64,000 nt of DNA. Source: a virus. The notes beneath the pieces were generated by a model. The model was given only the letters and a program-made list of their open reading frames with translations, made no database searches and was not told the origin of the DNA. This document shows, one piece after another, positions 1 to 64,000 of the stretch. Every line of letters begins with the position of its first letter. The stretch's first letter is position 1. Position numbers and translations under genes: made by a program. The DNA is taken from positions 1 to 64,000 of IMG/VR virus record IMGVR_UViG_3300045971_000577; one strand, written 5' to 3'.

Positions 1-50
1 GCTTCGTTGGCGTAACGGATGAACTCGTCACGCGTCATCGGCTTCGACAT
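1..50 (-). CDS. 5' end of a gene leaving the window
   Basis: Starts MSKPMTRDEFIRYANEA and runs off the left edge, so only 16 codons are visible. The ATG follows GGAGCCAACAAC and lies just downstream of a phage promoter with the shared leader, the same arrangement as its neighbours. Too little is visible to assign a function. Confidence 0.75.
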   Translation of the reverse strand, partial: MSKPMTRDEFIRYANE

Positions 51-78
51 GTTGTTGGCTCCTTGCTGCGATGTCTGT

Positions 79-107
79 ATTATGCACGCAAGGAGCCACC
101 CTGTCAA
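79..107 (-). promoter_or_regulatory. sigma70-type phage promoter
   Basis: -35 TTGACA, 17-nt spacer, -10 CATAAT, followed by the shared leader. Drives the gene starting at 50. Confidence 0.85.
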
Positions 108-110
108 CCG

Positions 111-614
111 CTAGTTGAACGCCTGCCCGTTGATGCGGAGCTCGGTGATGCTTTCCGCCTTGAAAGTGCGGATGATCACCTTGTCTTCCAACCCGCCCTG
201 TTCACCTGCAGTGGCAGCTGGCAAGCCCTGGATGTCGCTGGCAGCAATGGGGTGGCCGTCCAGCAGGTACTCGCTGTTGCCGGGCTTGTGGAAGATGGCT
301 TCCAGGTAGTAGGCCCCGTTGTGTTCCACGATGGGCATGTTGGGAACACGGGTGCCCCAGGCGCGTTCCGACAGCGTGAAGTCCGTTGCTGGCTTGCCCT
401 CGGCAACCAGGCGGCGTTGCACCATGGCAGCGTAGGCGTTGACATTGGTGTTGGTGAACGCTTGCACGGCAGCGCCGATCATGCGCTTCGTGACGCGGCC
501 TTGCATGGGGTTCTTCTTGCCACCCGTCAGCTTGACTTCGGTGTGGGTGTCGATGCCGATGAAGCTGGCGCCCTGGATGGTGCTGACAGCGTTGACGAGG
601 GTTGCGTGCTTCAC
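111..614 (-). CDS. hypothetical protein, 167 aa
   Basis: Unrecognised soluble protein with a basic N-terminal third (TGGKKNPMQGRVTKRM) and no signal peptide or membrane segment. I place the start at a GTG with AAAGGG six bases upstream; a longer reading back to 701 would translate the promoter itself. Its stop sits beside the next promoter's -35 box. Confidence 0.8.
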   Translation of the reverse strand: MKHATLVNAVSTIQGASFIGIDTHTEVKLTGGKKNPMQGRVTKRMIGAAVQAFTNTNVNAYAAMVQRRLVAEGKPATDFTLSERAWGTRVPNMPIVEHNGAYYLEAIFHKPGNSEYLLDGHPIAASDIQGLPAATAGEQGGLEDKVIIRTFKAESITELRINGQAFN

Positions 615-644
615 TAAGTGCCCTTTGTGTGTTGCGATGTATGT

Positions 645-673
645 ATTATGCAGCAGGGCGACCCGTAGGTCAA
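645..673 (-). promoter_or_regulatory. sigma70-type phage promoter
   Basis: -35 TTGACC, 17 nt, -10 CATAAT, then leader CATACATCGCAAC. Drives the gene at 614. Confidence 0.85.
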
Positions 674-685
674 CCACTGTTACAT

Positions 686-871
686 CTAGCTGATGATGCA
701 AAGCCTCTCGGGGTAGTTCATCGGCCGCGTGCTGTCTGCGAGGTAGACCTTGTCGCCGTTGACCTTTGTGCAGATCTGCACTTCGACCCAGGCGATGCCC
801 TTGGCCCCTGCAATCGCACGGGCAACCTTCTGCCCCACCTCGAACTGCTTGCCCTGCACGTCAACGGCCAT
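686..871 (-). CDS. hypothetical protein, 61 aa
   Basis: Starts MAVDVQGKQFEVGQKVARA. The ATG at 871 has GGAG seven bases upstream; a GTG at 898 would add nine residues but lacks a site. Unknown small protein; no clear promoter was seen in the 190 gene-less bases upstream (900-1094). Confidence 0.7.
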   Translation of the reverse strand: MAVDVQGKQFEVGQKVARAIAGAKGIAWVEVQICTKVNGDKVYLADSTRPMNYPERLCIIS

Positions 872-1094
872 GTCGATCTCCAGTTGTTCGTGGCACACGT
901 ATTTCTATAGACGCCCGTGTCCGAGAAGCGCCATTGTAAAAAGGGAGAGTGTATGTGGGCGATTCCGCTAGTCGTGATTCAGCGTAGTCCTCGGCGGCTC
1001 TCGGCGCGCCTTACTCGCTTATCCGATCCCAATCGCTGCACTCACCGGTATCAGTTTCCCGGCCTGGCAGCTTCACACACACCCTCCCGGAAAC

Positions 1095-1352
1095 TCAATC
1101 GTTGATGATCAACACCGTGGTGCCGGCGAACACCGGACTCTTCTGCACCGTGGCCGTCGACGCCTTGTAGCGCCAGCCCATGACGTCTTCGTCCGACGCA
1201 TCCATGTCCGTGCCGTAGTGATGGAAGTCGAAGCCGTTGATCGACACCACGGAACCGGCGTGCGTACCCGGAGCCAAGCCCAACTCACTCGCTTCCGCGA
1301 CGTAGGTCTTGCTTTGCTCTTGGTACTGGAACTGCTCGGACTTGAAGCGCAT
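1095..1352 (-). CDS. hypothetical protein, 85 aa
   Basis: Acidic unrecognised protein starting MRFKSEQFQYQEQSKTYVAE. AAGGAG of the shared leader precedes the ATG at normal spacing, so the start is firm. Single-gene unit under its own promoter. Confidence 0.85.
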   Translation of the reverse strand: MRFKSEQFQYQEQSKTYVAEASELGLAPGTHAGSVVSINGFDFHHYGTDMDASDEDVMGWRYKASTATVQKSPVFAGTTVLIIND

Positions 1353-1378
1353 GGCTGACTCCTTGTTGCGATGTATGT

Positions 1379-1407
1379 ATTATGTGGTCAACGCCCGTAG
1401 GCGTCAA
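1379..1407 (-). promoter_or_regulatory. sigma70-type phage promoter
   Basis: -35 TTGACG, 17 nt, -10 CATAAT, full shared leader into the gene at 1352. Confidence 0.85.
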
Positions 1408-1427
1408 CCACTGTTACATCTGCAGGG

Positions 1428-1772
1428 TCAGCCCGCCTCGGTGAACTGCTGCGACAGCGCCGCCAGCGTCTTGCGGTTGGCTTCTTCGCGGGAGGCCACC
1501 TCGGCAGCCTTCGCGGCCAACGCCGCATCGACCTTGGCCTTGTCGCGGGCCAGCAGCTGGGTGGCCATGGCCTTCGCGGCGTCCTTGATGCTCTGGGGCG
1601 CGGGCTCGCGGCGCGGCCAGCCCAGCTTGTCCTTCAGCGTGCGGCGGATGAAGTCCTCGTGCTTCTCCTCGATGCACGCGCCCTTGGGGCGGGCCTGGGC
1701 AATCATGAACACGCTGCGGCGCGTGTCGATGTCGATGGTGGTGCGACGGGCGGTGTTTTGGGCTGCGGGCAT
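1428..1772 (-). CDS. hypothetical protein, 114 aa
   Basis: Alanine- and charge-rich, probably mostly helical: the second half (KDAAKAMATQLLARDKAK onward) looks like a coiled coil. ATG follows AAGGAG of the leader. No domain recognised. Confidence 0.85.
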   Translation of the reverse strand: MPAAQNTARRTTIDIDTRRSVFMIAQARPKGACIEEKHEDFIRRTLKDKLGWPRREPAPQSIKDAAKAMATQLLARDKAKVDAALAAKAAEVASREEANRKTLAALSQQFTEAG

Positions 1773-1800
1773 GTTGTGTGCTCCTTGTTGCGATGTGTGT

Positions 1801-1829
1801 ACTATAGCGGAGACAGGGTGAGCTGTCGA
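1801..1829 (-). promoter_or_regulatory. sigma70-type phage promoter
   Basis: -35 TCGACA, 17 nt, -10 TATAGT, shared leader into the gene at 1772. Confidence 0.8.
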
Positions 1830-1843
1830 CCGCTAAGTGAAGT

Positions 1844-2059
1844 TCAGGCTGCCAGTTCCGTCTTGGCCTTCGGCTCGTTGTAGCCTTGCGGCGCACGGTG
1901 GCGCGTGGCGGGCACCTTGTGGCCGTGGTTGCCGTCGTGGTCGGGACCCTTGCGCACGGGATGGGTGTAGTTGCCGGCATCGTTCTTGGGGCCACGGGCT
2001 TGCTTGGCCAGAACCTTGGATTCGAAATGCTCGCCATTGACGGTGAAAAGACGCTTCAT
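1844..2059 (-). CDS. hypothetical protein, 71 aa
   Basis: Starts MKRLFTVNGEHFESKVLAKQ and is lysine/histidine rich. The ATG at 2059 is preceded by GGAG at eight bases. Longer in-frame readings would cross the promoter. Unknown function. Confidence 0.8.
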   Translation of the reverse strand: MKRLFTVNGEHFESKVLAKQARGPKNDAGNYTHPVRKGPDHDGNHGHKVPATRHRAPQGYNEPKAKTELAA

Positions 2060-2102
2060 TGCTGTGTGCTCCACGTTGTTGCTGCGATAGTGCAGTGTCG
2101 TT

Positions 2103-2131
2103 ACTATAACAGAGCCCGCAGGCCCTGTCAA
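2103..2131 (-). promoter_or_regulatory. sigma70-type phage promoter
   Basis: -35 TTGACA, 17 nt, -10 TATAGT; diverged leader. Drives the gene at 2059. Confidence 0.8.
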
Positions 2132-2137
2132 CAGGTA

Positions 2138-2413
2138 TTAGCAGGTCTCGTTCTGCTCACTCGTTGCATCGCCTTCGACCAACGAGGCAAGCAAGCGGTC
2201 TCGCTCGATCTTCAACGATAACAGCTTGCCCAGCGACATAGGCGGCTGATATCGGAGATCAGCGATATCAGCCGCACCACGGAACACTTGCACCAGCGGC
2301 GAACCTATGATTCCGAATGTCGGAGTCATCCATTGCCCGATCGGACCGCCCGCGCCATAGAAGGCGAAATGCATGCGGGAGATCGTGTTGCGTCGATGTT
2401 GTCGGAGGTTCAA
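2138..2413 (-). CDS. hypothetical protein, 91 aa, TTG start
   Basis: A TTG six bases after AGGAG is the best start; the first ATG lies 13 codons inside. Contains a glycine-rich FYGAGGPIGQWM stretch but no recognisable domain. Stop lies next to the promoter of the following gene. Confidence 0.7.
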   Translation of the reverse strand: MNLRQHRRNTISRMHFAFYGAGGPIGQWMTPTFGIIGSPLVQVFRGAADIADLRYQPPMSLGKLLSLKIERDRLLASLVEGDATSEQNETC

Positions 2414-2439
2414 TCTTGACTCCTAGTTGCGATGTGTGT

Positions 2440-2468
2440 AGTATACGCCAAGATCCGAATCTGTCTAC
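2440..2468 (-). promoter_or_regulatory. weak sigma70-type promoter
   Basis: -10 TATACT with a poor -35 (GTAGAC) at 17 nt, followed by GCAACTAGGAG. Drives the gene at 2413. Confidence 0.6.
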
Positions 2469-2486
2469 CTGATCTTGGCGCGAAGT

Positions 2487-2801
2487 TCAGACCGACCAGT
2501 ACGTCTCGGTGCTGGGATCGCAAATCATCGGCGTGTTGACCGCTTGCTGAAACTCGACACCAGTCATCAGGTTCTTCTTGGTCACGGTCTTCTGCACGTT
2601 GCAGAAGAAGTTGTCGTCTTCGGTGATCAGGAAGTTCTCGCGCAGGATGGGTTGCACCTTCGATGCGGTGTCCTTGATGGCCCGCGTCAGGGCAGCCTTG
2701 GCCGCACCTTCAGAAGCGAACGACGCATGATCCGTCTTGACCCCCGGATGCAAGGACAGGAAGCGGGTGGTATCCTTGTGGTAAACAATGTAGCGGGGCA
2801 T
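2487..2801 (-). CDS. hypothetical protein, 104 aa
   Basis: Starts MPRYIVYHKDTTRFLS; unrecognised soluble protein with lysine-rich middle. ATG follows the leader's AAGGAG. Single-gene unit. Confidence 0.85.
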   Translation of the reverse strand: MPRYIVYHKDTTRFLSLHPGVKTDHASFASEGAAKAALTRAIKDTASKVQPILRENFLITEDDNFFCNVQKTVTKKNLMTGVEFQQAVNTPMICDPSTETYWSV

Positions 2802-2827
2802 GAGCTGCTCCTTGTTGCGATGTCGTT

Positions 2828-2856
2828 ATTGTACTAGGCCAGCCAGCACAAGTCAA
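2828..2856 (-). promoter_or_regulatory. sigma70-type phage promoter
   Basis: -35 TTGACT, 17 nt, -10 TACAAT, shared leader into the gene at 2801. Confidence 0.8.
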
Positions 2857-3032
2857 GTAGTTTGTGAAAGGATCGCCGCGATATCTTCATCGCCATGCAG
2901 GTCCTTTAAAGCCTTGCGAACTTCTTCCGAAGCTAAGTCACGCTTTGCGAGAACCCGGGCAATAGCAATCAGCCCGTCTATTAGTCCGACAGTAATACCT
3001 ACTTCGGACCGGCAGCAAGTAGAAGTTTCCAT
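2853..3032 (-). CDS. hypothetical protein, 59 aa, possibly leaderless
   Basis: Starts METSTCCRSEVGITVGL. The -10 box lies about eight bases before the ATG and no Shine-Dalgarno is present, so the message may be leaderless. An upstream in-frame start at 3068 would lie within the promoter. Function unknown. Confidence 0.65.
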   Translation of the reverse strand: METSTCCRSEVGITVGLIDGLIAIARVLAKRDLASEEVRKALKDLHGDEDIAAILSQTT

Positions 3033-3040
3033 AGTCGTAA

Positions 3041-3068
3041 CTATATTAGCATTCCACCAGAGTGTCAA
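3041..3068 (-). promoter_or_regulatory. sigma70-type promoter at the ATG
   Basis: -35 TTGACA, 16 nt, -10 TATAGT; transcription would begin at or beside the ATG at 3032. Confidence 0.65.
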
Positions 3069-4172
3069 CCATTGTTACAAAGAGTTACATCTCCACCACG
3101 CAGTACACACGCCTCACAACGCCACACGAGAGCAACTGATCCTTGGTCCGAGACTAGCTATGTGCCTCACAATAGGGCTTGAGACCTAAGCCCATCCCAC
3201 CGAGGCACCATGAAACCCTATGCCTCACAAGATGTAACAGTTCGTAAAAGTTGTAACAAAACGTTTCTTTGCGAGGCTGAAACCCGAAACCCTTGAAGAT
3301 CGAAACGCACAAATGGAAATAGGCCTCAACGAATACTCTCCGGAGACCTTTCAGCTTTCAACAGACCTGCGGGACTCAATACCCACTCGGAACTCTATCC
3401 GTTTCACTATTCGTTGAGCTTCGTCGATCGAATAGGATCACTTCTTTATGAACATCAAGCAAATGTTTTCGCATTATAAGCGAAACTCTACGATATTTTG
3501 GGGGCTGGCCCGAGGGTGCCGCATATGTTACATAGAACTTCTTTTATACTGCTACAATGCTATTTATGACGAAGATCACGTATAGGCACAGTTATAGGGC
3601 TCACGTTAGCTATACAGTAAGCAAGATCACAGCGTAAACAGCGGTCTAGGGGCGAGGCAGCAGCACTATTGCCACCGTGGCTACATGCAGCCGGTCTGCA
3701 TAGTCAGTGAAAGGTTCTAGAAAGGTTCGGCGTGATAACCTATTGATTTAGAAAGGTTTTATATAGGTGTTCACATAGATACGCATGTGTGCGCTCACTC
3801 ACTCACTTTGGATTCCTAGGCTAGAATCCTATACGCATCCGTGAATTCACGACGGAAAGGGCCCGCAGCTTTTTGCCGCAGCTTTTCTAGACAGGATTCC
3901 GAATCTGGCCTCGAAAATCCACTCTTGTCGACTGCCTTAGAATCCCAATCTACCTTCATCTCATACCGAGAGAGGCTCATGCATTTCCTTCATTATCCAT
4001 ATCGCCCACACAAATCCACACTCTTTCACACTCTATTGCACCCTGTTGATTTATATAGGGTTGCTTAGAGTTATACGTTCTTTTCTGTTGTTTTTCTGCA
4101 CTCTATTCTATATGCGTCTGAATGTCTACTTACACTATTTTCTATGTATTCTTGCTAGTATTTCGTTCTAGT
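3069..4172. other. gene-less interval of 1.1 kb
   Basis: No credible coding frame on either strand. Holds an 11-bp inverted repeat (3325-3335 with 3408-3418, CTCAACGAATA), repeated GAAAGGTT words near 3705-3760, and a short palindrome around GGATTCCTAGGCTAGAATCC near 3810. Sits beyond the last gene of the paralogue operon and may hold noncoding RNA or replication signals; nothing decisive seen. Confidence 0.5.
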
Positions 4173-4418
4173 CTAGGGGTTTTCTTGGACGTCATCTTCC
4201 AGTATTATTCTTCTTAGTAGTGCCAAAGCTTCATAGGTCTGTTGCACATCTTTACGAACAGAAGCCCAGTTGGCTATCATGTCTGGAGTAACCTGCCGGG
4301 CGTCGTAGTTCCATTGCCTGCTAGTCCATTTGTGGAAGAGTCTAGGAGGAAGTGCTTCTAGTTGTTCCGCTGTGGGTGGATGGCCTATTGGATACTTGAT
4401 ACTATCGAATATCGTCAT
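4173..4418 (-). CDS. MSLFD-family paralogue 9, 81 aa
   Basis: Last gene of a tandem family with the signature M(S/T)(L/I)FD..(K/R)YPI..PPT.E.LEALP..LF..W. Starts MTIFDSIKYPIGHPPTAEQ and ends with the shared acidic 'ALALLRRII' tail. ATGA overlap with the previous gene implies translational coupling. No known domain recognised. Confidence 0.85.
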   Translation of the reverse strand: MTIFDSIKYPIGHPPTAEQLEALPPRLFHKWTSRQWNYDARQVTPDMIANWASVRKDVQQTYEALALLRRIILEDDVQENP

Positions 4419-4651
4419 CTTGGATTATAGTCCCGAATAAGTCTTCGTAGAAGGGATAGGGCTTCGATTGTGTCTGGGCGGCCTCTGCGAACATCTGCCC
4501 AGTTGGCTATCATGTGTGGAGGACATAGCGCGGGTTCATAGTCCCATTGCTTCTTTACCCACCTGTTGAATAGTTCGCCTGGAAGGGCTTCTAGTTCTTC
4601 TAGCGTTGGTACTTCGCTTATTGGATATCGAAGTACATCAAAGATTGTCAT
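4415..4651 (-). CDS. MSLFD-family paralogue 8, 78 aa
   Basis: Same architecture: MTIFDVLRYPISEVPTLEE, then LEALPGELFNRW, a variable middle and 'EALSLLRRLIRDY' at the end. Overlaps the preceding gene by 14 bases and the next by ATGA. Confidence 0.85.
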   Translation of the reverse strand: MTIFDVLRYPISEVPTLEELEALPGELFNRWVKKQWDYEPALCPPHMIANWADVRRGRPDTIEALSLLRRLIRDYNPR

Positions 4652-4841
4652 CTGATGGCCACTCCCATTCGAGTATTACTTTCTTTAGAATATTACGAGT
4701 TTCTACTTCTTCTGTTAATTGGGCGTTGGACAGATGTCGATGCACATTCATATACACGTCCCAGATGCAATTTGGAACTGCGTAGATGGTAGTCCGGTCT
4801 TCGGGTACGATCGGATACTTGATACTATCGAAGAGACTCAT
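4638..4841 (-). CDS. MSLFD-family paralogue 7 (short), 67 aa
   Basis: MSLFDSIKYPIVPEDRT then a divergent 'YAVPNCIWDVYMNVH' core, forming a subgroup with the gene at 5068-5256 (VPDDIWDAYIRLRENM). Ends 'ILKKVILEWEW', matching that sister gene. Overlap-coupled. Confidence 0.85.
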   Translation of the reverse strand: MSLFDSIKYPIVPEDRTTIYAVPNCIWDVYMNVHRHLSNAQLTEEVETRNILKKVILEWEWPSDDNL

Positions 4842-5071
4842 TCTTCGGGCTCTTGGCGATCGGCCAACATTTTTCTAAGCAGGGCAATATCTTCTTCGGC
4901 ATCGGTTGCGAATATGCGGAAGGCCGCGGCAACGCTCACGGCAGTCTGTGTGTGGATGAATCCTGCCTTTTGCTTATACTCTTCGAAGAATTCGACAGGC
5001 AAGGCTTCTAGTTCCGATTGTGTTGGCACCGGAAAGGATAATTGATATTTGATTACATCGAAGAGGCTCAT
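4838..5071 (-). CDS. MSLFD-family paralogue 6, 77 aa
   Basis: MSLFDVIKYQLSFPVPTQSE, then LEALPVEFFEEY; ends 'DIALLRKMLADR'. ATGA overlaps on both sides. Confidence 0.85.
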   Translation of the reverse strand: MSLFDVIKYQLSFPVPTQSELEALPVEFFEEYKQKAGFIHTQTAVSVAAAFRIFATDAEEDIALLRKMLADRQEPEE

Positions 5072-5256
5072 TCCTCACCTTCCCATTCCATCATCACTTT
5101 GATAATGACTGCATTGCTGTTGTTTTCTTGGGTAATTTCCTCATCGGCCATGTTTTCACGCAGCCTAATATAGGCATCCCATATATCATCTGGTACATGG
5201 CGAAAATCGGCCGTTTCTTTATCTACTGGATACTTGATAAGTGTGAAGAGACTCAT
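5068..5256 (-). CDS. MSLFD-family paralogue 5 (short), 62 aa
   Basis: MSLFTLIKYPVDKETADF, then VPDDIWDAYIRLRENMADEE; short subgroup with paralogue 7. ATGA overlaps on both sides. Confidence 0.85.
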   Translation of the reverse strand: MSLFTLIKYPVDKETADFRHVPDDIWDAYIRLRENMADEEITQENNSNAVIIKVMMEWEGEE

Positions 5257-5528
5257 ACCGGTTCTTCGTAGTCGCGGATTAGTTGCTTCAGCAGTTTCAT
5301 ATCGGCAAGATCATTCCTATACCGCTTACTGTTGCTATTGAAACCCATGTGGCGCCAGTTATCCTGATACCACTCAGCGATATGTTAGTAATCGTCTCTC
5401 ACGCTTGTTAGCGATCTCCAGTCGGAGTTGTTTATCCATTGGACATACAAGTCGCGTGGAAGTGCTCGAAGTTCTTCAGCCCGGGGTGGTCCGCTTATTG
5501 GATATTTGATTACGGAGAAAAGGCTCAT
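5253..5528 (-). pseudogene. MSLFD-family paralogue 4 with in-frame TAA
   Basis: Opens MSLFSVIKYPISGPPRAEE and aligns throughout with paralogue 3 (91 codons). Codon 48, at 5385-5387, is TAA; the frame then continues HIAEWYQDNW and ends MKLLKQLIRDYEEPV before a TGA that keeps the ATGA overlap with the next gene. Only one base change is needed to restore it: recent nonsense mutation, sequencing error, or readthrough. Confidence 0.8.
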
Positions 5529-5791
5529 GCACCATCCCAGTTCTTGATAAGTTGCCTTAGGGCTTCTATATCTCTCATGTCCTTCTGAAATTCGCGCATT
5601 GATTCAGAAATAGATGTCCAATGATCTGCATACCATTCGGCTATGTATGGAATATCAACATCATTACCGTAGTGGTCTCTCCAATCGGACATATTGATCC
5701 ACTTTATGAAGAGTGTAAGCGGTAACGCCTTCAGTTCTTCGGCCCGTGGCGGACTGCTTATTGGATAGCGGAGGACATCGAACAGACTCAT
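5525..5791 (-). CDS. MSLFD-family paralogue 3, 88 aa
   Basis: MSLFDVLRYPISSPPRAEEL, then LKALPLTLFIKW; contains the 'IAEWYADHW' block shared with the interrupted paralogue and 'IEALRQLIKNW' at the end. I use the ATG of the ATGA overlap at 5791 rather than one three codons upstream. Confidence 0.85.
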   Translation of the reverse strand: MSLFDVLRYPISSPPRAEELKALPLTLFIKWINMSDWRDHYGNDVDIPYIAEWYADHWTSISESMREFQKDMRDIEALRQLIKNWDGA

Positions 5792-6057
5792 TCTTGCCAC
5801 TCTGATATCAGTCTTCGAAGTAGATATACATCAGCTTCTATTTCGGTGCTGAGCCGCGTCGGTGCCAGGCTAGGCCAGTTGCGGTTCATCCATCCGGAAA
5901 CCCATCGTGGAGATTGAGCTGAATCCTTGTCAACAGTGTACCAGTGGCATTCAACGTTATCAGTCCAGGAGTGGAACAGCTTCACAGGAAGTGCATCTAG
6001 TTCTTCCTCGGTCGGCGGAAGGCTTATTGGATAGCGGAGGACATCAAAGAGTGACAT
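5788..6057 (-). CDS. MSLFD-family paralogue 2, 89 aa
   Basis: MSLFDVLRYPISLPPTEEEL, then LDALPVKLFHSW; ends 'DVYLLRRLISEWQE'. Overlaps the first gene of the array by 14 bases. Confidence 0.85.
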   Translation of the reverse strand: MSLFDVLRYPISLPPTEEELDALPVKLFHSWTDNVECHWYTVDKDSAQSPRWVSGWMNRNWPSLAPTRLSTEIEADVYLLRRLISEWQE

Positions 6058-6307
6058 CGCAGGGCTCCACTTCTTTTAGTGCTCTATGGAACTTCCGGCG
6101 CACATATTCTTTCTCGTGGGTGGTCTGAGCGGTTTTTGCCCAGCGGGCTAGGCTACAACACTTGAGGGAGAAGATTACCCCGTTCTCCTCTTCAGGTTCA
6201 TGCACTACCACCCACAACCGATCAACAATAGGTGCAGGCAGCCGGTATAGGGCTGCCTCGCTGGTTACGTCGGTATCCGCGTAACGAAGATATTCGAAAG
6301 TGCTCAC
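6044..6307 (-). CDS. MSLFD-family divergent paralogue 1, 87 aa
   Basis: First of the array and most diverged: MSTFEYLRYADTDVTSE keeps the start but not the PPT block. Overlap with paralogue 2 places it in the same operon. Confidence 0.75.
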   Translation of the reverse strand: MSTFEYLRYADTDVTSEAALYRLPAPIVDRLWVVVHEPEEENGVIFSLKCCSLARWAKTAQTTHEKEYVRRKFHRALKEVEPCDVTL

Positions 6308-6313
6308 ATTGCC

Positions 6314-6481
6314 TTACTTCTTCAAGCAGCGAAAGATTCCAACATTCATTTTCTTTGCTACGTCCTCGCATGACTTCTCGCCGCGAAACTCGCTAATGAC
6401 CTTCCAATCATTCGCGCCGTGTACACCTGTGTGGTTGGCAGCGTAGCCAGCAAGCGCCATGATAACCAGAATGTGTGTCAT
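6314..6481 (-). CDS. small exported protein, 55 aa
   Basis: MTHILVIMALAGYAANHTG looks like a short signal peptide; the rest (WKVISEFRGEKSCEDVAKKM, then a cysteine near the end) has two cysteines that could pair. ATGA overlap with the upstream gene fixes the start at 6481. Unknown role, probably periplasmic. Confidence 0.75.
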   Translation of the reverse strand: MTHILVIMALAGYAANHTGVHGANDWKVISEFRGEKSCEDVAKKMNVGIFRCLKK

Positions 6482-6657
6482 GATTCTGTCTTTTGGCCAG
6501 CCGCCGGCCAACCGTCGACCGCGTAGTTGAATATCGCACTGCTAACGAATGCGATTGCGAATCCGATCAGTGCCGGAGTGAACAATCCCAATATCCAGTA
6601 GCAGCTGGCAGCGGAAATCAATCCTGCTGCTAGCGCCAAACCAAAGTTTTCATTCAT
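6478..6657 (-). CDS. small membrane protein, 59 aa
   Basis: MNENFGLALAAGLISAASCY then WILGLFTPALIGFAIAFV: two hydrophobic segments. Overlaps neighbours on both sides (ATGA at 6478-6481 and 6654-6657). Unknown function. Confidence 0.8.
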   Translation of the reverse strand: MNENFGLALAAGLISAASCYWILGLFTPALIGFAIAFVSSAIFNYAVDGWPAAGQKTES

Positions 6658-6863
6658 TGCATTTCCTTCAGTATGTAGCGGAACGAATAGATTGATTCCA
6701 GGAACTCACGTCGGTAGGCGAAGTGCTTGCCCTGCTTCTTCCGCCCGTTCTTACACGAAGCACGATACACAGCAATGGTGCGTTTCGCGAAGTCGATAGC
6801 CGCAGCTTCCCCGTCACGTTGAAGCATGAAGTTGAAACGCTCGAGTTCTCTGTTCTTGTCCAT
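6654..6863 (-). CDS. hypothetical basic protein, 69 aa
   Basis: MDKNRELERFNFMLQRDGEA onward, with a lysine/arginine-rich centre (CKNGRKKQGKHFAYRREF); may bind nucleic acid. The -10 box TACAAT is six bases before ATG with no ribosome-binding site, suggesting a leaderless message. Confidence 0.8.
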   Translation of the reverse strand: MDKNRELERFNFMLQRDGEAAAIDFAKRTIAVYRASCKNGRKKQGKHFAYRREFLESIYSFRYILKEMQ

Positions 6864-6869
6864 GTGTGT

Positions 6870-6898
6870 ATTGTAACGCACACGGGCAGGAAGAGCAA
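6870..6898 (-). promoter_or_regulatory. promoter of leaderless type
   Basis: -35 TTGCTC, 17 nt, -10 TACAAT, then ACACAC and the ATG at 6863. Confidence 0.7.
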
Positions 6899-6901
6899 GA
6901 C

Positions 6902-7333
6902 CTATGCTTCTTGCATATGGGCTTGATAGTTTCTCCAGGCCGCCAGCGTGTTCATGTTGTAGTGGGCGAATGGGCTGTGTTCACGCAACCCGAGTTTCAG
7001 CAAACTCATGTGCGCCAGTGCAAAGTTAGCCTCGGGCACTGGTACTTCTTCGATCGCACCTTCATAAAGGTACGTGGTCACCCAGTAGTCGTTGCCGTCT
7101 GCGCCGTAGCAGACCGCAGCGTAGAGAGGCATGAGCTTTTCGGGGCGCAGCGTGACACTGCATTCCTCTCTGGTTTCGCGGATGATCGCTTCCAGGTTCG
7201 TTTCACCAGGATCAACCTTACCGCCTGGCATGCCCCACTTGGTGAAGTCATTGCGACGGCTGATGGCCAGAATTTCGTCCGGATACAGCCCGCCACCAGT
7301 AGGGATCAGAACTGATACGGCTTGCTTCAGCAT
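6902..7333 (-). CDS. Nudix hydrolase, 143 aa
   Basis: Nudix box at about residues 37-59: [20 protein letters not shown] fits G-x5-E-x7-R-E-x2-E-E. Family members hydrolyse nucleoside diphosphates linked to another moiety; candidates are oxidised nucleotides, NAD(H), Ap4A or capped RNA, and the substrate cannot be told from sequence. The core N-terminal strand ([18 protein letters not shown]) is normal and the length is typical of a single-domain enzyme. Confidence 0.9.
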
Positions 7334-7336
7334 GGC

Positions 7337-7474
7337 TTAGCGGAAAAGAAACCACACCACCCCGCCAATCAACCCAACCACCACCCCGCCAACCAGGGCA
7401 GCTTTGATGATCAGGCTGGCGAAGAATTCGAAGAGCATGCTGAGAACGCCGGTGGAAGAGGTATCTTGGCTCAT
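7337..7474 (-). CDS. small membrane protein, 45 aa
   Basis: MSQDTSSTGVLSMLFEFFAS then a glycine/valine-rich hydrophobic helix (ALVGGVVVGLIGGVVWFLF). Single-pass topology likely. AAAAGGAAATTACC precedes the ATG. Unknown role. Confidence 0.8.
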   Translation of the reverse strand: MSQDTSSTGVLSMLFEFFASLIIKAALVGGVVVGLIGGVVWFLFR

Positions 7475-7489
7475 GGTAATTTCCTTTTG

Positions 7490-7639
7490 TCAGGGTTGAG
7501 GGAGAATGGTTGTCCAGATTTCTGGATCACATGGATCGCCGGTCGAACTGTCCCACATCACTGTCTCCAGCAAGATGAACATCACAGCATCGTTTAGATT
7601 ATCGAAATCCATAGCATCATCTATGGCGTCACCACACAC
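7490..7639 (-). CDS. hypothetical protein, about 49 aa, start uncertain
   Basis: Frame ends DPCDPEIWTTILPQP. Upstream it runs into the next gene, so the true start must be internal; a GTG at 7639 after GGAGCAAGG is one choice, an ATG at DAMDFDN another. Unknown function. Confidence 0.5.
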   Translation of the reverse strand: MCGDAIDDAMDFDNLNDAVMFILLETVMWDSSTGDPCDPEIWTTILPQP

Positions 7640-7682
7640 TGCCTTGCTCCGATAGGTATAGTTGCCATGTTTGTGTTCCGAC

Positions 7683-7931
7683 TTACTTGTAGGGTGAATA
7701 ACCGTCGGCGATGAGTTCCTGTGCGATTTGTTCGGGCACATCGAACAAGATTTCGTATTTGGCCGCCAGATAGGCCTTTTGTTGTTCTTCAGTCAACTTG
7801 GAGAACACAAGGTGCTCATCAACAAAATACCCGTATTGGTAGTCGCGATCAACAAAAACACGCACACAGTTGCCGACCGCCGCGGGTCGAAGAGTCCCTA
7901 CGCTTTTGTGTTCGGTTATCTGAATGTGCAT
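7683..7931 (-). CDS. hypothetical protein, 82 aa
   Basis: Starts MHIQITEHKSVGTLRPAAVG; mixed alpha/beta composition, no known domain. Preceded by the shared promoter and leader (distance to ATG slightly longer than usual). Confidence 0.8.
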   Translation of the reverse strand: MHIQITEHKSVGTLRPAAVGNCVRVFVDRDYQYGYFVDEHLVFSKLTEEQQKAYLAAKYEILFDVPEQIAQELIADGYSPYK

Positions 7932-7963
7932 CTTGTGCTGCCAATGTGTGTTGCGATGTATGT

Positions 7964-7992
7964 ATTATGCAGGAGACGACGGATTAGGTCAA
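7964..7992 (-). promoter_or_regulatory. sigma70-type phage promoter
   Basis: -35 TTGACC, 17 nt, -10 CATAAT, leader CATACATCGCAACACA. Drives 7931. Confidence 0.85.
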
Positions 7993-7996
7993 CCTC

Positions 7997-8476
7997 TTAC
8001 ACCAAAATGTCGTACACCTCATCATCGATGTATATCCTATTTCTGCAGGATGGTTCCGAGGCATACAGGAAGATACCCATACATTTCGGCCTATGATTGT
8101 TGTATTTGGCAGCAGCCCTGTCAATGGACCGGATGATATGTTTCACTGTGGCACCAGTGTTGATGAAATCATCAACAACGAGGTAGGTCCTGATAGGTTC
8201 CGTGCTGTTGCTATCAATTGCGGAACCATGACTCTGCTCACCTACCTTGCGCACATTGATAATGGGCAGTTGATGGAACACTCCAGCGATAAACGCAAAG
8301 GCTGCGCCACTATGACCGCTGTAGGCCAACGCATCCGGCTTGAGCTGTTCAATATGCTCACCCAGTCCCATTGTCGCAATCTTCAACTTCGTGGCGAGCC
8401 TGGCAGGAGGAAAGTTCATCCATCCATACCCGCCTTCGCATCGCCACGCAGATCTGGTAACCTTGCATTTTTTCAT
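7997..8476 (-). CDS. phosphoribosyltransferase-like protein, 159 aa
   Basis: The type I PRTase fingerprint VVDDFINTGAT (about residues 108-118) matches the PRPP-binding loop: two acidic residues then T-G-x-T. An upstream 'YSGHSGAAFAF' resembles the flexible loop region. Likely moves a base or related group onto PRPP in nucleotide salvage; the acceptor is unknown. Start at 8476 is fixed by overlap with the stop of the 57-aa gene upstream. Confidence 0.8.
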   Translation of the reverse strand: MKKCKVTRSAWRCEGGYGWMNFPPARLATKLKIATMGLGEHIEQLKPDALAYSGHSGAAFAFIAGVFHQLPIINVRKVGEQSHGSAIDSNSTEPIRTYLVVDDFINTGATVKHIIRSIDRAAAKYNNHRPKCMGIFLYASEPSCRNRIYIDDEVYDILV

Positions 8477-8646
8477 CGGTTGCCCCAAGCATTCATGAAC
8501 CTGTCGAGACACCTATTGAAGTAGCGTAGCGTCATCCGGGAACCAGTCACATCACGACCTTGCAGGGTACGCTCCAGACGCCTGGAGCGTAGTGTGATGC
8601 GGGTCTTACTCAGCCCCCACGCATTCGGGAAAGGTTGACTTCTCAT
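8473..8646 (-). CDS. hypothetical basic protein, 57 aa, leaderless
   Basis: MRSQPFPNAWGLSKTRITLR and on: arginine-rich, ends RFMNAWGNR, so the 'NAWG' word occurs twice. Its TGA overlaps the phosphoribosyltransferase ATG. ATG lies six bases after CATAAT. A hairpin (ACGCTCCAG with CTGGAGCGT near 8569-8591) lies inside the frame, so this could also be a structured leader. Confidence 0.6.
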   Translation of the reverse strand: MRSQPFPNAWGLSKTRITLRSRRLERTLQGRDVTGSRMTLRYFNRCLDRFMNAWGNR

Positions 8647-8652
8647 GTGTGT

Positions 8653-8681
8653 ATTATGTAGCGACAGCGTGAAGCAGTCAA
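8653..8681 (-). promoter_or_regulatory. promoter of leaderless type
   Basis: -35 TTGACT, 17 nt, -10 CATAAT, then ACACAC and ATG at 8646. Confidence 0.8.
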
Positions 8682-8857
8682 CCTAGATCTGAAGGGACGA
8701 TGGTGATCTGGCCGCCCTGTTGGATGTGGGCGAACAGATCCTTGAAACCCGCAAGCAATGAGCTCTCCATGTGGAAGCCGTGATCAGCCTCGCACCTGGC
8801 CTGCGAGATGATTGCTTGCTGGAGTGCGAACAGAAGGTTAGATTGTTGGACGTTCAT
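8678..8857 (-). CDS. hypothetical protein, 59 aa
   Basis: MNVQQSNLLFALQQAIISQA then HGFHMESSLLAGFKDLFAHI; helical, no known domain. Stop codon overlaps the next promoter's -35 box. AAGGAGTGAC precedes the start. Confidence 0.75.
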   Translation of the reverse strand: MNVQQSNLLFALQQAIISQARCEADHGFHMESSLLAGFKDLFAHIQQGGQITIVPSDLG

Positions 8858-8858
8858 G

Positions 8859-9083
8859 TCACTCCTTCCAACTGACAGGCATCGTGAATGCCTGTGCGTT
8901 GTTCAACCGCTTCACCTCATCACAATCGTAGCCTTCGCTAACTAGGACGAACCTTGCGGCGCTGAGACTCGCATGATTTCCTTCCAGGATGGTGCAGTGT
9001 CGGCCGCCGGTGGCCTCGCGTTCAATCTGGCGTTCAAACCACGGCTTGTCAGCCAGTGCGCGAGCTTGTGCAGGAGTGATCAC
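8859..9083 (-). CDS. hypothetical protein, 74 aa
   Basis: MITPAQARALADKPWFERQI and on; no domain recognised. ATGA overlap with the gene upstream gives a firm start and suggests coupling. Confidence 0.8.
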   Translation of the reverse strand: MITPAQARALADKPWFERQIEREATGGRHCTILEGNHASLSAARFVLVSEGYDCDEVKRLNNAQAFTMPVSWKE

Positions 9084-9397
9084 TTGATGTCCTTCAGCTT
9101 GATGCAGAGTGACTTGTCACCCTTGGCAGCGTACCAGGAATGGGCGCCAGGGCAGAAGTACATGGAGATGATGCGATCGCCGAAGAGTTCACGCAACGAC
9201 TTCTCCAGTTTCCACTGTTTGGCTTGCTTGGCCTTGAAAACATCGGTGGCAAACCACAACTTCAGCCGTCGGGTGGGGGCCTTGGGCTTCGCCTTGCTGT
9301 CATCGTTGAAAATGCTGCGTTGCGACGCGCTGTCGAAACCAGCTTCCACCAGTGCCAGTCGGAACAGGCCGATATCTCCACGGAAGGTGCGTGCCAT
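9080..9397 (-). CDS. hypothetical protein, 105 aa
   Basis: MARTFRGDIGLFRLALVEAG then a lysine-rich centre. Start follows AAGGAATCACAGCATT from the shared leader; the longer reading would translate the promoter. Cotranscribed with the 74-aa gene below. Confidence 0.8.
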   Translation of the reverse strand: MARTFRGDIGLFRLALVEAGFDSASQRSIFNDDSKAKPKAPTRRLKLWFATDVFKAKQAKQWKLEKSLRELFGDRIISMYFCPGAHSWYAAKGDKSLCIKLKDIK

Positions 9398-9427
9398 AAT
9401 GCTGTGATTCCTTGTTGCGATGTATGT

Positions 9428-9456
9428 ATTATGCGCGACTGAACGGAATAGGTCAA
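9428..9456 (-). promoter_or_regulatory. sigma70-type phage promoter
   Basis: -35 TTGACC, 17 nt, -10 CATAAT, full shared leader. Drives 9397. Confidence 0.85.
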
Positions 9457-9680
9457 GCAGTTTGCGAAACTTCCTTGAGGAAGTAGGCAATCTTGCCGCT
9501 ACCGCTACCCTTGAAGAAGCGGTTGTCGGGTTGCAGCTTCACGTCAAATGGGCTGGAACCTTTTTCGTTGTCCCATTGCATAATTCCGGTGACACGGCCG
9601 TCCTTGACTTCGATGTTCGAGAAGGACGTTTCGCGACGTGGCTTGGATCCGTAGATCTGGCGCATGGCAATGTATTTCAT
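9453..9680 (-). CDS. hypothetical protein, 75 aa
   Basis: MKYIAMRQIYGSKPRRETSF; basic N-terminus, glycine-rich GSGSGK near the end. AAAGGACTCCC precedes the ATG. Second gene of a two-gene unit with 9691-10068. Confidence 0.8.
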   Translation of the reverse strand: MKYIAMRQIYGSKPRRETSFSNIEVKDGRVTGIMQWDNEKGSSPFDVKLQPDNRFFKGSGSGKIAYFLKEVSQTA

Positions 9681-9690
9681 GGGAGTCCTT

Positions 9691-10068
9691 TCAGGGTTTC
9701 CACTTGTAGCCAGGACCTTCGTACTGGCGGTTGATCTTCTGGATGGAGTCGAATGCGAACTCCTTGTTGCTGCTGCGCGCCAGGATGGTCTTGCCCTTGG
9801 ACTTCTTGGCAGTCTTCTCGTCCGGGTGCCACGTCTTTCCGTGGTCGGCGCTGTATTGGATGCCCTTGAAGACACCCTTCGGCGTGTAGCGGCGGTAGGT
9901 CAGGATGCCGTACGTGATGCTGGTGAACTTGAAACCACGCATGTAGGATCCGCTGCGCCCGCTGACACAGTCCACCATAATATTCACCTGCTTGTCACCA
10001 AGCATGGCAAGCTGGTTGTTGTTCTTCAGATACTCGTCTTTGACGACGGTTGGGGAGAGCTGGAGCAT
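9691..10068 (-). CDS. hypothetical protein, 125 aa
   Basis: MLQLSPTVVKDEYLKNNNQL; lysine-rich C-terminal half. AAAGGACAGCA precedes ATG 10068. No domain recognised. Confidence 0.8.
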   Translation of the reverse strand: MLQLSPTVVKDEYLKNNNQLAMLGDKQVNIMVDCVSGRSGSYMRGFKFTSITYGILTYRRYTPKGVFKGIQYSADHGKTWHPDEKTAKKSKGKTILARSSNKEFAFDSIQKINRQYEGPGYKWKP

Positions 10069-10095
10069 TGCTGTCCTTTGTTGTGCGATGTGTGT

Positions 10096-10124
10096 ATTAT
10101 GCGCGCCTGACCACATTAGGTCAA
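10096..10124 (-). promoter_or_regulatory. sigma70-type phage promoter
   Basis: -35 TTGACC, 17 nt, -10 CATAAT, leader variant with GCACAACAAAGG. Confidence 0.85.
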
Positions 10125-10170
10125 GTAATGATTGAAAAGTTTCCACACATCGAAACCCACACCATCGGTC

Positions 10171-10198
10171 TACAGTGATGGGGAACCCCATCACTGTA
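10171..10198 (-). terminator. 13-bp perfect hairpin, terminator-like
   Basis: TACAGTGATGGGG and its exact complement separated by two bases, just after the stop of the 61-aa gene. No U-tract follows, so it may be an RNA-processing or stability hairpin rather than a classic terminator. Confidence 0.55.
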
Positions 10199-10202
10199 AC
10201 GG

Positions 10203-10388
10203 TTACACGGCTTGCTTAAAGGTTTCGCGCAATGAGGCCATGGCCTCATTGTATTTTCTCTGATCTTGCATCCGAATTTGCTCCTGCAGATAATGCCGGT
10301 CCTGCAGATGTCGAGAGGATCGTAGCCAGTCCATATTGGTCTCGGACATGACACGCTGAATATTCTCTTCGCTCGGGGTGAACAACAT
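10203..10388 (-). CDS. hypothetical protein, 61 aa
   Basis: MLFTPSEENIQRVMSETNMD then a charged helical stretch (LQEQIRMQDQRKYNEAMAS). AGGAG 11 bases upstream. Unknown. Confidence 0.75.
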   Translation of the reverse strand: MLFTPSEENIQRVMSETNMDWLRSSRHLQDRHYLQEQIRMQDQRKYNEAMASLRETFKQAV

Positions 10389-10420
10389 TTTTTACTACTC
10401 CTATCAATCGCGGTGTTACC

Positions 10421-10807
10421 TCATACTTGAGCGAATACACAACCACATGCATCGCACTCGTCCCCGAACACCGCATCGGGGTCAACTTCTTGTCCACATT
10501 CGGGACAATCCTTGTGTTGGTCAACAACCAATGCAGGCTGTTCGACCAGATCTTTCAGCGATTCCTTCCATTCCGGGGAACGCCGACTTTGAATCCATTC
10601 CACGAGTGCTTCGACCGCACCCGAGTTGTCTTCCAGGAAGACGAAAATGTCGCCCAAACACGCGCCACCCTGCATCTGTCCATAACGGTTAATGCTATCC
10701 GAATAACCCAGCGCATTCACCAACTTGGCCAGGCCTTCGACGCCACGCCGCCCTTCCAGGCTGTGGATCTTGTTCTGGTCGAGAAACTGTTGGACGAGGG
10801 ATTGCAT
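10421..10807 (-). CDS. protein with C-terminal zinc ribbon, 128 aa
   Basis: Helical N-terminal region followed by CPECGQ and CDACGC (about residues 100-124), a four-cysteine zinc-ribbon pattern. Might bind nucleic acid or a host protein. Lies directly downstream of the 80-aa gene, same transcript. Confidence 0.8.
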   Translation of the reverse strand: MQSLVQQFLDQNKIHSLEGRRGVEGLAKLVNALGYSDSINRYGQMQGGACLGDIFVFLEDNSGAVEALVEWIQSRRSPEWKESLKDLVEQPALVVDQHKDCPECGQEVDPDAVFGDECDACGCVFAQV

Positions 10808-10810
10808 ATT

Positions 10811-11053
10811 TCACGCTGCCAGAAGCAGGCTCCACTTCAGTTCAGTGGGGGTCTTCCCGGTAGCCATCACTTCGCCGTTCGGGTCGAACAGCGTCCAATC
10901 GGACCCGCGGATGTCGACGTTGTGGCCTTTCGGGCCCGTGTACCTGTTCGACCAGGCCTTTGTGCCCGTGCCGTTGGCAACGAAACCAGCGGTGTCGGTC
11001 ACCTTCTGGTAGGCTTGAATACAATCAACCATGTCACCAACGGATGCAAACAT
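10811..11053 (-). CDS. hypothetical protein, 80 aa
   Basis: MFASVGDMVDCIQAYQKVTD and on, with 'DWTLFDPNGEVMATGKT', a compact beta-rich pattern. AAGGAATCGCA precedes the ATG. Unknown. Confidence 0.8.
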   Translation of the reverse strand: MFASVGDMVDCIQAYQKVTDTAGFVANGTGTKAWSNRYTGPKGHNVDIRGSDWTLFDPNGEVMATGKTPTELKWSLLLAA

Positions 11054-11077
11054 TGCGATTCCTTGTTGCGATGTCAC

Positions 11078-11106
11078 ATTATGCAGCGGGCAGCGAAATA
11101 AATCAA
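11078..11106 (-). promoter_or_regulatory. sigma70-type phage promoter
   Basis: -35 TTGATT, 17 nt, -10 CATAAT, leader shortened (TGTGACATCGCAACAAGG). Confidence 0.75.
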
Positions 11107-11216
11107 CCTGTTTTTGGCTAATCTGCTGTAGGCGCTGCAAGACGCAAGGGTGTGGCGGCGGAGTTGACGGATTTAGGCGTGGATTTAGCTGTTTTTAGCC
11201 CTGTCTGCGGGCATAG

Positions 11217-11230
11217 TACAGGGCCCTGTA
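11217..11230 (-). other. 14-bp perfect palindrome
   Basis: TACAGGGCCCTGTA, three bases after the stop of the 108-aa gene. Could be a short terminator hairpin or a protein-binding site; no U-run. Confidence 0.4.
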
Positions 11231-11232
11231 TT

Positions 11233-11559
11233 TTACCGCGGCGGCCTATTCAGCGATCGCTTTACGCTACCTGCGGATTCCGGTATGATGAATGCATCGA
11301 ACTCCCGCCCTGGTGAAACTTTGCCGTATCCGGACATATGGCGAGGCGGTAAATCCCCCTCATCGAGCTGCCCTCTCAGTGCGTCTACCACCGTGCCGTT
11401 GCCGAACCCGAGGACAAACATCTTCTTCGGGTCGCCCCACACTTCTGCATTGATGTGATCGACGTATTCACCACCACAGTGGCCGCCTTTGCATTCACGA
11501 TATCCATCAGTGGATAGACTGAACACTTCGTTACATTGGATGCACAATAATAGCTTCAT
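11233..11559 (-). CDS. zinc-binding hypothetical protein, 108 aa
   Basis: N-terminal cysteines CIQC and CKGGHC (about residues 6-29) form a likely zinc knuckle. The rest ('MSGYGKVSPGREFDAFIIPE') is not recognised. Its start overlaps the end of a 25-codon frame (11531-11608) that I do not call. Confidence 0.75.
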   Translation of the reverse strand: MKLLLCIQCNEVFSLSTDGYRECKGGHCGGEYVDHINAEVWGDPKKMFVLGFGNGTVVDALRGQLDEGDLPPRHMSGYGKVSPGREFDAFIIPESAGSVKRSLNRPPR

Positions 11560-11645
11560 TTAACTCTTTCTTAGTTAGTTTGCAGTTATCGAAATGATAT
11601 CGTTTCATCGGTGATCCGCTACCGACCTTGCCACCCACTTGCCGT

Positions 11646-11753
11646 TCACTTTGCCACCTTCTTGCGGTTGAAGAACCACGTGACCAGTCCGACCAGCAGT
11701 GCCGCCCAGATGGCATTCTTGATGGGGTCTTTCTTATCAGGAAGGAAGTTCAC
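11646..11753 (-). CDS. tiny membrane protein, 35 aa, GTG start
   Basis: NFLPDKKDPIKNAIWAALLV then GLVTWFFNRKKVAK: one membrane helix with a basic C-terminus. AAGG nine bases before the GTG, under the shared promoter. Too small for functional assignment. Confidence 0.65.
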   Translation of the reverse strand: MNFLPDKKDPIKNAIWAALLVGLVTWFFNRKKVAK

Positions 11754-11790
11754 GATGTGCGCCTTGCTGTGTTTGTTGCGATGTGTGTGT

Positions 11791-11819
11791 ATTATGCAGG
11801 AGTCACCACCTGCTGTCAA
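11791..11819 (-). promoter_or_regulatory. sigma70-type phage promoter
   Basis: -35 TTGACA, 17 nt, -10 CATAAT, leader with one extra CA repeat. Confidence 0.85.
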
Positions 11820-11822
11820 CTA

Positions 11823-12032
11823 CTATTTGAATAGATCCTGGATGCGTTTCCAGGAGAAGAACTGTTCCACGCCCGCGCCGGTTCCGACAGCACTCAGCGT
11901 TCCTTTGACGCCTTTCTTGCCGACGTTGAGTACCGCACCGGGATTGCCGATGGTAATGCTATTCGGACCACGCTTGCCAACATTCAGCTTGACTGGCCCA
12001 ATCTTGAATACCTTGCGAAACTTGAAGTGCAT
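11823..12032 (-). CDS. DUF4236-like protein, 69 aa
   Basis: MHFKFRKVFKIGPVKLNVGK followed by repeated glycine turns (SITIGNPGAVLNVGKKGVKG) matches the F-R-K-x-F-x-IGP...LN..K.G pattern of DUF4236 proteins, whose function is unknown. ATG is 12 nt after the conserved GCGATG complement in the leader. Confidence 0.75.
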   Translation of the reverse strand: MHFKFRKVFKIGPVKLNVGKRGPNSITIGNPGAVLNVGKKGVKGTLSAVGTGAGVEQFFSWKRIQDLFK

Positions 12033-12058
12033 TTTCTTTCCTGCTGTGCGATGTATGT

Positions 12059-12087
12059 ATTATGTAGGAGTCACACCCTGCAGTCAA
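12059..12087 (-). promoter_or_regulatory. sigma70-type phage promoter
   Basis: -35 TTGACT, 17 nt, -10 CATAAT, leader CATACATCGCACAGC. Confidence 0.85.
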
Positions 12088-12123
12088 CAGGTATCAGAAA
12101 AGAGTGCATAAGTGCAAGGGTTA

Positions 12124-12131
12124 GATAAATA
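12124..12131 (+). promoter_or_regulatory. T4-like late promoter
   Basis: GATAAATA 19 bases before the HNH endonuclease start; differs from T4 TATAAATA by one base. Confidence 0.6.
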
Positions 12132-12149
12132 TTCAACAGGGAGACGAAT

Positions 12150-12884
12150 ATGGAAGCACAACTCAACACGAAATCAATGTTTATCGACAACAAATACACG
12201 AAATGGTATTGGAGCATTGTGGATAAAGCATTGCAACGAATACCAGGGCCCGGAATAAAGTATGAGCGGCATCATATACTGCCCAAAGGCAAATACCTGT
12301 TCCCGGAGTTCAAATCCCTGAAAATACATAAGTGGAACGGGGTCAGCCTCACGCATAAAGAGCACTTCGTATGTCATCTTCTGCTAACGAAAATGACTAC
12401 AGGCAAAGCCCGCAGTTCCTGCATTTATGGACTAATGAGGTTTTCGACTGGATTAGATAAATGCACCAGTCGCCAGTATGCAAAAGCTCGCACCCTCTTT
12501 TCGTCAACACGAAAGGGCGATCCAAACCCTCACAAAGGCAAGCCGGGCAGGATATGGACTGACGAGGCTAAAGTCGAACATTCGAAACTCATGAAACAAG
12601 TTATGCAGGACGAAGATGTCCGACGCAAGTGTTCTGTGGCGAAGAAAGATAAGCCCGGCAATAAACACACGGATATATCACGGAGCAAGATTTCGTATGC
12701 TCAGCGAAACCTCTCACCGGAACAGCTTGCACGGAAGAGTGAATCGAAGAAGGGAAGCAAGAATGGGATGTACGGAACACAGTGGATAACAAACGGAGTT
12801 ACCTCGCGCCTGTTATCGAAAGACCTTCCTATGCCTGCTGGGTGGGCTGCTGGCCGGGTCGGGGTACGGAAGGCGGCGCAGTGA
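12150..12884 (+). CDS. HNH homing endonuclease, 244 aa
   Basis: One of only two plus-strand genes. HNH core around residues 45-78: RHHILPKGKY then 'THKEHFVCHLLL'. The C-terminal part carries DNA-binding repeats of the NUMOD3 kind (GDPNPHKGKP, SKKGSKNGMYGT). Free-standing, with its own late promoter and ribosome-binding site (GGGAG). Its last 56 bases overlap the 3' end of the helicase gene on the opposite strand, so it likely homed next to that gene. Confidence 0.85.
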   Translation: MEAQLNTKSMFIDNKYTKWYWSIVDKALQRIPGPGIKYERHHILPKGKYLFPEFKSLKIHKWNGVSLTHKEHFVCHLLLTKMTTGKARSSCIYGLMRFSTGLDKCTSRQYAKARTLFSSTRKGDPNPHKGKPGRIWTDEAKVEHSKLMKQVMQDEDVRRKCSVAKKDKPGNKHTDISRSKISYAQRNLSPEQLARKSESKKGSKNGMYGTQWITNGVTSRLLSKDLPMPAGWAAGRVGVRKAAQ

Positions 12885-14412
12885 CGTAGATCAGCTCTTC
12901 TTGAGCGCGGGTGACTGCCACATATTCCAAGTTCGCTTCTTGCACCTGCTGCCAGGGCTTCCGTGCATACGGGCTGGGGAGATACTTTTCCTTACCAACC
13001 AGAAACACACGGGGAAACTCCCTTCCTTTGCTTTTGTGTATCGTGGAGAGCGTAAGCACCTTGGCCTTTTCGCCTTCGGGCGTCGTGCCGAACATCTGCT
13101 TGATTTCTTCGACCAACTCGTCCACCGTGTGCTTATTTTGGGCTTGGCACCGCGTGATGATAACGCGCAGGCATTCCACTTGGTCAACGAGTGCTTCGAC
13201 TTTGTTTTCCTGATTCTTGGACATGAACTTGGCGGTCTGACGCGCTTCGTAGTCGTCCAGCTTGGCAGTCAGTGCAGCCAGCGTGCTGATCTTCCAACGA
13301 CGCGCCAGCTTCTCCAGCCCTTCACTAATGTCGCGTCCTTCAACGCGGCAGGCCGTACCACGTGACAGGAGTGAGTAAGCAGTTTGAATAAGCGGAGCGG
13401 TATTGCGGCACAGGATGACGTCCAGTTTGGTGAGCGTTTCCTTGTTCATCATCTCTTCGTACGTGATCGCACGCACCACACCGTCCGGGGCGGTTTCGTG
13501 TGCAACCAAGTCCGGAACAATGCGTTGCGCTTCGGCCACGATGTTCTTGGGGCAGCGATACGTGACGTTCAACGGCAGACTGGCGGCCTTCGTTGCTTCG
13601 CGCAACTGGTCCATGGAGTTTGCATCCGCACCAGTGAAACCGTAGATTGCCTGGCACGGATCGCCAACAAAGACCATCCGCCCGACACGCGGCGCAAGCA
13701 TGGCCAGCGCCAATGCACGCCGTGCAGGATTCGTGTCCTGGGATTCGTCAACCAGCACCCACTTCTTCGGCCAGAAACGAGCCTTGAAGTACAAGGGAGC
13801 CAGAATCATGTCGTCGAAATCGATGACTTGACGACACGCATTCAGAGACAGCTTGTAGATGAAACGAGCAGCATGGATGACATCGTCCGCATGCCAGTCT
13901 TCGGTGATGTCGTTGTCCAGGTCGAAGTGTTCCCACATATCGTACCAAACATCCAGATCGTCCATGCTGCACAGGTGTCCAACGGCGCGTTGCTTGCCGT
14001 AGCCAACCAACTTCTGGATGGCCGTACCGCACTGGCGGAACACCTCCGCATCGTCGTTGAACTTCTGGGAGTCGATCAGCTCGAACACCTTGTTAGCGTT
14101 GAGCTTGGCATCCGGGGCAACCTTGCGCCACACACCGTATCCGAAGGAGTGGACAGTGCCGGCCTGCGCCAGCTTCCAGTCGTAGCCGGCGGCTTCGATC
14201 TTGCCCTTGATTTCCGTTGCGATGGATTTGTTGTAGGCCAGAACAGCCACATCACCCAGCTTGTTCTTGACGATCTCTTCGATCATCACCATCAGCATGG
14301 AGGTTTTGCCGCAACCAGCGCGAGCAACGATCTCCAACGAGCCCGTACCCGTCAGCGTCCAGTCCTTGATGGCAACCTGGAGCGGGGAGAGCTTGAACGG
14401 TGCGTTCGACAT
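12829..14412 (-). CDS. superfamily 1 (UvrD-like) DNA helicase, 527 aa
   Basis: Walker A GRAGCGKTSM near the N-terminus, Walker B VLVDESQDTNPA, motif III-like GDPCQAIYGF, motif V TLSTIHKSKGREFP and motif VI EYVAVTRAQEE are all present in order, so ATP-driven 3'-5' unwinding is expected. Acts in phage DNA replication, repair or recombination. I choose ATG 14412, which has GGAAC seven bases before it, over the ATG at 14427. Own promoter. Confidence 0.93.
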   Translation of the reverse strand: MSNAPFKLSPLQVAIKDWTLTGTGSLEIVARAGCGKTSMLMVMIEEIVKNKLGDVAVLAYNKSIATEIKGKIEAAGYDWKLAQAGTVHSFGYGVWRKVAPDAKLNANKVFELIDSQKFNDDAEVFRQCGTAIQKLVGYGKQRAVGHLCSMDDLDVWYDMWEHFDLDNDITEDWHADDVIHAARFIYKLSLNACRQVIDFDDMILAPLYFKARFWPKKWVLVDESQDTNPARRALALAMLAPRVGRMVFVGDPCQAIYGFTGADANSMDQLREATKAASLPLNVTYRCPKNIVAEAQRIVPDLVAHETAPDGVVRAITYEEMMNKETLTKLDVILCRNTAPLIQTAYSLLSRGTACRVEGRDISEGLEKLARRWKISTLAALTAKLDDYEARQTAKFMSKNQENKVEALVDQVECLRVIITRCQAQNKHTVDELVEEIKQMFGTTPEGEKAKVLTLSTIHKSKGREFPRVFLVGKEKYLPSPYARKPWQQVQEANLEYVAVTRAQEELIYVTAPPSVPRPGQQPTQQA

Positions 14413-14445
14413 TTTGTGTTCCGGCATTGTTGCTGCGATGTATGT

Positions 14446-14474
14446 ATTATGCAGCAGCCGGTGGATTAGGTCGA
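14446..14474 (-). promoter_or_regulatory. sigma70-type phage promoter
   Basis: -35 TCGACC, 17 nt, -10 CATAAT, shared leader. Drives the helicase. Confidence 0.85.
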
Positions 14475-14478
14475 CCTG

Positions 14479-14652
14479 TTATTGAACGTCAGATCGGCCG
14501 TTGCTTTCATGGTATGCATTCAGCATCCGTTCCAGATTCTCCCGAATCTCCATGAGCTTTCGATCAACCTCTTTTTGCGAGGCCCAGGCCTTGTAGAGCT
14601 TGTAGAAGAACCACACCTCGAAACCCAATATCAAGACTGCGAATATTTTCAT
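14479..14652 (-). CDS. small membrane protein with coiled coil, 57 aa
   Basis: MKIFAVLILGFEVWFFYKLY is one membrane helix; the rest (SQKEVDRKLMEIRENLERML) is a short coiled coil. ATGA overlap with the gene upstream. Topology is reminiscent of small phage lysis-accessory proteins, but there is no lysis cassette context. Confidence 0.8.
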   Translation of the reverse strand: MKIFAVLILGFEVWFFYKLYKAWASQKEVDRKLMEIRENLERMLNAYHESNGRSDVQ

Positions 14653-14942
14653 TCCGAATCCAATGTGCAAAGGTCATGTCCCCAAATCCGGGCAGCATCG
14701 GCCTTGTTGAAACGATCTTCGTTCAGTTCCCACGCACAGCCAGCGCAGTAGTATTTCCGTGTCGAATGGTTGTACCAGCGGATGCCGTCGCGGTCATCAC
14801 TGGCCGGCTTCATACAAGCGGTGCGATTGCACCGGCCACCCTTCTCGCCCTTATTGGCAGGCAGCGCCTTCTCTGTGCGAGGCCCAGTCTTTTCGGCCTG
14901 CCGCCGTGCGAAATAGCCAGTGGGTCCCTTCAGCGGCTTCAC
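14649..14942 (-). CDS. zinc-finger-like protein, 97 aa
   Basis: Basic N-terminus (KGPTGYFARRQAEKTGPR), then cysteines CNRTAC and CAGC around residues 38-70. Likely binds zinc. Coupled by ATGA overlaps to both neighbours. Confidence 0.8.
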   Translation of the reverse strand: MKPLKGPTGYFARRQAEKTGPRTEKALPANKGEKGGRCNRTACMKPASDDRDGIRWYNHSTRKYYCAGCAWELNEDRFNKADAARIWGHDLCTLDSE

Positions 14943-15148
14943 AGTTCACCTCCCATCAACCACATCGGGTCGAAGGTGTTCTGACGCTTCAGTTCCATAA
15001 CGACGATGCCTGCGAGCCAGAAGCGGTAGTTCCAGTCCATCGGATTCTGCCACTGGTACCTGTCACCATCCTTGTGGAACTGCGGAAATGCTTCACCGCG
15101 ATCCAACGGTTGGTAGTCAGGCTTCTGAAATACTTCCATTAGGCGCAT
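14939..15148 (-). CDS. hypothetical protein, 69 aa
   Basis: MRLMEVFQKPDYQPLDRGEA and on; ends FDPMWLMGGEL. AAGGAG seven bases before the ATG. First gene of a three-gene coupled unit. Confidence 0.8.
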   Translation of the reverse strand: MRLMEVFQKPDYQPLDRGEAFPQFHKDGDRYQWQNPMDWNYRFWLAGIVVMELKRQNTFDPMWLMGGEL

Positions 15149-15175
15149 AGTGCGTCTCCTTGCTGCGATGTTTGT

Positions 15176-15204
15176 ATTATGCAGCAAAGAGTGGATTAGG
15201 TCAA
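15176..15204 (-). promoter_or_regulatory. sigma70-type phage promoter
   Basis: -35 TTGACC, 17 nt, -10 CATAAT, shared leader. Confidence 0.85.
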
Positions 15205-15217
15205 CGGCAGAATGAAC

Positions 15218-15553
15218 TTACAGCTCTTCCGGAATGGGCGGAAGTTCCGGCCAGTACAGGATGGAACCCATTCCCATGCTGTCCGTTCGGAAGTCCGTCA
15301 GCGTCTTTACCAGCTGACGATAGAAGCGGTTCGTTTCTTCGCGGGATGACCCCAACTGCACCGTTTGGCTATCGATGCCAGCCCTGGTAAGGGCTTCGGA
15401 GAGCACCTCTTGGCAGTCGCGCATGGTTCCGGTGATGCCCACGCAGGTCTTTCCAAACATGCAGCGACCGGAGTAGTCGTTGCGGAAACGGACGCTCCCG
15501 TGGTCACCGTCTTCGGCAATCACGTCACGCAGGTAGTATTGCGGATGCTTCAT
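15218..15553 (-). CDS. hypothetical protein, 111 aa
   Basis: MKHPQYYLRDVIAEDGDHGS onward; acidic-basic mixed, two cysteines in 'CMFGKTC'. GGAAG/GGGTTG near the ATG. Unknown. Confidence 0.8.
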   Translation of the reverse strand: MKHPQYYLRDVIAEDGDHGSVRFRNDYSGRCMFGKTCVGITGTMRDCQEVLSEALTRAGIDSQTVQLGSSREETNRFYRQLVKTLTDFRTDSMGMGSILYWPELPPIPEEL

Positions 15554-15554
15554 T

Positions 15555-15737
15555 TCAACCCTTCCACGCCGTTGCGTAAATCGATGCACAAAGGATGCCC
15601 CAAAACACGAAACTCAGATTCATAATAAACCACACAAATCTCTCCCAGCCCGTGCCACTCGGTTTCATAGGAGCACCGACAAGTGCGATTGCCAGATATA
15701 GAAGGCCAACCAACCCGATGATGTTGACGCCGTTCAT
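15555..15737 (-). CDS. two-helix membrane protein, 60 aa
   Basis: MNGVNIIGLVGLLYLAIALV and FVWFIMNLSFVFWGILCASI are two membrane segments. ATGA overlap with the preceding gene. Unknown. Confidence 0.8.
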   Translation of the reverse strand: MNGVNIIGLVGLLYLAIALVGAPMKPSGTGWERFVWFIMNLSFVFWGILCASIYATAWKG

Positions 15738-15910
15738 ACCTTGCTCCACATCAGGTTGATTGCGGCGCCGCCGCCGATTGCCATGATCACCATGCTCAGG
15801 CGCAGCAACCAGGCCGGCGATGCGCTCGGGCCAATCACCACCAGGATAGCGAAAGAGAAGATCAGTGCAAGGATGATTGCTGCCACTTGCAAGGACACAA
15901 AGATGCTCAT
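15734..15910 (-). CDS. small membrane protein, 58 aa, internal start
   Basis: MSIFVSLQVAAIILALIFSF and a second hydrophobic helix near the end. It has its own promoter and leader inside the longer frame, so a separate product is likely. Confidence 0.75.
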   Translation of the reverse strand: MSIFVSLQVAAIILALIFSFAILVVIGPSASPAWLLRLSMVIMAIGGGAAINLMWSKV

Positions 15911-16468
15911 TTCGTTGCTGCCTGTCTGTCTGTGTTGTGCGATGTATGTATTATGCGTGACAGAACGGATTAGGTCAACTGGTCTTTGGTGTAAGCAAGG
16001 ATTCCCGCACCATCTTGCGAACTTTGGGAATGTCGCGCTTTCTGAAAGTAGGTTCCATCCCTGATCACCAGTCGTGAGCTGCTTCATTTCCTCCAGCGTC
16101 AACTTCCCACGATAAAAGGGCATGCCATCCAGTGTCTTGGACTTGGTGTGGCATCCTTTGGTGTCATAGTGCCACACCTCTCCTTTGTGCCTGAACTCCA
16201 GCCCAACGTGGCCGAAAGTCACCCCGTGTTCGTTCCACTCGTACGTGGTGTTCTTCTGTGCCTTTCGTCTGGCTGTTCCTAGCATCTTTCGACCACCAGA
16301 CCAGGACTTGGCACGATTGGCAGCAACGATGCCTTTCGCCTTGATGCCATGTTCCAGCAGGCATTCGGCAACCACTGCTGCATAGACGCAGCACCCGCCG
16401 TGGTTGATATAGGGAAACCGTCTGAAGACTGCATCGCCCAGGGTATCCAACCGTGTAATCAGTGTCAT
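15734..16468 (-). CDS. fused reading frame through a promoter, 244 aa
   Basis: The N-terminal ~180 residues look like a cysteine-protease/transglutaminase-fold protein: 'HGGCCVYAAVVAECLLEHGI' then 'WHYDTKG' resemble Cys and His motif surroundings. No stop follows; the frame runs through the -35/-10 promoter (decoded as VDLIRSVTHNTYIAQ) into the membrane protein starting at 15910. Either a stop was lost or a real fusion exists. ATGA overlap fixes the start. Confidence 0.65.
   Translation of the reverse strand: MTLITRLDTLGDAVFRRFPYINHGGCCVYAAVVAECLLEHGIKAKGIVAANRAKSWSGGRKMLGTARRKAQKNTTYEWNEHGVTFGHVGLEFRHKGEVWHYDTKGCHTKSKTLDGMPFYRGKLTLEEMKQLTTGDQGWNLLSESATFPKFARWCGNPCLHQRPVDLIRSVTHNTYIAQHRQTGSNEMSIFVSLQVAAIILALIFSFAILVVIGPSASPAWLLRLSMVIMAIGGGAAINLMWSKV
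15950..15978 (-). promoter_or_regulatory. sigma70-type promoter inside a coding frame
   Basis: -35 TTGACC, 17 nt, -10 CATAAT, leader CATACATCGCACAACAC; translated in the 244-aa frame. Confidence 0.85.
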
Positions 16469-16731
16469 TGGTTGTGCCACCATTTCTTGAGGCCATTTGC
16501 TGCGTCGATGATTAGGACGATTGCAAGGATAGTTCCAGCAACTTCAAGAATGAAACACCACAGCCACACCACCAAAAACGGAAGATAAAGAATAATCTTC
16601 CATCCGTCGTCCGTTGTGTCGTCACATATGATTTCCGATAGGATGTCGCGCAATGCGAAAGAAGCCCACAGCGCAAAGAAAAACGCCGCCAATATCAGTA
16701 TGGCGTAAATCAATGCGGCTGTGGTGCTCAT
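16465..16731 (-). CDS. two-helix membrane protein, 88 aa
   Basis: Helix 1 LIYAILILAAFFFALWASFA and helix 2 ILYLPFLVVWLWCFILEVAG with an acidic DDTTDD loop between them. Coupled by ATGA to the fused gene below. Unknown. Confidence 0.8.
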   Translation of the reverse strand: MSTTAALIYAILILAAFFFALWASFALRDILSEIICDDTTDDGWKIILYLPFLVVWLWCFILEVAGTILAIVLIIDAANGLKKWWHNQ

Positions 16732-16737
16732 GGCCGA

Positions 16738-17007
16738 TTAGCCGTGGTACATGCGTTCGCCAGCGCCCAGGAGGTGCAGCGCCTTCTGTTCCACAGGCCA
16801 GCCCAGTTCGAGCAGCCTGTCGACCAGGTTGAAGGCGCTGGGCAGCGTCGGATTGACCATGCCGGCCAGCAGCGAATGGGCACGCTTCTGGAGTGCCTGC
16901 ATTTCGGCCTGCTGCTCCTCGACTGTCGAAACCATCGACTTGACCTGGTGGTCGTTGATGTCACGCAGGAGGGACTTGGCTTCGGAGATGAAGAACTGTG
17001 AGTTCAT
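16738..17007 (-). CDS. hypothetical helical protein, 89 aa
   Basis: MNSQFFISEAKSLLRDINDH then a glutamine-rich helix; leucine pattern suggests coiled coil. ATG follows GAAAGTGATCCAA. A hairpin lies upstream (17031-17054). Confidence 0.8.
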   Translation of the reverse strand: MNSQFFISEAKSLLRDINDHQVKSMVSTVEEQQAEMQALQKRAHSLLAGMVNPTLPSAFNLVDRLLELGWPVEQKALHLLGAGERMYHG

Positions 17008-17030
17008 TTGGATCACTTTCTGTAACACTC

Positions 17031-17054
17031 GGGGTATGAGATGTGGCATACCCC
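17031..17054 (-). other. 8-bp hairpin upstream of a gene
   Basis: GGGGTATG and CATACCCC around an 8-base loop, between the stop at 17081 and the next start at 17007. No U-tract; terminator, processing site or translational control element. Confidence 0.45.
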
Positions 17055-17080
17055 TAACCACTCAAACAAGTATAGCTGAT

Positions 17081-17293
17081 CTACCTGGCCCTGTCAAACA
17101 TTTTTGCGAAGCAATTGAAGGCAAAAGTGCAAGCGTAAAGGCTATTCAAGAATGGACAAATAGAAATGAAAACCATGACTGCTATGTCAACATCGGAAGT
17201 TGGAATAGCATTTGCACCGCAATCATCAAGCCAGAATCCCAGCCCAGCCAACAAAGCACTGAGCAAATAGGTGGTCAGAAGAAATGATACCAT
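17081..17293 (-). CDS. membrane protein, 70 aa
   Basis: MVSFLLTTYLLSALLAGLGF followed by a second hydrophobic segment (DIAVMVFISICPFLNSLYAC). Overlaps the upstream gene by 19 bases. Unknown. Confidence 0.75.
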   Translation of the reverse strand: MVSFLLTTYLLSALLAGLGFWLDDCGANAIPTSDVDIAVMVFISICPFLNSLYACTFAFNCFAKMFDRAR

Positions 17294-17481
17294 TTTCTAA
17301 CCGTTCGAGCTGGTTTGCCTCGCCGCCAGGCCAGGTGTCTTGCACAGTCGAGCGCGAGGCCAGCACTGAAGCAGCCCGCGGTGAAGAAGTGGAGAAGCCC
17401 GTCAACCACCATTGCAGGGCCCAGCAGCATACGCCACCCCCACGATTGGATGTTGGGCTCCCCACTTCGTTTGAAGTTCAC
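17275..17481 (-). CDS. membrane protein, 68 aa
   Basis: MNFKRSGEPNIQSWGWRMLL then a hydrophobic stretch (VVDGLLHFFTAGCFSAGLAL) and a basic tail. ATGA overlap with the gene upstream. Unknown. Confidence 0.75.
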   Translation of the reverse strand: MNFKRSGEPNIQSWGWRMLLGPAMVVDGLLHFFTAGCFSAGLALDCARHLAWRRGKPARTVRKWYHFF

Positions 17482-17804
17482 TTGCCGAACTCTTCGATCA
17501 GCGCATCCAGCCAGCGATGCCGGTACTTCTGCACTTCGTCACGCGGATATGCACCGTGTTCGATACCCACGTAGGTGAGGTAGGATTCGACGCAGTTGCC
17601 GTAGGGCCGGAGCCGTTCCATGATGACACCGACCGCATCATCGTATGCGATGGTTGAAATGATCCTTCGATCATGCAGCCGCCGAAGCGCATGGCAAATG
17701 AACTGCTCTTTGGCGCCGATCGAATAGGTCATCGAAACGTGATTCTTGGCAAGACTGAATGCTCGCTCAATCTCCAGCCGTTCCCAGCGCGAGTAGTCGC
17801 TCAT
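17478..17804 (-). CDS. paralogue pair member 2, 108 aa
   Basis: Shares with the next gene a core 'FICHA', 'A...IMERL.P' and the C-terminal block QKYRHRWLDALIEEFGK. Probably a tandem duplication. Unknown domain. ATGA overlaps. Confidence 0.85.
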   Translation of the reverse strand: MSDYSRWERLEIERAFSLAKNHVSMTYSIGAKEQFICHALRRLHDRRIISTIAYDDAVGVIMERLRPYGNCVESYLTYVGIEHGAYPRDEVQKYRHRWLDALIEEFGK

Positions 17805-18151
17805 TTCGAGAACTCCGCAATCAGTGCATCCACCCAGCGGTGTCGGTACTTCTGAATGCAGTCCGGATCCTGCAGCCGGGCCGCTTGGTAGGCCCTGACA
17901 CCGAGAGTGGTAACCAGAAAATCTTCCACGGTCGAGTGGCCAGGACCCAGGCGGCGCTCAATCATCGCCGTGGCCACTCGATACTGGTCGTGTGTGATCT
18001 TGCCGCGCTCTTCGGCATCTTCAATGGCGTGGCAGATGAAGGTGTGCCTCTTGACAGTTATACGCCTGCCATCAGACTCGGAATTCACCAGTCGAAGGTA
18101 CGGTTTCGCAGCTTTCAGCGCCTTGGCAATCTGTGCTCGTTCCAGGCTCAT
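17801..18151 (-). CDS. paralogue pair member 1, 116 aa
   Basis: MSLERAQIAKALKAAKPYLR; core 'HTFICHAIEDAEERGK', C-terminal QKYRHRWVDALIAEFSK shared with its neighbour. I use the ATG within the ATGA overlap at 18151. Confidence 0.85.
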   Translation of the reverse strand: MSLERAQIAKALKAAKPYLRLVNSESDGRRITVKRHTFICHAIEDAEERGKITHDQYRVATAMIERRLGPGHSTVEDFLVTTLGVRAYQAARLQDPDCIQKYRHRWVDALIAEFSK

Positions 18152-18669
18152 ACGCACTCCACAACTTCGCCTTGCTTCAAGCCAACATCGCCGTACCGCT
18201 TGATTTCCTTCTCGCCAGTGCCTAGCTTGTAGGTGTCGCCGCTGTTCGGACCCAGCCCCTTGATCATCACCCAGGAGCACGTCGGCCAGGCAACCACCTT
18301 GTCGTCGAACTTCTCGCTGGCATCGCCCTGGAGCACAAAGCTCTGGCATCGGCCGATCTGGATGTTGCCGTCGCGCTGCACGAGTTCCAGCACGCTGAAG
18401 CAGTCGTCGTCAGCCACTTCGGGATCGTCGGCCTTCGGCTTCTTGTTGCCGGGCTTCTGCACGCCCTTCGGAGCAGGTGCGCGACCCAGGCCTTCGACCG
18501 GTGCGGCCTTCTTGGCGTTGTTGTAGTGGGTAGCAGCGGCCGCCAGCGAACAGCCAGTTTCAGCCATCAGCGTATCCATCACGGTCTTGCGGAACGACCG
18601 CCCATCCGTTGTCGCCAACGCGATGTGCAGGTTGTACAGTTCGACAGCTCTTTCCTTTGCGGTTGTCAT
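18148..18669 (-). CDS. HYN-GLGR domain protein, 173 aa
   Basis: N-terminal domain (about residues 20-62) with RKTVMDTLMAET.CSLAAAATHYNNAKK and GLGR, also in the proteins at 22680-23156 and 34884-35384. The linker is lysine/proline rich; the C-terminal part has a different fold-like region. The shared domain may bind DNA (helix-rich), but I do not recognise it. Confidence 0.85.
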   Translation of the reverse strand: MTTAKERAVELYNLHIALATTDGRSFRKTVMDTLMAETGCSLAAAATHYNNAKKAAPVEGLGRAPAPKGVQKPGNKKPKADDPEVADDDCFSVLELVQRDGNIQIGRCQSFVLQGDASEKFDDKVVAWPTCSWVMIKGLGPNSGDTYKLGTGEKEIKRYGDVGLKQGEVVECV

Positions 18670-18693
18670 GTGACTCCTTGTTGCGATGTATGT

Positions 18694-18722
18694 ATTATGC
18701 AGCAGACGGTGGAACTTGTCTA
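18694..18722 (-). promoter_or_regulatory. sigma70-type phage promoter
   Basis: -10 CATAAT, full shared leader; -35 weak (TAGACA) at 17 nt. Confidence 0.75.
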
Positions 18723-18725
18723 CCT

Positions 18726-19061
18726 CTATATGAACAGCGATGCATCGACACTCTGATATCCGTCGATGGTCATCACGTAAACCTGGTGGTTGAGTGGATC
18801 GCCTTCCATGATGCTCTGCAGGTCACTTTGGTAGAAGGAATCTTTCCCGAACATCGGATCCACTGCCGCCAGGGTGATCTTGTATCCGTCAGCAACGGTG
18901 TATCGGGATTCGTCGATCCGGCATTCTGTCCGTTGGACGGGAGAGTCACTGCTGCGAAATGCAAAGCCGGGGATGATGCCCACATGCTGCAGGCGCGACA
19001 TGGGAATGAAGAACGCCAGATTGGCTACTCCATATTCGGCTGCAAGTTTCTTCAGGTTCAT
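18726..19061 (-). CDS. hypothetical protein, 111 aa
   Basis: MNLKKLAAEYGVANLAFFIP onward. AAGGATTTGAT precedes ATG 19061, just after the upstream stop, so I prefer it over an ATG ten codons earlier. Unknown. Confidence 0.8.
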   Translation of the reverse strand: MNLKKLAAEYGVANLAFFIPMSRLQHVGIIPGFAFRSSDSPVQRTECRIDESRYTVADGYKITLAAVDPMFGKDSFYQSDLQSIMEGDPLNHQVYVMTIDGYQSVDASLFI

Positions 19062-19062
19062 A

Positions 19063-19293
19063 TCAAATCCTTGTTTCTTCTTTGCCGCCATCAGCGCATT
19101 CGGGGCAGACGGCGAACATCACTCCAACGTAGTCACCGTCGCCGTCGAACGCCTTGGTTTTCGGATTGAAGGTGTGGCCGTACTGCAAGTGAAAGGAGCC
19201 CGTCTCCGGCTTGGTGCTGTCAACCGCAACATTGTCGCACTTGGTGCACCAGAAGGATTGCGGCTCCCGCGGAGTAAAAGGATTGAGCTTCAT
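19063..19293 (-). CDS. zinc-binding hypothetical protein, 76 aa
   Basis: Two CxxC pairs (CTKC near residue 16, CPEC near residue 66) flank a beta-rich middle: a zinc ribbon. ATGA overlap with the preceding gene fixes the start. Confidence 0.8.
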   Translation of the reverse strand: MKLNPFTPREPQSFWCTKCDNVAVDSTKPETGSFHLQYGHTFNPKTKAFDGDGDYVGVMFAVCPECADGGKEETRI

Positions 19294-19430
19294 TGCGTAT
19301 TCGGGTAAATGTCGTCCCAACCTTCACTGTACCAGTAATCAACAGTCAGTTGGTACATATCGATGCTCTCGAACATCCGACTATTCAGTTCCTTCAGGAT
19401 GCCGTTCTTCCACAGTCGAATGGTCTGCAT
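19290..19430 (-). CDS. hypothetical protein, 46 aa
   Basis: MQTIRLWKNGILKELNSRMF, ends YWYSEGWDDIYPNTQ. Aromatic-rich. Start begins seven bases after the preceding stop. Unknown. Confidence 0.7.
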   Translation of the reverse strand: MQTIRLWKNGILKELNSRMFESIDMYQLTVDYWYSEGWDDIYPNTQ

Positions 19431-19437
19431 GCTGTTC

Positions 19438-19635
19438 TCAGTCAGGCAGCTTATCGCCAGGGCCCCAGAAGACCGCTTCCCAGGTCTTCTGGTCGTCGAT
19501 GAAAGTCCAGGACGAACCCAGCGGCTCCAGCCACCTGCCGCCGACATTGGGTGTCCCATCGGGCTTGCGCTTACGGACGGCGAAGTAACAGGATTCGGGG
19601 CTGCCGGATTCTCGGGTGGGGTTCTGGATCAGCAT
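19438..19635 (-). CDS. hypothetical protein, 65 aa
   Basis: MLIQNPTRESGSPESCYFAV; ends TWEAVFWGPGDKLPD. GGAGTAAGAA precedes the start. Unknown. Confidence 0.75.
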   Translation of the reverse strand: MLIQNPTRESGSPESCYFAVRKRKPDGTPNVGGRWLEPLGSSWTFIDDQKTWEAVFWGPGDKLPD

Positions 19636-19638
19636 TTC

Positions 19639-19983
19639 TTACTCCTGTCTGTCGTGGATGGGAACTGCGCCGTAGGATTCGGTACCGATGATCTCGCGAA
19701 CAGCATCGTGGAAGCGGCTGTCGCTGGTGTGGGCGAAGTTACCGCCCATCATCCACCAGCCCGGCTTCGGCCGCCATTCACCGATCTCCAGGAACTCGGC
19801 CGGCACAATCTTCACATGCCCGGGGACGTTACCCTTCACCAACATTGCCGCAGGAACATCCCAATGCGGCTTGGTCGGGCCCTCCACATTCACCAGGCAG
19901 AGGTCTTTCACCATTCTGCCGGAGATGCCCTTGTTGGTGCAATCGCCCAGCGGAAACTTGTAGACAGAAACGCAGAGGCCCAT
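19639..19983 (-). CDS. hypothetical protein, 114 aa
   Basis: MGLCVSVYKFPLGDCTNKGI onward; 'KPGWWMMGGNFAHTSDSRF' is a striking aromatic stretch. No domain recognised. First gene of a five-gene run (19983 to 18726). Confidence 0.8.
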   Translation of the reverse strand: MGLCVSVYKFPLGDCTNKGISGRMVKDLCLVNVEGPTKPHWDVPAAMLVKGNVPGHVKIVPAEFLEIGEWRPKPGWWMMGGNFAHTSDSRFHDAVREIIGTESYGAVPIHDRQE

Positions 19984-20015
19984 TTGGTTCTCCAGATATT
20001 TGTTGCAGTGACTAA

Positions 20016-20044
20016 ACTATAACGCAGGGTGGGACCGATGTCAA
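20016..20044 (-). promoter_or_regulatory. sigma70-type phage promoter
   Basis: -35 TTGACA, 17 nt, -10 TATAGT; leader diverged. Confidence 0.8.
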
Positions 20045-20241
20045 CCGGCCAACTTCTTTATCAGAAGGCCCTGCAAGTCGCCCACCTCATCGTTCTCGAG
20101 ATAGAAATCGGTCTTCGGATCCCAGTACTTGCCTTCCTTGGAATCGTAGTAAAGCACGCGGCCATTGCCAAAGTGGAACGGCCCTTCGAGACCATTGCGC
20201 GGGCCGTACCGTTCATCCCTACTGAAGGTGATGTAGGCCAC
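20041..20241 (-). CDS. hypothetical protein, 66 aa, GTG start
   Basis: AYITFSRDERYGPRNGLEGP after a GTG that begins two bases after the preceding TAA; a longer frame would overlap the upstream gene. Ends DLQGLLIKKLAG. Unknown. Confidence 0.7.
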   Translation of the reverse strand: MAYITFSRDERYGPRNGLEGPFHFGNGRVLYYDSKEGKYWDPKTDFYLENDEVGDLQGLLIKKLAG

Positions 20242-20242
20242 G

Positions 20243-20467
20243 TTATCCGCCAGTGGGTTCGTCAGCGTCGGCTTCGTCTTCGTCGGGAGTATCGTCGCCG
20301 GCGTTGGGAATGTAGTCGTTGGAGCGAGCAAACTGCTTCACTTCATCTTCACTCAGGAAGTTCAGCAAGTCGCGGATGACGTTGTCCTTGTCAAGGACGC
20401 CTTGCTCAACCAGGTCGAGCATCTGGCAGGTAACGGGCCTGCTTTTCCTGTGATCAAAACCAAACAT
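20243..20467 (-). CDS. hypothetical acidic protein, 74 aa
   Basis: MFGFDHRKSRPVTCQMLDLV; very acidic C-terminus (DDTPDEDEADADE). Start follows AAGGACAGACC. Unknown; acidic tails are common in DNA mimics, but nothing else supports that. Confidence 0.8.
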   Translation of the reverse strand: MFGFDHRKSRPVTCQMLDLVEQGVLDKDNVIRDLLNFLSEDEVKQFARSNDYIPNAGDDTPDEDEADADEPTGG

Positions 20468-20494
20468 GGTCTGTCCTTGTTGTGCGATGTGTGT

Positions 20495-20523
20495 ATTATG
20501 CGCGGACAGATGGAGTCTGTCAA
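20495..20523 (-). promoter_or_regulatory. sigma70-type phage promoter
   Basis: -35 TTGACA, 17 nt, -10 CATAAT, leader with GCACAACAAGG. Confidence 0.85.
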
Positions 20524-20666
20524 CGACTTTTTAGGAATCGCTCACCTTTTAGCTGAAAGATTTCGTGCAAGCGTTCATGCCACACCAGGAACTTTTTCTG
20601 GGTGGGTGTAAGCCCATTCCAGATAGTTTCATCGATGTTGACCGGCCGTACGAGTTCTGATTTCAT
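20520..20666 (-). CDS. hypothetical protein, 48 aa
   Basis: MKSELVRPVNIDETIWNGLT then a basic helix (QKKFLVWHERLHEIFQLK). AAGGAGAAACAG precedes the ATG; stop overlaps the next promoter's -35. Confidence 0.75.
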   Translation of the reverse strand: MKSELVRPVNIDETIWNGLTPTQKKFLVWHERLHEIFQLKGERFLKSR

Positions 20667-20676
20667 CTGTTTCTCC

Positions 20677-20901
20677 TTATTGGTGCTCGAGCAGCGTTTG
20701 ACAGTGCAGGCAGCGTATGCATGCAGGGACCGCTAAACGCCGCGCATCCGCTATTTTTTCGCCACAATCCACGCAAATATCCGACCCTTTGCCCTGCAGC
20801 ATACGCCCGCGCACAGCAGCAATCGCGTTCTCATTCAAGTGCATCGCGTGGAGTTGACCCATCTCTTCTTCGGCAATGTTACTATGCTGGGTGTTATCCA
20901 T
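20677..20901 (-). CDS. DksA/TraR-type zinc-finger protein, 74 aa
   Basis: C-terminal C4 zinc finger CVDCGEKIADARRL then CIRCLHCQ, the DksA/TraR signature. Family members enter the RNA polymerase secondary channel and retune promoters, often with ppGpp. At 74 aa it is TraR-sized. Begins MDNTQHSNIAEEEMGQLHAM; the word QHSNI also ends a 16-codon frame on the other side of the inserted endonuclease gene. Confidence 0.85.
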   Translation of the reverse strand: MDNTQHSNIAEEEMGQLHAMHLNENAIAAVRGRMLQGKGSDICVDCGEKIADARRLAVPACIRCLHCQTLLEHQ

Positions 20902-21544
20902 TTTCGAGTTCAGCTTTCTTTCGAGCCAGAAATGCATTCATAGAATTTCTTCTCTTCTGCCGTGTCTCTTCGGAGATAGGTTTTGGAGGATTATCCTTTA
21001 GGTAGGCCTTACGAGTCTCGGATTGTTTCCGTTTTGTTTCTTCCGAGTGGTGCTTTCCAAAATTCGGATGATTGACTCCTGCTATTTTAGCAGAAATAAG
21101 CTCCTTTGTCTCATCTGAATGAAAATTGCCTTTGTTCTTTGCACCAATCTTAGATCTTGTTTCTGCCGTCGGAACTCTGCCATAGTTTGGATTATTTTCA
21201 CCAGACGTTGCTGCAGATATTCTTCTTTTTGTTTCGTCTGTATGGCCGTCACACTTGAAGCGTCTCTTTGCGTTATACTTTACATTTTTGTTTATCAATA
21301 GAGGATTATTCCAGTTCTCGAAGATTAGCGATTGCTCAAAGTCATAAGCAGACTGATCATCAAAGAATTCGGCAACGATAGTCCAATTGAACTCGCTGAA
21401 TGTTTTCTTTATTGGTGGTGAAGATGTGAAGTAGATCTTTCCAAAATCTTCCGAAGATGGAAGATTATGAAAAACATTTCTTTCTCGATAGCCGATATAG
21501 ATCTTGCCGGTGACAGAGTGGACGCCTATATACACATAGGGCAT
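20894..21544 (-). CDS. GIY-YIG homing endonuclease, 216 aa
   Basis: MPYVYIGVHSVTGKIYIGYR holds the GIY-YIG motifs. NUMOD3-like repeats follow (GENNPNYGRV, KNKGNFHSDET, GVNHPNFGKHHSEE). AT-richer than its neighbours. Overlaps the start of the DksA-like gene by eight bases and is preceded by a late-promoter octamer: a recently inserted free-standing endonuclease. Confidence 0.88.
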   Translation of the reverse strand: MPYVYIGVHSVTGKIYIGYRERNVFHNLPSSEDFGKIYFTSSPPIKKTFSEFNWTIVAEFFDDQSAYDFEQSLIFENWNNPLLINKNVKYNAKRRFKCDGHTDETKRRISAATSGENNPNYGRVPTAETRSKIGAKNKGNFHSDETKELISAKIAGVNHPNFGKHHSEETKRKQSETRKAYLKDNPPKPISEETRQKRRNSMNAFLARKKAELENG

Positions 21545-21574
21545 CGGTTTAGTCGAGGCAGGGAACGTCACCTC

Positions 21575-21625
21575 TTATTTATCCTCGATGTTCGAGTGCT
21601 GTACGGTTTCGACTTCGGTCTTCAT
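21575..21625 (-). CDS. 16-codon frame, possible displaced gene start
   Basis: MKTEVETVQHSNIEDK then TAA, starting at an overlap with the upstream stop. QHSNI recurs at residues 5-9 of the DksA-like protein beyond the endonuclease. Probably the original 5' end of that gene, cut off by insertion. Confidence 0.5.
   Translation of the reverse strand: MKTEVETVQHSNIEDK
21576..21583 (-). promoter_or_regulatory. T4-like late promoter
   Basis: GATAAATA 31 bases before the GIY-YIG start. Confidence 0.55.
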
Positions 21626-21795
21626 AGGATACCCAACATCCGCTTGGCATTCTGTAGCTTGTAGGTCATCATGCAGTAGATTCGGCTGTTGCCCTTTTCC
21701 ATACACATTTCAACGGTGTCGGATGTGTACATCCAGGATCCGATCATGAGAATAACCACAACCAGTGCGGCTATTGCCCAAAGTGCATTCTTCAT
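21622..21795 (-). CDS. small membrane protein, 57 aa
   Basis: MKNALWAIAALVVVILMIGS is a membrane anchor or signal; the rest has paired cysteines (VEMCMEKGNSRIYCMM). TGATG overlap with the preceding gene. Unknown. Confidence 0.8.
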   Translation of the reverse strand: MKNALWAIAALVVVILMIGSWMYTSDTVEMCMEKGNSRIYCMMTYKLQNAKRMLGIL

Positions 21796-22193
21796 CAGCT
21801 GCCCATCGAAAAGTCGACGTTGTAGAACTTCTGGCTGATTTTCACACCTTCGAAATACAGGTCGCTGAAATCATGTCCCCAGACGCCGTATCGACCAGCA
21901 GAAGAGGAACGGTTGAGCATACCAGGAATGTGTCCCGGATTGCCGACATCGCCTTCCTCTTCCTTGTAGATGCGCTCGTAATCTGCCCGGGCGAGCACCA
22001 GTAGATCTTCGCCAGTCATTTCCGGCGTTAGTTCATGTTGGAAGCTCGCTTCGGTGCTCAGCGGATAGCTGTAGCGGAAGTTGAAGAGCCCGCTCAAGCC
22101 CAGCGCCGGAATCAACTCGTCGATGTAATCGATATCCTCGTTGGCGAAGCCCTTGACGAAGGATGCAGCGTGGATATTGCAGTCGAGTTGCAT
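21795..22193 (-). CDS. hypothetical protein, 132 aa
   Basis: MQLDCNIHAASFVKGFANED onward, with 'GRYGVWGHDFSDLYFEGVKI'. No domain recognised. Second gene of an operon starting at 22380. Confidence 0.8.
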   Translation of the reverse strand: MQLDCNIHAASFVKGFANEDIDYIDELIPALGLSGLFNFRYSYPLSTEASFQHELTPEMTGEDLLVLARADYERIYKEEEGDVGNPGHIPGMLNRSSSAGRYGVWGHDFSDLYFEGVKISQKFYNVDFSMGS

Positions 22194-22194
22194 G

Positions 22195-22380
22195 TTAGGC
22201 CTCCTCAGCTTCGAGCTCTTCCAGAAGCTTCACACCAGCAGCGATTGCTTCTTCGTCGTTGGTTGCTTCCAGCAGTATCTCGTCCCCACACCAGCAGAAG
22301 AAGTATTGCTTCAGATCCCGCCAATACGACACCCGCTCGTTCAGTTCTCGGATGATGGGATCGGTTTTGGGTTTGGACAT
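22195..22380 (-). CDS. hypothetical protein, 61 aa
   Basis: MSKPKTDPIIRELNERVSYW; acidic C-terminal helix (NDEEAIAAGVKLLEELEAEE). Longer reading would translate the promoter. Unknown. Confidence 0.8.
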   Translation of the reverse strand: MSKPKTDPIIRELNERVSYWRDLKQYFFCWCGDEILLEATNDEEAIAAGVKLLEELEAEEA

Positions 22381-22408
22381 TTGGGTTGATTCCTGTTGCG
22401 ATGTCACT

Positions 22409-22437
22409 ATTATGCAGCGACCTGTCTGGATTGTCAA
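22409..22437 (-). promoter_or_regulatory. sigma70-type phage promoter
   Basis: -35 TTGACA, 17 nt, -10 CATAAT; leader GTGACATCGCAACAGG. Confidence 0.85.
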
Positions 22438-22484
22438 CTGCTAAATGAATTGCGGTCCACCCTGTTGTTTCGGGCTACTCATCC

Positions 22485-22670
22485 TTACGGGATGATAAGC
22501 ATCGCGAAATGCTTTCGGTTATTTCCGATACTGTAAGGCCCCTTCGCGGGAACCTTGTGGACTGCAATGCACTCACCCGAAAAGGACCTTTCGGTCCAGT
22601 CCAGGCACTGCTCTTCCTTTAGTAAATGGTGGCCCAAGCCCTTACGCTTGGGAACCGCACCCAACCCCAA
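22485..22670 (-). CDS. possible protein, about 61 aa
   Basis: Frame ends HKVPAKGPYSIGNNRKHFAM, which reads like real protein, but the only start is a TTG at 22670 and the interval holds several hairpins (GGACC/GGTCC, CCCAAGC/GCTTGGG). Could be coding or a structured RNA between 22680 and 22440. Confidence 0.4.
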   Translation of the reverse strand: MGLGAVPKRKGLGHHLLKEEQCLDWTERSFSGECIAVHKVPAKGPYSIGNNRKHFAMLIIP

Positions 22671-22679
22671 CCTTGTTGC

Positions 22680-23156
22680 TTAGGCGGGGGTCGTTTCCAC
22701 GGCCGGCGCAGCTTCGGCATCTTCGGCGTGCAGCACTTCGCCCGGTGCGGGGATGAACGGCACAGATTCCGGAGCAGCTTCCACCTCACGGATGGTCAGC
22801 TTCGTCTTGCCGGCGCCCAGGGCTGCCACGATCAGCTTTTCGGCAGCGCCGCGGCTGATACCCGCAGCAACCACTTCACCGGTGCGCACCTTGATGACGT
22901 CCACGGTATGAATGACCTTCCTGCCGCCCTTCTTGTCGTCGGGGCGGCCCAAGCCTTCCACCAGCTCGGCGTCGATGCTGCGCACGGTCTTCAGGCTGTG
23001 GTTGTAGTGCGTCGCTGCGCTCGCAAGGCTGATGCCGTGCTGAGCCATGGCCGCCTGCATCACCGCCTTGCGGAAGGCCGTGTTGCCCATTTCGGCACGT
23101 TGCGGTAGCATTTGGGCGAACGTCTCATTCACGAAGTCGCGAACACCTTTGGTCAT
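22680..23156 (-). CDS. HYN-GLGR domain protein, 158 aa
   Basis: Shared domain at residues 22-75: FRKAVMQAAMAQHGISLASA then ATHYNHSLKT and GLGR. C-terminal region is alanine/glutamate rich. Start chosen at 23156 after AAAGAGAGTTTGAT. Paralogue of 18148-18669 and 34884-35384. Confidence 0.85.
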   Translation of the reverse strand: MTKGVRDFVNETFAQMLPQRAEMGNTAFRKAVMQAAMAQHGISLASAATHYNHSLKTVRSIDAELVEGLGRPDDKKGGRKVIHTVDVIKVRTGEVVAAGISRGAAEKLIVAALGAGKTKLTIREVEAAPESVPFIPAPGEVLHAEDAEAAPAVETTPA

Positions 23157-23219
23157 ATCAAACTCTCTTTCTTGCATTGGGTTGGGGTTGCATGAGCTGC
23201 GTCTGCTGCCCATGTATGT

Positions 23220-23248
23220 ATTGTGTGGCTGGGCATACTTTTGGGCAA
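23220..23248 (-). promoter_or_regulatory. promoter, alternative leader class
   Basis: -35 TTGCCC, 17 nt, -10 CACAAT, then ACATACATGGGCAGCA; the same variant leader precedes the sedolisin gene. Confidence 0.75.
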
Positions 23249-23306
23249 GTCTTTTAGGCGGTGCAGATGTAACAATTTGCGGAAAAGAGAAAACCACCGA
23301 AGTGGT

Positions 23307-23531
23307 TTATTTACAGGTGAAACTTTTTATTTTTCGTATCAAATCATTTGTGGGCGGTGTAACTGTTCCACCGGTTGAAGTGATATAAAATGTAAGAGAT
23401 ACATGCAGATTTGAAACTTTTCTGCATAATGCCTTTAGTTCCGATTCGGTATATACTCCATATTGAAAGTTACATCTAAGAAGTATTCTATTATAAATGT
23501 TCCGGATTTCCGTTTCTATCTGTTGCTGCAT
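23307..23531 (-). CDS. hypothetical protein, 74 aa
   Basis: MQQQIETEIRNIYNRILLRC onward; ends NDLIRKIKSFTCK. Overlaps the preceding gene by 41 bases. AT-rich stretch. Unknown. Confidence 0.75.
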   Translation of the reverse strand: MQQQIETEIRNIYNRILLRCNFQYGVYTESELKALCRKVSNLHVSLTFYITSTGGTVTPPTNDLIRKIKSFTCK

Positions 23532-23661
23532 GTTCCTGGTCCATTCGTTGATCTGCTGTATCCAGTATTTGATTCATTTCCTTCAATATATTCAACATAT
23601 GAATTTCGAGTTCTTCTTTAGTCATCTTACCTGGATGTTTTTCGAATTCTGTCAATCTCAT
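23491..23661 (-). CDS. small helical protein, 56 aa
   Basis: MRLTEFEKHPGKMTKEELEI then a helical, acidic region. Its N-terminal half resembles the next small protein (MRLFELEQRSVENMSVEEID), suggesting a duplicate pair. TAATG overlap. Confidence 0.75.
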   Translation of the reverse strand: MRLTEFEKHPGKMTKEELEIHMLNILKEMNQILDTADQRMDQEHAATDRNGNPEHL

Positions 23662-23774
23662 TATTTTATTCCCTTCATTACAGGATTTTCAGCAAGCTGA
23701 TGCATATAGAAATCAATCTCTTCTACAGACATATTTTCTACAGATCTTTGTTCCAGTTCAAATAATCTCATCAT
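23661..23774 (-). CDS. small helical protein, 37 aa
   Basis: MMRLFELEQRSVENMSVEEI and on. GGAGGACAGC precedes the ATG at 23774. Pair-mate of the previous gene and first of the three-gene late unit. Confidence 0.75.
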   Translation of the reverse strand: MMRLFELEQRSVENMSVEEIDFYMHQLAENPVMKGIK

Positions 23775-23791
23775 GCTGTCCTCCGTTATAC

Positions 23792-23799
23792 TATTTATC
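23792..23799 (-). promoter_or_regulatory. T4-like late promoter
   Basis: GATAAATA followed by GTATAACGGAGGACAGCATG; drives 23774. Confidence 0.65.
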
Positions 23800-23825
23800 A
23801 AAAGAAAGCCTGCACAGGGCAGGCT
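23800..23825 (-). terminator. intrinsic terminator
   Basis: AGCCTGC/GCAGGCT hairpin followed on the minus strand by TTCTTTTG. Ends the winged-helix gene transcript and abuts the late promoter. Confidence 0.75.
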
Positions 23826-23851
23826 AACTTGGTTAGGACTTGGTGAAAGTC

Positions 23852-24097
23852 TTAGGCGTACAGGCGAAATTGATCGCCGAAAACGTCTCTGCGGCTCACA
23901 GCATAGGCGGTGCGGCCCTTGGTGTTGGTTGTCTTACGAACAACCAACCCGTTTTGGCGCATTTCTGAAATTCGCGCACGCAAATTTTGCACACCGAAGG
24001 TTGCAGCAGCCTGAGCTGATGTCAGGGTGCGGTTCGTTCCACGAAGATAGGTCTCGAGAAACTGATTCTGGGTCTTGGTAAGTGTTGTGAAGGACAT
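23852..24097 (-). CDS. winged-helix-like protein, 81 aa
   Basis: TSAQAAATFGVQNLRARISE then MRQNGLVVRKTTN follows the helix-turn-helix plus wing pattern of small regulators. Single gene with a near-consensus promoter and its own terminator, so likely highly expressed; may regulate phage or host promoters. Confidence 0.8.
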   Translation of the reverse strand: MSFTTLTKTQNQFLETYLRGTNRTLTSAQAAATFGVQNLRARISEMRQNGLVVRKTTNTKGRTAYAVSRRDVFGDQFRLYA

Positions 24098-24121
24098 AAT
24101 GTCTCCTTAGTTGATAATCTA

Positions 24122-24150
24122 AGTATAACAGTTCATGCCACGAATGTCAA
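24122..24150 (-). promoter_or_regulatory. near-consensus sigma70 promoter
   Basis: -35 TTGACA, 17 nt, -10 TATACT; leader with AAGGAG. Strongest-looking promoter in the window. Confidence 0.85.
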
Positions 24151-24154
24151 GAGA

Positions 24155-24185
24155 GTGGGCATCGGTTTTGACACGCGATGCCCAC
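24155..24185 (-). terminator. 10-bp hairpin, terminator-like
   Basis: GTGGGCATCG and CGATGCCCAC, loop 11 nt, at the end of the structured RNA A interval. No strong U-tract. Confidence 0.5.
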
Positions 24186-24232
24186 TATGATACGGTTGAA
24201 GCGTGGTCCGGAGGTAAGTCTCGGTACGCAAA

Positions 24233-24418
24233 CCGCAGCCATCCATATACTGGAGCGGCACCTCGGGCACCTTGGCTGTTATCGGCAGTTTCTATGCTTG
24301 CCGCTTATCGATGGGACCCTTGTAACATTAGGTATCCCGAACCCAATGCACGACCGTCAGTTAGGAATAGACAGACACTAGCGGATAAATCTTCCTACAC
24401 CCTTTCGGGCTCCGCTGC
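24233..24418 (-). ncRNA. structured RNA, copy A
   Basis: About 186 nt, folds like copy B at 26261-26449. Helices: AGCGGA/TCCGCT (24380-24385 with 24411-24416) around a GCCC-GAAA-GGGT hairpin; pseudoknot TAGGAA/TTCCTA (24392-24397 with 24362-24367); an 8-bp hairpin with loop TCGGGAT (24326-24348); CGGCA/TGCCG with loop ending AGAAAC (24283-24303); CAGCC/GGCTG (24236-24278). Bases differ from copy B while pairing and loops are kept. Lies between the sedolisin terminator and a hairpin, so probably a separate RNA. Confidence 0.7.
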
Positions 24419-24535
24419 TGGTTTGATAGCCACTGCAGACAAACCAAGTCTGAAGTGCGGTATGCGGTCCACTCGGCCATCGACGCTCCATCCAGGAAGT
24501 TATTAGCCCAACCATTGCTGGTCCCCTGCTCAGCA

Positions 24536-24557
24536 GGAAAGGGCCCGAAAGCCCCTT
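24536..24557 (-). terminator. terminator of the sedolisin gene
   Basis: AAGGGGC-TTTC-GGCCCTT hairpin followed by TCCTG, 16 bases after the stop. Confidence 0.65.
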
Positions 24558-24573
24558 GTGGATCCTATTTGGC

Positions 24574-26070
24574 TTACATGCCAGCCAGGATGCCAACCAG
24601 CGCCGCCGCTTTCGGCACGCCCAAACCAGTCGACAGGTCGTAACCCACCTTGGCTTGGGTGGCGCTCGGCCCACCGCTCACCACGTCGTTGAACGCTTGC
24701 GAGTACAGCAGCGGATTCGAAGCCACGGCGTAGAGCGCAGCCTGGAAGTCGATTGGCGTCTTGAACTGCTCAGCACGCACCGCGTTGGTGATTGCCGCCA
24801 ATGCCGCCCACTGCGGAGCACCGATGCTGGTACCGTAGCCACCGTACCAGCCGCAGTTCGCTGCACCCTTGGCTGTCACACATGCCTTGTCCGGGATCTG
24901 CGCACTGGGCGTCAGATACACGGAAAGCGCACTGGCCGCGTCAGCATCGAACGCCACGTCAGGCACTGCACGTCGCGGAAGGCCCAGGCTGGTTTGGTAA
25001 GTCGGCGTCGCATAGAACTGTGTCACGCCACCACCACTGCCACCCCAACCAGTGTCAACTGCACCCAGGTTGTTCGTGCCGCCGACAGCCAGCACACGGT
25101 TGGACACGGATGGCCAGATGGGACGTGCACCGATGTCGCCGCTGGCAGCCACGTAGGTGACGCCCGTTTTGCTGAACGCGATCGTGTCCCAGCCACCAGC
25201 CGTGTAGTTGATCTGTCCGTTGGGCATGATCGGATTGGCAGGACCGTACAGGTAAGTAGCGGTGGCCGAAGCTGCGGTGCAGGTGGGGTCGTACTGGACG
25301 AGCACACCTTGCTTGTTCTTCACACCCTGGCAGGTCGAAGCAAACCCGCTTTCGGCGCCGCCCCAACTCATCGAAACCACGTTGCCGATCTTGGCGCCGT
25401 ACTGCACACCAAAGGACAGCGCACTGACGAAGGGGCTCGGAACTTGCACCAGGACGATGGTCGCCATCGGCGCGATCGCATGCGCCCACTCGATGTCCAT
25501 GCTGGATTCGGCCATCCAGTTCATGTCGTCGCCGAAGGTCTGCTTGGTCGGGCGCCCGGTAGAGGTCAGGTTGATGACCTGGAAGGAGCAGCCGCTACCT
25601 GCAGTCGGCTTCGGCGAGTTGGCGTTGTAGTAGCCGGAAACAGGGTCCACGGTGTAGTTGGTGGTAACCACGTTGCACTGCGGAAGCCCGTGTTGCGCGG
25701 AGAACTTGGCCAGATCGCCCGCCGCGTTGGGGTTGTTGTAGGCGGAAACAATGACGATGACCTGTCCGCTGCCTTGCTGCGCGGGAGTCGTCAACGTGCC
25801 AAATCCGTAACGGGCACGAACTTGGGCGGGATTTTGGCCAAGGGTGGCAAGACCACCGGCCGTCTTCACGGATGCAAGCACGCCCGCAGTGGTAGTCGCC
25901 GCCATGGGTTGCATTTCCGGTTCGGCACCCAGCGCGGTTGCCGTTTCGCTGTCACTTTGTGTGGCCACAGCGTCTTTGGCCAACTGGTCGGGACCAGTGT
26001 TTTCACCACCGCCACATGCTGCCAACAGGCACGCCGTTGCGATGATGCTCAGGGATTGGAGCTTCTTCAT
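24574..26070 (-). CDS. sedolisin-like (S53) peptidase lipoprotein, 498 aa
   Basis: Lipoprotein signal with LLAAC box, Cys at residue 19, so it would be exported and lipid-anchored. S53 marks: ESSMDIEWAHAIAP (Glu and Asp of the catalytic pair), ASGDIGARPIWPS (oxyanion Asp) and GTSIGAPQWAAL (Ser). The C-terminal FNDVVSGG...GYDLSTGLG is the family's calcium site. The large activation prodomain of classical members is not obvious. Driven by a phage promoter with a variant leader; flanked by two copies of a structured RNA. Unusual cargo, probably acting on envelope or external protein. Confidence 0.85.
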   Translation of the reverse strand: MKKLQSLSIIATACLLAACGGGENTGPDQLAKDAVATQSDSETATALGAEPEMQPMAATTTAGVLASVKTAGGLATLGQNPAQVRARYGFGTLTTPAQQGSGQVIVIVSAYNNPNAAGDLAKFSAQHGLPQCNVVTTNYTVDPVSGYYNANSPKPTAGSGCSFQVINLTSTGRPTKQTFGDDMNWMAESSMDIEWAHAIAPMATIVLVQVPSPFVSALSFGVQYGAKIGNVVSMSWGGAESGFASTCQGVKNKQGVLVQYDPTCTAASATATYLYGPANPIMPNGQINYTAGGWDTIAFSKTGVTYVAASGDIGARPIWPSVSNRVLAVGGTNNLGAVDTGWGGSGGGVTQFYATPTYQTSLGLPRRAVPDVAFDADAASALSVYLTPSAQIPDKACVTAKGAANCGWYGGYGTSIGAPQWAALAAITNAVRAEQFKTPIDFQAALYAVASNPLLYSQAFNDVVSGGPSATQAKVGYDLSTGLGVPKAAALVGILAGM

Positions 26071-26144
26071 GATTTCCTTTCGGTTGATTTCAGGATGCAA
26101 CCACCCGGTTGCTTCACTGCAGGGCCTTTGCTGCCCATGTATGT

Positions 26145-26173
26145 ATTATGTCACCTCTGCCAACTGTGGTCAA
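26145..26173 (-). promoter_or_regulatory. promoter, alternative leader class
   Basis: -35 TTGACC, 17 nt, -10 CATAAT, leader CATACATGGGCAGCAAAGG. Drives the sedolisin gene with a 70-nt leader. Confidence 0.85.
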
Positions 26174-26185
26174 CAACCTTTTGAA

Positions 26186-26213
26186 ACAAAAGAAACGTGG
26201 CCCGGAGGCCACG
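26186..26213 (-). terminator. intrinsic terminator
   Basis: CGTGGCC-TCCG-GGCCACG followed on the minus strand by TTTCTTTTG. Ends the structured RNA B interval upstream of the sedolisin promoter. Confidence 0.75.
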
Positions 26214-26260
26214 TGAGGACGGTTGTAACCCTTTTCCATCTTCGGGAAGGTAAACCGTAA

Positions 26261-26449
26261 GTAGGGAGGCTGATCTTCTTGGCAGCCTACCCGCGAAAAA
26301 GGGAGTTTCTGGTGATTCCCTATGATACTTCTTTAACATTGTTGGGGATCATATTCACACCTGGAGCATCCCGAGCTCAGGTGAGGATCGTCAGATAGGA
26401 ATAGACGAACCTTAGGGGATTTTCATCCTACCTCTTTCGAGTCCCCTGC
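26261..26449 (-). ncRNA. structured RNA, copy B
   Basis: About 189 nt. AGGGGA/TCCCCT (26414-26419 with 26442-26447) around CTC-GAAA-GAG; pseudoknot TAGGA/TCCTA (26425-26430 with 26396-26401); CACCTG.AGC hairpin with loop TCGGGAT (26358-26383); AGGGA/TCCCT with loop ending AGAAAC (26300-26321); AGGCTG/CAGCCT (26267-26288). Every helix differs in bases from copy A but still pairs. Bounded by terminators at 26505-26532 and 26186-26213. Confidence 0.7.
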
Positions 26450-26504
26450 ATCTTGTCAACTAGGCGCTCGATGCCGTAGTTGGCAGCACGAATGCTGTCA
26501 ACAG

Positions 26505-26532
26505 ATAAAAGGAAGGCACCCAAGGGTGCCTT
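26505..26532 (-). terminator. intrinsic terminator
   Basis: AAGGCACCC-TT-GGGTGCCTT followed by CCTTTTA. Separates the 55-aa gene transcript from RNA copy B. Confidence 0.8.
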
Positions 26533-26721
26533 GAAGAGCTGAACCAAAGATTTTCGGAGGTGCATGGTTACTCTCTTATTCACCATACCTGTCCTCAAAC
26601 CATCCCACGGATAATAGGTGTAGGGTAGAAGCTCGGGCCGTCTAAAAGCCGCTTTGGTTGGAAGCGACACATCGGGTGCCTGCCACTTCCATTTGGGTGA
26701 TGTACTACTTGGGCACCAGGT

Positions 26722-26889
26722 TCAGAGTGGAGGGGGCTCGACGAAGTCTTCGATCAGCGAAATCTTGCAGGTTTCTGTGGGGCCGAACTCGAACCCGTGT
26801 TGCAAGGCAACCATCATGCCGTCCTTCAGATCCTTCTCCGTCGTGTCGTCCTCGACATCGAACAGGATTTGGAATGCTACTTTCTTCAT
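26722..26889 (-). CDS. hypothetical acidic protein, 55 aa
   Basis: MKKVAFQILFDVEDDTTEKD then 'GFEFGPTETCKISLIEDFVE'. CGGAG ten bases before the ATG. Unknown. Follows the ATPase gene after a hairpin. Confidence 0.75.
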   Translation of the reverse strand: MKKVAFQILFDVEDDTTEKDLKDGMMVALQHGFEFGPTETCKISLIEDFVEPPPL

Positions 26890-26909
26890 GTGTTTGTTCT
26901 CCGTTTGTT

Positions 26910-26940
26910 GAAAGGGGCGGGCGGTTTATTTCCCGCCCCT
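26910..26940 (-). terminator. hairpin after the ATPase gene
   Basis: AGGGGCGGG/CCCGCCCCT nine-pair stem followed by TTCAAC; partial terminator. Confidence 0.6.
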
Positions 26941-26945
26941 GCTAC

Positions 26946-28094
26946 TTAGGCCCCAGCGAGCATGACTCCGCGGCGTGCAGCCTCCGCTTGCCGACGTTCC
27001 AGGAGACGCTTGAATTTTGCCTCCCGCAACAAACAAGTGGCTTCTGCCATCTCCGCCCAGTCTTTCGGGTCGGTTTTGACGAAGTCAGCCACCTTCTTCA
27101 CCATACGCAGCGACACTTCGCGCAGGTACTCGGCGTTATCGAACATGAACTTCAGGATGTCAGCTTCCTGTGCTGCGTCAAAGTTATACGGCGTCAGCAT
27201 GCCGTCGCGCACGACCTGCTTGATACGCAGCAGTTGGTCACGGATGGTGCCGATCTCCAGGTCCATGTAGTGGCAGCGTGACATGATTGCTTCCAGGTGC
27301 TTCGCAATGCGCGAACCCTTGGCAATCGTGCGCTCGAAGTCCACATTGGACAGGAAGATGATGCTGCCCTCGAAGTCAAACGCTTCGGGGATGTCTTCCA
27401 CTTGCAGAACGCGGCTTTCCTTGTTCCAGCAGATGCGACGCTTGTCGCCGCTGTTCAGTGCTGCCTTCAGCAGGTTCAGGCACTCTTCCTCGAACAGCAC
27501 GCCGTCGCAGTCGTCGAACACCAGCACTTGTTCCGGGTTGCGGTTGTAGTAGAGCTTCTGGTACAAGCCGATGCTTGACACACCGCCACTGACCACTTCG
27601 TATTTGGGATCTCGGCCTTCCATGGTGCGGAACATATTGGCGGCTGCCAACTGCTTCTCCACACCAAACGACTTGCCAATGCCCGGAGGGCCACTGACCA
27701 CCAAACCGCGGATGCCGTCCGGCTTCGTGCAGCCGTCCGTGATCTTGTCCAACATCAGGAACGTGTTCTCGATGCGGTCCATGGCTTCATCTTCCGTCTC
27801 CGCTGCGATGAACACCGCCTCGTAGTTCGTGGATTGCATGACGCCAGCAGCGCCTGCACCACCATCGACCACAATGTGTTCGCCGAGTGCTTCACCTTCC
27901 ATGTCCAGAAGTTCGAAGTCGCCCTTTTCGCAGCTGACACGCTGCACGGGAGGATGGCCGGGTTGCGGCTCCGGGTTGCGGATGGTCACGAACCCGCCCT
28001 TGGCGCCATCTTGCCATGGCTTCACCAGCGCGAAAGTACCTTCGACCGGTTGCCCACGGTAGTATCCCTTGGAAATCTTGCACTGAATACTCAA
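26946..28094 (-). CDS. AAA+ ATPase, 382 aa
   Basis: Walker A SGPPGIGKSF near residue 130, Walker B VLVFDDCDGVLF near residue 205, and a sensor-like IIFLSNVDF near residue 250. Single AAA+ module. Role (loader, remodeller, DNA metabolism) cannot be told. I place the start at a TTG six bases after AAGGAG (MSIQCKISKGYYRG); a TTG two codons earlier is too close to it. Own promoter. Confidence 0.88.
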   Translation of the reverse strand: MSIQCKISKGYYRGQPVEGTFALVKPWQDGAKGGFVTIRNPEPQPGHPPVQRVSCEKGDFELLDMEGEALGEHIVVDGGAGAAGVMQSTNYEAVFIAAETEDEAMDRIENTFLMLDKITDGCTKPDGIRGLVVSGPPGIGKSFGVEKQLAAANMFRTMEGRDPKYEVVSGGVSSIGLYQKLYYNRNPEQVLVFDDCDGVLFEEECLNLLKAALNSGDKRRICWNKESRVLQVEDIPEAFDFEGSIIFLSNVDFERTIAKGSRIAKHLEAIMSRCHYMDLEIGTIRDQLLRIKQVVRDGMLTPYNFDAAQEADILKFMFDNAEYLREVSLRMVKKVADFVKTDPKDWAEMAEATCLLREAKFKRLLERRQAEAARRGVMLAGA

Positions 28095-28133
28095 AGTCAA
28101 TCTCCTTGTTGCACTGCGCTCTGCAGTGTATGC

Positions 28134-28162
28134 ATTATGCGATCAATCAGCGGATTGGTCAA
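28134..28162 (-). promoter_or_regulatory. sigma70-type phage promoter
   Basis: -35 TTGACC, 17 nt, -10 CATAAT; leader changed but keeps GCAACAAGGAG. Drives the ATPase. Confidence 0.8.
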
Positions 28163-28166
28163 GCAC

Positions 28167-28382
28167 TTACTTCGTTCTGGTCCAATCCTTGAAATAGAAC
28201 CGGTGGGTGCCGACCAGGAAGGACTCGTGCCCTTCGTGCACCACATCGAACGGAATCGGAAGGCCGCCATCGTGGCTGATATGCCCGGTTACGCGAACTG
28301 CGGTGACCGTGTCAATGGATGCGGCAACCTTCGTGAGTTGACCCCAGAAGCCAAGGTAGGGAATGTAGTTGGGACTGGCCAT
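28167..28382 (-). CDS. hypothetical protein, 71 aa
   Basis: MASPNYIPYLGFWGQLTKVA; ends HRFYFKDWTRTK. Beta-rich. Shared promoter; weak ribosome-binding site. Unknown. Confidence 0.8.
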   Translation of the reverse strand: MASPNYIPYLGFWGQLTKVAASIDTVTAVRVTGHISHDGGLPIPFDVVHEGHESFLVGTHRFYFKDWTRTK

Positions 28383-28414
28383 TGTGTTCCACCAAAGTGT
28401 GTTGCGATGTCTGT

Positions 28415-28443
28415 ATTATGCAGGCACTTGACCACTTGGTCAA
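28415..28443 (-). promoter_or_regulatory. sigma70-type phage promoter
   Basis: -35 TTGACC, 17 nt, -10 CATAAT, leader CAGACATCGCAACAC. Confidence 0.85.
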
Positions 28444-28446
28444 GCA

Positions 28447-28905
28447 TTAAATGGTGGACCAATCGTCGAGCATGTCCATTCGACGATACGGATGGAACCT
28501 CGTCTTGCCGTCCCAGCGATCTTCGATGGTCGAAACACGCGGCATGCCCATACCGGACACCTGTTCGCCCAATGGCTTCCACGCATTTCCATGGTATTTC
28601 ACATGCCATTCGTTGTCGCGGAACAGGTAGTTGTATTCGTATTCGTCGTGATCGGAAAGCACCGGACTGATGTTAATCCGAACGGGATCGCTGCGCCCGC
28701 GGTAATAAGAAAGCGTTGTGGCGTAGCTGTCGCCCAGACTGGAAATGTCGCCCAACGAAACCAGCGCCGCCACCTGCTCCAGCGTGGTATAGCAACGATG
28801 CAACAGGACACCGTTGTATTGCAGGTAGCCATCCGAGTGGACATACACACTTGCAAAGACACCCGAAACAGGGTGCATGACGATAATGCTGCTATTGGTT
28901 GACAT
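28447..28905 (-). CDS. hypothetical protein, 152 aa
   Basis: MSTNSSIIVMHPVSGVFASV then YVHSDGYLQYNGVLLHRCY, a pattern I have seen in proteins of other large phages without known function. Second gene of the unit beginning at 29109. Confidence 0.8.
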   Translation of the reverse strand: MSTNSSIIVMHPVSGVFASVYVHSDGYLQYNGVLLHRCYTTLEQVAALVSLGDISSLGDSYATTLSYYRGRSDPVRINISPVLSDHDEYEYNYLFRDNEWHVKYHGNAWKPLGEQVSGMGMPRVSTIEDRWDGKTRFHPYRRMDMLDDWSTI

Positions 28906-28914
28906 GCATTCTTT

Positions 28915-29109
28915 CTATTGCCACACCGGCCATTCATTGCGGTCAAGGGTGTAGCCATACACGACCGCTTCTGGAAGATCGGATCCATCTTGGTTCACAC
29001 CAGTTGACAGAACTTCTTCGGCAGCAGCCTGTGCCGATTGTTCGTCTTCAGCATCAACTTCGATGACCTGTGTGTGAACTTCCTTGATCTTCACGAAGAA
29101 TTTTGGCAT
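28915..29109 (-). CDS. hypothetical protein, 64 aa
   Basis: MPKFFVKIKEVHTQVIEVDA; compact beta-alpha with acidic helix. AAAGGGATGAT precedes the ATG. Unknown. Confidence 0.8.
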   Translation of the reverse strand: MPKFFVKIKEVHTQVIEVDAEDEQSAQAAAEEVLSTGVNQDGSDLPEAVVYGYTLDRNEWPVWQ

Positions 29110-29134
29110 ATCATCCCTTTGTTGCAATGTCATT

Positions 29135-29163
29135 ACTATAGCTGACCGCTTGGTTGCTGTCAA
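29135..29163 (-). promoter_or_regulatory. sigma70-type phage promoter
   Basis: -35 TTGACA, 17 nt, -10 TATAGT, leader ending GCAACAAAGGG. Confidence 0.8.
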
Positions 29164-29211
29164 CTACATTTAGAAGAGGGCGGAGAAATCCCAGGACCTT
29201 GTCCATGATTC

Positions 29212-29364
29212 CTATCTGGTGTTCGGCCCGTAGTCGCGCTCGGTGACCTGCTCTTTCAGGTATACAAGCCATGCAGGAATCACCCAGCCATCATCACCTT
29301 TGTATTCGGCAAAGATACCTTCCAATTCCTTGACTTGAATTTCAGTGATATTTCCGAGCCACAT
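29212..29364 (-). CDS. hypothetical protein, 50 aa
   Basis: MWLGNITEIQVKELEGIFAE; start at 29364 has CCGGAG eight bases upstream, just after the previous stop. Unknown. Confidence 0.7.
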   Translation of the reverse strand: MWLGNITEIQVKELEGIFAEYKGDDGWVIPAWLVYLKEQVTERDYGPNTR

Positions 29365-29365
29365 T

Positions 29366-29632
29366 TCATGCTCCGGGAGTTCGTCGAATGACGATGAAGT
29401 CGGTGTAGTCTCCCCCATCGTACAGGTCGTAATCCAGACAGCGGGTGTGAATCTTTTCGGCCGAGATGGTGATGTTGGCAGCACTGGCACCTTCCCACTT
29501 GTTGAGGATGTCAGCGAGGATATTCTCCAGCGTTTCATCACCGGCGATGTACATCACCGTGTCCGTGTCATCCGGCCAGAAGTCTCGGATTTGGTGGCCG
29601 AACTCGTTTCTCGGCCGATAAGTGATACCCAT
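29366..29632 (-). CDS. FWPDDTDT paralogue 2, 88 aa
   Basis: Paired with the next gene: both share FWPDDTDT.MYI and 'YDLYD.GDYT.FI.I.R..GA'. Tandem duplication. Unknown function. Confidence 0.85.
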   Translation of the reverse strand: MGITYRPRNEFGHQIRDFWPDDTDTVMYIAGDETLENILADILNKWEGASAANITISAEKIHTRCLDYDLYDGGDYTDFIVIRRTPGA

Positions 29633-29633
29633 G

Positions 29634-29903
29634 TCAGGCTCCTTGCAGGCGTGTGATTTTAATGAAGGTGGTGTAATCACCCGGATCGTACAGGTCGTAT
29701 CCGAGGCAATCGGTGTGGATGTGCTCGGATGTGATTTGGATTTGAGTCAGTGCAGCGTCTGCCCACTTCTCGTAGATCTTCTGGAGCAGATCGGCCATGA
29801 TGGGAGGAGAACCGTGCCAGAAGTCGGTCGGAATATACATCTCCGTGTCCGTGTCATCCGGCCAGAAAGTTCTGATCCCGCCGTCACGTGTACCGTATCC
29901 CAT
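29634..29903 (-). CDS. FWPDDTDT paralogue 1, 89 aa
   Basis: MGYGTRDGGIRTFWPDDTDT; the copies share the block EHIHTDCLGYDLYDPGDYTT with substitutions. Leads an operon down to 29212. Confidence 0.85.
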   Translation of the reverse strand: MGYGTRDGGIRTFWPDDTDTEMYIPTDFWHGSPPIMADLLQKIYEKWADAALTQIQITSEHIHTDCLGYDLYDPGDYTTFIKITRLQGA

Positions 29904-29925
29904 GTCTTTGCTCCTTGTTGCCACT

Positions 29926-29954
29926 ATTATGTAGCAGCAGCAACTACCTGTCAA
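29926..29954 (-). promoter_or_regulatory. sigma70-type phage promoter
   Basis: -35 TTGACA, 17 nt, -10 CATAAT; shortened leader retaining GCAACAAGGAG. Confidence 0.85.
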
Positions 29955-29968
29955 TGACTATTTGAAAC

Positions 29969-30172
29969 CTAGTCGGTAGTCTTTTCGACGGTGACTTCTT
30001 TCCAGGCACCCGGCGCGTAGATCCGACCTTCGGTCATGTTGCCGTTCATATCAATCTCAGCTTCGAGGATCAGCTCTCCACCTGGGCCGACATGAATGCC
30101 GTCGTCCAATACCTTGTAGACGGGATACAAGCCCACGTGGGCGCCACCCGGCTGGATGATTACTTTCAGCAT
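29969..30172 (-). CDS. hypothetical protein, 67 aa
   Basis: MLKVIIQPGGAHVGLYPVYK; beta-rich, ends APGAWKEVTVEKTTD. Start directly after the upstream stop. Unknown. Confidence 0.75.
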   Translation of the reverse strand: MLKVIIQPGGAHVGLYPVYKVLDDGIHVGPGGELILEAEIDMNGNMTEGRIYAPGAWKEVTVEKTTD

Positions 30173-30173
30173 G

Positions 30174-30323
30174 TCAGAGCTCCGCGTTGACGTCGACGAT
30201 TTCAGTTTCGACGATGTCGTTGCCGTGCGCGAAGTGGTAGTCCATCTCGGCCACCAGTGTGGACACGTCTGCATCCTCGCGAACGGTCAGCTTTACTGTC
30301 ACTTCGATTGTCTTGGTTCCCAT
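30174..30323 (-). CDS. hypothetical protein, 49 aa
   Basis: MGTKTIEVTVKLTVREDADV; beta-rich. Middle of a three-gene operon. Unknown. Confidence 0.75.
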   Translation of the reverse strand: MGTKTIEVTVKLTVREDADVSTLVAEMDYHFAHGNDIVETEIVDVNAEL

Positions 30324-30324
30324 G

Positions 30325-30639
30325 TCAGACCCCTTGTTCTTCGGCCAGCAATGCTGCAAACTTCAGCCACAGATAACGAGCACCTTGGCGCTCCTCGTCG
30401 GTGCTGAACTCGTTGAATTGCTTCATGCTGCCGGTGTCCAGGCCGAGCGTAGTCAACCCTTCGTTAATACGTTCAGAGAAGTCGCCGAAGTCTCTCCAGG
30501 GCAGCCGGTAGCTGTCGATTGCATTGTCGATAGCCCAGCAGCTGAATCCTTCGGTGTCGCTACGTCTGTAGAACGAGTTGACGCCGTCCCACAGATATTG
30601 GTCAGCAGCAAGATGCAGGGCGGCAGAAATCGTTAGCAT
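30325..30639 (-). CDS. hypothetical protein, 104 aa
   Basis: MLTISAALHLAADQYLWDGV; helical, ends LWLKFAALLAEEQGV. Start follows AAGGACACGAC. Unknown. Confidence 0.8.
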   Translation of the reverse strand: MLTISAALHLAADQYLWDGVNSFYRRSDTEGFSCWAIDNAIDSYRLPWRDFGDFSERINEGLTTLGLDTGSMKQFNEFSTDEERQGARYLWLKFAALLAEEQGV

Positions 30640-30663
30640 GTCGTGTCCTTGTGTGATGTCGCT

Positions 30664-30692
30664 ACTTTATAGCAGGCCCGTCCTGCTGTCAA
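30664..30692 (-). promoter_or_regulatory. sigma70-type phage promoter
   Basis: -35 TTGACA, 17 nt, -10 TAAAGT; leader GACATCACACAAGG. Confidence 0.7.
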
Positions 30693-30797
30693 GAGATATA
30701 TGGTGGCCGAGTTTCACCAGATCCAGCCGTGTGGCTCGATGGCAACAGTGGTCAGGACGAAACTCGAATGCCGTGAAATGTAATTTTCGAGTTCCAC

Positions 30798-31031
30798 TCA
30801 GAAAGGATCAGCACCTTCGATATCACGAAGATAGAGATGCAGTCCACTGACGGATAGTTTCATTATCGCAGCTTCATCCTCGGCCATCTTGGCTTCGAAA
30901 TATATTCTGTTTAGATCGGGGGTGTGGGTGCATGTGTTAGTGGTTTCGATATTATATCTTTCAAGTATATCTATCATATAGAGTGCTTCGTCTTGATGCA
31001 CCGTACCTGCATACCAGCGACGTTTACTCAC
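30798..31031 (-). CDS. KL-P family protein, 77 aa
   Basis: Member of the divergent family whose C-terminus reads (E/D)xxxxxKL: here AEDEAAIMKLSVSGLHLYL. Start uncertain: GTG 31031 overlapping the previous stop, or a TTG at 31052. Confidence 0.7.
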   Translation of the reverse strand: MSKRRWYAGTVHQDEALYMIDILERYNIETTNTCTHTPDLNRIYFEAKMAEDEAAIMKLSVSGLHLYLRDIEGADPF

Positions 31032-31323
31032 CACATTGGTTCTTCTCTTCAAAATCTATCACCTGATCCACAACCAGAAACACCGCTTCTGGCGGACATG
31101 TAAGTTTTAGGAATGCTACTTCCTCTTCTGTTATGTTCAGTATGTGCCGTGTAAAAGATTCCGGATTACCCTTTACCGTCATCGTTGCATGGGTAACGCC
31201 CAGCATCATACCGAGCCTGTTGAACCGCATAACAGTCGCATGGAAAAGATCGCTATATTCATACGGTACATACACGATATGAAGTGCAGTTTCTGCTGTA
31301 GGATACACGTCGGATTCGGGCAT
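31024..31323 (-). CDS. KL-P family protein, 99 aa
   Basis: MPESDVYPTAETALHIVYVP; C-terminal motif EEEVAFLKLTCPPEAVFLV. Preceded by the noncoding element at 31325-31370. Confidence 0.8.
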   Translation of the reverse strand: MPESDVYPTAETALHIVYVPYEYSDLFHATVMRFNRLGMMLGVTHATMTVKGNPESFTRHILNITEEEVAFLKLTCPPEAVFLVVDQVIDFEEKNQCGE

Positions 31324-31324
31324 A

Positions 31325-31370
31325 GGATTTTGGTGCAAGATTCCAAATCAGATTTGGAAATCTGAGATCG
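31325..31370 (-). repeat. CACCAAAATCC element, copy 1
   Basis: Minus-strand CTCAGATTTCCAAATC then GCACCAAAATCC. The same words occur at 55760-55866. Contains the palindrome CCAAATCAGATTTGG. Confidence 0.55.
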
Positions 31371-31387
31371 ATATTTGAATACGAAAA

Positions 31388-31678
31388 TCAGACCGCATTT
31401 GTTTGGATAATGTATTCTGGACGGATGCTATCCATGATGTGCCTACCGTCTTTGTTTCTTATTGTATGCCGGATGACAACAAACACAACGAATCCACTAA
31501 GCTTCAGAAATGTTATCTGCTCAAGTGTTGCTTCCGGAATGATTCGGGCTCTGGAGAAACACTGCATGCTGCTATCGTTCTTCAGATCGCAATATAACGG
31601 AAATGAGTTTTCCGGCCACACGATATCTTCGATATTTTTGTTTTTATCTGCATCGATAATAACACTAACAGTTAGCAT
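31388..31678 (-). CDS. KL-P family protein, 96 aa
   Basis: MLTVSVIIDADKNKNIEDIV; motif TLEQITFLKLSGFVVFVVI. ATG lies shortly after the preceding stop. Unknown function. Confidence 0.75.
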   Translation of the reverse strand: MLTVSVIIDADKNKNIEDIVWPENSFPLYCDLKNDSSMQCFSRARIIPEATLEQITFLKLSGFVVFVVIRHTIRNKDGRHIMDSIRPEYIIQTNAV

Positions 31679-31680
31679 TT

Positions 31681-31896
31681 TCAATCCTCTGCACATAGCT
31701 CAATCCGGCACGGAAAGGTAAGCTTCATAATCATTGCCATGTCCGGTGGCAGGAATAGGTCGAACGCAGCGCCGTGGATTATGTTCGGATACATAAATCC
31801 GTTGAACTTATGTTCCTTCACAAAGGCAAGCATTGGTATCTCGTATTCCTTTAATACCCATACCTTGTACCTCGGGTTTATCTCCACTTTTTCCAT
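31681..31896 (-). CDS. KL-P family protein, 71 aa
   Basis: MEKVEINPRYKVWVLKEYEI; motif PPDMAMIMKLTFPCRIEL. Overlaps the preceding gene by 19 bases. Confidence 0.8.
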   Translation of the reverse strand: MEKVEINPRYKVWVLKEYEIPMLAFVKEHKFNGFMYPNIIHGAAFDLFLPPDMAMIMKLTFPCRIELCAED

Positions 31897-32411
31897 GCAG
31901 CGAATTTAGATAAAAATATGCCAGCCAATAAACCGAGGGCGATGTCGAATGTGTAGTTTATGTACCAGACCGGATGCAATACATGTGAAACTATTACAGT
32001 GGTAGCACATACGGGAACTATTATTACAGCACCGGCCATGCCAAATTTTCGATCATTCGATTTCTTTACTGCTTCTTCGTCGGCAGCCCGCGCATTCAGC
32101 ACATTGATATAGTCGTCGATTATCCACCCAGTGCCATCGAGTCTTCCGTCATCACGAAACTGATCGAGTAGTTGAATGTATGCTGTGGAATACATATTGA
32201 TAAATGGTCCAGGCCGCCCCGGCGTACCAAGTATCCATCTATATTTCATCCGCCGTTTGTATTTCTGTATCAGTCGATTATGTTCTTTATGTTCTTGCAC
32301 ATACTGATAATGCATGAATTCGAGATGAGAAAGGGAACTTTCGTAACGACTTTCCAGTTCAGCAACCGGAATACGACGCAGGGCGTCGTATGTGTCGTCT
32401 TCGGTATGCAT
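31878..32411 (-). CDS. TEDDT-start membrane protein, 177 aa
   Basis: Begins MHTEDDTYDALRRIPVAELE, an N-terminal motif shared with 44426-44611 and 45114-45317. Middle is charged, and two membrane helices near the C-terminus (AGAVIIVPVCATTVIVSHVL, DIALGLLAGIFLS). Unknown. Confidence 0.8.
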   Translation of the reverse strand: MHTEDDTYDALRRIPVAELESRYESSLSHLEFMHYQYVQEHKEHNRLIQKYKRRMKYRWILGTPGRPGPFINMYSTAYIQLLDQFRDDGRLDGTGWIIDDYINVLNARAADEEAVKKSNDRKFGMAGAVIIVPVCATTVIVSHVLHPVWYINYTFDIALGLLAGIFLSKFAAWKKWR

Positions 32412-32413
32412 CA

Positions 32414-32881
32414 CTACTCGAATGGGATGGGTTCAACCGACCAATGCGAATCGCTGTCCATTGTGTCCAGGTCTTCCCGTTCCTGTGCAGATAGTGTGCT
32501 CACGAAATCATCGTTGACTTTCGATAACGCTGCGAAATACGCCCTGTTCTTTTCCTGTAGGTCGGCAACGGTATTTTCATTCCACACCTTTACCTGCCTG
32601 AGCTGTTCCTTCTGCTCGGCAGTCCATGACTTCCTTGGACCAATGAAGTTTGGTTCCGGCTTGGGATAGTTTCGCGGAGCACGAGCCATAGGGTTGGCAT
32701 CCCGCCATGCTTGATTTACCAGGAGACTCTTTTCGTAGATCTCGTCGCGCTTTTTCTTTCTATCGTGCATACCCATCACAAACAATTCCGCATCTTCATG
32801 CATGCCAAATGCCTTCACGGGCGTTTCGCGATAGTCGTCGTAGGAACCTGAACAACACAGGACAAGGTAGATTTCCTTCAT
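32414..32881 (-). CDS. hypothetical charged protein, 155 aa
   Basis: MKEIYLVLCCSGSYDDYRET at the start (beta strand), then a long lysine/glutamate region likely coiled coil. Ends SHWSVEPIPFE. ATGA overlap with the upstream gene. Confidence 0.8.
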   Translation of the reverse strand: MKEIYLVLCCSGSYDDYRETPVKAFGMHEDAELFVMGMHDRKKKRDEIYEKSLLVNQAWRDANPMARAPRNYPKPEPNFIGPRKSWTAEQKEQLRQVKVWNENTVADLQEKNRAYFAALSKVNDDFVSTLSAQEREDLDTMDSDSHWSVEPIPFE

Positions 32882-33117
32882 TTTAGTTTTTCCAGCTTTG
32901 CAGGATGCCCAATACCGATATCGAGCGCAGTGAGTTTGGACATGGTTGTCAGTACTGGGATTGTCAAGCAGGAATATACCGCAAACGACTCGACGTCTGT
33001 AGACGCGTCTAGCAGCAGGAGCATCCGCTTTAATCCGGCGTCTGTAGCAGCAAGACAGAGCTCTTGCGAGCCCTGCCGTTGTGTGTAGTTGACGACGATT
33101 TTGTAGCTGCGACTCAC
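32878..33117 (-). CDS. hypothetical protein, 79 aa
   Basis: MSRSYKIVVNYTQRQGSQEL; ends HPAKLEKLK. Coupled by ATGA to the HD hydrolase upstream. Unknown. Confidence 0.8.
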   Translation of the reverse strand: MSRSYKIVVNYTQRQGSQELCLAATDAGLKRMLLLLDASTDVESFAVYSCLTIPVLTTMSKLTALDIGIGHPAKLEKLK

Positions 33118-33557
33118 ACCAATCCCTTTAATGAAAGATACATATGATGGTACTTTTCCATACGCTTGACATCTTTCTCGGTAACTCCCTTCAACCGACG
33201 GATATCGCTGTTGTGACGTAAGTCGGCCAGCTTGACATGGATGGCATCGGGGTTGGCCTTTATGCGTTCCAAGTATTCGTCGTTGGTTTCGCCCGGCACT
33301 TTTGTCATAGCACGAATGCCGTCGATTACTCGTTCGGAGAAACCAGCTACTCGGAGATCCTGATAAGTCACCTCGGTATCTTCCACCAGATCGTGACCGA
33401 GCGCAATGATGTTACGTTCTTCGTCATCGCTGCGGGTGTAGTGCATTACTTTCAGGCAATGCATTGCATACGGAACGCCACCCTTGTCAGACTTGCCATC
33501 AAACTTGGTGGCAACCAGAACGAGCATTTTGTTGAGACCTTCGCCGCGCTTCATCAT
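33114..33557 (-). CDS. HD-domain (p)ppGpp hydrolase-like protein, 147 aa
   Basis: Short RelA/SpoT-type HD module: first His in 'PYAMHCLKVMHY', GHDLVEDT (HD and ED), and VKLADLRHN (the KLADRxHN motif), with AMTKVPGETNDEYL between. Length fits small alarmone hydrolases. Expected to cut ppGpp with manganese, countering the stringent response. GGAGAATCAC precedes ATG 33557; perfect TATAAT promoter. Confidence 0.85.
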   Translation of the reverse strand: MMKRGEGLNKMLVLVATKFDGKSDKGGVPYAMHCLKVMHYTRSDDEERNIIALGHDLVEDTEVTYQDLRVAGFSERVIDGIRAMTKVPGETNDEYLERIKANPDAIHVKLADLRHNSDIRRLKGVTEKDVKRMEKYHHMYLSLKGLV

Positions 33558-33576
33558 GTGATTCTCCTATATGCCT

Positions 33577-33605
33577 ATTATAGCAGCATAGTCGAGATGC
33601 GTCAA
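33577..33605 (-). promoter_or_regulatory. near-consensus sigma70 promoter
   Basis: -35 TTGACG, 17 nt, -10 TATAAT. Drives the HD hydrolase operon. Confidence 0.85.
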
Positions 33606-33877
33606 GGCTGAGATAGATAGGTAATAAGATAGTCGAGAATCTCTTCAGTCTGTGGCATCCTCGGCAAATCAGCATGAATCTTGGACTTAATAGTCTTCAG
33701 CTCATAGAGAAAGACTGCAAGTTCGTCATTCGAATATACCTTGTGTGCATCAACAGAAAATCTCTGAGACGAAGATTCGACTATTCCGAAAATATCTAAT
33801 GCTTCTTGTGCATTACGATTGATTAGCACTTCGAGTAATCGAGCTTGCTGAGATATGTTAATTTCATCCAGCCGCAT
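33602..33877 (-). CDS. hypothetical protein, 91 aa
   Basis: MRLDEINISQQARLLEVLIN; helical, ends ILDYLITYLSQP. Overlaps the next gene upstream by 14 bases. Unknown. Confidence 0.8.
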   Translation of the reverse strand: MRLDEINISQQARLLEVLINRNAQEALDIFGIVESSSQRFSVDAHKVYSNDELAVFLYELKTIKSKIHADLPRMPQTEEILDYLITYLSQP

Positions 33878-34043
33878 TTACTGATTTCTTTTCAGCTTTA
33901 ATCCTGATATCAGCGGCGAGCAACTTTGCCTTCAGTTGTTGAAGAGAGGTAAGCACTTCGCGAGCAGCGGTGATTTGATCGGGCAACGGAATATCATTCC
34001 GTGGTTCTGTTTTCTTATCATTTAATTCGCAAAGTGGTGTCAT
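33864..34043 (-). CDS. hypothetical protein, 59 aa
   Basis: MTPLCELNDKKTEPRNDIPL then a helix (QQLKAKLLAADIRIKAEK). GGAGAGCATGTT precedes ATG 34043. First of a two-gene late unit. Confidence 0.8.
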   Translation of the reverse strand: MTPLCELNDKKTEPRNDIPLPDQITAAREVLTSLQQLKAKLLAADIRIKAEKKSVNAAG

Positions 34044-34062
34044 AACATGCTCTCCTATATAC

Positions 34063-34070
34063 TATTTATC
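34063..34070 (-). promoter_or_regulatory. T4-like late promoter
   Basis: GATAAATA then GTATATAGGAGAGC; same layout as the one at 23792. Confidence 0.65.
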
Positions 34071-34108
34071 AACATATGGCACATTATAACATAGACATTC
34101 GTAATAGT

Positions 34109-34669
34109 CTATACTACAACCAGGCTCTTGCCACCAGCCCAAACGCAGTTCGCGTCAATCAATCCACCCTTCAGGATGGTTGCGGCGTCGATGATGTTTT
34201 CCATACAGCCGGTAGTGATCTCGAGTTCGAAACCACGCGGGTCCAGGATGCGCCACAGCTTGTTGGAAGTGGAGTATCGGCTCACGGAACGCTGAACTAC
34301 GAAACCAGGCAGTGGCGTATTGTCCAGCAGCATTGGTTGGGGATCGGCAAATTCACCGATGATGATCTTATTCGGCGGCCATTGGCCACGTGACGCGGAT
34401 CTGTCGTATTTCCATCCGCTGATCCAGAGATGGCCACCGCGATCTTCGCACTTGAAGTCGTTGATGTATTCCTTGTAAGCCCATTCGCGCTGGGTGTTGT
34501 GTTTGTTGTCATCCGGCTTTTTGGGGTTCCACGGATGCAGGAAGCCGAGTGGAGGTCCGTAGCCGGTGGGGATTGCAACACCATTCGCATCACGGTTATC
34601 GTAGTTGTCGTAGATGGGTTGCTTCTTCGCCGTGACATAGACTTGCGCGGGGATTTTGATTTTGGACAT
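34109..34669 (-). CDS. hypothetical protein, 186 aa
   Basis: MSKIKIPAQVYVTAKKQPIY; C-terminal half 'ILDPRGFELEITTGCMENI' and 'CVWAGGKSL' is a pattern I have seen in other large phages. Beta-rich. Function unknown. Confidence 0.85.
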   Translation of the reverse strand: MSKIKIPAQVYVTAKKQPIYDNYDNRDANGVAIPTGYGPPLGFLHPWNPKKPDDNKHNTQREWAYKEYINDFKCEDRGGHLWISGWKYDRSASRGQWPPNKIIIGEFADPQPMLLDNTPLPGFVVQRSVSRYSTSNKLWRILDPRGFELEITTGCMENIIDAATILKGGLIDANCVWAGGKSLVVV

Positions 34670-34688
34670 TGGTGGGTTCTCCTATTGA

Positions 34689-34712
34689 CGAAAGGGGCCC
34701 GAAGGCCACTTT
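34689..34712 (-). terminator. terminator
   Basis: AAAGTGGCC-TTCG-GGCCCCTTT, one mismatch, then CGTC. After the 41-aa gene. Confidence 0.55.
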
Positions 34713-34720
34713 GGTTCACA

Positions 34721-34846
34721 TCAGTACCGCGGAAACGGAAATCTGATGTATTCGATGAGTTTGCCGATTGCCATCACAGCAAACCCTACCTCGTATCCCG
34801 CCCTGTACATGATACAGTACAGCAGGCTCGGTGTCTCGGTTGCCAT
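34721..34846 (-). CDS. hypothetical protein, 41 aa
   Basis: MATETPSLLYCIMYRAGYEV then a mildly hydrophobic helix, ends RFPFPRY. Lies between two hairpins. Weak ribosome-binding site. Unknown. Confidence 0.65.
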   Translation of the reverse strand: MATETPSLLYCIMYRAGYEVGFAVMAIGKLIEYIRFPFPRY

Positions 34847-34860
34847 GATGGTTCACAGTA

Positions 34861-34878
34861 GTGGGGCTTTCGCCCCAC
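34861..34878 (-). terminator. GNRA-loop hairpin after a gene
   Basis: GTGGGGC-GAAA-GCCCCAC on the minus strand, just past the stop at 34884. No U-tract. Confidence 0.5.
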
Positions 34879-34883
34879 TCTGT

Positions 34884-35384
34884 TTACGCGACAGCTTCGG
34901 GCTGCGCTTCAGCAGCAGTGGCCACTTCGGCTTCGGCTTCGGCTTGCGGCAGCACCAGCTCGGTGGTCGCCGGGGCTTCAGCAGCCGGGGCGGCCTCGGC
35001 GGTCACTTCGGTCTTGGCGCGGTTCTTGGAACCTTGGGGGCGGCCACGCTTGGCACCTTCGGCCTTGGCGGGCTTTTCCTTCTTCGGGTCGCGGCCCAGG
35101 CCAACTTCGGCGTCGGCAGTTTCAGCAGCCTTTTTCGCAGTGTTGTACATCGTCGCAGCGGACGCAACCGACACGCCCAGGGTGGTCGTGATGCCCGTCA
35201 GCACAGCGGCGCGGAAGGCCTTGTTGGAGTCGAACTTGCCGGCAGCGCGATCAGCCAGTGCTTGGGCGAAGATGACGTCGGCCTGGCTCTTCTTGCTCGG
35301 TGCCTTGGGCGCAGCGGGAGCGGCAGCAACGGCTGCAACAGTGGTGACTTCGACGGTAACGGGGGTCTGGGTAGCTTGGTTCAT
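34884..35384 (-). CDS. HYN-GLGR domain protein with AT-hook-like tail, 166 aa
   Basis: Alanine-rich N-terminus, shared domain at about residues 45-95 (FRAAVLTGITTTLGVSVASA, ATMYNTAKK, GLGR), then KRGRPQGSKNR, an AT-hook-like motif, and an acidic alanine tail. The hook suggests that this family binds DNA. Third member with 18148 and 22680. Confidence 0.85.
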   Translation of the reverse strand: MNQATQTPVTVEVTTVAAVAAAPAAPKAPSKKSQADVIFAQALADRAAGKFDSNKAFRAAVLTGITTTLGVSVASAATMYNTAKKAAETADAEVGLGRDPKKEKPAKAEGAKRGRPQGSKNRAKTEVTAEAAPAAEAPATTELVLPQAEAEAEVATAAEAQPEAVA

Positions 35385-35488
35385 GGTAGGTTCCTTGTGT
35401 ATGTGTAACCAGTAGACTGATGTTTTGGGCCTATCCCTAACATCACAACTCTATTTTGCACTAAGCCCTGGGGTCTGTCAACCTCTGG

Positions 35489-35737
35489 CTAAACCTGCGT
35501 GCTCAGGTCGCTAACAGCAAAGTCTTGGTCGGCAGATGCTTTCACCCAACGGCTGGCCTTGTGATTTTGGTCGCAGCCTTCGGGCGAACAGAAGAGCCAC
35601 GGACCTTTTACGCCCGGGGCAAACAAAATGGTCTCGGTCACAGCGAAAACAACCCAGATCGGGCCGTGGTCCCTGACGCGATTCTTTCCCTTTTGGGTGA
35701 GGCCAGTCAGCTTGATTTTTTTGCCGAGGAGTGACAT
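35489..35737 (-). CDS. hypothetical protein, 82 aa
   Basis: MSLLGKKIKLTGLTQKGKNR then 'WVVFAVTETILFAPGVKGPW' and 'CSPEGCD'. AAAGGAAAGCAA precedes the ATG. SH3-like beta pattern is possible. Confidence 0.8.
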   Translation of the reverse strand: MSLLGKKIKLTGLTQKGKNRVRDHGPIWVVFAVTETILFAPGVKGPWLFCSPEGCDQNHKASRWVKASADQDFAVSDLSTQV

Positions 35738-35887
35738 TTGCTTTCCTTTTTGATGTATTGGATATGTGGTTCGCCATTTTTCCATGGACCCCACCGAACG
35801 ATCACTTGCATTATACGCACCCACCCCCAATCAGAGCGAAGGGCCCAGGTAACGTGTGTACCTCGAAGCTTGAATCTGGTTTTAAAC

Positions 35888-36082
35888 CTATTCGGGGGTA
35901 TTTTTGTAGTAGTCACGATAATCGCCATGTCTTGGCTGTAATACGCATGTTTCTACTTTGTGCAGTATGTGATATCGATAAGCAAATGTTATTGCGAATG
36001 CAAGATTATCGTGTTCATAGAGAGTTTCGCCGAGGTGAAATAGTGCGAACCTTGGATCGAGCAGATAAACTTCGTATTCCAT
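35888..36082 (-). CDS. possible protein, 64 aa
   Basis: MEYEVYLLDPRFALFHLGET then an aromatic helix (LAFAITFAYRYHILHK). No ribosome-binding site; a plus-strand frame competes here. Follows local strand polarity. Confidence 0.5.
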   Translation of the reverse strand: MEYEVYLLDPRFALFHLGETLYEHDNLAFAITFAYRYHILHKVETCVLQPRHGDYRDYYKNTPE

Positions 36083-36149
36083 TAGATAATCTACTACGAG
36101 AACTTGTGCATAGTATGCAATAGATCTCGTAGTAAGTCAATCTTATCTT

Positions 36150-36803
36150 TTATGCTGGTACGAATGTCCAAGCATCAGTAGCCTTACCATAGAAATTCGG
36201 AAACCAGGCGTACGGCATTTCGAAGTATCCTTCGCGGCCCCATGTCGATCCGAATGAGTTCCGGCAGAGTATAGTGTTCGGTGTGAACACATCGTATCCG
36301 CACGCAACAACAGCGTGACCACCGAGCCATTTGTTCGATGTGTTCCACATTGGCAGGAATCCATCGTACTTTGTCCTTGAGACGAATGTATCCGGAACCA
36401 TCAGCGCAAACATCACTGGTAAGCCGAGATCTAACGAAGACTTCATTGCGGCAAGCGACGTTATTGACTGGTACGACTTGATGCGCGACCGGAGCGGTTG
36501 TGCAGTGGCATATGCATTCATATCTGGCTTCATAGTCAACACAGCCGTGCTGTATGGCCAAAACATCTCGCTCGGCGCACCGAACTGAGCGATACCTTTC
36601 ACTGCATTACGTGGTTGGCAACCGAAGTCACCACCTGCTTGATTTGCATACACTCTCGCATTGTAATACACAAACAACCGAGACAGATCGGCTACACCAA
36701 GAACAGCCTCGACCACTGACGTAGCCGCATGGGCGACGCACGAGTTTGGCGCCCCCTGTTGTTCGATTGGACCGAATTTGGAACGAAGATCTACAGAAGC
36801 CAT
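36150..36803 (-). CDS. papain-like (C1A) cysteine peptidase, 217 aa
   Basis: MASVDLRSKFGPIEQQGAPN leads to SCVAHAATS: Gln oxyanion and catalytic Cys near residue 21. 'WLGGHAVVACGYD' carries the His and NSFGSTWG the Asn. All three marks sit in papain order; no signal peptide or propeptide, so intracellular. Start 36803 has AGGAG eight bases before. Might process phage or host proteins. Confidence 0.85.
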   Translation of the reverse strand: MASVDLRSKFGPIEQQGAPNSCVAHAATSVVEAVLGVADLSRLFVYYNARVYANQAGGDFGCQPRNAVKGIAQFGAPSEMFWPYSTAVLTMKPDMNAYATAQPLRSRIKSYQSITSLAAMKSSLDLGLPVMFALMVPDTFVSRTKYDGFLPMWNTSNKWLGGHAVVACGYDVFTPNTILCRNSFGSTWGREGYFEMPYAWFPNFYGKATDAWTFVPA

Positions 36804-36804
36804 T

Positions 36805-36942
36805 TTATTTTTCTCCTGTGAAGATTTGGTCTCGGGCATCAGGTTCATCCTTGATCCAGCCGTTGAAAGTTTGCTCGACCGCATCTTCTGCGATCTTCTT
36901 ACCGAACAGGCTCATAAACCAAGCCACGAATGTTTGCCACAT
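36805..36942 (-). CDS. hypothetical protein, 45 aa
   Basis: MWQTFVAWFMSLFGKKIAED; amphipathic N-terminal helix, acidic tail. GGGAGAATAACT precedes the ATG. Directly before the papain-like gene, same transcript; could be its partner. Confidence 0.75.
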   Translation of the reverse strand: MWQTFVAWFMSLFGKKIAEDAVEQTFNGWIKDEPDARDQIFTGEK

Positions 36943-36966
36943 ATAGTTATTCTCCCTAAAACGAAT

Positions 36967-36990
36967 AAAGGACGGCCTCGGCCGTCCTTT
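36967..36990. terminator. bidirectional intrinsic terminator
   Basis: AAAGGACGGCC/GGCCGTCCTTT 11-bp stem with T-rich flanks on both sides. Ends the PEP-CTERM transcript. A GATAAATA octamer (36992-36999) overlaps its 5' side. Confidence 0.8.
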
Positions 36991-37013
36991 ATATTTATCA
37001 CAGCAATCTCTGA

Positions 37014-37241
37014 TCAGCGCATGAATTGCTTACGCTTTGCAATCAGGACGGCCGCGAAGCCGGCAATCATCAGTGCCCAAGTGCTTGGCTCGGGAACCGG
37101 TGGTGCTTCGGCGACTGTGAGTTCGACCCCAGCACCACACGTGGTCTGACCTTCGAACGTAGCTGGATCACACGGGGGTGCCAGCGATGCCTGGGCAGCC
37201 GAAGCCGCCAGAAGCATCAGAACGAGCAGCGACTTCTTCAT
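37014..37241 (-). CDS. small PEP-CTERM protein, 75 aa
   Basis: Signal peptide MKKSLLVLMLLAASAAQASL, short mature part with a cysteine pair, then VPEPSTWALMIAGFAAVLIA and KRKQF: a textbook PEP-CTERM tail (PEP motif, helix, basic end). Such proteins are sorted by the host exosortase, usually to polysaccharide matrix. Follows the larger PEP-CTERM gene. Confidence 0.85.
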   Translation of the reverse strand: MKKSLLVLMLLAASAAQASLAPPCDPATFEGQTTCGAGVELTVAEAPPVPEPSTWALMIAGFAAVLIAKRKQFMR

Positions 37242-37244
37242 GGC

Positions 37245-37985
37245 TCAGGCCTTGCGAGCACGGCGTGCTGCACCGACACCGACCAGACCGAACAGCGCCA
37301 GTGCAAGGCTCGTTGGTTCCGGCACCAAAGACACGTCGCAACCGTTGAACGTTGAACATCCACCACCGGAGTTGACCGTCGCGGTAATGAAGTCTTGCTT
37401 GCTGGCCTTGCTCAGAGCCGTCGAGTACTCGAAGTCAGACAGGTACGACACGTCGTATAGGCTCGTAGTCACTGCACCATTCTGCAAGAGACCATTTGCA
37501 CGGGCAACCACGTCGGTTCCAGTCACGTTGATCACGTTGAAGTTGCCGGTCGAGACGTCGAGGTCGGTGTCGTACAACGTGTTCCAGATGGCGAGCTGCA
37601 TCGCGGCCGAGCCGGAAGCATCACCGCTGCCAGCGCCATCATTTGCGGTGAACAGCTGACCCATCTTGTCCCACGGGCTCAGTTCTGTGACGTAGTCAGT
37701 CTTGTCGTACTGGACGCCGAGACCTTGACCAGCAGCAGGGCTGTACAAGTCGACGCAGAACATCAGGAACGAGTCAGACGAACCGCTGGCTGGCTGGAAC
37801 GTGGCTTGCATGCCACCGATGTAGATTGCGCCGATGGTGTTCGAACCGACTTGGACGGTACCAGTTACTGTTGGTGAGAACTCGAAGGCACCGCGGGTCA
37901 GTGACCCCGAAGTAACGACTGGTGCAGCAGACGCTGAGAGCGTGGCGACAGCCAGTGCCAGGGAGGTGAGAAGTTTCTTGATCAT
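37245..37985 (-). CDS. PEP-CTERM secreted protein, 246 aa
   Basis: Signal peptide MIKKLLTSLALAVATLSASA; mature region 'FLMFCVDLYSPAAGQGLGVQ' and 'AAMQLAIWNTLYDTD' is typical of host PEP-CTERM proteins. C-terminal VPEPTSLALALFGLVGVGAA then RRARKA. AAAGGGCAATCA precedes the ATG. Driven by a standard phage promoter with a 73-nt leader, so it is wired into phage expression. Confidence 0.85.
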   Translation of the reverse strand: MIKKLLTSLALAVATLSASAAPVVTSGSLTRGAFEFSPTVTGTVQVGSNTIGAIYIGGMQATFQPASGSSDSFLMFCVDLYSPAAGQGLGVQYDKTDYVTELSPWDKMGQLFTANDGAGSGDASGSAAMQLAIWNTLYDTDLDVSTGNFNVINVTGTDVVARANGLLQNGAVTTSLYDVSYLSDFEYSTALSKASKQDFITATVNSGGGCSTFNGCDVSLVPEPTSLALALFGLVGVGAARRARKA

Positions 37986-38057
37986 TGATTGCCCTTTGTT
38001 GGGTTGAGTTTGTCTGTATGACATAATGTGCCTATCACACTACGCCACGTGAACCTT

Positions 38058-38086
38058 ATTATGCATGTTGTAATCTGCTTTGTCAA
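38058..38086 (-). promoter_or_regulatory. sigma70-type phage promoter
   Basis: -35 TTGACA, 17 nt, -10 CATAAT; long leader without the conserved segment. Drives the PEP-CTERM pair. Confidence 0.8.
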
Positions 38087-38169
38087 CCGCGCCGGTTAGT
38101 CGGTTGCAAAGTTGATATATTAGTTATCACCTTCACGATAAAATATGCCATTATAATGATCGCAGACCA

Positions 38170-38433
38170 TTATTTGGCCACGGCAGCAATGATCTTGTCG
38201 AAATCTTCCTTCGAGTTGGCCATCGCCAGTTGAGCAAGACCAATGGATAGTTCTTGCATTTCTTCACCGGTTCGGTCGAACGCCTTGGCCAGTTCCGCAA
38301 CAATCTGTCTTTCGGAACTTGTTCCACCACTGGTCCTGAGAATAGTACGGAGACTTTCTGCAAGTTCCAAATTCAATGAACGACTATCGCGCAGACGTTC
38401 GATCGTCTCGACAAAGGTGGTCGGGGCACTCAT
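38170..38433 (-). CDS. hypothetical helical protein, 87 aa
   Basis: MSAPTTFVETIERLRDSRSL; helical, ends EDFDKIIAAVAK. ATGA overlap. Last gene of a four-gene run from 39207. Unknown. Confidence 0.8.
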   Translation of the reverse strand: MSAPTTFVETIERLRDSRSLNLELAESLRTILRTSGGTSSERQIVAELAKAFDRTGEEMQELSIGLAQLAMANSKEDFDKIIAAVAK

Positions 38434-38681
38434 GACACGCGAAACCTGCCGAGCGAAGCACCACGAATCATACCAGCCATTAGGTAACCCATTTCGCGTG
38501 CAGTGATACGAGTGGAATGAGCAGTCACCGCGCCGCTGCCGTTGAGTTCTTCTTCGAGCTGGTAGCCAAGACTGTTCTTGTCGATACTGAAATGTCCGAT
38601 TGCCATTGGTTCCTGTGAGCGAAGAAGTACGTCATTCAATCTGACGCATTGATCTCGCAAGGTGTATTTGGTGATACGCAT
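38430..38681 (-). CDS. hypothetical protein, 83 aa
   Basis: MRITKYTLRDQCVRLNDVLL; TGATG overlap with the gene upstream sets start 38681. Unknown. Confidence 0.8.
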   Translation of the reverse strand: MRITKYTLRDQCVRLNDVLLRSQEPMAIGHFSIDKNSLGYQLEEELNGSGAVTAHSTRITAREMGYLMAGMIRGASLGRFRVS

Positions 38682-38959
38682 CACATTCTGTCCATTGCTG
38701 CGGATTGTTGCTTCAGGTAGCCCTTGATTTCAAAGAGCTCGAGCTGCTTTTCGTGACCGGGAATCTCACCGGTGGCCTTGTTGCGCCATTGGGTGCCGTC
38801 AGCCACGTAGCATTCGACGATCTCGCGCCCGATGTTGGTTGTGCCAGCCTTCAGCATCATAGCCGACCATTCGAAGATGCCGGCTTCACGAGTGATGGTT
38901 ACTTCTTCAAGTCCATCCTCGTTCGAGGTAGCATGGCTGATTGAGTTGTAGTGCTTCAC
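38681..38959 (-). CDS. hypothetical protein, 92 aa
   Basis: MKHYNSISHATSNEDGLEEV; ends KGYLKQQSAAMDRM. ATGA overlap with the preceding gene. Unknown. Confidence 0.8.
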   Translation of the reverse strand: MKHYNSISHATSNEDGLEEVTITREAGIFEWSAMMLKAGTTNIGREIVECYVADGTQWRNKATGEIPGHEKQLELFEIKGYLKQQSAAMDRM

Positions 38960-39207
38960 GCCAGTGCCTCCGGGACGTCGTCTTCAAGTCCGTTCACCAA
39001 TGCATCAATGTCAATGCCGGCCACAACTTCGACGGATATAGTCTTCCTGTTCTTGTTCACCGTGTCGATGGTGACAGGACGGTACGGCCACAGTGCGCAG
39101 GTATGTTCGCTGCGGCAGGATTCCACCTGTTCGCGCCACGTGCCGCCGGCCAGCGGGTCGTAGATACAATCCTTGCACTTGTCATTGATGGCTTTGGTTC
39201 GGCTCAT
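38956..39207 (-). CDS. cysteine-rich phage protein, 83 aa
   Basis: MSRTKAINDKCKDCIYDPLA, GTWREQVESC, then CALWPYRPV: the KCKDCIYD...GTW..QVE.C...C.L.P.RP pattern is common in small proteins of proteobacterial phages and probably binds a metal. Role unknown. Confidence 0.85.
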   Translation of the reverse strand: MSRTKAINDKCKDCIYDPLAGGTWREQVESCRSEHTCALWPYRPVTIDTVNKNRKTISVEVVAGIDIDALVNGLEDDVPEALA

Positions 39208-39227
39208 GTTTGCTCCTTGATGCTTGT

Positions 39228-39256
39228 ATTATGCGGGATCAGGCGACAAGAGTCAA
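39228..39256 (-). promoter_or_regulatory. sigma70-type phage promoter
   Basis: -35 TTGACT, 17 nt, -10 CATAAT; leader lacks ATCGCAAC but keeps AAGGAG. Confidence 0.8.
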
Positions 39257-39462
39257 CTGGTGTCTTTCAACGACGCATTATGTAGTTCCACAATGTGGTT
39301 GGCAAGACGGTCACCCACATTGAAAGCAACCGCATTAGGCACGTTGTATATAGTTCGATTGGGTGAAAAGTCAGACCTCATTTCCACTGTGTCAGCAGTG
39401 TAGATTGATCCGTCGACCACCACCCATCGGACTTCAGTTATCTTCACCGGTAGGGATAACAC
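39253..39462 (-). CDS. hypothetical protein, 69 aa
   Basis: MLSLPVKITEVRWVVVDGSI; beta-rich. Overlaps the preceding gene by 19 bases. Unknown. Confidence 0.75.
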   Translation of the reverse strand: MLSLPVKITEVRWVVVDGSIYTADTVEMRSDFSPNRTIYNVPNAVAFNVGDRLANHIVELHNASLKDTS

Positions 39463-39689
39463 TTCAATGCGCCAGCCGCTGCATTTGTATCAGTGTAGAA
39501 ACCGCGAGCAGACAATGCAGCCCGCATCTTGGTAGGATCGGTACTCGACTTCAACCAAATCCATGCATCCAGATCGCCCCGGGATGCGGCAGACTCAAAA
39601 AACCTCTTCAGACGAGATTCATTTTCTGCCAGGTTGTTGGCGAAATCAGTATCGGTGGCGGCCTTCAGGCCCTGTTGTCGGGTGTACAT
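39444..39689 (-). CDS. hypothetical protein, 81 aa
   Basis: MYTRQQGLKAATDTDFANNL; helical N-terminal half. AAGGACCGCATC precedes the ATG. Unknown. Confidence 0.8.
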   Translation of the reverse strand: MYTRQQGLKAATDTDFANNLAENESRLKRFFESAASRGDLDAWIWLKSSTDPTKMRAALSARGFYTDTNAAAGALKCYPYR

Positions 39690-39714
39690 GATGCGGTCCT
39701 TGTTGCTGTGTGGT

Positions 39715-39743
39715 ATTGTGTAGCATTGTCATGCAAAAGTCGA
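39715..39743 (-). promoter_or_regulatory. sigma70-type phage promoter
   Basis: -35 TCGACT, 17 nt, -10 CACAAT; leader ACCACACAGCAACAAGG. Confidence 0.75.
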
Positions 39744-39789
39744 ATGTTATATTTCGGATTGTGAAATATACCACACCTTCTTTGGTGGA

Positions 39790-40083
39790 TTACTTACTGG
39801 GAGCCACCTGGCCGGGAACCCAGTTAGGATCTTTCGGTGCCAACGGTTGATACAGATCCCAACCGATGAAGTAGATCGGCACCACCACGGTCTCGCAGAA
39901 GATGACTGACCAGAAGATGGACCAGCCGGAGATCTCGTATTGGATCGTGGGGTTCTTCATCTCGGATTCGTTGATCAGACCGTAGGTGCCATATTCCACA
40001 CCGTTGATGGTCTTGTTGTCGGCGCCGCAGGCGGTAAGCAACAGAGCGGATGCAAGGACGGCAGCAAAGAGTGAGCGCTTCAT
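39790..40083 (-). CDS. lipoprotein, 97 aa
   Basis: MKRSLFAAVLASALLLTACG: lipobox LTAC with Cys at residue 19. Motifs 'INGVEYGTYGLINESE', 'PTIQYE' and 'PIYFIGWDLYQPLAPK' match a small bacterial lipoprotein family with a membrane segment near residues 55-75. May modify the host envelope during infection. Own promoter. Confidence 0.85.
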   Translation of the reverse strand: MKRSLFAAVLASALLLTACGADNKTINGVEYGTYGLINESEMKNPTIQYEISGWSIFWSVIFCETVVVPIYFIGWDLYQPLAPKDPNWVPGQVAPSK

Positions 40084-40106
40084 GGGATCTCCTATGTTGA
40101 GCCACT

Positions 40107-40135
40107 ATTGTATGTGCCTTAGAGTAGCAATGCAA
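40107..40135 (-). promoter_or_regulatory. sigma70-type phage promoter
   Basis: -35 TTGCAT, 17 nt, -10 TACAAT; leader with AGGAG. Drives the lipoprotein. Confidence 0.75.
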
Positions 40136-40138
40136 GAG

Positions 40139-40146
40139 GATAAATA
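40139..40146 (+). promoter_or_regulatory. T4-like late promoter
   Basis: GATAAATA 59 bases before the GIY-YIG start; the leader contains a hairpin GGGA-TTGCAG-TCCC. Confidence 0.6.
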
Positions 40147-40205
40147 AGTGTAGTTCGCGGGATTGCAGTCCCCAACCACTCTAATGCTACAAGGAGCAAT
40201 CAGCT

Positions 40206-40820
40206 ATGTATTTAGCCTATACTTATCTCGTCCGTAATAAGATAACAGGTCAATTCTATTATGGATTCAGATGTAAAAATGTAAAACTAAAAAGACACCC
40301 CGAAGATGATCTATGGGTGAAATATTTTACTTCATCTAAGAAAATTTCTAATCTAATTAAGGAATATGGAAAAGATTCTTTCGAATATATAATATTATCA
40401 ACGGACGTCGATCCCGATAAATGCTACACATTAGAGCAGATACTAATTTCCGAAAATATAAAGAATAAGTTATGCCTTAACGAATGTTGTCGGTTAACCG
40501 GCCGATTTTCAACAGCTGGACGCATTCCCTCCAACGAATCTAGATTAAAATCAAGTAAAACTCAGAAAGGAAGATCTAAGCTGCCCATTACAGAAGTGAC
40601 TAGAGAAAAATTAAGTACATCCACTAAGAATACATTTCTTAAGAACGGCTGTTCTGTTGAAACTAGAATAAAATTATCTCAGGCCACAAGTAAACCAGTA
40701 TGTGTTTTTGGTAACAGATACCTGTCTATGAAAGACGCAATTGATAAATTGAATCTAACTTATTGCATGTTGACCCACAGATTAAGATCTGATAAATTTT
40801 CTGATTGTTATTATCTATAA
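40206..40820 (+). CDS. GIY-YIG homing endonuclease, 204 aa
   Basis: Plus strand. MYLAYTYLVRNKITGQFYYG contains the GIY-YIG pattern in variant form (AYTYLV, FYYGFR). A NUMOD-like region with 'GRIPSNESRLKSSKTQKGRS' follows. Distinctly AT-rich beside its neighbours, consistent with recent arrival. AAGGAGCAATCAGCT precedes the ATG. Confidence 0.85.
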   Translation: MYLAYTYLVRNKITGQFYYGFRCKNVKLKRHPEDDLWVKYFTSSKKISNLIKEYGKDSFEYIILSTDVDPDKCYTLEQILISENIKNKLCLNECCRLTGRFSTAGRIPSNESRLKSSKTQKGRSKLPITEVTREKLSTSTKNTFLKNGCSVETRIKLSQATSKPVCVFGNRYLSMKDAIDKLNLTYCMLTHRLRSDKFSDCYYL

Positions 40821-41453
40821 GAGAAAAGGCTGCCGAAGCAGCCCCTATCGATTTCGATAATAGTTACCGAAGTAACTACTCTCTGATACAACACCTTCTG
40901 CGAGTTTCCTCTCCAGTTTGTATCTTTTTCCCAATTATCTATAATTTAATCATATAATTGCATGTTATCTTGTGGCGCCCACGCCTGCACGATACCAGTG
41001 GCCGGGTTCTTAGGCCCTTGCTAAGTTATTTAGGATAGTTTGAATAAAATCTCCACTGAGGATGAGTCCTCGTTAGTTATTTCACTTCTTTTGTCTTCGT
41101 TTTACGTTTCTTTATCTATAATTTATAAACTATGTTCCATGTAGGCTCTCAATCAGTGGCCATATCCGGTTACACTGTCCTACAGCGGGCTTGGCGTACC
41201 TTCCGACTCTCAAGAGCCATAATCAGCAGCACAATATGGGTCATAGAAAAGAGATTCTACAGTGTTCCCACGCACCGGACTCATCTTCTCTACAAGCTTC
41301 GGGAACCGCGACACGATTCCCGGCAGCTTGCCCATTTCGTTGTAGTGCAACTCTTCAGTTGTGCCTATAACTACTTACTTATGCCACACTTTACAGCATG
41401 GGCTAGTATTTGTCAACCCTTCGGTTTATTCCATTATCACTGAAGAATGGAAA
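40821..41453. other. gene-less interval after the endonuclease
   Basis: Starts with a GGCTGC-CGAA-GCAGCC hairpin (40828-40843) that may end the endonuclease message. Several imperfect inverted repeats follow (CGGGAA/TTCCCG near 41310, GTGCAACT/AGTTGTGC near 41347-41373). A minus-strand TTGACA near 41415 suggests transcription. No protein gene seen. Confidence 0.5.
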
Positions 41454-41813
41454 CTACACGGTTGCTGGGCTATTAGTCCGCTTGATGTGCAGCCCGGAAT
41501 GGGACTCAACCCATGCACCTGCTGTGGCCCGATCGATTTCTCGAACACCCCTCCATGTTTTTCTACCTGTCGGTATATCCTGGGATCCTAACCACTGGAC
41601 AAAGAACACGGACGACCTTCCATCGTCACTTGCCCGCATACTCCAGGAACCCCTAGAGTCTACATCCTGCTTCTTGGGTGGGACAGGACGATACCCTTTC
41701 GGGTAGATAAAGTTATTTATTTCCGTTCCGGTCTCGAACCGGACATCACCTACAACTTGATAGGCACAAGTTGGACACCAAAACATGCTTGCAGGGCCTT
41801 GGATGTCTATCAC
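41454..41813 (-). CDS. possible zinc-binding protein, about 119 aa
   Basis: Frame contains MFWCPTCAYQVVGDVRFETG and reads like real protein (IYPKGYRPVPPKKQDVDSRG). Start may be GTG 41813 (AAGG close by) or ATG 41786. One CxxC pair. Surrounding DNA is otherwise noncoding. Confidence 0.5.
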   Translation of the reverse strand: MIDIQGPASMFWCPTCAYQVVGDVRFETGTEINNFIYPKGYRPVPPKKQDVDSRGSWSMRASDDGRSSVFFVQWLGSQDIPTGRKTWRGVREIDRATAGAWVESHSGLHIKRTNSPATV

Positions 41814-41847
41814 AACCTTGCATCCCCATTACGAAAACAAACAACAT

Positions 41848-42072
41848 TCAGTTGGACGATCGGTACGTACCGACCACCCATCGATCTTTTTCTTCTTTCT
41901 CCATATGAGCAAAGGCTCTCTTGCTTATGTAGAAGTTCTTCTTGGCCATCTTCGCAATCAGCGTTTTGAGAGACTTCTCCAACTTCTGCCGTTCAGCTTC
42001 GATGGCAAGCTCTTCTTCGCGTGCTTGCACCAGCGCGGTGATCTTATCTTTGCTAAGTTTGATTGCAGTCAT
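41848..42072 (-). CDS. hypothetical coiled-coil protein, 74 aa
   Basis: MTAIKLSKDKITALVQAREE then an Ala/Glu/Lys helix; ends KDRWVVGTYRSSN. AAGGGAATGT precedes the ATG. Probably transcribed from the promoter at 42486. Confidence 0.8.
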   Translation of the reverse strand: MTAIKLSKDKITALVQAREEELAIEAERQKLEKSLKTLIAKMAKKNFYISKRAFAHMEKEEKDRWVVGTYRSSN

Positions 42073-42090
42073 ACATTCCCTTGTTGAAAA

Positions 42091-42168
42091 GCCCCACGGG
42101 GAATCGAAACCCCAATCGCGATGTTAAAAGATCACGACGTCAGCCTTTAGATAAGAAGATGTACAGGC
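42091..42168 (-). tRNA. tRNA-like sequence, possible Lys(UUU), degenerate
   Basis: Has a T-arm-like GGGG-TTTCGATT-CCCC and an anticodon-like stem CGTGAT/ATCGCG with the 8-base loop CTTTTAAC. The acceptor stem pairs only over four bases and there is no CCA. Either a decayed tRNA or an RNA that imitates one. Confidence 0.35.
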
Positions 42169-42186
42169 CCCTTACCTATGACGGAA

Positions 42187-42331
42187 ACTTATTGCAACAG
42201 ACTCAAAGGAACTGTCGGCACCAAGGCATTGGTCCACCGATTTCCGATCCGCCTCTTTCAACTGCAATGAAACTTGAATGGACGAGTAATTGCAGATCCT
42301 CTTCCAACCTTGTCAGTCTGTTGCAATAAGT
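42187..42331 (-). ncRNA. 145-nt RNA closed by a 17-bp stem
   Basis: ACTTATTGCAACAGACT (42187-42203) and its exact complement (42315-42331) enclose 111 nt with a further 7-bp stem (CTGCAAT/ATTGCAG). No coding frame. Downstream of the promoter at 42486, which has no gene of its own before 42072. Confidence 0.6.
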
Positions 42332-42485
42332 GCCCGAGAAACTTATAGGAACTGGCGTTTAGTGGCAGGATTGCGATTCCCGAAAATCCACTATCCATCT
42401 GCCAATGGACTTGAAAACTTCCCGATGTGCAGCGGCGAAAGTCTTCTCGTCAACCAGTTCGTATAAATCCCTAACGCATGCGACT

Positions 42486-42514
42486 ATTATGCCTAACTGT
42501 TACGGAATTGTCAA
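42486..42514 (-). promoter_or_regulatory. sigma70-type phage promoter to noncoding DNA
   Basis: -35 TTGACA, 17 nt, -10 CATAAT; no leader box. First product would be the 42187-42331 RNA. Confidence 0.8.
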
Positions 42515-42518
42515 GCGG

Positions 42519-42743
42519 TTATAGGAACCTTATCAGGTCATCACGCAGATCGATGATTTCGTACTCGATACTATTCGCTAGACCAGCCATCACCTGTGAA
42601 TCGGTGACGGCACCGGTTTGAGGATTGATCATCTGCTTTAACATCTTCAGCCTACGTTCGATAGCCTCGATGTGATACAATGCAGACGAAGCAGCTTCGA
42701 AGTTATCTTTTGCCACAGTTATCTCACAGATGAAAGTATGCAA
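42519..42743 (-). CDS. hypothetical protein, 74 aa
   Basis: MHTFICEITVAKDNFEAASS; helical, ends EIIDLRDDLIRFL. Overlaps the upstream gene by 20 bases. Unknown. Confidence 0.75.
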   Translation of the reverse strand: MHTFICEITVAKDNFEAASSALYHIEAIERRLKMLKQMINPQTGAVTDSQVMAGLANSIEYEIIDLRDDLIRFL

Positions 42744-42909
42744 CGATCAAGTTCACCACAGGAATCAACGGAACAATGATAAGTCCCACGACAATTTCCT
42801 TAGTGGTGTATGGATAGCGTTTCCTATAGTCGAGCCACTCAATAAACAGTATGCCGAATGAAACGACGACGGTAACTGCATAGACTGCACAAAGGATAGG
42901 AATGAGCAT
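42724..42909 (-). CDS. two-helix membrane protein, 61 aa
   Basis: MLIPILCAVYAVTVVVSFGI and VVGLIIVPLIPVVNLIVAYF flank a basic loop. Unknown. Confidence 0.8.
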   Translation of the reverse strand: MLIPILCAVYAVTVVVSFGILFIEWLDYRKRYPYTTKEIVVGLIIVPLIPVVNLIVAYFHL

Positions 42910-42911
42910 GA

Positions 42912-43301
42912 TTACCTCAGGTAGTGGATGTTTTCGATGATTGCATCCTTCTGTTCCCTAGAAAGAGTTGCAAAAACATCCTGTGCAACGCCGCGGCGAT
43001 ATATTCTGGCTTCCTGATCAATCTTCATATCACGAAGCTTACGCTCCAGATATTCGAGTTCCCACGATTCTGTCTGGTAGGTCAGCGTGTCATCAATGAC
43101 GGCGGCATCGTCGTAGAAGTGAACGGATGGTCCGGTTGCAGTCAGACTGACATTCACAGCGACACCAATACTTTGCGCCAATGCCTGTGCATCCATCAAC
43201 CGCTTGGGGACAGTCAGCAGATAGGCTTCCAATGCTGCTTCGGCAACAGCCTGCTCTCGAGCTTCACGGAGAATCTTTTCATCTTTTGTTTCACGAGCCA
43301 T
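42912..43301 (-). CDS. hypothetical protein, 129 aa
   Basis: MARETKDEKILREAREQAVA; helical with a central beta part. AGGGAAAGAAAA precedes ATG 43301, with ten-base overlap of the gene upstream. Unknown. Confidence 0.8.
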   Translation of the reverse strand: MARETKDEKILREAREQAVAEAALEAYLLTVPKRLMDAQALAQSIGVAVNVSLTATGPSVHFYDDAAVIDDTLTYQTESWELEYLERKLRDMKIDQEARIYRRGVAQDVFATLSREQKDAIIENIHYLR

Positions 43302-43500
43302 TTTTCTTTCCCTTTGTGCGTTCACGTGGCCAGTAGCCTTCGGCCAGATCATCCGTGATTGAATCCATGAACTTTTCCAGTGCTGCCTTGTTACGATGAA
43401 CACACTGGAAGAAATGCTTCTGATCACTGTCAGACAACCGCGTCACTATGGTGTGCAGCCCGTCTTCTTTCAGTTCCACCGTGTATGTGAACTTAGTCAT
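43291..43500 (-). CDS. hypothetical protein, 69 aa
   Basis: MTKFTYTVELKEDGLHTIVT; charged, basic end (PRERTKGKKNGS). TGATG overlap sets the start. Distantly similar start to 57118-57456 (MTKYTLTFDQDEEA). Confidence 0.8.
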   Translation of the reverse strand: MTKFTYTVELKEDGLHTIVTRLSDSDQKHFFQCVHRNKAALEKFMDSITDDLAEGYWPRERTKGKKNGS

Positions 43501-43730
43501 CAACATTTGTCGCTCCAGCTATACAGAAATGCCCACGAACCTGTTCCATCTCTCTGGTCAAACGTGCCGCGATAGACCGTGTAGTGTACGCTGAACCCTA
43601 CAGCAATGCAAACCCCTCTTGCTCCGCATAAATCCGCGGTTGCTTCGGGCAAGGCTTCGTAGTATTGCCTGCCTATACCAGGCGTCGACAATGGCGGGAT
43701 AAGTCGATAGCCATTGATGGTAGTTTGCAT
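43500..43730 (-). CDS. hypothetical protein, 76 aa
   Basis: MQTTINGYRLIPPLSTPGIG; ends FLYSWSDKC. TGATG overlap with the HNH gene. Unknown. Confidence 0.75.
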   Translation of the reverse strand: MQTTINGYRLIPPLSTPGIGRQYYEALPEATADLCGARGVCIAVGFSVHYTVYRGTFDQRDGTGSWAFLYSWSDKC

Positions 43731-44383
43731 CAATCTCTCACTGGGTAGCGCGTGAACATGATCTTACCCTCATTCATTTCTTGTTTCAGCCGTTTACGCT
43801 TCCATCCGACCTTCTGCAGCCATGTGTCAATTTTTCTTGAGAACGCGTCGGCAGAAACTTTCATTGCCCACTCGTTTAGTTTGAGTTCTATTACTTCCGG
43901 TGCAAGAGGATTTTCCTGGGCAGCAAGCATTTCCATTACTTTTCTGCGGGTATCGGGTGTCATCTTATTTACAAATCGTTTCACATTCACTTGATGTCCT
44001 TCGACCGAACCCTTCCTGCTATTGCAAGGAGAACACAGAACCTGCGTGTTGGAAAGATTGTTTGCTCCGCCCAGACCACGTGCAAGTATATGGTCACAGG
44101 TCAGCAACACTTCCTGTCCGTCGGCATCCAGCGCATACAGATTCAGGTGGGTGTACTGTGTTTGATTACGAAACGAATCGATGGAAAAGAATGCACCCTG
44201 TAACCCACAATGGGCACAGAAGAGCTTTCCGTGATCTCGCCCGAAAGTCTTTAGCCGTAGAGAACTCACTCCCACCTCGAATCCGTGCAACTGCACCTTT
44301 GTATCTTCGTAGTTCCAGCTGGACTTTATATGCCATACCACTTCGTCAACTGGAACTATTGTTCGTCTGAGATAGTTATTCAT
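43730..44383 (-). CDS. HNH endonuclease, 217 aa
   Basis: Zinc pairs CAHC (near residue 58) and CSPC (near residue 119) frame the HNH core 'TCDHILARGLGGANNLSNTQ', the McrA-type arrangement. C-terminal half is helical and basic. Part of the local operon rather than an obvious insertion. -10 box is eight bases before ATG. Confidence 0.85.
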   Translation of the reverse strand: MNNYLRRTIVPVDEVVWHIKSSWNYEDTKVQLHGFEVGVSSLRLKTFGRDHGKLFCAHCGLQGAFFSIDSFRNQTQYTHLNLYALDADGQEVLLTCDHILARGLGGANNLSNTQVLCSPCNSRKGSVEGHQVNVKRFVNKMTPDTRRKVMEMLAAQENPLAPEVIELKLNEWAMKVSADAFSRKIDTWLQKVGWKRKRLKQEMNEGKIMFTRYPVRD

Positions 44384-44391
44384 ATGCACAC

Positions 44392-44420
44392 ATTGTATGT
44401 GTGTTGATGGATACTGTCAA
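44392..44420 (-). promoter_or_regulatory. promoter of short-leader type
   Basis: -35 TTGACA, 17 nt, -10 TACAAT, eight bases before the HNH ATG. Confidence 0.75.
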
Positions 44421-44425
44421 CAGAA

Positions 44426-44611
44426 TTATTTCGGTCTATGGGCGTTATCCCATTCTTTGCGAGTCCATCCATTCATAAACAACTGCTCACGCCAGGTAGT
44501 TCGGTTTGGATCAACTAGGCCCATGTGTCGCCGGAAGAGTGTTTCCATCTCTTCCAATGATTTCCTCGTAAGACGGCGAAAGGTGTCATCTTCCGTATGA
44601 AAGGTGTTCAT
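44426..44611 (-). CDS. TEDDT-start protein, 61 aa
   Basis: MNTFHTEDDTFRRLTRKSLE; same N-terminal motif as 45114-45317 and 31878-32411, then 'WREQLFMNGWTRKEW' matching 'ERRQLFNSNGWGMQEF'. ATGA overlap with the bL12-like gene. Confidence 0.8.
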   Translation of the reverse strand: MNTFHTEDDTFRRLTRKSLEEMETLFRRHMGLVDPNRTTWREQLFMNGWTRKEWDNAHRPK

Positions 44612-44952
44612 GGCAGCCTACGAAGTTTCTCCGCGAGTACCAGTTGAAGAATTTCGTTAGCGAAATCGTCCTCGCCTTGCAGCAGCGCCTGCGCTCCGAT
44701 CTTGCGAAGTTCTTCAATCAGCCGGTGAACAGGTTCGCCGACATCGACCTTCTCACTACGAAGGATACGGCATTGTTCGTCAAACACCGTGTCCGTACAC
44801 GGTTGTAGATCGAACGTTTGCGGGACGCCCGCGATCTCGGATGCGTCCTTGGCTTCCTTAAGGCCTAACCCTGTGAGCATGCGGATAGCTTTGATGACCG
44901 AGACCTTGTTGTAATAGATCAAGGGACAGGTAAAGGTGATTTTCTTATTCAT
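44608..44952 (-). CDS. bL12 C-terminal-domain-like protein, 114 aa
   Basis: Residues about 13-37, KVSVIKAIRMLTGLGLKEAK, closely follow the ribosomal bL12 C-terminal fold motif (VIK.VR..TGLGLKEAK). The remainder is unrelated and helical. bL12's C-terminal domain recruits translation factors, so a phage copy could compete for them. The -10-like TACAAT is six bases before ATG, without a -35. Confidence 0.75.
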   Translation of the reverse strand: MNKKITFTCPLIYYNKVSVIKAIRMLTGLGLKEAKDASEIAGVPQTFDLQPCTDTVFDEQCRILRSEKVDVGEPVHRLIEELRKIGAQALLQGEDDFANEILQLVLAEKLRRLP

Positions 44953-44976
44953 GCGTGTATTGTATATGATTTAGTT

Positions 44977-45025
44977 GACAGTCGCGAGCGGTAGTGATCT
45001 TTTGTCCGACATACCCTCCACTGTC
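44977..45025 (-). ncRNA. GYG-loop hairpin element, isolated copy
   Basis: GACAGT/ACTGTC outer helix, internal loop G opposite GCG, then GAG/CTC helix. Same plan as the array at 47713-48600. Lies just upstream of the bL12-like gene. Confidence 0.55.
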
Positions 45026-45113
45026 ATTGGTTTGGTTTTTACGGGTTATAGGATGCTTTCGCAGACGCCCTTTTGCCTCGCCCCAATGGAACTAGCTGCC
45101 GACCTTCCCAACT

Positions 45114-45317
45114 TTAATCGTGTGGTAACTTTATATTTCGTGCCCTGCTGGATTCAATAAACTCCTGCATGCCCCATCCATTACTATTGAATAGCTGGCG
45201 TCTTTCGTCTGTACTCCATGAATAAGGATGCTGATCCCTCATCCACTGCCTGTATATCTCCTTCATCTCTGTGACAGATGGTCGCGATAGGGCTCGGAAG
45301 GTGTCGTCTTCGGTCAT
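45114..45317 (-). CDS. TEDDT-start protein, 67 aa
   Basis: MTEDDTFRALSRPSVTEMKE; paralogue of 44426-44611. Stop is followed by noncoding DNA. Unknown. Confidence 0.8.
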   Translation of the reverse strand: MTEDDTFRALSRPSVTEMKEIYRQWMRDQHPYSWSTDERRQLFNSNGWGMQEFIESSRARNIKLPHD

Positions 45318-45318
45318 A

Positions 45319-45582
45319 TCAGAATGTCCTTATGTCCAACATTGCTTCGGGCACGATGCTGGTGTCGAAACAATATGCATTCCACATCAGTTGATACTTG
45401 TCGACAGTTTCGCCCGGTTTCATCTGGAAGCCAAGGATCCAATAGTCGCCAAAGTATTCGAGGCCGAGATCAATCTCGTTTAGCTGATCGTCTTCGTACA
45501 TATCGAGGCAGAAAGTAACCGCTTCCTCGCGATCAGTGAAAACAATGCCAAACGCAAGGAGTGGAATTCTATATGTGCTCAC
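45319..45582 (-). CDS. hypothetical acidic protein, 87 aa
   Basis: MSTYRIPLLAFGIVFTDREE; ends FDTSIVPEAMLDIRTF. Between the tRNA region and the TEDDT gene. Unknown. Confidence 0.8.
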   Translation of the reverse strand: MSTYRIPLLAFGIVFTDREEAVTFCLDMYEDDQLNEIDLGLEYFGDYWILGFQMKPGETVDKYQLMWNAYCFDTSIVPEAMLDIRTF

Positions 45583-45583
45583 A

Positions 45584-45799
45584 TCAATCCCGAAGTCTGA
45601 TGCCAGCCGCGGCCAGATCGAAGTCAGCAGGGAAGGTCAGCGTAGCAGCCGGCGAGCCTTCATTGGTCCAGTAATGCTGATGCCCGTTATCTTCATCAAG
45701 CATTTCGTCGACTGTGTCCCTTGATCGGAACCAGTGGATAGACGAACTGCCATCGCCGCCGTCGGAAATCAATGCATAAACCGTTTGTGTCTTTGCCAT
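45584..45799 (-). CDS. hypothetical acidic protein, 71 aa
   Basis: MAKTQTVYALISDGGDGSSS; ends AAAGIRLRD. Immediately downstream of the tRNA structure, likely on the same transcript. Unknown. Confidence 0.8.
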   Translation of the reverse strand: MAKTQTVYALISDGGDGSSSIHWFRSRDTVDEMLDEDNGHQHYWTNEGSPAATLTFPADFDLAAAGIRLRD

Positions 45800-45820
45800 A
45801 TCTACCTTTCTATGTTATGA

Positions 45821-45955
45821 TGGTGCCCGGAGGGGGACTCGAATGGTGCGAGCAGAGGGATTCGAACCCTCAATCCTTGCGGCGGGGGATTTTAAGTCCC
45901 CAATGTATCCCAGTTCCATCATGCTCGCATTATCTACCAATTCCATCATCCGGGC
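45821..45955 (-). tRNA. outer shell of a tRNA-Leu-like gene containing another tRNA
   Basis: 5' GCCCGGATGATGGAATTGG and 3' TCGAGTCCCCCTCCGGGCA form a perfect 7-bp acceptor (GCCCGGA/TCCGGGC), D-arm start and 3' half of a T-arm, ending CCA. Everything between, including the 5' T-stem, is replaced by the complete tRNA at 45844-45928. Probably not functional as a whole. Confidence 0.6.
45844..45928 (-). tRNA. tRNA-Leu(UAA)
   Basis: Acceptor GCGAGCA/TGCTCGC, anticodon arm GGGGA-CTTAAAA-TCCCC (anticodon UAA), long variable arm, T-arm GAGGG-TTCGAAT-CCCTC, encoded CCA. D-arm is weak (ATG/CAT). Nested in the shell at 45821-45955. Confidence 0.8.
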
Positions 45956-45960
45956 TGTTA

Positions 45961-46152
45961 CTATCCACGTTCCTTTAGTATTGCTTCTTCGTAGCCAGCT
46001 TCGCTACCAGCTTCGTACGCTTCTTCCCAAATCAACTCAGCAAATCGCTTGAGGTTGAACTGGGAAAATGTGTAGGGTTTTCCGTCCAAGTCGATAGCAG
46101 GCACTGCAACATGCGCCATTTTGTGGAACCGCTCGAAGTCTTCTTGTTTCAT
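45961..46152 (-). CDS. FAxLIxEE-type protein, 63 aa
   Basis: MKQEDFERFHKMAHVAVPAI then KRFAELIWEEAYEAGSEAGY. Shares the F.FA.LI.EE block with the next gene; such small proteins are frequent in phages. ATGA overlap. Confidence 0.8.
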   Translation of the reverse strand: MKQEDFERFHKMAHVAVPAIDLDGKPYTFSQFNLKRFAELIWEEAYEAGSEAGYEEAILKERG

Positions 46153-46352
46153 GCTGTCAACCCTAGGCGAGCCCTGATTAGTTCTTCAGCACCTTTCGTC
46201 TTGCCTAATGCATCAGTGGCGCAGGCGCTGATGCACTCTTCCATGATGAGTTTGGCAAACTGTTCCATACCGATCGGATAGATATATCCGCCTCGCACGT
46301 CAGCTGCCTCAGCCAATCCGGCCCTTTCTGCAAGCTCTTTGATCTTGTTCAT
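46149..46352 (-). CDS. FAxLIxEE-type protein, 67 aa
   Basis: MNKIKELAERAGLAEAADVR then EQFAKLIMEECISAC. ATGA overlaps both sides. Unknown function. Confidence 0.8.
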   Translation of the reverse strand: MNKIKELAERAGLAEAADVRGGYIYPIGMEQFAKLIMEECISACATDALGKTKGAEELIRARLGLTA

Positions 46353-46522
46353 AGCGTTACGTTGGGTAGACCATGTTCTGCATTCGTCTTCTTGCAGAGC
46401 TCGATTACCTCTTCCTTAGTTGAGTGACGAGTGCGGACGCCCTGGAACATCATGTAATGTTCTACTTCGCAGCCGCGGTGTTGAATCCAGCAGTAGTATG
46501 CTGAAGTATATTTCTGTTCCAT
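46349..46522 (-). CDS. hypothetical protein, 57 aa
   Basis: MEQKYTSAYYCWIQHRGCEV; ends KTNAEHGLPNVTL. TAATG overlap with the preceding gene. Unknown. Confidence 0.8.
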   Translation of the reverse strand: MEQKYTSAYYCWIQHRGCEVEHYMMFQGVRTRHSTKEEVIELCKKTNAEHGLPNVTL

Positions 46523-46767
46523 TATTTCCACTTGTCGACAAATATCTGTTCGTCGATTTCGTCAGCAAACCAAAACTCTGTACCATCGCCCCACCATTTG
46601 GGAATGGTCCTGGATTGTTTGCCGTCTTTCATAACTCCGCCCATACCTTGTGCGCGGAGCCATTTATTTCTTGCTGTGCGCCATTCGGCAACGGGTGCAT
46701 CGACAACGCCGGAGTTCGGCTCGAACCACTCAATTGCGTTACCGACGATGACGTTGGAGACTGTCAT
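46522..46767 (-). CDS. hypothetical protein, 81 aa
   Basis: MTVSNVIVGNAIEWFEPNSG; aromatic C-terminus (FWFADEIDEQIFVDKWK). ATGA overlap fixes start 46767. Unknown. Confidence 0.8.
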   Translation of the reverse strand: MTVSNVIVGNAIEWFEPNSGVVDAPVAEWRTARNKWLRAQGMGGVMKDGKQSRTIPKWWGDGTEFWFADEIDEQIFVDKWK

Positions 46768-46955
46768 CGCTTGTAGGTCACCAGCCATTTGATTGCGAAG
46801 TGCAACATGGAGCCAATGGTGATGACGCTCGCGATTGGGGCAAAGAGCGCCATGATGACCACCATACCGACAGGACTGTCATCTCTTGGCATGGCGTACC
46901 TGGCAAGCAGGATTGCCTGCACAAGAGCATAGAGAATGTAGAGTACAATTTCCAT
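46764..46955 (-). CDS. two-helix membrane protein, 63 aa
   Basis: MEIVLYILYALVQAILLARY and GMVVIMALFAPIASVITIGS. AGAAAGAACATA precedes the ATG. Unknown. Confidence 0.8.
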   Translation of the reverse strand: MEIVLYILYALVQAILLARYAMPRDDSPVGMVVIMALFAPIASVITIGSMLHFAIKWLVTYKR

Positions 46956-46970
46956 TATGTTCTTTCTAAA

Positions 46971-47040
46971 AGCGGTGGTAGCGGATTCGAACCGCTGGAC
47001 GGCTGAGTAAAGGTACGCAATTACCACTCGTCCGCTCTAT
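46971..47040 (-). tRNA. tRNA-like fragment, T-arm only clear
   Basis: AGCGG-TTCGAAT-CCGCT is a canonical T-arm, but no matching 7-bp acceptor or anticodon arm is found; GTGGTA/TACCAC is the best closing stem. Probably a decayed or minimal tRNA. Confidence 0.35.
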
Positions 47041-47107
47041 CTTGCGTTCAACAATAAGCCACTCTGTCAACCACCTGCCGCACTGCCTTCACACGTCAAC
47101 TACTATG

Positions 47108-47668
47108 TTATAGTCTTGCGACAACTTTGTCAACAGGCTTATAGAACTTGTGATTGCCTATTTCCACAGTGTGCGTGAACATCTTTGCCCAGCGTGGAGT
47201 CCTATAACCCTTTATCTTCATCACCTTAGGTGCAAGATAGCTGATGCTGCCCTTGGTCGGATCAGTGATAACTTTTTCCAGCACCAGTCGCGCAACCTGA
47301 AGCGACTGTTGCCAGCTTGCTTTATCGATCTCGTTCCGTTGAGCTGGTTCCAGATGTAAGCTCGTAGCCGCCGCCTTTAGTGCAACGTTGCCATTGAAGG
47401 CACTGTATTGCATAGGCGCAAGCACCTGCTTACATACCGTGGATTTAGGCGAATTTAGCGCCCTATTGACCGCTGTGTGTGCAACAGCGGCCATGCCCTC
47501 TATTGTCTCCCCTCTGCTTTCTCCGTACACCATAACCGCCAGACATTTGACTTGGGCAGGTTCTGCAACGATAGGTTCTTCAAAGGGTAGATCACGAATG
47601 CACGCCATCTGTGCAGCATTGTGAATGGATGTAGGGACTAAGGCAAGAGCCAGAAGTATGTATCGCAT
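47108..47668 (-). CDS. SleB-like cell-wall hydrolase, 186 aa
   Basis: Signal/anchor MRYILLALALVPTSIHNAAQ, then CLAVMVYGESRGETIEGMAA and 'NRALNSPKSTVCKQVL' plus 'PMQYSAFN', the Hydrolase_2 (SleB-type) core with its catalytic Glu in YGESRG. Family members cut peptidoglycan glycan strands. With an export signal it may serve as a lysis enzyme; no holin was recognised nearby. ATG is six bases after -10, so it may be leaderless. Confidence 0.85.
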   Translation of the reverse strand: MRYILLALALVPTSIHNAAQMACIRDLPFEEPIVAEPAQVKCLAVMVYGESRGETIEGMAAVAHTAVNRALNSPKSTVCKQVLAPMQYSAFNGNVALKAAATSLHLEPAQRNEIDKASWQQSLQVARLVLEKVITDPTKGSISYLAPKVMKIKGYRTPRWAKMFTHTVEIGNHKFYKPVDKVVARL

Positions 47669-47674
47669 AAGAGT

Positions 47675-47703
47675 ATTATGCAACACAAGATATAAACAGT
47701 CAA
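47675..47703 (-). promoter_or_regulatory. promoter of leaderless type
   Basis: -35 TTGACT, 17 nt, -10 CATAAT, six bases before the hydrolase ATG. Confidence 0.8.
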
Positions 47704-47712
47704 CAGATAAAT

Positions 47713-48600
47713 GATAGTCGCGGAGCAGGGCCCTATAGTTTTGCCGGCCGGTCTAGTTACACAGGATAATCCCACTATCAGTAAATGGTTCTGAGTTTCC
47801 CCTCACACTCACCTTTTGACAATCACGATGAGTAGCGAGCGCCCCGACTGAACAGGCAGATATATTCATCCATAGTCATTCTATAGCTTGGATGACTATA
47901 GAAATATTTCCAAAGACTGGAGGTAGGTGCTGGCTGTCGCAGGCGTACATTAGTTCAAGCATGACTAAGACGCATACTTTCGAGCCTTCGGAAAATAGTT
48001 GGTAGTCACGGATAGCGGGACGTCTCAAGTGTAGACGAAAGCATATACCACTACCAGTATAAAATGATTATCAGTCCACTACTCTGAGTTCACATATTTA
48101 CACCTTCAACATAGCTGGCAGTCGCGATTAGAGAATAGATTAGTGCGTTAGTTCCGCCATTCATCAAATGATACTTCCACTGCCTGTACTGTTCCTTCGT
48201 ATTCTCATACAAGGGAACAGCACCAGTTGGCTACAAGAAGAATACGTCGCCTTTCGGTCGACTGGCTCCACCTCGCATAACTATTGTGGTAAGCATTCTT
48301 GTAACAAATAGTCGATGGTCGCGACGGAAGTGATCAATACCCCTGCCTGCAGACAGTTTGATATCAATATACCATCCACTATCCGTCCTCAGATCATTCC
48401 TCGGACCTTATCAAAAATGGTAATCACGGAGTAGAGAATCACTCAACGGGACAGGCTCCACCGGTCAGACCGGACTGCCGTCTGCAATCATGCTCCTATT
48501 ACCTGTGCTTGGAGAAGGCACCTTACTGCATTGACAGTCACGAATACAGTATACGGTTGGTGCCTTTCGACCATCTCCGACCGCAATGTATTCCACTATC
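47713..48600 (-). ncRNA. array of GYG-loop hairpin RNAs
   Basis: No coding frame. At least six units share one plan: outer 6-bp helix ending AGU/ACU, then G opposite G(C/U)G, then an inner helix. Units: 47713-47779 (GATAGT/ACTATC), 48001-48055 (GGTAGT/ACTACC), 48117-48184 (GGCAGT/ACTGCC), 48314-48383 (GATGGT/ACTATC), 48419-48503 (GGTAAT/ATTACC with GGAG/CTCC), 48533-48600 (GACAGT/ACTATC with GAATAC/GTATTC). Two weaker candidates at 47818 and 47932. Helix bases change but pair. Strand inferred from neighbours. Confidence 0.6.
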
Positions 48601-48702
48601 TGTACGGGTTCGTCACTCCGCACCTTTTTCCTAATGAACTGTTCAACCGCATACCAGCGTGAGATACCTTTCGGTAGAGCGCTGGAATAGCCTGTTCCTC
48701 GG

Positions 48703-48918
48703 CTAACGATTAGAAACTTTATTTCTTACTGGTTCCTCGGCAACTATATACCAATCAGGCGGTGGCCACGCCGTATTGTGTTTGTTGTTATAGTCGACAT
48801 GAAACTTATCTGCCTCTTCGAATGTGTCGAAGTAAAAGCTTTCATCAACCTTGCTACCCCATCCGCGCTCGGATTCGATCATGTCAACGCGCCAGGGTTT
48901 AGTATCATCTTTGTTCAT
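48703..48918 (-). CDS. hypothetical protein, 71 aa
   Basis: MNKDDTKPWRVDMIESERGW; ends WYIVAEEPVRNKVSNR. Last coding gene before the hairpin array. Unknown. Confidence 0.8.
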   Translation of the reverse strand: MNKDDTKPWRVDMIESERGWGSKVDESFYFDTFEEADKFHVDYNNKHNTAWPPPDWYIVAEEPVRNKVSNR

Positions 48919-48920
48919 TG

Positions 48921-49115
48921 TTACACCCTGCTATTTGTCATTTTCTTTTTCAGATCTTCGAGAAACTTGATACGAGCTTCGAACCATTCGATCTGCTCCG
49001 GCCACTGTGGTTTTTCATCGAGCAGCCGTACATGACATTGCACGATTTCCGCTTGAATAGCATCGAAGATTGACTCGGCTTCGAAGTCATCGACGATAAA
49101 ATCGAAGTGAATCAT
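48921..49115 (-). CDS. hypothetical helical protein, 64 aa
   Basis: MIHFDFIVDDFEAESIFDAI; charged helices. ATGA overlap. Unknown. Confidence 0.8.
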   Translation of the reverse strand: MIHFDFIVDDFEAESIFDAIQAEIVQCHVRLLDEKPQWPEQIEWFEARIKFLEDLKKKMTNSRV

Positions 49116-49480
49116 GGCTGCGGCTTGTAGTTTTTCAGCGTGTGGATCAATCCGCAGGCTTCGTTGTTGACTGATTGGAGTAACCCGGCCTCTTCAGGCT
49201 TGTGAGCGATCAGGTAGGTGCGGGCCGTTTCCAGCCGCATATATACCATCGACATTCGTTGGCTCAGATTGGTGGTCTTCTCGTTGCCGAAATCGGCCCG
49301 GATGTTGAATACTTCGTCGCGGATGCTTTCGAATAACTTGGCTTCTTCCTTTCGGCCAGCGTTTTCCAGCATCCGCATGTAAGCATAAACACTGGCAGCC
49401 ACGTCGGTAATCATGGCCTCGATAAGCATCTGTTCGGAAAGACGCCCGCTGCGGAATGCTTGCAGAATGTCAAAGTTCAT
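49112..49480 (-). CDS. hypothetical helical protein, 122 aa
   Basis: MNFDILQAFRSGRLSEQMLI; all-helical. AAGGACACAC precedes the ATG. Directly downstream of tRNA-Met. Unknown. Confidence 0.8.
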   Translation of the reverse strand: MNFDILQAFRSGRLSEQMLIEAMITDVAASVYAYMRMLENAGRKEEAKLFESIRDEVFNIRADFGNEKTTNLSQRMSMVYMRLETARTYLIAHKPEEAGLLQSVNNEACGLIHTLKNYKPQP

Positions 49481-49498
49481 GTGTGTCCTTGTGTTATA

Positions 49499-49574
49499 TG
49501 GTAGACCCTGAAGGAGTCGAACCTTCGCCTGACGGTTATGAGCCGACTGCTATTACCACATTAGCTTAGGGTCC
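49499..49574 (-). tRNA. tRNA-Met (CAU)
   Basis: Acceptor GGACCCT/AGGGTCT (G-U at the tip), D-arm GCTA/TAGC, anticodon loop CTCATAA, T-arm GAAGG-TTCGACT-CCTTC, encoded CCA. One mismatch in the anticodon stem. Could also be tRNA-Ile if the C is modified to lysidine. Confidence 0.88.
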
Positions 49575-49582
49575 TGTGTTTT

Positions 49583-49882
49583 TCAGCTGGTGGGCATCTC
49601 CGCGAGCCTGATATCTTGCACCGGCAGCCCAAGTGATTTACCCATCTCGACAATGAGATGAGACTTGGAGCCATTCTTCGCTTCCTTTGCTTCTTCCTGT
49701 GCCACGTACCAATCGAGCAACTTGGCCTGCACCTGTTCGGCCACGCTGCCGTATCCGGTGTCATGTGCGAAGCGCAACGGGCAATCCACCCAAGCCTTGC
49801 GGCGCAGGAATGCGCGAGCGGCAGCACGGTGTGCCTTGTTGGCAGGGTTGAACTCGATAACTTCTTGGCGCTTGAGAAACAT
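49583..49882 (-). CDS. hypothetical protein, 99 aa
   Basis: MFLKRQEVIEFNPANKAHRA; ends GLPVQDIRLAEMPTS. Basic N-terminal half. Between a tRNA and an HNH gene. Unknown. Confidence 0.8.
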   Translation of the reverse strand: MFLKRQEVIEFNPANKAHRAAARAFLRRKAWVDCPLRFAHDTGYGSVAEQVQAKLLDWYVAQEEAKEAKNGSKSHLIVEMGKSLGLPVQDIRLAEMPTS

Positions 49883-49886
49883 GGGG

Positions 49887-50231
49887 TTAGTCCTTATCTT
49901 TCATTTCGAAGTGCAACTCTGTGTGGCAATTCCTACATACAAGTATACACTTGTTTAGCTCAACTCGCAAGGCATCAATATTTAGACCTCTTCTCTCGCC
50001 TATGTGGAATTCCTTTGTGTTAGGATCGGTATGGTGAAACTCGAGTGCATCGAAACATTTGTCGTACCCACATCTTGTACACTTCCCACCATATTCGGTC
50101 TTTAGACTTCTGACCTTTTCCTTGCCTGCATCGCCTGTTCTTTTATTCCAGCAAGTCTTGCATTGATATCTTGCTGTATTGTAAAAATTTTCTTTACCTG
50201 TTGTCGGACACGTTCTGCATTGATATTTCAT
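49887..50231 (-). CDS. small HNH endonuclease-like protein, 114 aa
   Basis: Zinc pairs CRTC, CKTC and CTRCGYDKC, then LEFHHTDPNTKEF and CRNCHTELH: the HNH motif with its own zinc sites. Late-promoter-like GATAAGTA upstream. Likely a free-standing nicking or homing enzyme. Confidence 0.85.
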   Translation of the reverse strand: MKYQCRTCPTTGKENFYNTARYQCKTCWNKRTGDAGKEKVRSLKTEYGGKCTRCGYDKCFDALEFHHTDPNTKEFHIGERRGLNIDALRVELNKCILVCRNCHTELHFEMKDKD

Positions 50232-50250
50232 CTAACCTCCTCGGTTAGAT

Positions 50251-50258
50251 TACTTATC
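50251..50258 (-). promoter_or_regulatory. T4-like late promoter variant
   Basis: GATAAGTA 19 bases before the HNH start. Confidence 0.5.
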
Positions 50259-50268
50259 TCTATTCAGA

Positions 50269-50344
50269 TGGTCCGCCCGCCAAGACTCGAACTTGGAATA
50301 AGAGCTTAGAAGGCTCCTGTGATCATCCCTTTCACCACGGGCAG
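50269..50344 (-). tRNA. tRNA-Arg (UCU)
   Basis: Acceptor CTGCCCG/CGGGCGG, D-arm GTGA/TCAC, anticodon arm GGAGC-CTTCTAA-GCTCT, T-arm CCAAG-TTCGAGT-CTTGG, encoded CCA. Confidence 0.9.
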
Positions 50345-50351
50345 GTGTTCG

Positions 50352-50468
50352 TTAGGAGATTGCCGAGATGAACACCGGCGCGAATTGGACAGCCCACCAT
50401 TCCGGGTTGCACGCAACGGCGCTGAACATTTGGAACAGAGTGATCTGGATCTTCTCGAGCAGGGTCAT
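50352..50468 (-). CDS. small protein, 38 aa
   Basis: MTLLEKIQITLFQMFSAVAC; hydrophobic helix then WWAVQFAPVFI. AAGGAG eight bases before the ATG and a good promoter. Possibly membrane-associated. Confidence 0.75.
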   Translation of the reverse strand: MTLLEKIQITLFQMFSAVACNPEWWAVQFAPVFISAIS

Positions 50469-50490
50469 GGTCAATCTCCTTAGTGCATAC

Positions 50491-50519
50491 AGTATAACAA
50501 AAGACAAAGGGCCCGTCAA
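50491..50519 (-). promoter_or_regulatory. promoter overlapping a terminator
   Basis: -35 TTGACG, 17 nt, -10 TATACT; its -35 lies in the loop and 3' arm of the terminator hairpin. Confidence 0.75.
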
Positions 50520-50527
50520 GGCCCTTT
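50498..50527 (-). terminator. intrinsic terminator
   Basis: AAAGGGCC/GGCCCTTT followed by GTCTTTTG. Ends the transcript of the 32-aa secreted peptide. Confidence 0.75.
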
Positions 50528-50551
50528 TATCTGTTTATCCGAAGTAGTTGA

Positions 50552-50650
50552 TTACTTCGAAGCAGCCTTGGCAGGTGCAGATGCAGCAGGTGCAGCAGCC
50601 ATAGAGGCCATTGCAAAGGTTGATAGAACAGCAGCGATGATAGTCTTCAT
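50552..50650 (-). CDS. tiny secreted peptide, 32 aa
   Basis: MKTIIAAVLSTFAMASMAAA is a signal peptide; the mature part is about 13 residues of Ala/Pro/Lys (PAASAPAKAASK). GGAGAAACGACT precedes the ATG and a terminator follows: a dedicated unit. Confidence 0.7.
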   Translation of the reverse strand: MKTIIAAVLSTFAMASMAAAPAASAPAKAASK

Positions 50651-50687
50651 AGTCGTTTCTCCAATTGTTTGAACGTGCTTTATTTAG

Positions 50688-50987
50688 CTATCGTGCATCA
50701 AGCATCCGTTGAAATATTGGCAGCACCCTGCGGTAGATGCGTTTTTCTCTCTCTTCTGATCTCTTGAAATCAGCATCAGACATATAGTCCCACGCATCAT
50801 CATCGCCATTCGGCACAGCGAATGTGCGGTATTCCCAATCATCATTCATCACTCTTGCCCATTCTTCCGCGGCTCTGCTTGCAGATATGATCGGCTTGCT
50901 ATTTCGAACCTTGTCAGGCCGGCCGTTTCTTCCGCGCTCAACAGTTGAGAAGCGAATTGAACGAACTGGAGTGATGGTGATCTTCAT
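50688..50987 (-). CDS. RR-LPIF-RML paralogue, 99 aa
   Basis: MKITITPVRSIRFSTVERGR; ends RIYRRVLPIFQRMLDAR, matching the end of 51681-51968 (LVRRSLPIFKRMLK). Paralogous pair, unknown domain. Confidence 0.8.
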   Translation of the reverse strand: MKITITPVRSIRFSTVERGRNGRPDKVRNSKPIISASRAAEEWARVMNDDWEYRTFAVPNGDDDAWDYMSDADFKRSEEREKRIYRRVLPIFQRMLDAR

Positions 50988-50989
50988 GC

Positions 50990-51316
50990 CTAGTCTCCGC
51001 TGTCAATGTCGAAGGAAAAGTTGCACTTGGTGCAGGTGTAGATGTGGTAGCACCGACCAGCCTTCATGCTGGTAACAGTGTGATGGCAACCAAGCCCGGT
51101 TGTCGGATCAATCCTTGTATAACCCAGCGCCCTACCGGACATCGTCTGCCCGCCGCAGTTGGTGCACTGACGATGGGTGTGGCCCTTGTACCAACTGTAG
51201 CCAAGTTCCTTTTCAGTCAGTTCAACCTTACCGGTGCCGCCACAATCGGGGCACACACCGTGGCCCTTTGGGATGGGATACCAGTCGGTATTGTATGGTT
51301 GCTGAACTTGGGTCAC
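50990..51316 (-). CDS. zinc-finger protein, 108 aa
   Basis: CPDCGGTGKVE and CTNCGGQT resemble DnaJ-type CxxCxG repeats; ends YHIYTCTKCNFSFDIDSGD. Probably binds two zincs. ATGA overlap. Confidence 0.85.
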   Translation of the reverse strand: MTQVQQPYNTDWYPIPKGHGVCPDCGGTGKVELTEKELGYSWYKGHTHRQCTNCGGQTMSGRALGYTRIDPTTGLGCHHTVTSMKAGRCYHIYTCTKCNFSFDIDSGD

Positions 51317-51651
51317 TTCATCACCGGTGGCATAACCATTCCGAGAGTTTCAACCTCGTAGGAACAGAACACATGGCAATGGCCATCCTGGATCTTGCCG
51401 ATGAGTTCGTTGGTGCGATTCTTGACATTTTCGGGGTCGAAGTCGTCGTTGGGCGGAGACGCAATGACTGCATTTCCTGACATCAGGCCTTCGTGGCTGG
51501 AAGCAATCCAGAACCGCGCTGCCGGTTCGGTCGCGTGGAAACAGAACTTGATTTCACCCATCGGGAAATCGCCATCCTCCAAGCGGAGAACATCGACCGT
51601 GCCGTCGTCTTGGGTGACTTCGTAGACCAAAGAAACAATGCGAGTTTTCAT
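51313..51651 (-). CDS. hypothetical protein, 112 aa
   Basis: MKTRIVSLVYEVTQDDGTVD; beta-rich. Coupled by ATGA to the zinc-finger gene. Unknown. Confidence 0.8.
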   Translation of the reverse strand: MKTRIVSLVYEVTQDDGTVDVLRLEDGDFPMGEIKFCFHATEPAARFWIASSHEGLMSGNAVIASPPNDDFDPENVKNRTNELIGKIQDGHCHVFCSYEVETLGMVMPPVMK

Positions 51652-51680
51652 AGATTACCTTTGTGTGTTTGTGTCTGAAA

Positions 51681-51968
51681 TCACTTCAGCATGCGCTTGA
51701 AGATAGGAAGGCTGCGACGAACGAGCTTGTCGATACGGTCCTTCCGATAGTTCCATGTATCGTAGAGACGCAGGAACTCGGCAGCACCGATGCGCTCGAT
51801 CGTCCTGTTGCGCCACTCGTTGTAGATATGGCTGGCCCAGTGTTCCGCGGCTACACCGGGTTTCTGGAACTTCCGGTTGTTTCCGTACATTTCCTTGCCA
51901 TGTTCGTCGTAATAGACGAACCGAAGTTGGATGACCGGAATGCGGGTGACTACGCAACCTCTTTTCAT
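51681..51968 (-). CDS. RR-LPIF-RML paralogue, 95 aa
   Basis: MKRGCVVTRIPVIQLRFVYY; C-terminal motif as in 50688-50987. ATGA overlap with the lipoprotein gene. Confidence 0.8.
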   Translation of the reverse strand: MKRGCVVTRIPVIQLRFVYYDEHGKEMYGNNRKFQKPGVAAEHWASHIYNEWRNRTIERIGAAEFLRLYDTWNYRKDRIDKLVRRSLPIFKRMLK

Positions 51969-52357
51969 AGAAGCCCCAGCGCCTTCATATCGGCTTCGGT
52001 CAGCTTCTCCAGCGCACGTTGGCGAGCAGCCTTTCGTGCGTCAGCAGCATCAGCAGCCTTGCTCACCTTTTCCAGGAGGGCTGCACTGGCAGCAGGAAGG
52101 GGTCCTGGAGTGGTAACAGGTGCATCCACGGTCACTGTGGTGTGAACACCCTTGCCGACTTGATACGTGGCTGACGTAGTTGAATTCGGGCATCGAACAA
52201 TGTTCAGAGTGGGACCGTTTTCACGAATCACCGCTTCGTGGAAAGTGCAATCCGACAGCTCTGCCGGTAATGTAGCCGCCGGAGTAACTTGTGTTGCATA
52301 CGGTTTTTGGCAGGATGCAAGGAGCAGCAACGGAGCAAGAATGAGTAGACGTCTCAC
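51965..52357 (-). CDS. lipoprotein, 130 aa, GTG start
   Basis: Signal RRLLILAPLLLLASC with lipobox; mature part has two cysteines and a helical, basic C-terminus (KAARQRALEKLTEADMKAL). GTG overlaps the previous TGA, with GGAG six bases before. Confidence 0.8.
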   Translation of the reverse strand: MRRLLILAPLLLLASCQKPYATQVTPAATLPAELSDCTFHEAVIRENGPTLNIVRCPNSTTSATYQVGKGVHTTVTVDAPVTTPGPLPAASAALLEKVSKAADAADARKAARQRALEKLTEADMKALGLL

Positions 52358-52605
52358 GGCTGGCTCCACACAGGAAATTCTGTCTTTGCAGGCTTCAACT
52401 TCTTGAGATAATCTACGGCCAAGTACCGATGTTCACCGTTTACCGATACCTTGTATCCGTCGAAGTGCTGCCAGCGGTTGCGCTCAGTAAACTTCAATGG
52501 TTTCAGTGTACCGGTAATCTTGACTGAACACAGTTCCTGGGTTGCTGTATTCCAAAAGTATCCGGGATACTTCGTGGCAACAAACTCTTTAGGTAGGACA
52601 ACCAT
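52354..52605 (-). CDS. hypothetical protein, 83 aa
   Basis: MVVLPKEFVATKYPGYFWNT then 'SVKITGTLKPLK', 'YKVSVNGEHRYL' and 'YLKKLKP'. I have seen this pattern in small phage proteins; function unknown. TAATG overlap. Confidence 0.8.
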   Translation of the reverse strand: MVVLPKEFVATKYPGYFWNTATQELCSVKITGTLKPLKFTERNRWQHFDGYKVSVNGEHRYLAVDYLKKLKPAKTEFPVWSQP

Positions 52606-52859
52606 TACCAGCTCACCGTGGTAGAATCGCCATCGCGCTGGTCGGACGTGTGCTTGACTGTAAAACCGGCCGCTTCGAGTCGCCAGGTAATCAGCGCACG
52701 GTGCTTATATGGCATAGTGACATAGCAGGAATGCTCCCCGAACATCGCTGCCTTCTTAATAGTTTCCAGGCAGAGATTAGTTTCGGCGCGCACAACTTCG
52801 CCGTCCAGGGCATTCGCTTCTTCGGCCAGTTGTCTGGCCATGTTGGCGTTGAATTCCAC
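52605..52859 (-). CDS. hypothetical protein, 84 aa
   Basis: MEFNANMARQLAEEANALDG; C-terminal 'GFTVKHTSDQRDGDSTTVSW' is a recurring ending in small phage proteins. Unknown function. Confidence 0.8.
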   Translation of the reverse strand: MEFNANMARQLAEEANALDGEVVRAETNLCLETIKKAAMFGEHSCYVTMPYKHRALITWRLEAAGFTVKHTSDQRDGDSTTVSW

Positions 52860-52860
52860 C

Positions 52861-53058
52861 TCAGTACCACTCCTTCTTCACCGCGTACACCGCTGGCGCC
52901 TTACCAGTACCACGCGCCTTGGCTTCTTCTTCAACGTTCAGCGCCGCGTACTTTTCCTTCCACTCTTCGAAGAGCGTGTTTGCTTCCTTGATGTTGAAGA
53001 CTTCACGTTCTGCAACGGTGGTGCAACCTGTCAAAACTACAATGTGCCAAGATTTCAT
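52861..53058 (-). CDS. possible small lipoprotein, 65 aa
   Basis: MKSWHIVVLTGCTTVAEREV: LTGC at residues 9-12 could be a lipobox after a very short signal. Rest is a charged helix. Export uncertain. Confidence 0.7.
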   Translation of the reverse strand: MKSWHIVVLTGCTTVAEREVFNIKEANTLFEEWKEKYAALNVEEEAKARGTGKAPAVYAVKKEWY

Positions 53059-53066
53059 GTGTTTCC

Positions 53067-53387
53067 TTATTTCGCTTTGTGTGGGACGGTCATCGCGCGA
53101 TCGAAGTCCAGCGTCACGAACGCTTTGTCGATAAAATCGACTGCGTTGGACTCGGATTCAAACACTAGATTTCCGCGTCGGGGGAGATCTCGATACTGCG
53201 TCATCCAAGTGACTTGGATGAACCTGGGGCCATACACATTCACCGCGCCATCCACATTTCTCGGATAGCTGAACAACACAGTGTAGTGGTTGCCATGCTT
53301 CACAACATCACCACCGTACGGTGTGGTAAGATCGTTGTTGTTGATGAAATTTGCAATGCGTTGGGCTAGTTCCTGACGTGCGCTCAT
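53067..53387 (-). CDS. hypothetical protein, 106 aa
   Basis: MSARQELAQRIANFINNNDL; beta-rich middle. First gene of the unit down to 52861. Unknown. Confidence 0.8.
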   Translation of the reverse strand: MSARQELAQRIANFINNNDLTTPYGGDVVKHGNHYTVLFSYPRNVDGAVNVYGPRFIQVTWMTQYRDLPRRGNLVFESESNAVDFIDKAFVTLDFDRAMTVPHKAK

Positions 53388-53406
53388 ATCATCCCCTGTT
53401 GCTGTT

Positions 53407-53435
53407 ATTGTAGCATGACCTACAGTGTAGGTCGA
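53407..53435 (-). promoter_or_regulatory. sigma70-type promoter with palindromic spacer
   Basis: -35 TCGACC, 17 nt, -10 TACAAT; the -35 and spacer include the palindrome GACCTACA/TGTAGGTC, a possible operator. Confidence 0.75.
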
Positions 53436-53912
53436 CTAATGCAAGGTGTCGGGCCCCTTGACAGCGGTGGCCGGAACCACCATATCGGGATGTTCCGTAA
53501 GTGCAACTTTCAGGCGACGGACGGTTTCGTCATCCGCCTCGTTGCCCGTCTCGTCAGGGATGCTGTCGAGGTCGGTATCGACTTCACCGCCAAATATTCC
53601 CGATTCCATTGCATCAATCATACGGGAAAGTCCTGCTTCAACCTCCCGTTGATTCCGCAGAATCATTCGAAGAGTGTTTCGTACGTGCGCCTCAGACATT
53701 TCCTGAATCAGGAGTGGAACACCAGCTTCGGTAATCCACACCTCATCGGGGTACTCCAGGCCGTCCATGGCAGTGTAGGATTTGTGTTCAATCCATTCTA
53801 CAATGTACATGCCATCCTTTTCAATGGCAGGCAGGATGAGCCATTTCTGCTCTTCAATGAGGCCAGCAACAAACACCAGGGCTTCTTCGGCAGAGTCAAA
53901 ATCTTTCTTCAT
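53436..53912 (-). CDS. hypothetical acidic protein, 158 aa
   Basis: MKKDFDSAEEALVFVAGLIE; 'MSEAHVRNTLRMILRNQREV' then an acidic linker. AAGGACAAC precedes the ATG. Known only as an unassigned pattern in large phages. Confidence 0.8.
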   Translation of the reverse strand: MKKDFDSAEEALVFVAGLIEEQKWLILPAIEKDGMYIVEWIEHKSYTAMDGLEYPDEVWITEAGVPLLIQEMSEAHVRNTLRMILRNQREVEAGLSRMIDAMESGIFGGEVDTDLDSIPDETGNEADDETVRRLKVALTEHPDMVVPATAVKGPDTLH

Positions 53913-53919
53913 GTTGTCC

Positions 53920-54180
53920 TTATTCAGTCATTACCTTTACCAGACGTTTAGCGAGCTCCATACCCGTGCCGTATGCGTGTTTTTCAACTTCTGGTGCAAC
54001 TCGCTTCGAGTATTGCATCCAGGTAAACAGCGAAACCTTGCACTGTTCGGCCATCAGGTGCGGAAACCCGGACCACTGAAAGTTGGGTCCTCAATACTTC
54101 GGATTGTGGAACATCGCAAAGTTCCGTGCCACCACAGCGTGGCAGTAGAGCGCGATGCGGTCTTGGCGATGTGGGCTCAT
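53920..54180 (-). pseudogene. gene with in-frame TGA, 86 codons
   Basis: MSPHRQDRIALYCHAVVARN to HNPKY, TGA at codon 30 (54091-54093), then GPNFQWSGFPHLMAEQCKVS to KRLVKVMTE and TAA. A TGG to TGA change would explain it. Fits exactly between neighbours, so either a nonsense mutation, a read error, or UGA readthrough. Confidence 0.7.
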
Positions 54181-54181
54181 T

Positions 54182-54628
54182 TCAGTCCTTGTACTTCCTG
54201 CGATCGCGGATGTCATCCGCCCAGTCTGCAGCACGTTCAGCATTCATGTGTCCGCCGGCATCGTATAGGCCACTTTCGGTGATCTTGCCGCGGTCATCAT
54301 ACCATATCCGACCGGCTTCTTTTCGAGCATCGTCGGCCTCGTCGATCGCATCACCGAGCTCGTCGTATTCGGCAGTGCCTTCGAGCAGGATCGACCAACC
54401 GAGGTCGGCAGCCCATTTGGTGATCGCGGCCCAGGTGGGTTCGATTTCGTTAGCCTGTGCGGCCAACAGAACATCGAGGTCGCCCTGGAAGTTTTCGACA
54501 GTGGGTTCGGCGCCGTCGAACACCATAAACCGCTTCTCGTTCTCCACGGTTGGATCTTCGGCAAGCCAATCAGCCATTGCCTTTTGCCAGTCTTCCCGGC
54601 TTGCGTACATACTTTGGGTAGGGGTCAT
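54182..54628 (-). CDS. hypothetical acidic protein, 148 aa
   Basis: MTPTQSMYASREDWQKAMAD; acidic, tryptophan-rich, helical; ends DDIRDRRKYKD. TGATG overlap. Unknown. Confidence 0.8.
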   Translation of the reverse strand: MTPTQSMYASREDWQKAMADWLAEDPTVENEKRFMVFDGAEPTVENFQGDLDVLLAAQANEIEPTWAAITKWAADLGWSILLEGTAEYDELGDAIDEADDARKEAGRIWYDDRGKITESGLYDAGGHMNAERAADWADDIRDRRKYKD

Positions 54629-54933
54629 CAGTCTTCCAGTTTATATCCGAGCAGTTTCAGCATGGCATCGCACCACGCCTTGGATTCTTCATCAGTGGGG
54701 CCATCGCCTTTGTCACCGTAACACCAGTCGCAGTGCTCGGGCCAGTGATAGTCAACGTAAGGACCACCGTCTTCGTAAGTACCGTGATGTTCTCTGAGAT
54801 GTGCAGCACGGACACGAACCCGCGGAGTCGTTTCAATGAGTGCAACACGGTAACGGACGTCTTCCGGATCGCGTCCCACGATGTGGCGGAGAGAACAGTC
54901 ATCGTATGTAATCCAAGGTGTGATCTTGTGCAT
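54628..54933 (-). CDS. hypothetical protein, 101 aa
   Basis: MHKITPWITYDDCSLRHIVG; 'CDWCYGDKGDGPTDEE' suggests a metal site. Promoter places the ATG about seven bases after the -10 box. Confidence 0.8.
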   Translation of the reverse strand: MHKITPWITYDDCSLRHIVGRDPEDVRYRVALIETTPRVRVRAAHLREHHGTYEDGGPYVDYHWPEHCDWCYGDKGDGPTDEESKAWCDAMLKLLGYKLED

Positions 54934-54939
54934 GCCTAC

Positions 54940-54967
54940 ATTTTAGTTGATCTGCAGAGTGTGTCAA
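54940..54967 (-). promoter_or_regulatory. promoter of leaderless type
   Basis: -35 TTGACA, 16 nt, -10 TAAAAT, six bases before ATG 54933. Confidence 0.65.
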
Positions 54968-55102
54968 CAGGTGCCAGGGACCTACTTATATGTATGCGGC
55001 AGATTCGGCTGAGGTCGGTCCGTTTCACCAAGACCAGTGCAAGGGCAAAGTGTTGCTGCTGGGCAACAAAGACAATGTACAGGCTGGTGACGTTCATTCT
55101 GA

Positions 55103-55173
55103 TGCAAAAGTTGTAACTAGAAGTAACTCCTGCAAAAGTTGTAACTAGAAGTAACTCCTGCAAAAGTTGTAAC
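55103..55173. repeat. 28-bp tandem repeat, 2.5 copies
   Basis: Unit TGCAAAAGTTGTAACTAGAA plus GTAACTCC at 55103, 55131 and a partial copy at 55159. Related AAAAGTTGTAAC also occurs near 3246. Lies between two genes. Confidence 0.85.
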
Positions 55174-55230
55174 GGAGTGTAATCCGGTCATCAATCTTCG
55201 AAAAGGTCGGCCTGACGCTCCCTGAATTCC

Positions 55231-55707
55231 TCAACCTTCTCGGCGGCCAAGGAGTTCGTTGTGGTGGTGGTTGCAAAGAGTTTTCACCCAACCTGTGTTG
55301 CGACGTTCGCCTGGGTGGCCGCAGATCTCGCAGGTTTTGTAGGACATCTGTTCCGCGAATGAGATGTAGTTACTTACATCGTCGCCGCCACGATTTACAT
55401 AGAAACGAAGTCCGCCAAACTTTTCCTTTATCTGCTGGATAACAGGAAGATCTTCAATGGCCGTAGCCAATGCTGCTTCGGCAGCAGGGATAGTCATAGC
55501 ATATTTGTTGCCTTCGTTTTCCAATGCGTATTTCAGTTCGTATCGTGCCTCTGCAACCCTTCGTGACATGACTCCGCACAAGGTGTCGACAATGTTGAAC
55601 CAACCTGCTCCAACACCGAAATATTGTTGGTCGGCCTTTTCCATAAGATCAGGCCATCTTTTAGCTAATCTTTCAAACAGCTCGTCGTCTTTATCTTCTG
55701 TAGGCAT
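55231..55707 (-). CDS. hypothetical protein with C-terminal zinc motif, 158 aa
   Basis: MPTEDKDDELFERLAKRWPD; 'IQQIKEKFGGLRFYVNRGGD' then CEICGHPGERR and CNHHHNEL, a Cys/His site likely binding zinc. Start chosen at 55707. The KEKFGGLRFY block recurs in phage and bacterial proteins without known role. Confidence 0.8.
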   Translation of the reverse strand: MPTEDKDDELFERLAKRWPDLMEKADQQYFGVGAGWFNIVDTLCGVMSRRVAEARYELKYALENEGNKYAMTIPAAEAALATAIEDLPVIQQIKEKFGGLRFYVNRGGDDVSNYISFAEQMSYKTCEICGHPGERRNTGWVKTLCNHHHNELLGRREG

Positions 55708-55759
55708 GGCATTTGAATGTAGTTTGTAATAGTATAACAGATATGCGCGGATAGGTCTA

Positions 55760-55866
55760 TGTGCAGGATTTTGGTGCAGGATTTTGGTGCAACTTTCCAA
55801 AAAATATTTCCAAATCTGGTTTAGAAATCTGAGATTGAAAAATGAGTTTTGAAATCTGGCCGCGGA
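55760..55866 (-). repeat. CACCAAAATCC element, copy 2
   Basis: CTCAGATTTCTAAACCAGAT then TTGCACCAAAATCC twice in tandem; homologous to 31325-31370. Both lie at the end of KL-P family clusters. Confidence 0.55.
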
Positions 55867-55868
55867 GT

Positions 55869-56312
55869 TTAGATGTACTTGGGACAGAAAAGATGATAGA
55901 TGAGTGAATTTTTGTCGAATGCTGCTGCAGAGTCAATATCTCGAAACCTAGCTGCAACAGACTCTGTGGTTGCCAATGGCTTCGGTACATTGAAAAAATA
56001 ATCAGCATATGCAAGCGCCATCCCCGTATTGCAATCTACAACATAATTCTTCATCATACTTCTGGTTGAAATTTTCTTACCCTCTACTTCGACGAGAACA
56101 TCTATTGTAGAAACGAATAGTATTGATCCATTAACATAATCGCCGTTGTCTAGGCGAGTGATAGAATGATTGTTGCGATCGAAGAATATCGATACGGTAG
56201 GACTTTTCTTTGCGCCGATAACCGGTTGCCAGTCGCGCGGATTGATGGTATCTTCACCAGCATAAGAAGCAAGTGAAATAAGAAACACAAACAACAAAAG
56301 TAGTAGTTTCAT
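55869..56312 (-). CDS. secreted protein, 147 aa
   Basis: Signal peptide MKLLLLLFVFLISLASYAGE; mature beta-rich domain with two cysteines (VVDCNTG, LFCPKY). Probably periplasmic. Host-like family without assigned role. Confidence 0.8.
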   Translation of the reverse strand: MKLLLLLFVFLISLASYAGEDTINPRDWQPVIGAKKSPTVSIFFDRNNHSITRLDNGDYVNGSILFVSTIDVLVEVEGKKISTRSMMKNYVVDCNTGMALAYADYFFNVPKPLATTESVAARFRDIDSAAAFDKNSLIYHLFCPKYI

Positions 56313-56322
56313 CTACTACTTA

Positions 56323-56628
56323 TCATCTATGCTGATCTGGACGTATCTTTACCGCCACGCCAGGTATGGCCAACGAAATATAGGTAGCCATTTCGTCGGG
56401 TATACATACCTTATACACACAGAATATAGGAGTCTGCTGACTTTTCCTTAAATGATGTGGAATCTGCGATAAATCACCCGTACTATTCATCATGTAATCA
56501 ACACCATTTGCGGTAAGGTATTCACTGACATCCCGTCTGTCGGTGTTCCACGCTTCGTAAATGGAATAATGCTTTAGTTTAGAAACCACAAAAACCTTCC
56601 CCTTACCGTATTGATAAAGTCGAACCAT
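56323..56628 (-). CDS. KL-P family protein, 101 aa
   Basis: MVRLYQYGKGKVFVVSKLKH; C-terminal motif PDEMATYISLAIPGVAVKI. Overlaps the next gene by 55 bases. Confidence 0.75.
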   Translation of the reverse strand: MVRLYQYGKGKVFVVSKLKHYSIYEAWNTDRRDVSEYLTANGVDYMMNSTGDLSQIPHHLRKSQQTPIFCVYKVCIPDEMATYISLAIPGVAVKIRPDQHR

Positions 56629-56900
56629 CTACGATTGCGAATGATTTGAACTTCTGGGATGGATAGTTTGATTGCCGACAAGTCCGACTCATCCAGAAGT
56701 ACAACATAGACGGCGACCAATGGTCGATTACCTATCATCGGATGTGCGGCTATTTCCTTGTCGATAGAGAAACCATACTCGGCTAGATCTTCTTGTCGAT
56801 CTGCACCTAACCTATATCCGATGTCCCGGGATTTGAAATATTCTTCCAGATCCCTATCGTCGGTGTGCAATGGTTGCACCAGTGTATGATATTGCTTCAT
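56574..56900 (-). CDS. KL-P family protein, 108 aa
   Basis: MKQYHTLVQPLHTDDRDLEE; motif LDESDLSAIKLSIPEVQII. ATGA overlap. Confidence 0.8.
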   Translation of the reverse strand: MKQYHTLVQPLHTDDRDLEEYFKSRDIGYRLGADRQEDLAEYGFSIDKEIAAHPMIGNRPLVAVYVVLLDESDLSAIKLSIPEVQIIRNRRWFDFINTVRGRFLWFLN

Positions 56901-57121
56901 TTGGGCATCTTCGCTATGTATTCGATTTCACACGAGAGAGATACCAACGCTGCTTCGTCTTCCGAAAGTGCCACGATTATATTGGTCATTACACCGCATT
57001 TTATTCCATCCCCGGAAATAATGATATCTGTAATCGAAGGTCTTCCGAGATTTAACAATACCTGGCGCAGTCGCGCTTCATTTTCATGGCCTGCTGCTGC
57101 AACATGGTACGTTTGTCTCAC
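56897..57121 (-). CDS. KL-P family protein, 74 aa
   Basis: MRQTYHVAAAGHENEARLRQ; motif LSEDEAALVSLSCEIEYIA. ATGA overlap. Confidence 0.8.
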   Translation of the reverse strand: MRQTYHVAAAGHENEARLRQVLLNLGRPSITDIIISGDGIKCGVMTNIIVALSEDEAALVSLSCEIEYIAKMPK

Positions 57122-57456
57122 GGAGTAGGCGGGGTCGGTGCTGCACCGGGCATTTGGCTGGGATCGACCAACACAGTCACCTTAATGGTGTTCGCATCCT
57201 TTAGGGCTTGTTCTTCAGCAAGCTCTTCTTCGGTGCGCTCACGGCGGATCTTCACATTCTTCATTCCGAGGCGGAAAGTAAGAGCTGCTTCTGGATCCAT
57301 TTCCATGATTGTTTCACGCGGACTGTGCTTGCCATCTTCCGGCTTGGTGAGGTGAATCTCTTCCAGCACAGTGAACTCGTCCGGATCCAGCCGCTCCACT
57401 ACACGGCGGAACTTGGCTTCTTCATCTTGATCAAACGTAAGTGTGTATTTCGTCAT
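57118..57456 (-). CDS. KL-P-related protein, 112 aa
   Basis: MTKYTLTFDQDEEAKFRRVV; contains MDPEAALTFRLGMKNVKIR, a diverged form of the motif, then an acidic and proline-rich tail. Leads the operon down to 55869. Confidence 0.8.
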   Translation of the reverse strand: MTKYTLTFDQDEEAKFRRVVERLDPDEFTVLEEIHLTKPEDGKHSPRETIMEMDPEAALTFRLGMKNVKIRRERTEEELAEEQALKDANTIKVTVLVDPSQMPGAAPTPPTP

Positions 57457-57477
57457 GAGCTTTCCTGTTGATGTTGC

Positions 57478-57506
57478 ATTATAACTATGCTTGCTTGATT
57501 TGTCGA
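57478..57506 (-). promoter_or_regulatory. near-consensus sigma70 promoter
   Basis: -35 TCGACA, 17 nt, -10 TATAAT; leader with AGGAAAG. Confidence 0.8.
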
Positions 57507-57724
57507 CCAAGCGCCTTAGTAAAGTCAAGGAACCCTATGAACGGAAACTTTAGTCTTAGCATGATGACTTCTTCGGTAGATAATTTCGATGAGTACAACC
57601 ATGATGATTTACCCGTAACTATATCTCTCGATAGTAGTTCGAAATTGCATCCGATACCGGTTAGGTATTCGTCTAATTTTCCAGCTACCTCAGGGGTAAC
57701 CCGCATGTAATATTTATTGGCCAT
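57485..57724 (-). CDS. KL-P family protein, 79 aa
   Basis: MANKYYMRVTPEVAGKLDEY; motif STEEVIMLRLKFPFIGFLD. Overlaps the preceding gene by 11 bases. Confidence 0.85.
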   Translation of the reverse strand: MANKYYMRVTPEVAGKLDEYLTGIGCNFELLSRDIVTGKSSWLYSSKLSTEEVIMLRLKFPFIGFLDFTKALGRQIKQA

Positions 57725-57917
57725 CTTTTGTGTTTACAGAAACAGATGGAACAGTCATTTTCAACATAACTAAATCCTCCGGTAGCATGTCGACTTGATA
57801 TACCTGGATATTCTTATCTCGAAAAATGTGTGTTGCTGTATAGCCTAGTTCTATAATCTTTTCCACAAGAGTAGAATCATTTTCTTCGGTGATGATGACC
57901 CAGGCTGTCGCTTTCAC
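57714..57917 (-). CDS. KL-P family protein, 67 aa
   Basis: MKATAWVIITEENDSTLVEK; motif LPEDLVMLKMTVPSVSVNT. ATGA overlap. Confidence 0.85.
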   Translation of the reverse strand: MKATAWVIITEENDSTLVEKIIELGYTATHIFRDKNIQVYQVDMLPEDLVMLKMTVPSVSVNTKDGQ

Positions 57918-58129
57918 TCTATTCTCTCAATGCAAGAGCACGGTGCCGCGGTGAGAACGAATAATGTAGCAGTTTGCTCACACATGATTAGTTCATATTT
58001 ACACTTAGTTGTGAGATCTGCTTGCACATTCGCCAGGCTACGAACAACCACACGGTGTGCCTGTACAAAATTCCACATATCTTCTGCACCAGTAACGGTT
58101 GTTTCAACAAGATATTTTCGATCGATCAT
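57914..58129 (-). CDS. KL-P family protein, 71 aa
   Basis: MIDRKYLVETTVTGAEDMWN; motif diverged (CEQTATLFVLTAAPCSCI). ATGA overlap fixes start 58129. Confidence 0.8.
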   Translation of the reverse strand: MIDRKYLVETTVTGAEDMWNFVQAHRVVVRSLANVQADLTTKCKYELIMCEQTATLFVLTAAPCSCIERIE

Positions 58130-58347
58130 TTCTTGGCGTACCTCTCTTGAAACTGCAATGGATGGCGAAGCTTTACGCTCAGTGCAGATTCCTGAGAAAC
58201 AATTATGCCTATCTGAACACACGATTTTAGTTCGGCACCGACAAAATCCCATGTGTGTCTTACCGCCGGGTAGATCTTCTGATCACGTAGCCACTCAAGC
58301 TCTGCGTCTTTTTCTTCGGGCTTGACTTTGTAGATCAATTTTATCAT
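58126..58347 (-). CDS. KL-P family protein, 73 aa
   Basis: MIKLIYKVKPEEKDAELEWL; motif VSQESALSVKLRHPLQFQE. First gene of the 58347-57485 overlap-coupled run. Confidence 0.85.
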   Translation of the reverse strand: MIKLIYKVKPEEKDAELEWLRDQKIYPAVRHTWDFVGAELKSCVQIGIIVSQESALSVKLRHPLQFQERYAKK

Positions 58348-58385
58348 GATTTAGTATATAGCTGGTCAGCAGATATCGCAAGCGG

Positions 58386-58829
58386 TTACTTGTATAAGTC
58401 TTTCTTCTTGTAATAATCTACGCTGACTTTCTTCAGTTTGTCGTAATAGTCTTTAAGAATTATTCCTTCTTTAAGACTATTGTTCGATTCATAATCGTGC
58501 CAAACATAATTCTTGTTATCTTCTTCTTTGATGTGACGTTCCTTCAAGAACTTCATCTTGTACTTGTACTGGTCGTTCTCCTTCTGTAGTTCTGCAGGAT
58601 GAATAGCGGGACGTTCGACAAGATGGCCGCCGAACTGCAACTTCAGCAGCATTGCAATATCTTCGGGCACAGTAACTGAAACGTGTGTTGCATTCGCGGT
58701 GTACGGATACCAGTCGTTTACCGCAGTCACTGCCACATCCGGCACTGCTTCGTAGATAGTAGCAAGCCATTTACCGTACGGTGCCGAGTAGAGGCTAGTG
58801 AACTTGAAGTCTTGTCTTATCTTATCCAT
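58386..58829 (-). CDS. KL-P family protein with long tail, 147 aa
   Basis: MDKIRQDFKFTSLYSAPYGK; motif VPEDIAMLLKLQFGGHLVE near residue 65, then a lysine-rich coiled-coil tail of 70 residues, unlike its sisters. Confidence 0.8.
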   Translation of the reverse strand: MDKIRQDFKFTSLYSAPYGKWLATIYEAVPDVAVTAVNDWYPYTANATHVSVTVPEDIAMLLKLQFGGHLVERPAIHPAELQKENDQYKYKMKFLKERHIKEEDNKNYVWHDYESNNSLKEGIILKDYYDKLKKVSVDYYKKKDLYK

Positions 58830-59032
58830 ACTTTATCCTGTCCGTATTTTAATCTTAATACCAACATTTCGTCTTCTTCAGCCGATATAACAAACAACCG
58901 GCTATACCCATTTCTTGTTGAATACGACTGTCGTATTTCAAACCTTCCAGTCTTTGCACGATCCACAATATCATCGGTGTCTTCTTTAGCAACAATGACG
59001 TGAAACTCAATCACTTTAATAGGGTGATGCAT
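58817..59032 (-). CDS. KL-P family protein, 71 aa
   Basis: MHHPIKVIEFHVIVAKEDTD; motif SAEEDEMLVLRLKYGQDKV. Overlaps the next gene by 13 bases. Confidence 0.85.
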   Translation of the reverse strand: MHHPIKVIEFHVIVAKEDTDDIVDRAKTGRFEIRQSYSTRNGYSRLFVISAEEDEMLVLRLKYGQDKVWIR

Positions 59033-59072
59033 CTTCTCTTAGATACGCATACATAATAGATTAGGGCAGAAC

Positions 59073-59846
59073 TCATAGTGTTTTTACCAATTCAAGCATG
59101 TCAGGAATGCGAGTCTTTGAGTTTCTGCTGCCCAACAAAATTAGGATTCGTTTGCCCACAGATGTGTTTATCATCATTGCAAGACAGCCGCCTGCCGGAT
59201 TTGTAAATCCGGTCTTAGACAGAATTATGTCCATCTTAGATGTTAGTGGATTGGTATTGTTTACCTTGATTGTCTTGTTACCTACAGTAATTTCTGCATT
59301 TGGCATACTCGACAATTCATTAACAACAGGATGCATGTATGCGACCATTATCAGCTTCATCAAGTCATTCGCAGTGCTGACATTGTTTGCACTCAATCCG
59401 GTAGGTTCGTCGAAATGAGTATGTGACATACCAATCAAGGTAGCACGCTGATTCATTTCGTTTACACAATTAGGGAGGTTACCACACAATATCTGTGCAG
59501 CAAAATTATCCGATCGAACAAGTGCGAGTGTAAGCAACTCCTTGCGAGTAAGGTATTCCGTCTTTCGAGGAATAGTGCTTGTCACGGTACGAGTAGATGG
59601 GATTGATAACCGTTCGCTGAGATCTTGCTCGGATGCAAGTATACCAACCATTAGTTTACTGATTGATGCAATAGGACGAACGGTGTCGCTATCCTGTTCC
59701 TTTAGAATAATACCTTCTGTATCTGCAACAAGAAAGCTTTTGGCACTAAAGGTAGGGACGGGCTTTGCACGATTTCTACCGTGGCGAGCTTCAGCATGCC
59801 CTGTGAGGAGCATAACTGCTGCCAATACGATTAGTAGTTTTTTCAT
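59073..59846 (-). CDS. D-alanyl-D-alanine carboxypeptidase (S11), 257 aa
   Basis: Signal peptide MKKLLIVLAAVMLLTGHAEA. SISK (near residue 68) is the SxxK motif, RSDNFAAQI holds SxN and KTGFTNPAGG the KTG motif: complete penicillin-binding active site. Removes the terminal D-Ala of peptidoglycan stems, or cuts cross-links if PBP7-like. Ends soon after the domain, without an amphipathic anchor. Rare phage cargo; sits among KL-P genes under its own promoter. Confidence 0.9.
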   Translation of the reverse strand: MKKLLIVLAAVMLLTGHAEARHGRNRAKPVPTFSAKSFLVADTEGIILKEQDSDTVRPIASISKLMVGILASEQDLSERLSIPSTRTVTSTIPRKTEYLTRKELLTLALVRSDNFAAQILCGNLPNCVNEMNQRATLIGMSHTHFDEPTGLSANNVSTANDLMKLIMVAYMHPVVNELSSMPNAEITVGNKTIKVNNTNPLTSKMDIILSKTGFTNPAGGCLAMMINTSVGKRILILLGSRNSKTRIPDMLELVKTL

Positions 59847-59862
59847 GTGATACCTCAAAAGT

Positions 59863-59891
59863 AGTGTAACAGTAATCTAACACTATGTCAA
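59863..59891 (-). promoter_or_regulatory. sigma70-type phage promoter
   Basis: -35 TTGACA, 17 nt, -10 TACACT; leader with GAGG. Drives the carboxypeptidase. Confidence 0.75.
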
Positions 59892-60187
59892 CGGTAAAAC
59901 ATGAATAGCGTTTCTTTCACATAGAATATTTCATCTTCTTTGAGATTCTTTGTTATCGCTGTATCCCACTGTAAGAATATATTTTGGGAAACAATACGAA
60001 ACATCAAATAAGTGTCTGCATCGAGTATATATTCGAGCGACCGTTGCCTCATGTAATATGGTGATGCTTCGGTGGGTGAGTGTATTACGGACCAGATTTT
60101 TCCAGGACAAGAGAATTCCTTAAGGATTCGTGATTCCTCTTTTGTGACTTGCGTTCTACTCTTTAGAAGAATGCTAATCTCATGCAC
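59888..60187 (-). CDS. KL-P-related protein, 99 aa
   Basis: MHEISILLKSRTQVTKEESR; motif LDADTYLMFRIVSQNIFLQ. Unknown. Confidence 0.75.
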   Translation of the reverse strand: MHEISILLKSRTQVTKEESRILKEFSCPGKIWSVIHSPTEASPYYMRQRSLEYILDADTYLMFRIVSQNIFLQWDTAITKNLKEDEIFYVKETLFMFYR

Positions 60188-60194
60188 ATTCCAA

Positions 60195-60578
60195 TCATCC
60201 CGTTATAAGTCCTTGATCTGGTGCTTGCCACAATGGGCCTGCTGAAACTGGTCCGTATGTCTTTACTGGATATGCTATAGTGGAACCGTCGTCCAGTCTG
60301 AAGCTTAGATATCCTGCTCTATCTGTAATGTTTAGGTAGTTGTCGGTAACCTGTATCATAAAGGTACCTTCGCTGTCGCTGACCAGAATCATCTGTCTGG
60401 TGGCGAACTGCACGCTTGATGGATTTTTGGGATACCAGTGCACAGAAACTATATGCGATAGTCCTGCACCTGTGACACGGAAATAACTAGGTATTCCGCT
60501 GGTGATAAAGATACCGGCTACGCCAGTGTCGTTGTATGGAGAGAACGGTAATGCCTGTACCTTTGTTATTGTTGTCAT
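60195..60578 (-). CDS. beta-rich protein, possibly structural, 127 aa
   Basis: MTTITKVQALPFSPYNDTGV; beta-strand-rich with 'YFRVTGAGLSHIVSVHWYPK', like Ig-type or decoration proteins of virions. Late promoter octamer lies four bases before the ATG. Confidence 0.7.
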   Translation of the reverse strand: MTTITKVQALPFSPYNDTGVAGIFITSGIPSYFRVTGAGLSHIVSVHWYPKNPSSVQFATRQMILVSDSEGTFMIQVTDNYLNITDRAGYLSFRLDDGSTIAYPVKTYGPVSAGPLWQAPDQGLITG

Positions 60579-60582
60579 CCAG

Positions 60583-60590
60583 TATTTATC
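60583..60590 (-). promoter_or_regulatory. T4-like late promoter
   Basis: GATAAATA then CTGG and the ATG at 60578. Confidence 0.55.
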
Positions 60591-60921
60591 ATTGCGGCAA
60601 CCAGATTTCCCCGCACGGATTCTGTATATTGCCGTACATTGACTCCCTCATACGATTACTGAGGTCTTGACTTGGATTTATTGTCCTACCGGCAACAATA
60701 CGATTGTATTGCCTGCCGCTAATTTCTACAGGCACAGCATCATAACGAAACTTGCACATGAGTTCAAAGTCATATTCAGCATGAAAGATAAACATTTTTT
60801 TAGTTTTATCGTCTATGCGGGTTATGGCATTCCATCCATTCCATTCGACAGGAATAATATGGTTAGCCCCGTTTGCGCGAAGCTCGTCCCGAGTCGCTTT
60901 GCAAAACCAATAGTAGTTCAT
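60589..60921 (-). CDS. KL-P-related protein, 110 aa
   Basis: MNYYWFCKATRDELRANGAN; 'FHAEYDFELMCKFRYDAVPV' is a weak form of the motif. ATGA overlap. Confidence 0.75.
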   Translation of the reverse strand: MNYYWFCKATRDELRANGANHIIPVEWNGWNAITRIDDKTKKMFIFHAEYDFELMCKFRYDAVPVEISGRQYNRIVAGRTINPSQDLSNRMRESMYGNIQNPCGEIWLPQ

Positions 60922-61226
60922 TTTATGGTTTCGGCGGCGGCCATTATTGATTTACGGATTTGAGCAGTTCTTTCTTTGCTGAAGTAAACCACTTTGCACA
61001 GAGTAAGTAACTTGTATTCTTCTTCTGTGATAACCGCAGGACTAAATCCTTGCATCAACATACAGTAGGTCTGAAAATATTCGTCAGCCTCGAATATCCA
61101 CCCATTGCCCCACTGGTTTATTTTCATAACACCTGCGCCTGATAGATTCGAATTGACGCCGACGAGTAGTTCATAGTCCATACCTTCGATCTGGCGAACG
61201 AAGGTAGACTTGATATAATACTTCAT
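60918..61226 (-). CDS. KL-P-related protein, 102 aa
   Basis: MKYYIKSTFVRQIEGMDYEL; 'FEADEYFQTYCMLMQGFSPA'. ATGA overlaps. Confidence 0.75.
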   Translation of the reverse strand: MKYYIKSTFVRQIEGMDYELLVGVNSNLSGAGVMKINQWGNGWIFEADEYFQTYCMLMQGFSPAVITEEEYKLLTLCKVVYFSKERTAQIRKSIMAAAETIK

Positions 61227-61501
61227 TTTCTATACTTGTTTTTTAGTTCATCTGAAATATACGACACGCGCATATGTTCTGCAAGATATGGATCTTGGAG
61301 TTTGATAACAGACGCATACGCAGAGCTAATCTTACCGGAGATACGAATCCACGAGTTGGTGCGATATCCCTCGTCGTCAGTCTCGTGTTCTTCGTCAGCC
61401 TTCAGACGTACAAAGTCATCGTCCAAATCAGTCAGCTTTTGATTCCAGGTACCATATTCTGATCCCGGGAATAAAAACTCGATAAGGACATATTCCTTCA
61501 T
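61223..61501 (-). CDS. KL-P-related protein, 92 aa
   Basis: MKEYVLIEFLFPGSEYGTWN; motif ISSAYASVIKLQDPYLAEH. ATGA overlaps on both sides. Confidence 0.8.
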   Translation of the reverse strand: MKEYVLIEFLFPGSEYGTWNQKLTDLDDDFVRLKADEEHETDDEGYRTNSWIRISGKISSAYASVIKLQDPYLAEHMRVSYISDELKNKYRK

Positions 61502-61839
61502 GTGCTCACTGTTTCAATGTACGAGATTCGGATTAGTTCGCTGTCTACCTTTTGGCAGGATGGCGAAAAAGTCTTGTTGTTCACTGGTAAGGTTGTTATT
61601 CCTAGTCCTGTTATTACCTGCGCACAGCTCAATGGCTTGCTCAGATAAACATTCAAATAGATTGTGTGATTTACAAATTCGACATCAACGTCTTTTATTC
61701 CATCGACATTCATATCAAGTTTTGCAGGAGACATAAAGGAAACGGTTGGATCCCCCGTTGCTGCGAGATTGAGTACCGCCACAACAAGACCAATAGAAAG
61801 GAGTGTAGCAGCCACGCATACACCCAGCGAACTTTTCAT
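61498..61839 (-). CDS. membrane-anchored or secreted protein, 113 aa
   Basis: MKSSLGVCVAATLLSIGLVV is a signal or anchor; mature beta-rich domain with one cysteine pair (LSCAQV, SPSCQK). GAGG nine bases before ATG 61839. Late-promoter driven. Confidence 0.75.
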   Translation of the reverse strand: MKSSLGVCVAATLLSIGLVVAVLNLAATGDPTVSFMSPAKLDMNVDGIKDVDVEFVNHTIYLNVYLSKPLSCAQVITGLGITTLPVNNKTFSPSCQKVDSELIRISYIETVST

Positions 61840-61865
61840 ATAGTAAACCTCGGAAGTTATGTACC

Positions 61866-61873
61866 TATTTATA
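61866..61873 (-). promoter_or_regulatory. T4 consensus late promoter
   Basis: Exact TATAAATA, 27 bases before ATG 61839. Confidence 0.65.
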
Positions 61874-62363
61874 TCTGCGTCTTGCAAACCGTGTTGAAAT
61901 CACCTAATCCCGAATGAATGCCTTTTGCATCGAATCCTACCACATATCGCGCTGTTCCATCGTCCCAGGAAAAGGAGATGCGCGTGGCAGACTTGAGTGA
62001 TTTCATCAATTGATCGTTGTCGTGAATTGCCCGATACAGGATGTTGTTTTCCTGAATCCAAACTTCTTGCTGCAACAGAACTTGCTTTCCGTCTGCTTGC
62101 ACCAATGGATATCTATTGCCAGTACCGTTCATGCCATTCCAGTAAAGCACCATCATTGGTAGCGCATCACTCTTGGTAGAACACACAATACGAAGTGAAG
62201 CGAATGCCTTCTCAGACTTCTCGGCTATACGAGTACCAGTTGCTGCTGTGTGGTAAATGTAGCCCACAGGGGTCTTATCCTTACCCGGAACTTCTGTAAG
62301 CGTCCACTGTGCTGACGCAGAAAAAGCGAAAAGGAGTAACACACTACTTAGAAGTTTCTTCAT
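61869..62363 (-). CDS. secreted protein, 164 aa
   Basis: Signal peptide MKKLLSSVLLLFAFSASAQW; mature beta-sandwich-like domain with cysteines at 'RIVCSTKSDALPMM' and the C-terminus. Resembles bacterial periplasmic proteins. Role unknown. Confidence 0.8.
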   Translation of the reverse strand: MKKLLSSVLLLFAFSASAQWTLTEVPGKDKTPVGYIYHTAATGTRIAEKSEKAFASLRIVCSTKSDALPMMVLYWNGMNGTGNRYPLVQADGKQVLLQQEVWIQENNILYRAIHDNDQLMKSLKSATRISFSWDDGTARYVVGFDAKGIHSGLGDFNTVCKTQI

Positions 62364-62412
62364 ATTTGTTTTGATAATGTGTAACATTATACGATATAAC
62401 GATTGTAAAGTC

Positions 62413-62440
62413 AAAAAAAATCGCGCCCGAAGACGCGATT
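62413..62440 (-). terminator. strong intrinsic terminator
   Basis: AATCGCGTC-TTCG-GGCGCGATT then eight T on the minus strand. Ends the 112-aa gene. Confidence 0.9.
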
Positions 62441-62455
62441 GAATAGTAGACGATA

Positions 62456-62794
62456 TTAACAGTAATCACCCAGGATTTTTTCTACCTGCTCATTTATGTC
62501 TTTTTCTAGTCTATCTGTATTTATAAATATCTTAACGTCACGCATTTTCTTAAATGAATCTTCCATTACTTCCCAGTTAGATGATTTATTTACCGGGATA
62601 GGATGTGTCAGTTCATCGCCGCTGAGTTCGACTACATTACCATCATAATACTGCACCAGTATATGTTCTATGTATATTGCAGGAATTTCTTTCGCATCAA
62701 CTTCTTTAACTATTCTGTCAAAGACTGATGGACGTGCAATCCTATTGATAGCCTTGTCAAGGTTGAAACTCGTAATTGACTTTTTACCAGCCAT
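62456..62794 (-). CDS. hypothetical protein, 112 aa
   Basis: MAGKKSITSFNLDKAINRIA; 'ILVQYYDGNVVELSGDEL'. Perhaps a virion-associated T4-like protein given its neighbours. GGGAGGTGACATA precedes the ATG. Confidence 0.8.
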   Translation of the reverse strand: MAGKKSITSFNLDKAINRIARPSVFDRIVKEVDAKEIPAIYIEHILVQYYDGNVVELSGDELTHPIPVNKSSNWEVMEDSFKKMRDVKIFINTDRLEKDINEQVEKILGDYC

Positions 62795-62828
62795 TATGTC
62801 ACCTCCCGGTTATCTACTATTTAGTAGA

Positions 62829-62855
62829 AATATGTCTGGATAAACCAGACATATT
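62829..62855 (-). terminator. 11-bp hairpin, terminator-like
   Basis: AATATGTCTGG/CCAGACATATT, loop 5, followed by TCTAC. Separates 62874 from 62794. Confidence 0.6.
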
Positions 62856-62873
62856 ACGGGAATGGCTTCAGTT

Positions 62874-63659
62874 TTACTTCGCTGCTCTTGCTGCATCGCG
62901 TTTCAGCTTTGCTGCCACCTTAGCATCAAGGTCCGACTCTTTCTTCTCGACTTTTGCTTCAGCTGCCTTACGCTGATCACGCTCTCTGCGTTTTGTCTTG
63001 CGTTCTTCTAGCTTTTCCGCCTTTAGTTCCTCTGGATCTGCTGGTCGGCCACGCCCAGGCTTTAGCTCAGGGACAAGGGCGTATGCTTCTTCTCTTTTTG
63101 CGTCAGCTTGCGCTTCTAGGGCGTCTGCTTGGCTGATAAGAACCTTTGCCTGTGCTACTGAATCCATTACCAGAGGTGTCTTGCCCATCATCTTAGCAGC
63201 TAACTCTTCTGCCGCTGCCTGCTTTTCAGCTGGTGTACGAGTGTCTACTGGTGCTGCAGGAGTTGTTTCACCCTTCTGCTTCGCAATATACTCATCTACT
63301 TTCTTATCAATAGTTGCATTAATAAGTGCTAACGGTACCGGCTGATTTGGCAGAGGGAACATGGTCACGTTGGACACAGGTTCCTTACGTAGGTGCCCTC
63401 GTTGATGGAGTGCTGTCAGGCAGTTCAATCCGTCGGGAAATGTTCTGCGATTCAGTACTTCATAAAAGTCATTTGTTTCAAATGCTTCTCTGCTGTTCAG
63501 CGCCTGAATAACATAATCGTGATAACTGTCGGGTAGACGTTCAGTCTCGACAATCAAACAACTATTTTCGTCGTTAGGAAGTTTACGGAATACCACGGCC
63601 ACACGAACTCCAGTATTAGAAAGTGTGCCGGCGTGTTTTTTTAGGTTGTCAACAGCCAT
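62874..63659 (-). CDS. T4-superfamily small conserved protein, extended, 261 aa
   Basis: N-terminal 90 residues (LKKHAGTLSNTGVRVAVVFR, LPNDENSCLIVETERLPDSY, 'LNRRTFPDGLNCLTALHQRG') resemble a conserved protein of T4-like phages as I recall. Then an alanine-rich linker, GRGRPADPEE (hook-like) and a long basic coiled coil. The extension looks like a later addition. Confidence 0.8.
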   Translation of the reverse strand: MAVDNLKKHAGTLSNTGVRVAVVFRKLPNDENSCLIVETERLPDSYHDYVIQALNSREAFETNDFYEVLNRRTFPDGLNCLTALHQRGHLRKEPVSNVTMFPLPNQPVPLALINATIDKKVDEYIAKQKGETTPAAPVDTRTPAEKQAAAEELAAKMMGKTPLVMDSVAQAKVLISQADALEAQADAKREEAYALVPELKPGRGRPADPEELKAEKLEERKTKRRERDQRKAAEAKVEKKESDLDAKVAAKLKRDAARAAK

Positions 63660-63690
63660 ATTGTCTCCTTTGGGGCCGCAGCCCCATCAA

Positions 63691-63981
63691 TTACTCAGCG
63701 GTTGCAGGTGCTACTGCTTCGGTTGTTTCGTCTTTCTTTTGAACCGATTCCACATAGGCTAAGAAACCTGCCAACTTGTTGAACGAGTCACCGACTTGAG
63801 AAAGTTCAGCTGCTTGGAAAGCGCCGCGGCGTGATGCCAAGTCAACGATACGAGCCAACAGTTGGAGGTCAGCGATCGTCAACTGAACTGGTTCCAAGCT
63901 GGTTGTTGTTTGTGCTTCGGCTTCTGTGGCTGCCGATACTGTTTCTACTGCAGGTGCTGCGCTCTTCTTTGCTTTTGCCAT
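63691..63981 (-). CDS. T4-superfamily small conserved protein, 96 aa
   Basis: Core 'LTIADLQLLARIVDLASRRG' then 'AFQAAELSQVGDSFNKLAGF' matches a small protein widespread in T4-like phages; I recall it from cyanophages. Acidic alanine tails at both ends. Upstream of 62874, same transcript. Confidence 0.85.
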   Translation of the reverse strand: MAKAKKSAAPAVETVSAATEAEAQTTTSLEPVQLTIADLQLLARIVDLASRRGAFQAAELSQVGDSFNKLAGFLAYVESVQKKDETTEAVAPATAE

Positions 63982-64000
63982 TTTTATCTCCGTTTGTTGT

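Follow-up and report, generated by a model that had tools for sequence, protein, structure and literature searches.

Paralogous structured RNAs predicted downstream of nrdC.10 in a T4-supergroup jumbo phage share a constant 3' domain and differ from relatives in an apparently exchanged 5' domain

Two stretches on the minus strand of the window (the whole stretch of viral DNA analysed here, 64,000 nucleotides of a 369,145-bp virus record) very probably encode paralogous, diverged copies of a structured RNA, called A and B, as judged from their sequences. Each is composed of a 5' domain (V) and a 3' domain (C), and the RNA is probably non-coding and probably pseudoknotted. An RNA with the common 3' domain also occupies the slot downstream of nrdC.10 in four related phages, and the comparison of these sequences indicates that, from phage to phage, one 5' domain has taken the place of another on a retained 3' domain. 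In total, six RNAs were found in five phages, so that some of the covariation counts given below rest on few independent events.

The major capsid protein of the source phage, a jumbo phage of the T4 supergroup and a relative of Pseudomonas phage PA5oct, is of the T4 type; it is 78% identical to the PA5oct protein and 95-98% identical to those of many IMG/VR contigs. The region is organized as follows:

23855..24097, minus strand: HTH_39 protein, downstream anchor of the region, with its own promoter (TTGACA-17-TATACT)
24191..24416, minus strand: core of RNA copy A (domains V and C), with a probable transcript extending to about 24155
24577..26070, minus strand: S53 (kumamolisin-like, sedolisin) peptidase lipoprotein, between copies A and B (profile E=2.5e-12)
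26218..26447, minus strand: core of RNA copy B (domains V and C), with a probable transcript of about 26469-26195
26949..28100, minus strand: T4 NrdC.10-like ATPase, assigned by homology, upstream anchor of the RNA slot

Two RNA copies and their 5' domain

A sequence-only reading of this DNA had described a covarying RNA in two minus-strand copies, and both are present at the places given there. The core of copy A is 24416-24283; that of copy B begins at 26447, and its AGGGA hairpin reaches 26300. The two copies lie about 1.9 kb apart. A covariance model built from copy A only (R1) recovers copy B with 55.9 bits (E=5.3e-12, about 500 kb searched) and finds no third copy in the 369,145-bp record. 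When the 5' domains of A and B are compared directly, the similarity score is 52, against a maximum of 31 for shuffled sequences. The elements of domain V, all of them on the minus strand and with the helices of copy A taken from the A/B alignment, are listed here:

24304..24416: copy A domain V (R1 model and A/B alignment)
24416-24411/24385-24380: copy A helix P1
24410-24407/24402-24399: copy A helix P2
24397-24393/24366-24362: copy A pseudoknot PK1
24374-24370/24358-24354: copy A helix P3
24348-24341/24333-24326: copy A helix P4
24338-24334/24317-24313: copy A pseudoknot PK2
26340..26447: copy B domain V, with 8 compensatory pairs relative to copy A

In copy B, P1 is AGGGGA/TCCCCT, P2 is CTC-GAAA-GAG, PK1 joins TAGGA with TCCTA, P3 is TCGTC/GACGA, P4 is CACCT.GAGC/GCTC.AGGTG with the loop TCGGGAT, and PK2 joins GGGAT with ATCCC. 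All 33 pairs of P1, P2, PK1, P3, P4 and PK2 are present in both copies (one pair is gapped in B); 8 change on both sides, 3 on one side, and none is broken. When the 3' partners are slid by 1-3 columns as a control, only 38-50% of positions pair, with 0-1 double changes. This covariation, set against the slid controls, shows that the observation is real and not due to chance.

The five helices, one of them a pseudoknot, proposed by the sequence-only reading form in both copies, but P3, a second pseudoknot and a 3' helix had been overlooked. The conserved GTCTATTCCTA.CTGACG, which it had left without a pairing, corresponds to the hairpin P3 (CUGUC/GACGG in one copy versus UCGUC/GACGA in the other), whose loop pairs with UAGGA to form PK1. 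Being invariant between the copies (UAGGA/UCCUA), PK1 receives no support from covariation and is a predicted pairing. PK2 can form between the UCGGGAU loop and a G[A/U]UCCC farther downstream, with one G-U/A-U variation. The minimum free energy z-scores of copy A (0.1) and of the V domain of the related phage G026 (-0.4) are unremarkable, which may stem from the pseudoknots, as these are ignored by the calculation.

A constant 3' domain

The most conserved part of the RNA is the 3' domain C and not the 5' domain V described in the earlier reading, which had missed this. When the DNA of the region was compared with that of close relatives, the P5 hairpin of copy B had two short matches, both located just downstream of nrdC.10 (G026 and G027), and the P5-hairpin pattern was found in two further phages (L151 and L152). 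The two copies of the domain in the source phage are:

24191..24306, minus strand: copy A domain C (R2, 20.5 bits at the expected place; position, loop identity, P6 shape)
26218..26324, minus strand: copy B domain C (member of R2; DNA match to G026 and G027)

The order of elements is the P5 hairpin with the loop AUCAnnAGAAAC, a variable stem, the helix P6 and a terminator. P5 is CGGCA/TGCCG with the loop AGCATAGAAAC in copy A, and is formed by 26321-26317/26304-26300 with the loop ATCACCAGAAAC in copy B. P6, found around 26256-26253/26224-26221 in copy B, consists of two helices separated by a 1x3 internal loop (U opposite UCU or UAC), and reads CGGTT-T-GCGT..ACGC-TTC-AACCG in A and CGGTT-T-ACC..GGT-TAC-AACCG in B. 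A P5 loop of the form AUCA(n)nAGAAAC, a P6 with the 1x3 internal loop, the terminator and the location in the nrdC.10 slot together characterize the C domain as a new RNA family.

The domain was aligned from four sequences (G026, L151, L152 and copy B), on which the model R2 was built. In these four, 8 of the 18 pairs are changed on both sides, 91.7% of cells pair as compared with 30-52% in slid controls, and the covariation score was reached by none of 500 shuffles. P5 is invariant in all four, and the variable stem pairs in only 69% of cells, since the pairs are shifted or different in L151 and B. With R2, copy B, G026, L151 and L152 score 89-110 bits, G027 scores 29.7 bits and copy A 20.5 bits. 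Since a plain terminator in a further phage (L022) reaches 19.7 bits, a score of about 20 bits is no proof of membership, and the assignment of copy A therefore rests also on its position, on its AUAGAAAC loop and on the shape of P6. That terminator and one in phage BrunoManser, both resembling P5, were rejected as candidates.

Transcription signals

The signals found around the copies, all on the minus strand, are the following:

24155..24185: hairpin GTGGGCATCG..CGATGCCCAC that follows copy A and resembles a terminator, though its T run is poor (sequence reading; not called by the scan)
about 24557-24538: hairpin before copy A (no call in the scan)
26195..26214: terminator of copy B (terminator scan)
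26473..26501: possible promoter of copy B, TTGACA-17-TACGGC, with a good -35 and a poor -10 (sequence reading; no call in the scan)
26513..26532: terminator between the end of nrdC.10 and copy B (terminator scan)

The suggestion that each copy lies between terminator-like hairpins is thus borne out for B, which is enclosed by two called terminators (26532-26513 and 26214-26195), but the hairpins of A were not called, and the scan gave no recognisable promoter for A. The related idea that each copy is an RNA gene of its own gains support from the relatives, where near-consensus sigma-70 promoters precede the RNA (12/12 in L151 and 11/12 in G026) and a terminator-like hairpin follows it. These promoters and terminators point to stand-alone RNA genes. 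Copies A and B would likewise be transcribed in the source phage, from promoters that appear weaker than those of the relatives.

A terminator and then a gene on the same strand come after each RNA, which could also suggest a cis-acting riboswitch or attenuator, in which RNA and terminator would set the read-through into the sedolisin (B) or HTH_39 (A) gene. We consider this unlikely. The terminators follow the RNAs, and past them each downstream gene has a sigma-70 promoter of its own, also in L136 and L151; the downstream gene is not the same for A and B; no antiterminator overlapping the terminator stem, or other alternative pairing, was seen on reading the sequence by eye; and one relative, L171, has both genes without the RNA. 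A cis-regulatory role is made less likely by the downstream promoters and by the difference in downstream genes.

The nrdC.10 slot and its optional genes

In G026, L151 and L152 the gene order is nrdC.10, an optional gene, the RNA, its terminator and HTH_39 with its own promoter. The optional gene is a sedolisin in G026 and an HNH gene in L152, and is missing in L151. In L171, the sedolisin and HTH_39 are present and the site is empty, the sedolisin having no RNA before or after it, while in L151, L152 and L137 the RNA is present without sedolisin. The unusual peptidase gene which had been noted between the copies is confirmed as S53 kumamolisin-like (E=2.5e-12), but it is separable from the RNA, and the sedolisin without RNA and the three RNAs without sedolisin show that the peptidase is not the partner of the RNA.

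These arrangements contradict the proposal that the copies are the repeat ends of a mobile cassette, and make it highly improbable that the RNA is a cassette partner or a type III antitoxin-like partner of the peptidase gene, even if in the source phage this gene is flanked by both copies. The protein is an S53 peptidase and not a ToxN-like RNase, the copies are about 1.9 kb apart, and RNA and gene occur separately in relatives; a type III RNA antitoxin would be a tandem array of short pseudoknots encoded ahead of a ToxN-like RNase.

Pfam, NCBIfam and PHROGs gave nothing useful for the peptidase (24577-26070), and its AlphaFold model was poor (pLDDT 33) and was set aside, the identity being decided by the profile search. 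Orthologues with 54-59% identity occur in two related phages, and none was found among 50,697 phage records. Other features of these regions include a homing endonuclease in the same intergenic slot of L152, on the opposite strand (L152:7405-8097, minus strand; phrog_655, E=8e-42), and, in the window, a NUMOD3 protein whose N-terminus is GIY-YIG-like and which is probably a homing endonuclease (20897-21571, minus strand). In L151, the 3' UTR of nrdC.10 contains a second structured stretch of about 170 nt (L151:3400-3225, minus strand; fold z=-2.1) which ends in the terminator GAAAGCGTCTTCGGACGCTTTC and is possibly another RNA of the nrdC.10 slot.

Exchange of the 5' domain

G026 and L151 are about 94% identical over the 53 nt upstream of V (from the terminator to the -35) and over the 145 nt downstream of it (the middle block and P5). 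The V domains between these flanks are 213 nt long in G026 and 120 nt in L151, and their similarity of 14 does not exceed the mean of 15.5 for shuffled sequences; neither resembles A or B. A 5' likeness of B to G026 (TAGTT.ACAAGA.GCA) was no better than shuffled and was dropped. In L152 there is no V at all, and the promoter is followed by about 40 nt and then by the 3' domain. The V domain of L151 folds far better than shuffled sequence (z=-6.9) and has two hairpin loops that are complementary (CGGCAA and UUGCCG).

The middle block shared by G026 and L151 (CCGAGTATAAGAAGGCC...AATTCTAAA), about 105 nt before the P5 hairpin, is about 92% identical although P6 has diverged, and shows one compensatory change, GGAG/CUCC to GAAG/CUUC. 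It is absent from copies A and B and from L152.

The V domain of G026 contains an acceptor-like helix (GAGCUG/CAGCUC), positioned to begin at the predicted start site, and a tRNA T-arm of which 17-24 nt match the T-arms of annotated phage tRNAs; a T-arm sequence is also present in G027. These features would suit the view that the V domains are remnants of a tRNA cluster, in which decayed tRNA genes have become attached to a 3' end resembling a terminator, an explanation that nevertheless seems quite unlikely. ARAGORN makes no call there, the V domains of A, B and L151 have no tRNA features, and the compensatory changes indicate selection on structure. In L136 (1430-1642, minus strand), a tRNA-like 5' domain combines an acceptor-like helix, a T-arm and a long arm in which a loop-loop pseudoknot (GGUC/GACC) is possible; ARAGORN does not call it.

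Database searches

The fold had not been recognised in the sequence-only reading, and the comparison with Rfam proposed there agrees with this: in Rfam 15 nothing scores above the gathering threshold, and the weak matches do not fit. Neither ARAGORN nor Rfam calls a tRNA or tmRNA at the RNA loci, where only the T-arm and acceptor-like helix of the G026 V domain recall one. A self-cleaving or otherwise catalytic RNA, suggested by the compact pseudoknotted fold and the conserved loops, is very unlikely, as even with relaxed thresholds there is no match to a ribozyme model of Rfam and the V core is missing in related phages.

BLASTN of both copies against 50,697 phages gave nothing beyond chance. 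Scans of virus contigs used exact patterns, and neither the exact V motif nor a gapped V pattern had a match in viral_contigs; the V and C patterns were also without matches in GTDB genomes. No hits were obtained with R1 in 22 and 34 records of relatives, and R2, applied to 140 loci around distant nrdC.10/HTH_39 homologues, found nothing convincing beyond the known members, nor did it in PA5oct. A home-made descriptor scan was too loose and was set aside. Other AATCAnnAGAAAC sites in genomes are chance matches in coding sequence, as is a match inside a coding region of L150.

Proposed function

We tentatively propose, at somewhat short of even confidence, that copies A and B are stand-alone small-RNA genes acting in trans, in which a constant 3' scaffold is joined to an exchangeable 5' domain that serves as decoy or inhibitor. 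The RNA would be made by the host polymerase, the 3' domain would be a common handle for stability or protein binding, and the compact 5' domain, held by pseudoknots, would bind a molecule of the host or of a competitor. Such binding would explain the swapping of the 5' domain, as a constant scaffold with an exchanged folded domain is what we would expect if this domain meets a changing partner; the trans action and the decoy role are inferred.

Antisense pairing with mRNAs, the pseudoknots being merely protective, seems rather unlikely: size, promoter and terminator fit such an sRNA and the conserved loops could be seeds, whereas the most conserved loop (AUCAnnAGAAAC) is identical in phages with different V domains, and in A and B the loops of V are already engaged in intramolecular pairs.

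A precedent for RNA decoys has been described in phage PhiTE (PMC5449768): its phage-encoded pseudo-ToxI RNA is a mimic of ToxI, the pseudoknotted RNA antitoxin of a type III system, and neutralises an RNase that serves in host defence. ToxI-like RNAs are, however, tandem short repeats, while those described here are single-copy, about 230-450 nt long, share a constant 3' domain and form no repeat array.

Among T4-supergroup phages, T4 itself produces the stable RNAs C and D, which are abundant, structured and not tRNAs; the likeness is one of description, and the RNA found here differs in adjoining nrdC.10 between its own terminators. In PA5oct, ncRNA004, a lncRNA annotated by RNA-seq (619 nt; L042:361-979, corresponding to PA5oct 246116-246734), is likewise a transcribed non-coding RNA about 2 kb from the nrdC.10 homologue of a relative, but it lies on the opposite side of nrdC.10 and matches neither R1 nor R2. 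The prohead RNA of phi29 is a phage structural RNA with loop-loop pairing; in the present case there is no Rfam match, and no link to packaging genes was seen.

Significance

Phage proteins are modular and quickly exchanged; to find the same in a structured RNA, with a folded domain exchanged on a constant scaffold, would be new. It is conceivable, if doubtful, that these RNAs represent a modular phage platform in which folded 5' domains are recombined onto the 3' scaffold, each as inhibitor or mimic of a different host target, for example a defence protein. The model of the 3' domain, R2, offers a handle for finding more such RNAs. Should the 5' domains prove to be inhibitors, RNA counter-defence factors might be sought in the slot that follows nrdC.10.

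Follow-up and report, generated by a model that had tools for sequence, protein, structure and literature searches.

What is specified by a region of about 1 kb that separates the end of a 71-aa open reading frame (ORF; 48703) from the start of an endolysin-like gene (47668) in a jumbo phage? The window analyzed here is 64 kb out of a 369,145-bp record. The large terminase encoded by that record shares 62.6% identity with its counterpart in jumbo phages of the Pseudomonas PA5oct-like group (Arenbergviridae), in keeping with the phage context that the original prediction had presumed in speaking of infected cells. That prediction described about 0.9 kb without a coding frame, and no ORF of at least 80 aa was found from the endolysin gene to about 48700. 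Genes at ~44 to 51 kb of the window lie on the minus strand, together with tRNA-Arg, tRNA-Met, and tRNA-Leu. A tRNA search placed tRNA-Met(CAT) upstream of the array (49499..49574, minus) and tRNA-Leu(TAA) between the endolysin gene and a solo unit (45844..45928, minus), in a conserved order. The endolysin-like gene, a cell wall hydrolase (47108..47668, minus; ATG at 47668), was assigned with PF07486 (E 3e-12), PHROG (endolysin), and alignment A2. Just past the last unit, a sigma70-like promoter for this gene was identified by sequence pattern (TTGACT-17-CATAAT; 47675..47703, minus), and a pattern search found a similar element in 17/21 related loci, usually shortly after the last unit.

R1, a covariance model built on 22 sequences of the second hairpin, matched seven array units within 47710 to 48601 and one solo unit at 44974 to 45026, all on the minus strand, with array scores from 43 bits (best) to 21 bits (weakest) and a spacing of 97 to 199 nt. 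The predicted hairpin units and the lone copy at 44977 to 45025 were thus recovered, by both the covariance model and a core pattern, with the count of at least six units becoming seven plus the solo and the expected repeat of 100 to 140 bases giving way to the measured spacing. Each module consists of two adjacent hairpins exactly 1 nt apart, AAG-(P1: GU...AC)-N-(P2: GRYARU)-pair-(P3), and the minus-strand consensus common to units is GRYARU-R-G....C-GYG-AYURYC. The earlier plan was incomplete, lacking both P1, the first hairpin, and the junction of constant 1-nt length; its asymmetric loop of G facing GCG or GUG is a real site, not a loop, and holds an R-Y pair with a bulged G on either side, close to where the second hairpin begins to pair (47 units: GC 32, AU 9, GU 6, unpaired 0; Fisher p 2e-6).

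A P1 of at least 4 bp after AAG occurred at a spacing of 1 between hairpins in 33/46 units, compared with 1, 1, 2, 3, and 1 units at spacings 0, 2, 3, 4, and 5, and the junction nucleotide was A in 27, U in 12, G in 4, and C in 3. P1 was GU/AC in 36/36 resolved units, and its inner pairs vary freely (GUGCGG/CCGUAC, GUCC/GGAC, and GUUAUACUCC/GGAGUAUAAC). Second hairpins were 39 to 99 nt long, with loops variable in length and sequence and a conserved core, and rare P2 forms stay paired (GCCGGU/ACCGGC in L071; GGCACU/AGUGCC in L282). U-rich linkers such as AACUUUUA lie between units, and short U runs often follow them. RNAalifold, run on nine solo units, found the same two-hairpin plan unaided, and a model built from solo units alone (R2) matched array units in G000, G003, G005, G009, G012, and G013 (weakest in G000; E 0.018).

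The window array (all features minus strand) starts with a leader domain (CUAAUCG...AUUAG; 48631..48713), assigned by sequence comparison, which is conserved in L021, L058, and L211, with related forms in L200 and L210. Unit 1 (48533..48626; R1 match 48530 to 48601, 38.5 bits) reads AAG-P1(GUGCGG/CCGUAC)-A-P2(GAUAGU/ACUGUC)-P3. Unit 2 (48419..48524; R1 match 48416 to 48504, 21.3 bits) has P1(GUGC/GCAC)-A-P2(GGUAAU/AUUACC), and its bulged Gs enclose A-U in place of G-C. Unit 3 (48314..48409; R1 match 48311 to 48384, 34.7 bits) has P1(GUCC/GGAC)-G-P2(GAUAGU/ACCAUC), with one A-C mismatch in P2. Unit 4 (48117..48226; R1 match 48114 to 48185, 36 bits) has a 10-bp P1 (GUGCUGUUCC/GGAACAGUAC)-A-P2(GGCAGU/ACUGCC), unit 5 (48001..48106; R1 match 47998 to 48056, 43.3 bits) has P1(GUGUAAA/UUUAUAC)-U-P2(GGUAGU/ACUACC), unit 6 (47818..47877; R1 match 47815 to 47878, 38.6 bits) is a P2/P3 hairpin from which a canonical P1 is absent, and unit 7 (47713..47815; R1 match 47710 to 47780, 34.4 bits) has P1(GUGAGUG/CAUUUAC)-U-P2(GAUAGU/ACUAUC). 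The solo unit (44974..45115; R1 42.1 bits; alignment A3) has a long conserved P1 domain (GGGCGUCUGC..GCAUCCUAUAACCCGUAARAACCAAA) and scored 131 bits with R2, a self-match in that the window solo was among the R2 input. The domain inside the solo P1 is long and highly conserved, and much reduced in L282.

Two side observations concern the array itself. An inserted element E (AAGAAUGCUYACCAC..GUGGAGCC..GAAA..CUUCUU; 48230..48304, minus), found by sequence comparison, is conserved, RNA-like (AAGAAUGCUNACCAC..GUGGAGCCAA..GCUGUAAACUUCUU), and apparently a three-way junction; it lies among the window units and had no Rfam match. It recurs in L013, L025, L066, L075, L205, and L211, where it stands after tRNA-Met and before the units. 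In unit 5 and its L021 ortholog (L021 unit 3), both apical loops are kept (CAGAGUAGUGGACUG and GUCUACACUUGAGAC), and these loops could, from their letters, form a 4-nt kissing contact (AGUG/CACU).

The RNA strand is the minus strand, as shown by gene and tRNA direction, by the pattern matches, by the stronger fold of the ~1-kb region (minimum free energy, −328 kcal/mol on the minus strand versus −288 on the plus strand), and by the excess of G-U over A-C at paired positions (27 G-U versus only 10 A-C cells). Folding energy by itself is weak evidence: per-unit values on the minus strand ranged from z −3.5 to +0.6, unremarkable for several units, so that the comparative data carry the case. Across 47 distinct units, 92.3% of the second hairpin was paired; double-change cells numbered 111, whereas shuffles gave 36 ± 5 (0/500), and the signal collapsed once pairing partners were slid; alignment A4 was fitted to R1 and hence leans towards P2 and P3, and the R-Y pair is absent from R1, so that its GC, AU, and GU counts are evidence not built in by the model. 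This covariation lends strong support to the earlier claim of one structural rule with helices that stay paired. Sites that satisfied a strict rule (P2 of 6 bp, bulged Gs around an R-Y pair, and P3) occurred 4 times in 1029 nt of minus strand, compared with a mean of 0.064 and a maximum of 2 in 1,000 dinucleotide shuffles, so shuffled sequence does not give equally many such hairpins. The core pattern gave five matches in the 369-kb record, all minus and all at the array or solo site (reversed-control pattern, 0 matches in 369 kb), and the covariance search that had been suggested matched the array and the solo and nowhere else credible in that record.

Relatives were collected by pattern scans and by alignment of the neighboring endolysin, which found none as a single-sequence query and did find them as an alignment query. 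Viral contigs with an endolysin at least 54% identical had an R1 match near the endolysin gene in 23/23 cases; those in L200-L202 and L213 were weak by score (16 to 17 bits), and the L213 match gains support from a P1 of 12 bp that immediately follows tRNA-Met. Among 57 contigs with remote endolysins, no R1 match exceeded 15.2 bits. Most loci show the order tRNA-Arg(TCT), tRNA-Met(CAT), array, endolysin, tRNA-Leu(TAA), solo, although individual contigs lack some of the tRNAs or had them undetected, and array size runs from one unit (L214, L199, and L210) to seven (window). Ten records, including those of 369 kb and 210 kb, held by R1 one array and usually one solo each; other R1 matches in the same ten records had E values of 0.02 or worse and were chance-like. 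A match at G000:336786 (14.6 bits, E 0.18) was treated as chance. In these 23 other phage contigs the letters change and the fold stays, so that the RNA family is real and, judged from the sequences compared, new and uncatalogued (literature scope, open-licence papers, in which silence is not proof of novelty).

The family was found in uncultivated metagenomic phages of one broad lineage, in which some contigs hardly differ from one another (L200-L202). Distant versions would escape both exact-pattern scans and a search anchored on the endolysin, and viral records may be fragments. Searches of Rfam, isolated phages, plasmids, and species genomes returned no relatives: Rfam 15 had no entry matching the array in the window or its relatives, and neither the solo unit searched in annotated phages and plasmids nor the solo pattern searched in species genomes gave a match. 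Matches to a looser solo-domain pattern were mostly due to chance and were rejected by R1, and a broad P1-P2 pattern scan gave no lineage beyond those already known. A further ~1.1 Mb of viral DNA, largely preselected for look-alike patterns, gave a maximum R1 score of 24.7 bits outside known members. Isolates related by terminase (PA5oct, Paride, Callisto, Phosso, and SNUABM_19) had no credible R1 match, the 12-bit match in PA5oct being rejected as lying inside a coding sequence.

Several further features of these loci were recorded. A small protein with a partial match to the ribosomal L7/L12 C-terminal domain (PF00542, E 1e-8; window 44608-44952, minus) is encoded directly downstream of the solo RNA and has homologs in L211, L028, and L212. 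A family of small paralogous ORFs starting M(T/Q)(E/Q)(E/D)DTFR.L.R occurs in the window (45114-45317 and about 44500-44620, both minus), at L021:500-900, and at about 1497 in L282, often in tandem and in several genomes immediately 3' of the solo RNA; the window copy had no Pfam match. Group I introns (RF00028) were found at L017:1549-1759 (minus) and L211:5504-5737 (plus), the former splitting a tRNA-like gene just upstream of the array, and in L072 and L075 the tRNA-like gene upstream of the array is seemingly split by an inserted ORF.

Position argues against control of one neighboring gene. The gap between array and endolysin holds ORFs in L207, L212, and L213, and solo copies precede unrelated genes, with a convergent gene next in L028/L029; neither array nor solo thus leads one particular gene. 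A cis role of the solo for a particular downstream gene is unlikely in view of L028/L029, and a cis leader (riboswitch) of the endolysin gene was rejected on the intervening ORFs and on the promoter-like site between RNA and gene, which leaves room for read-through transcripts from the array into the endolysin; a cis role of the array is also conceivable. Two of the functions originally suggested also fell away. A tRNA-like nature found no support, the units having no tRNA or tmRNA match (ARAGORN and Rfam), no T-arm, and no CCA end, and neither did packaging sites, since the elements lie by the tRNA and endolysin genes, with the large terminase gene some 150 kb away. The remaining suggestion, protein-binding sites or decoys, is the candidate reading that we also prefer. 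Repeated RNA modules that titrate a protein occur in ToxI-type antitoxin repeats and in CsrB/RsmZ sponge RNAs, from which the array differs in repeat length, fold, and motif; its core GG is base-paired in a helix rather than set in an ANGGA loop, on which ground CsrA-type loops were rejected, and no toxin gene was seen adjacent to the array. The arm order of the array units presumably does not fit a type I-F CRISPR repeat. Phage noncoding RNA decoys that mimic CRISPR repeats as solitary units are described as Racrs (RNA anti-CRISPRs; PMC10651486).

By shape, the main rival and the best structural analogue is an HK022 put-type nascent-RNA antiterminator, whose units would fold on RNA polymerase and cause read-through of terminators past the untranslated tRNA region. 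An untranslated tRNA operon is Rho-sensitive, which counts for this reading. putRNA has two stem-loops in a V shape, binds via its stem fork, and has a single junction nucleotide and AA before stem I; every substitution made at the junction G35 abolishes anti-pausing (PMC9378689). The units share with it the single-nucleotide junction (at that same spacing in 33/46), the AA before stem I, an irregular base of stem II, the phage setting, and two separate loci per genome that recall putL and putR. The stem II irregularity differs, being two bulged Gs around one pair in the units, which unlike put stand in tandem arrays placed after tRNA genes. Membership was rejected on the junction, which is mostly A or U and not the required G, and on the start of the units, AAG-GU without the AGACG/CGUCU arrangement (triplex strand), the put 5' AGACG strand being absent; putL was located in HK022 sequence for comparison, and R1 had no match in the HK022 stretches searched. 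With the elements placed at operon 3' ends, a convergent gene following the L028/L029 solo, and seven tandem copies left unexplained, we consider a put-type function unlikely.

A large RNA-only assembly, in which the modules would build an ornate multimerizing RNA, is suggested by GOLLD and ROOL, structured phage RNAs that lie beside tRNA genes, one GOLLD (env-38) downstream of tRNA-Met (PMC12286853). The array is likewise about 1 kb, multidomain, and near phage tRNA genes (tRNA-Arg and tRNA-Met upstream and tRNA-Leu downstream in most loci), and the possible loop-loop match kept in window unit 5 and its L021 counterpart would suit such contacts. Unlike these RNAs, it is a small tandem module whose number varies from 1 to 7, which does not suggest a fixed-size particle, and no sequence or structure match links them, membership being rejected because Rfam gave no GOLLD or ROOL match in the window region, whether at gathering threshold or with E relaxed to 5, and none in relatives; this makes such an assembly quite improbable. 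Like T4 rnaC/rnaD, the array units close a phage tRNA cluster at its 3' end as tandem, presumably stable RNAs, yet rnaC ends in a T-arm-like hairpin, a fold unlike the module, and membership was rejected (no R1 match; folds differ). Every unit combines a constant core with variable loops, and the linkers are U-rich, as might be expected of an array of base-pairing small RNAs whose scaffold served as a stability or chaperone handle and whose apical loops guided it to different mRNAs; the loops, however, are mostly internally structured, differ greatly in length, and are kept in one orthologous pair and not in most, and we hold this to be very unlikely. There is similarly little chance that the units are operon-end elements, lying before the next gene's promoter, that serve the upstream transcript as a stabilizing 3' cap or as a terminator: the last unit usually lies shortly before the sigma70-like promoter and short U runs often follow units, against which stand the lack of a terminator-like site on the minus strand here, the presence of only two loci in 369 kb, and the stringent two-G, 1-nt-junction constraint, which a terminator does not need.

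We tentatively favor, short of even confidence, a decoy or scaffold: from its sequence and setting, the array may be a stable RNA that is cut out of the tRNA operon transcript and acts in trans, each of its modules repeating a binding site for a single partner. It would be cotranscribed with the upstream tRNA/small-ORF operon, and the transcript would be trimmed to one long or several short stable RNAs acting in trans; we infer transcription, processing, and trans action from position. At its junction, every module would expose an identical surface, V- or L-shaped and with two Gs flipped out, that a single partner could bind; candidates are RNA polymerase, the ribosome, and a protein of host or phage origin. 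The array would then be a multivalent decoy or scaffold with a strength that scales with unit number, and the solo copy might add an extra domain for a dedicated role. Constraint in the junction and the two bulged Gs, with variable loops, suits a surface for binding better than a loop for base pairing. A search for mimicry of rRNA, RNase P, or 6S RNA gave nothing significant (best over mature rRNA, 5S; 6.7 bits, E 1.1) and yielded no partner. It is doubtful, if conceivable, that the array is a new phage RNA device, a multivalent double-hairpin array with paired bulged Gs that would act in trans to capture one of the host's machines (RNA polymerase, ribosome, or RNase), its strength tuned by module copy number.

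The large structured RNAs that phages carry next to tRNA genes (GOLLD, ROOL, and T4 rnaC/rnaD) have long been a puzzle. In the family described here the module is small and well defined, its covariation signature is sharp, and nature supplies a series of copy numbers from one to seven, so that the partner and the role of copy number are testable with short synthetic RNAs, and the constraint in the junction and two bulged Gs directs such experiments to one surface.
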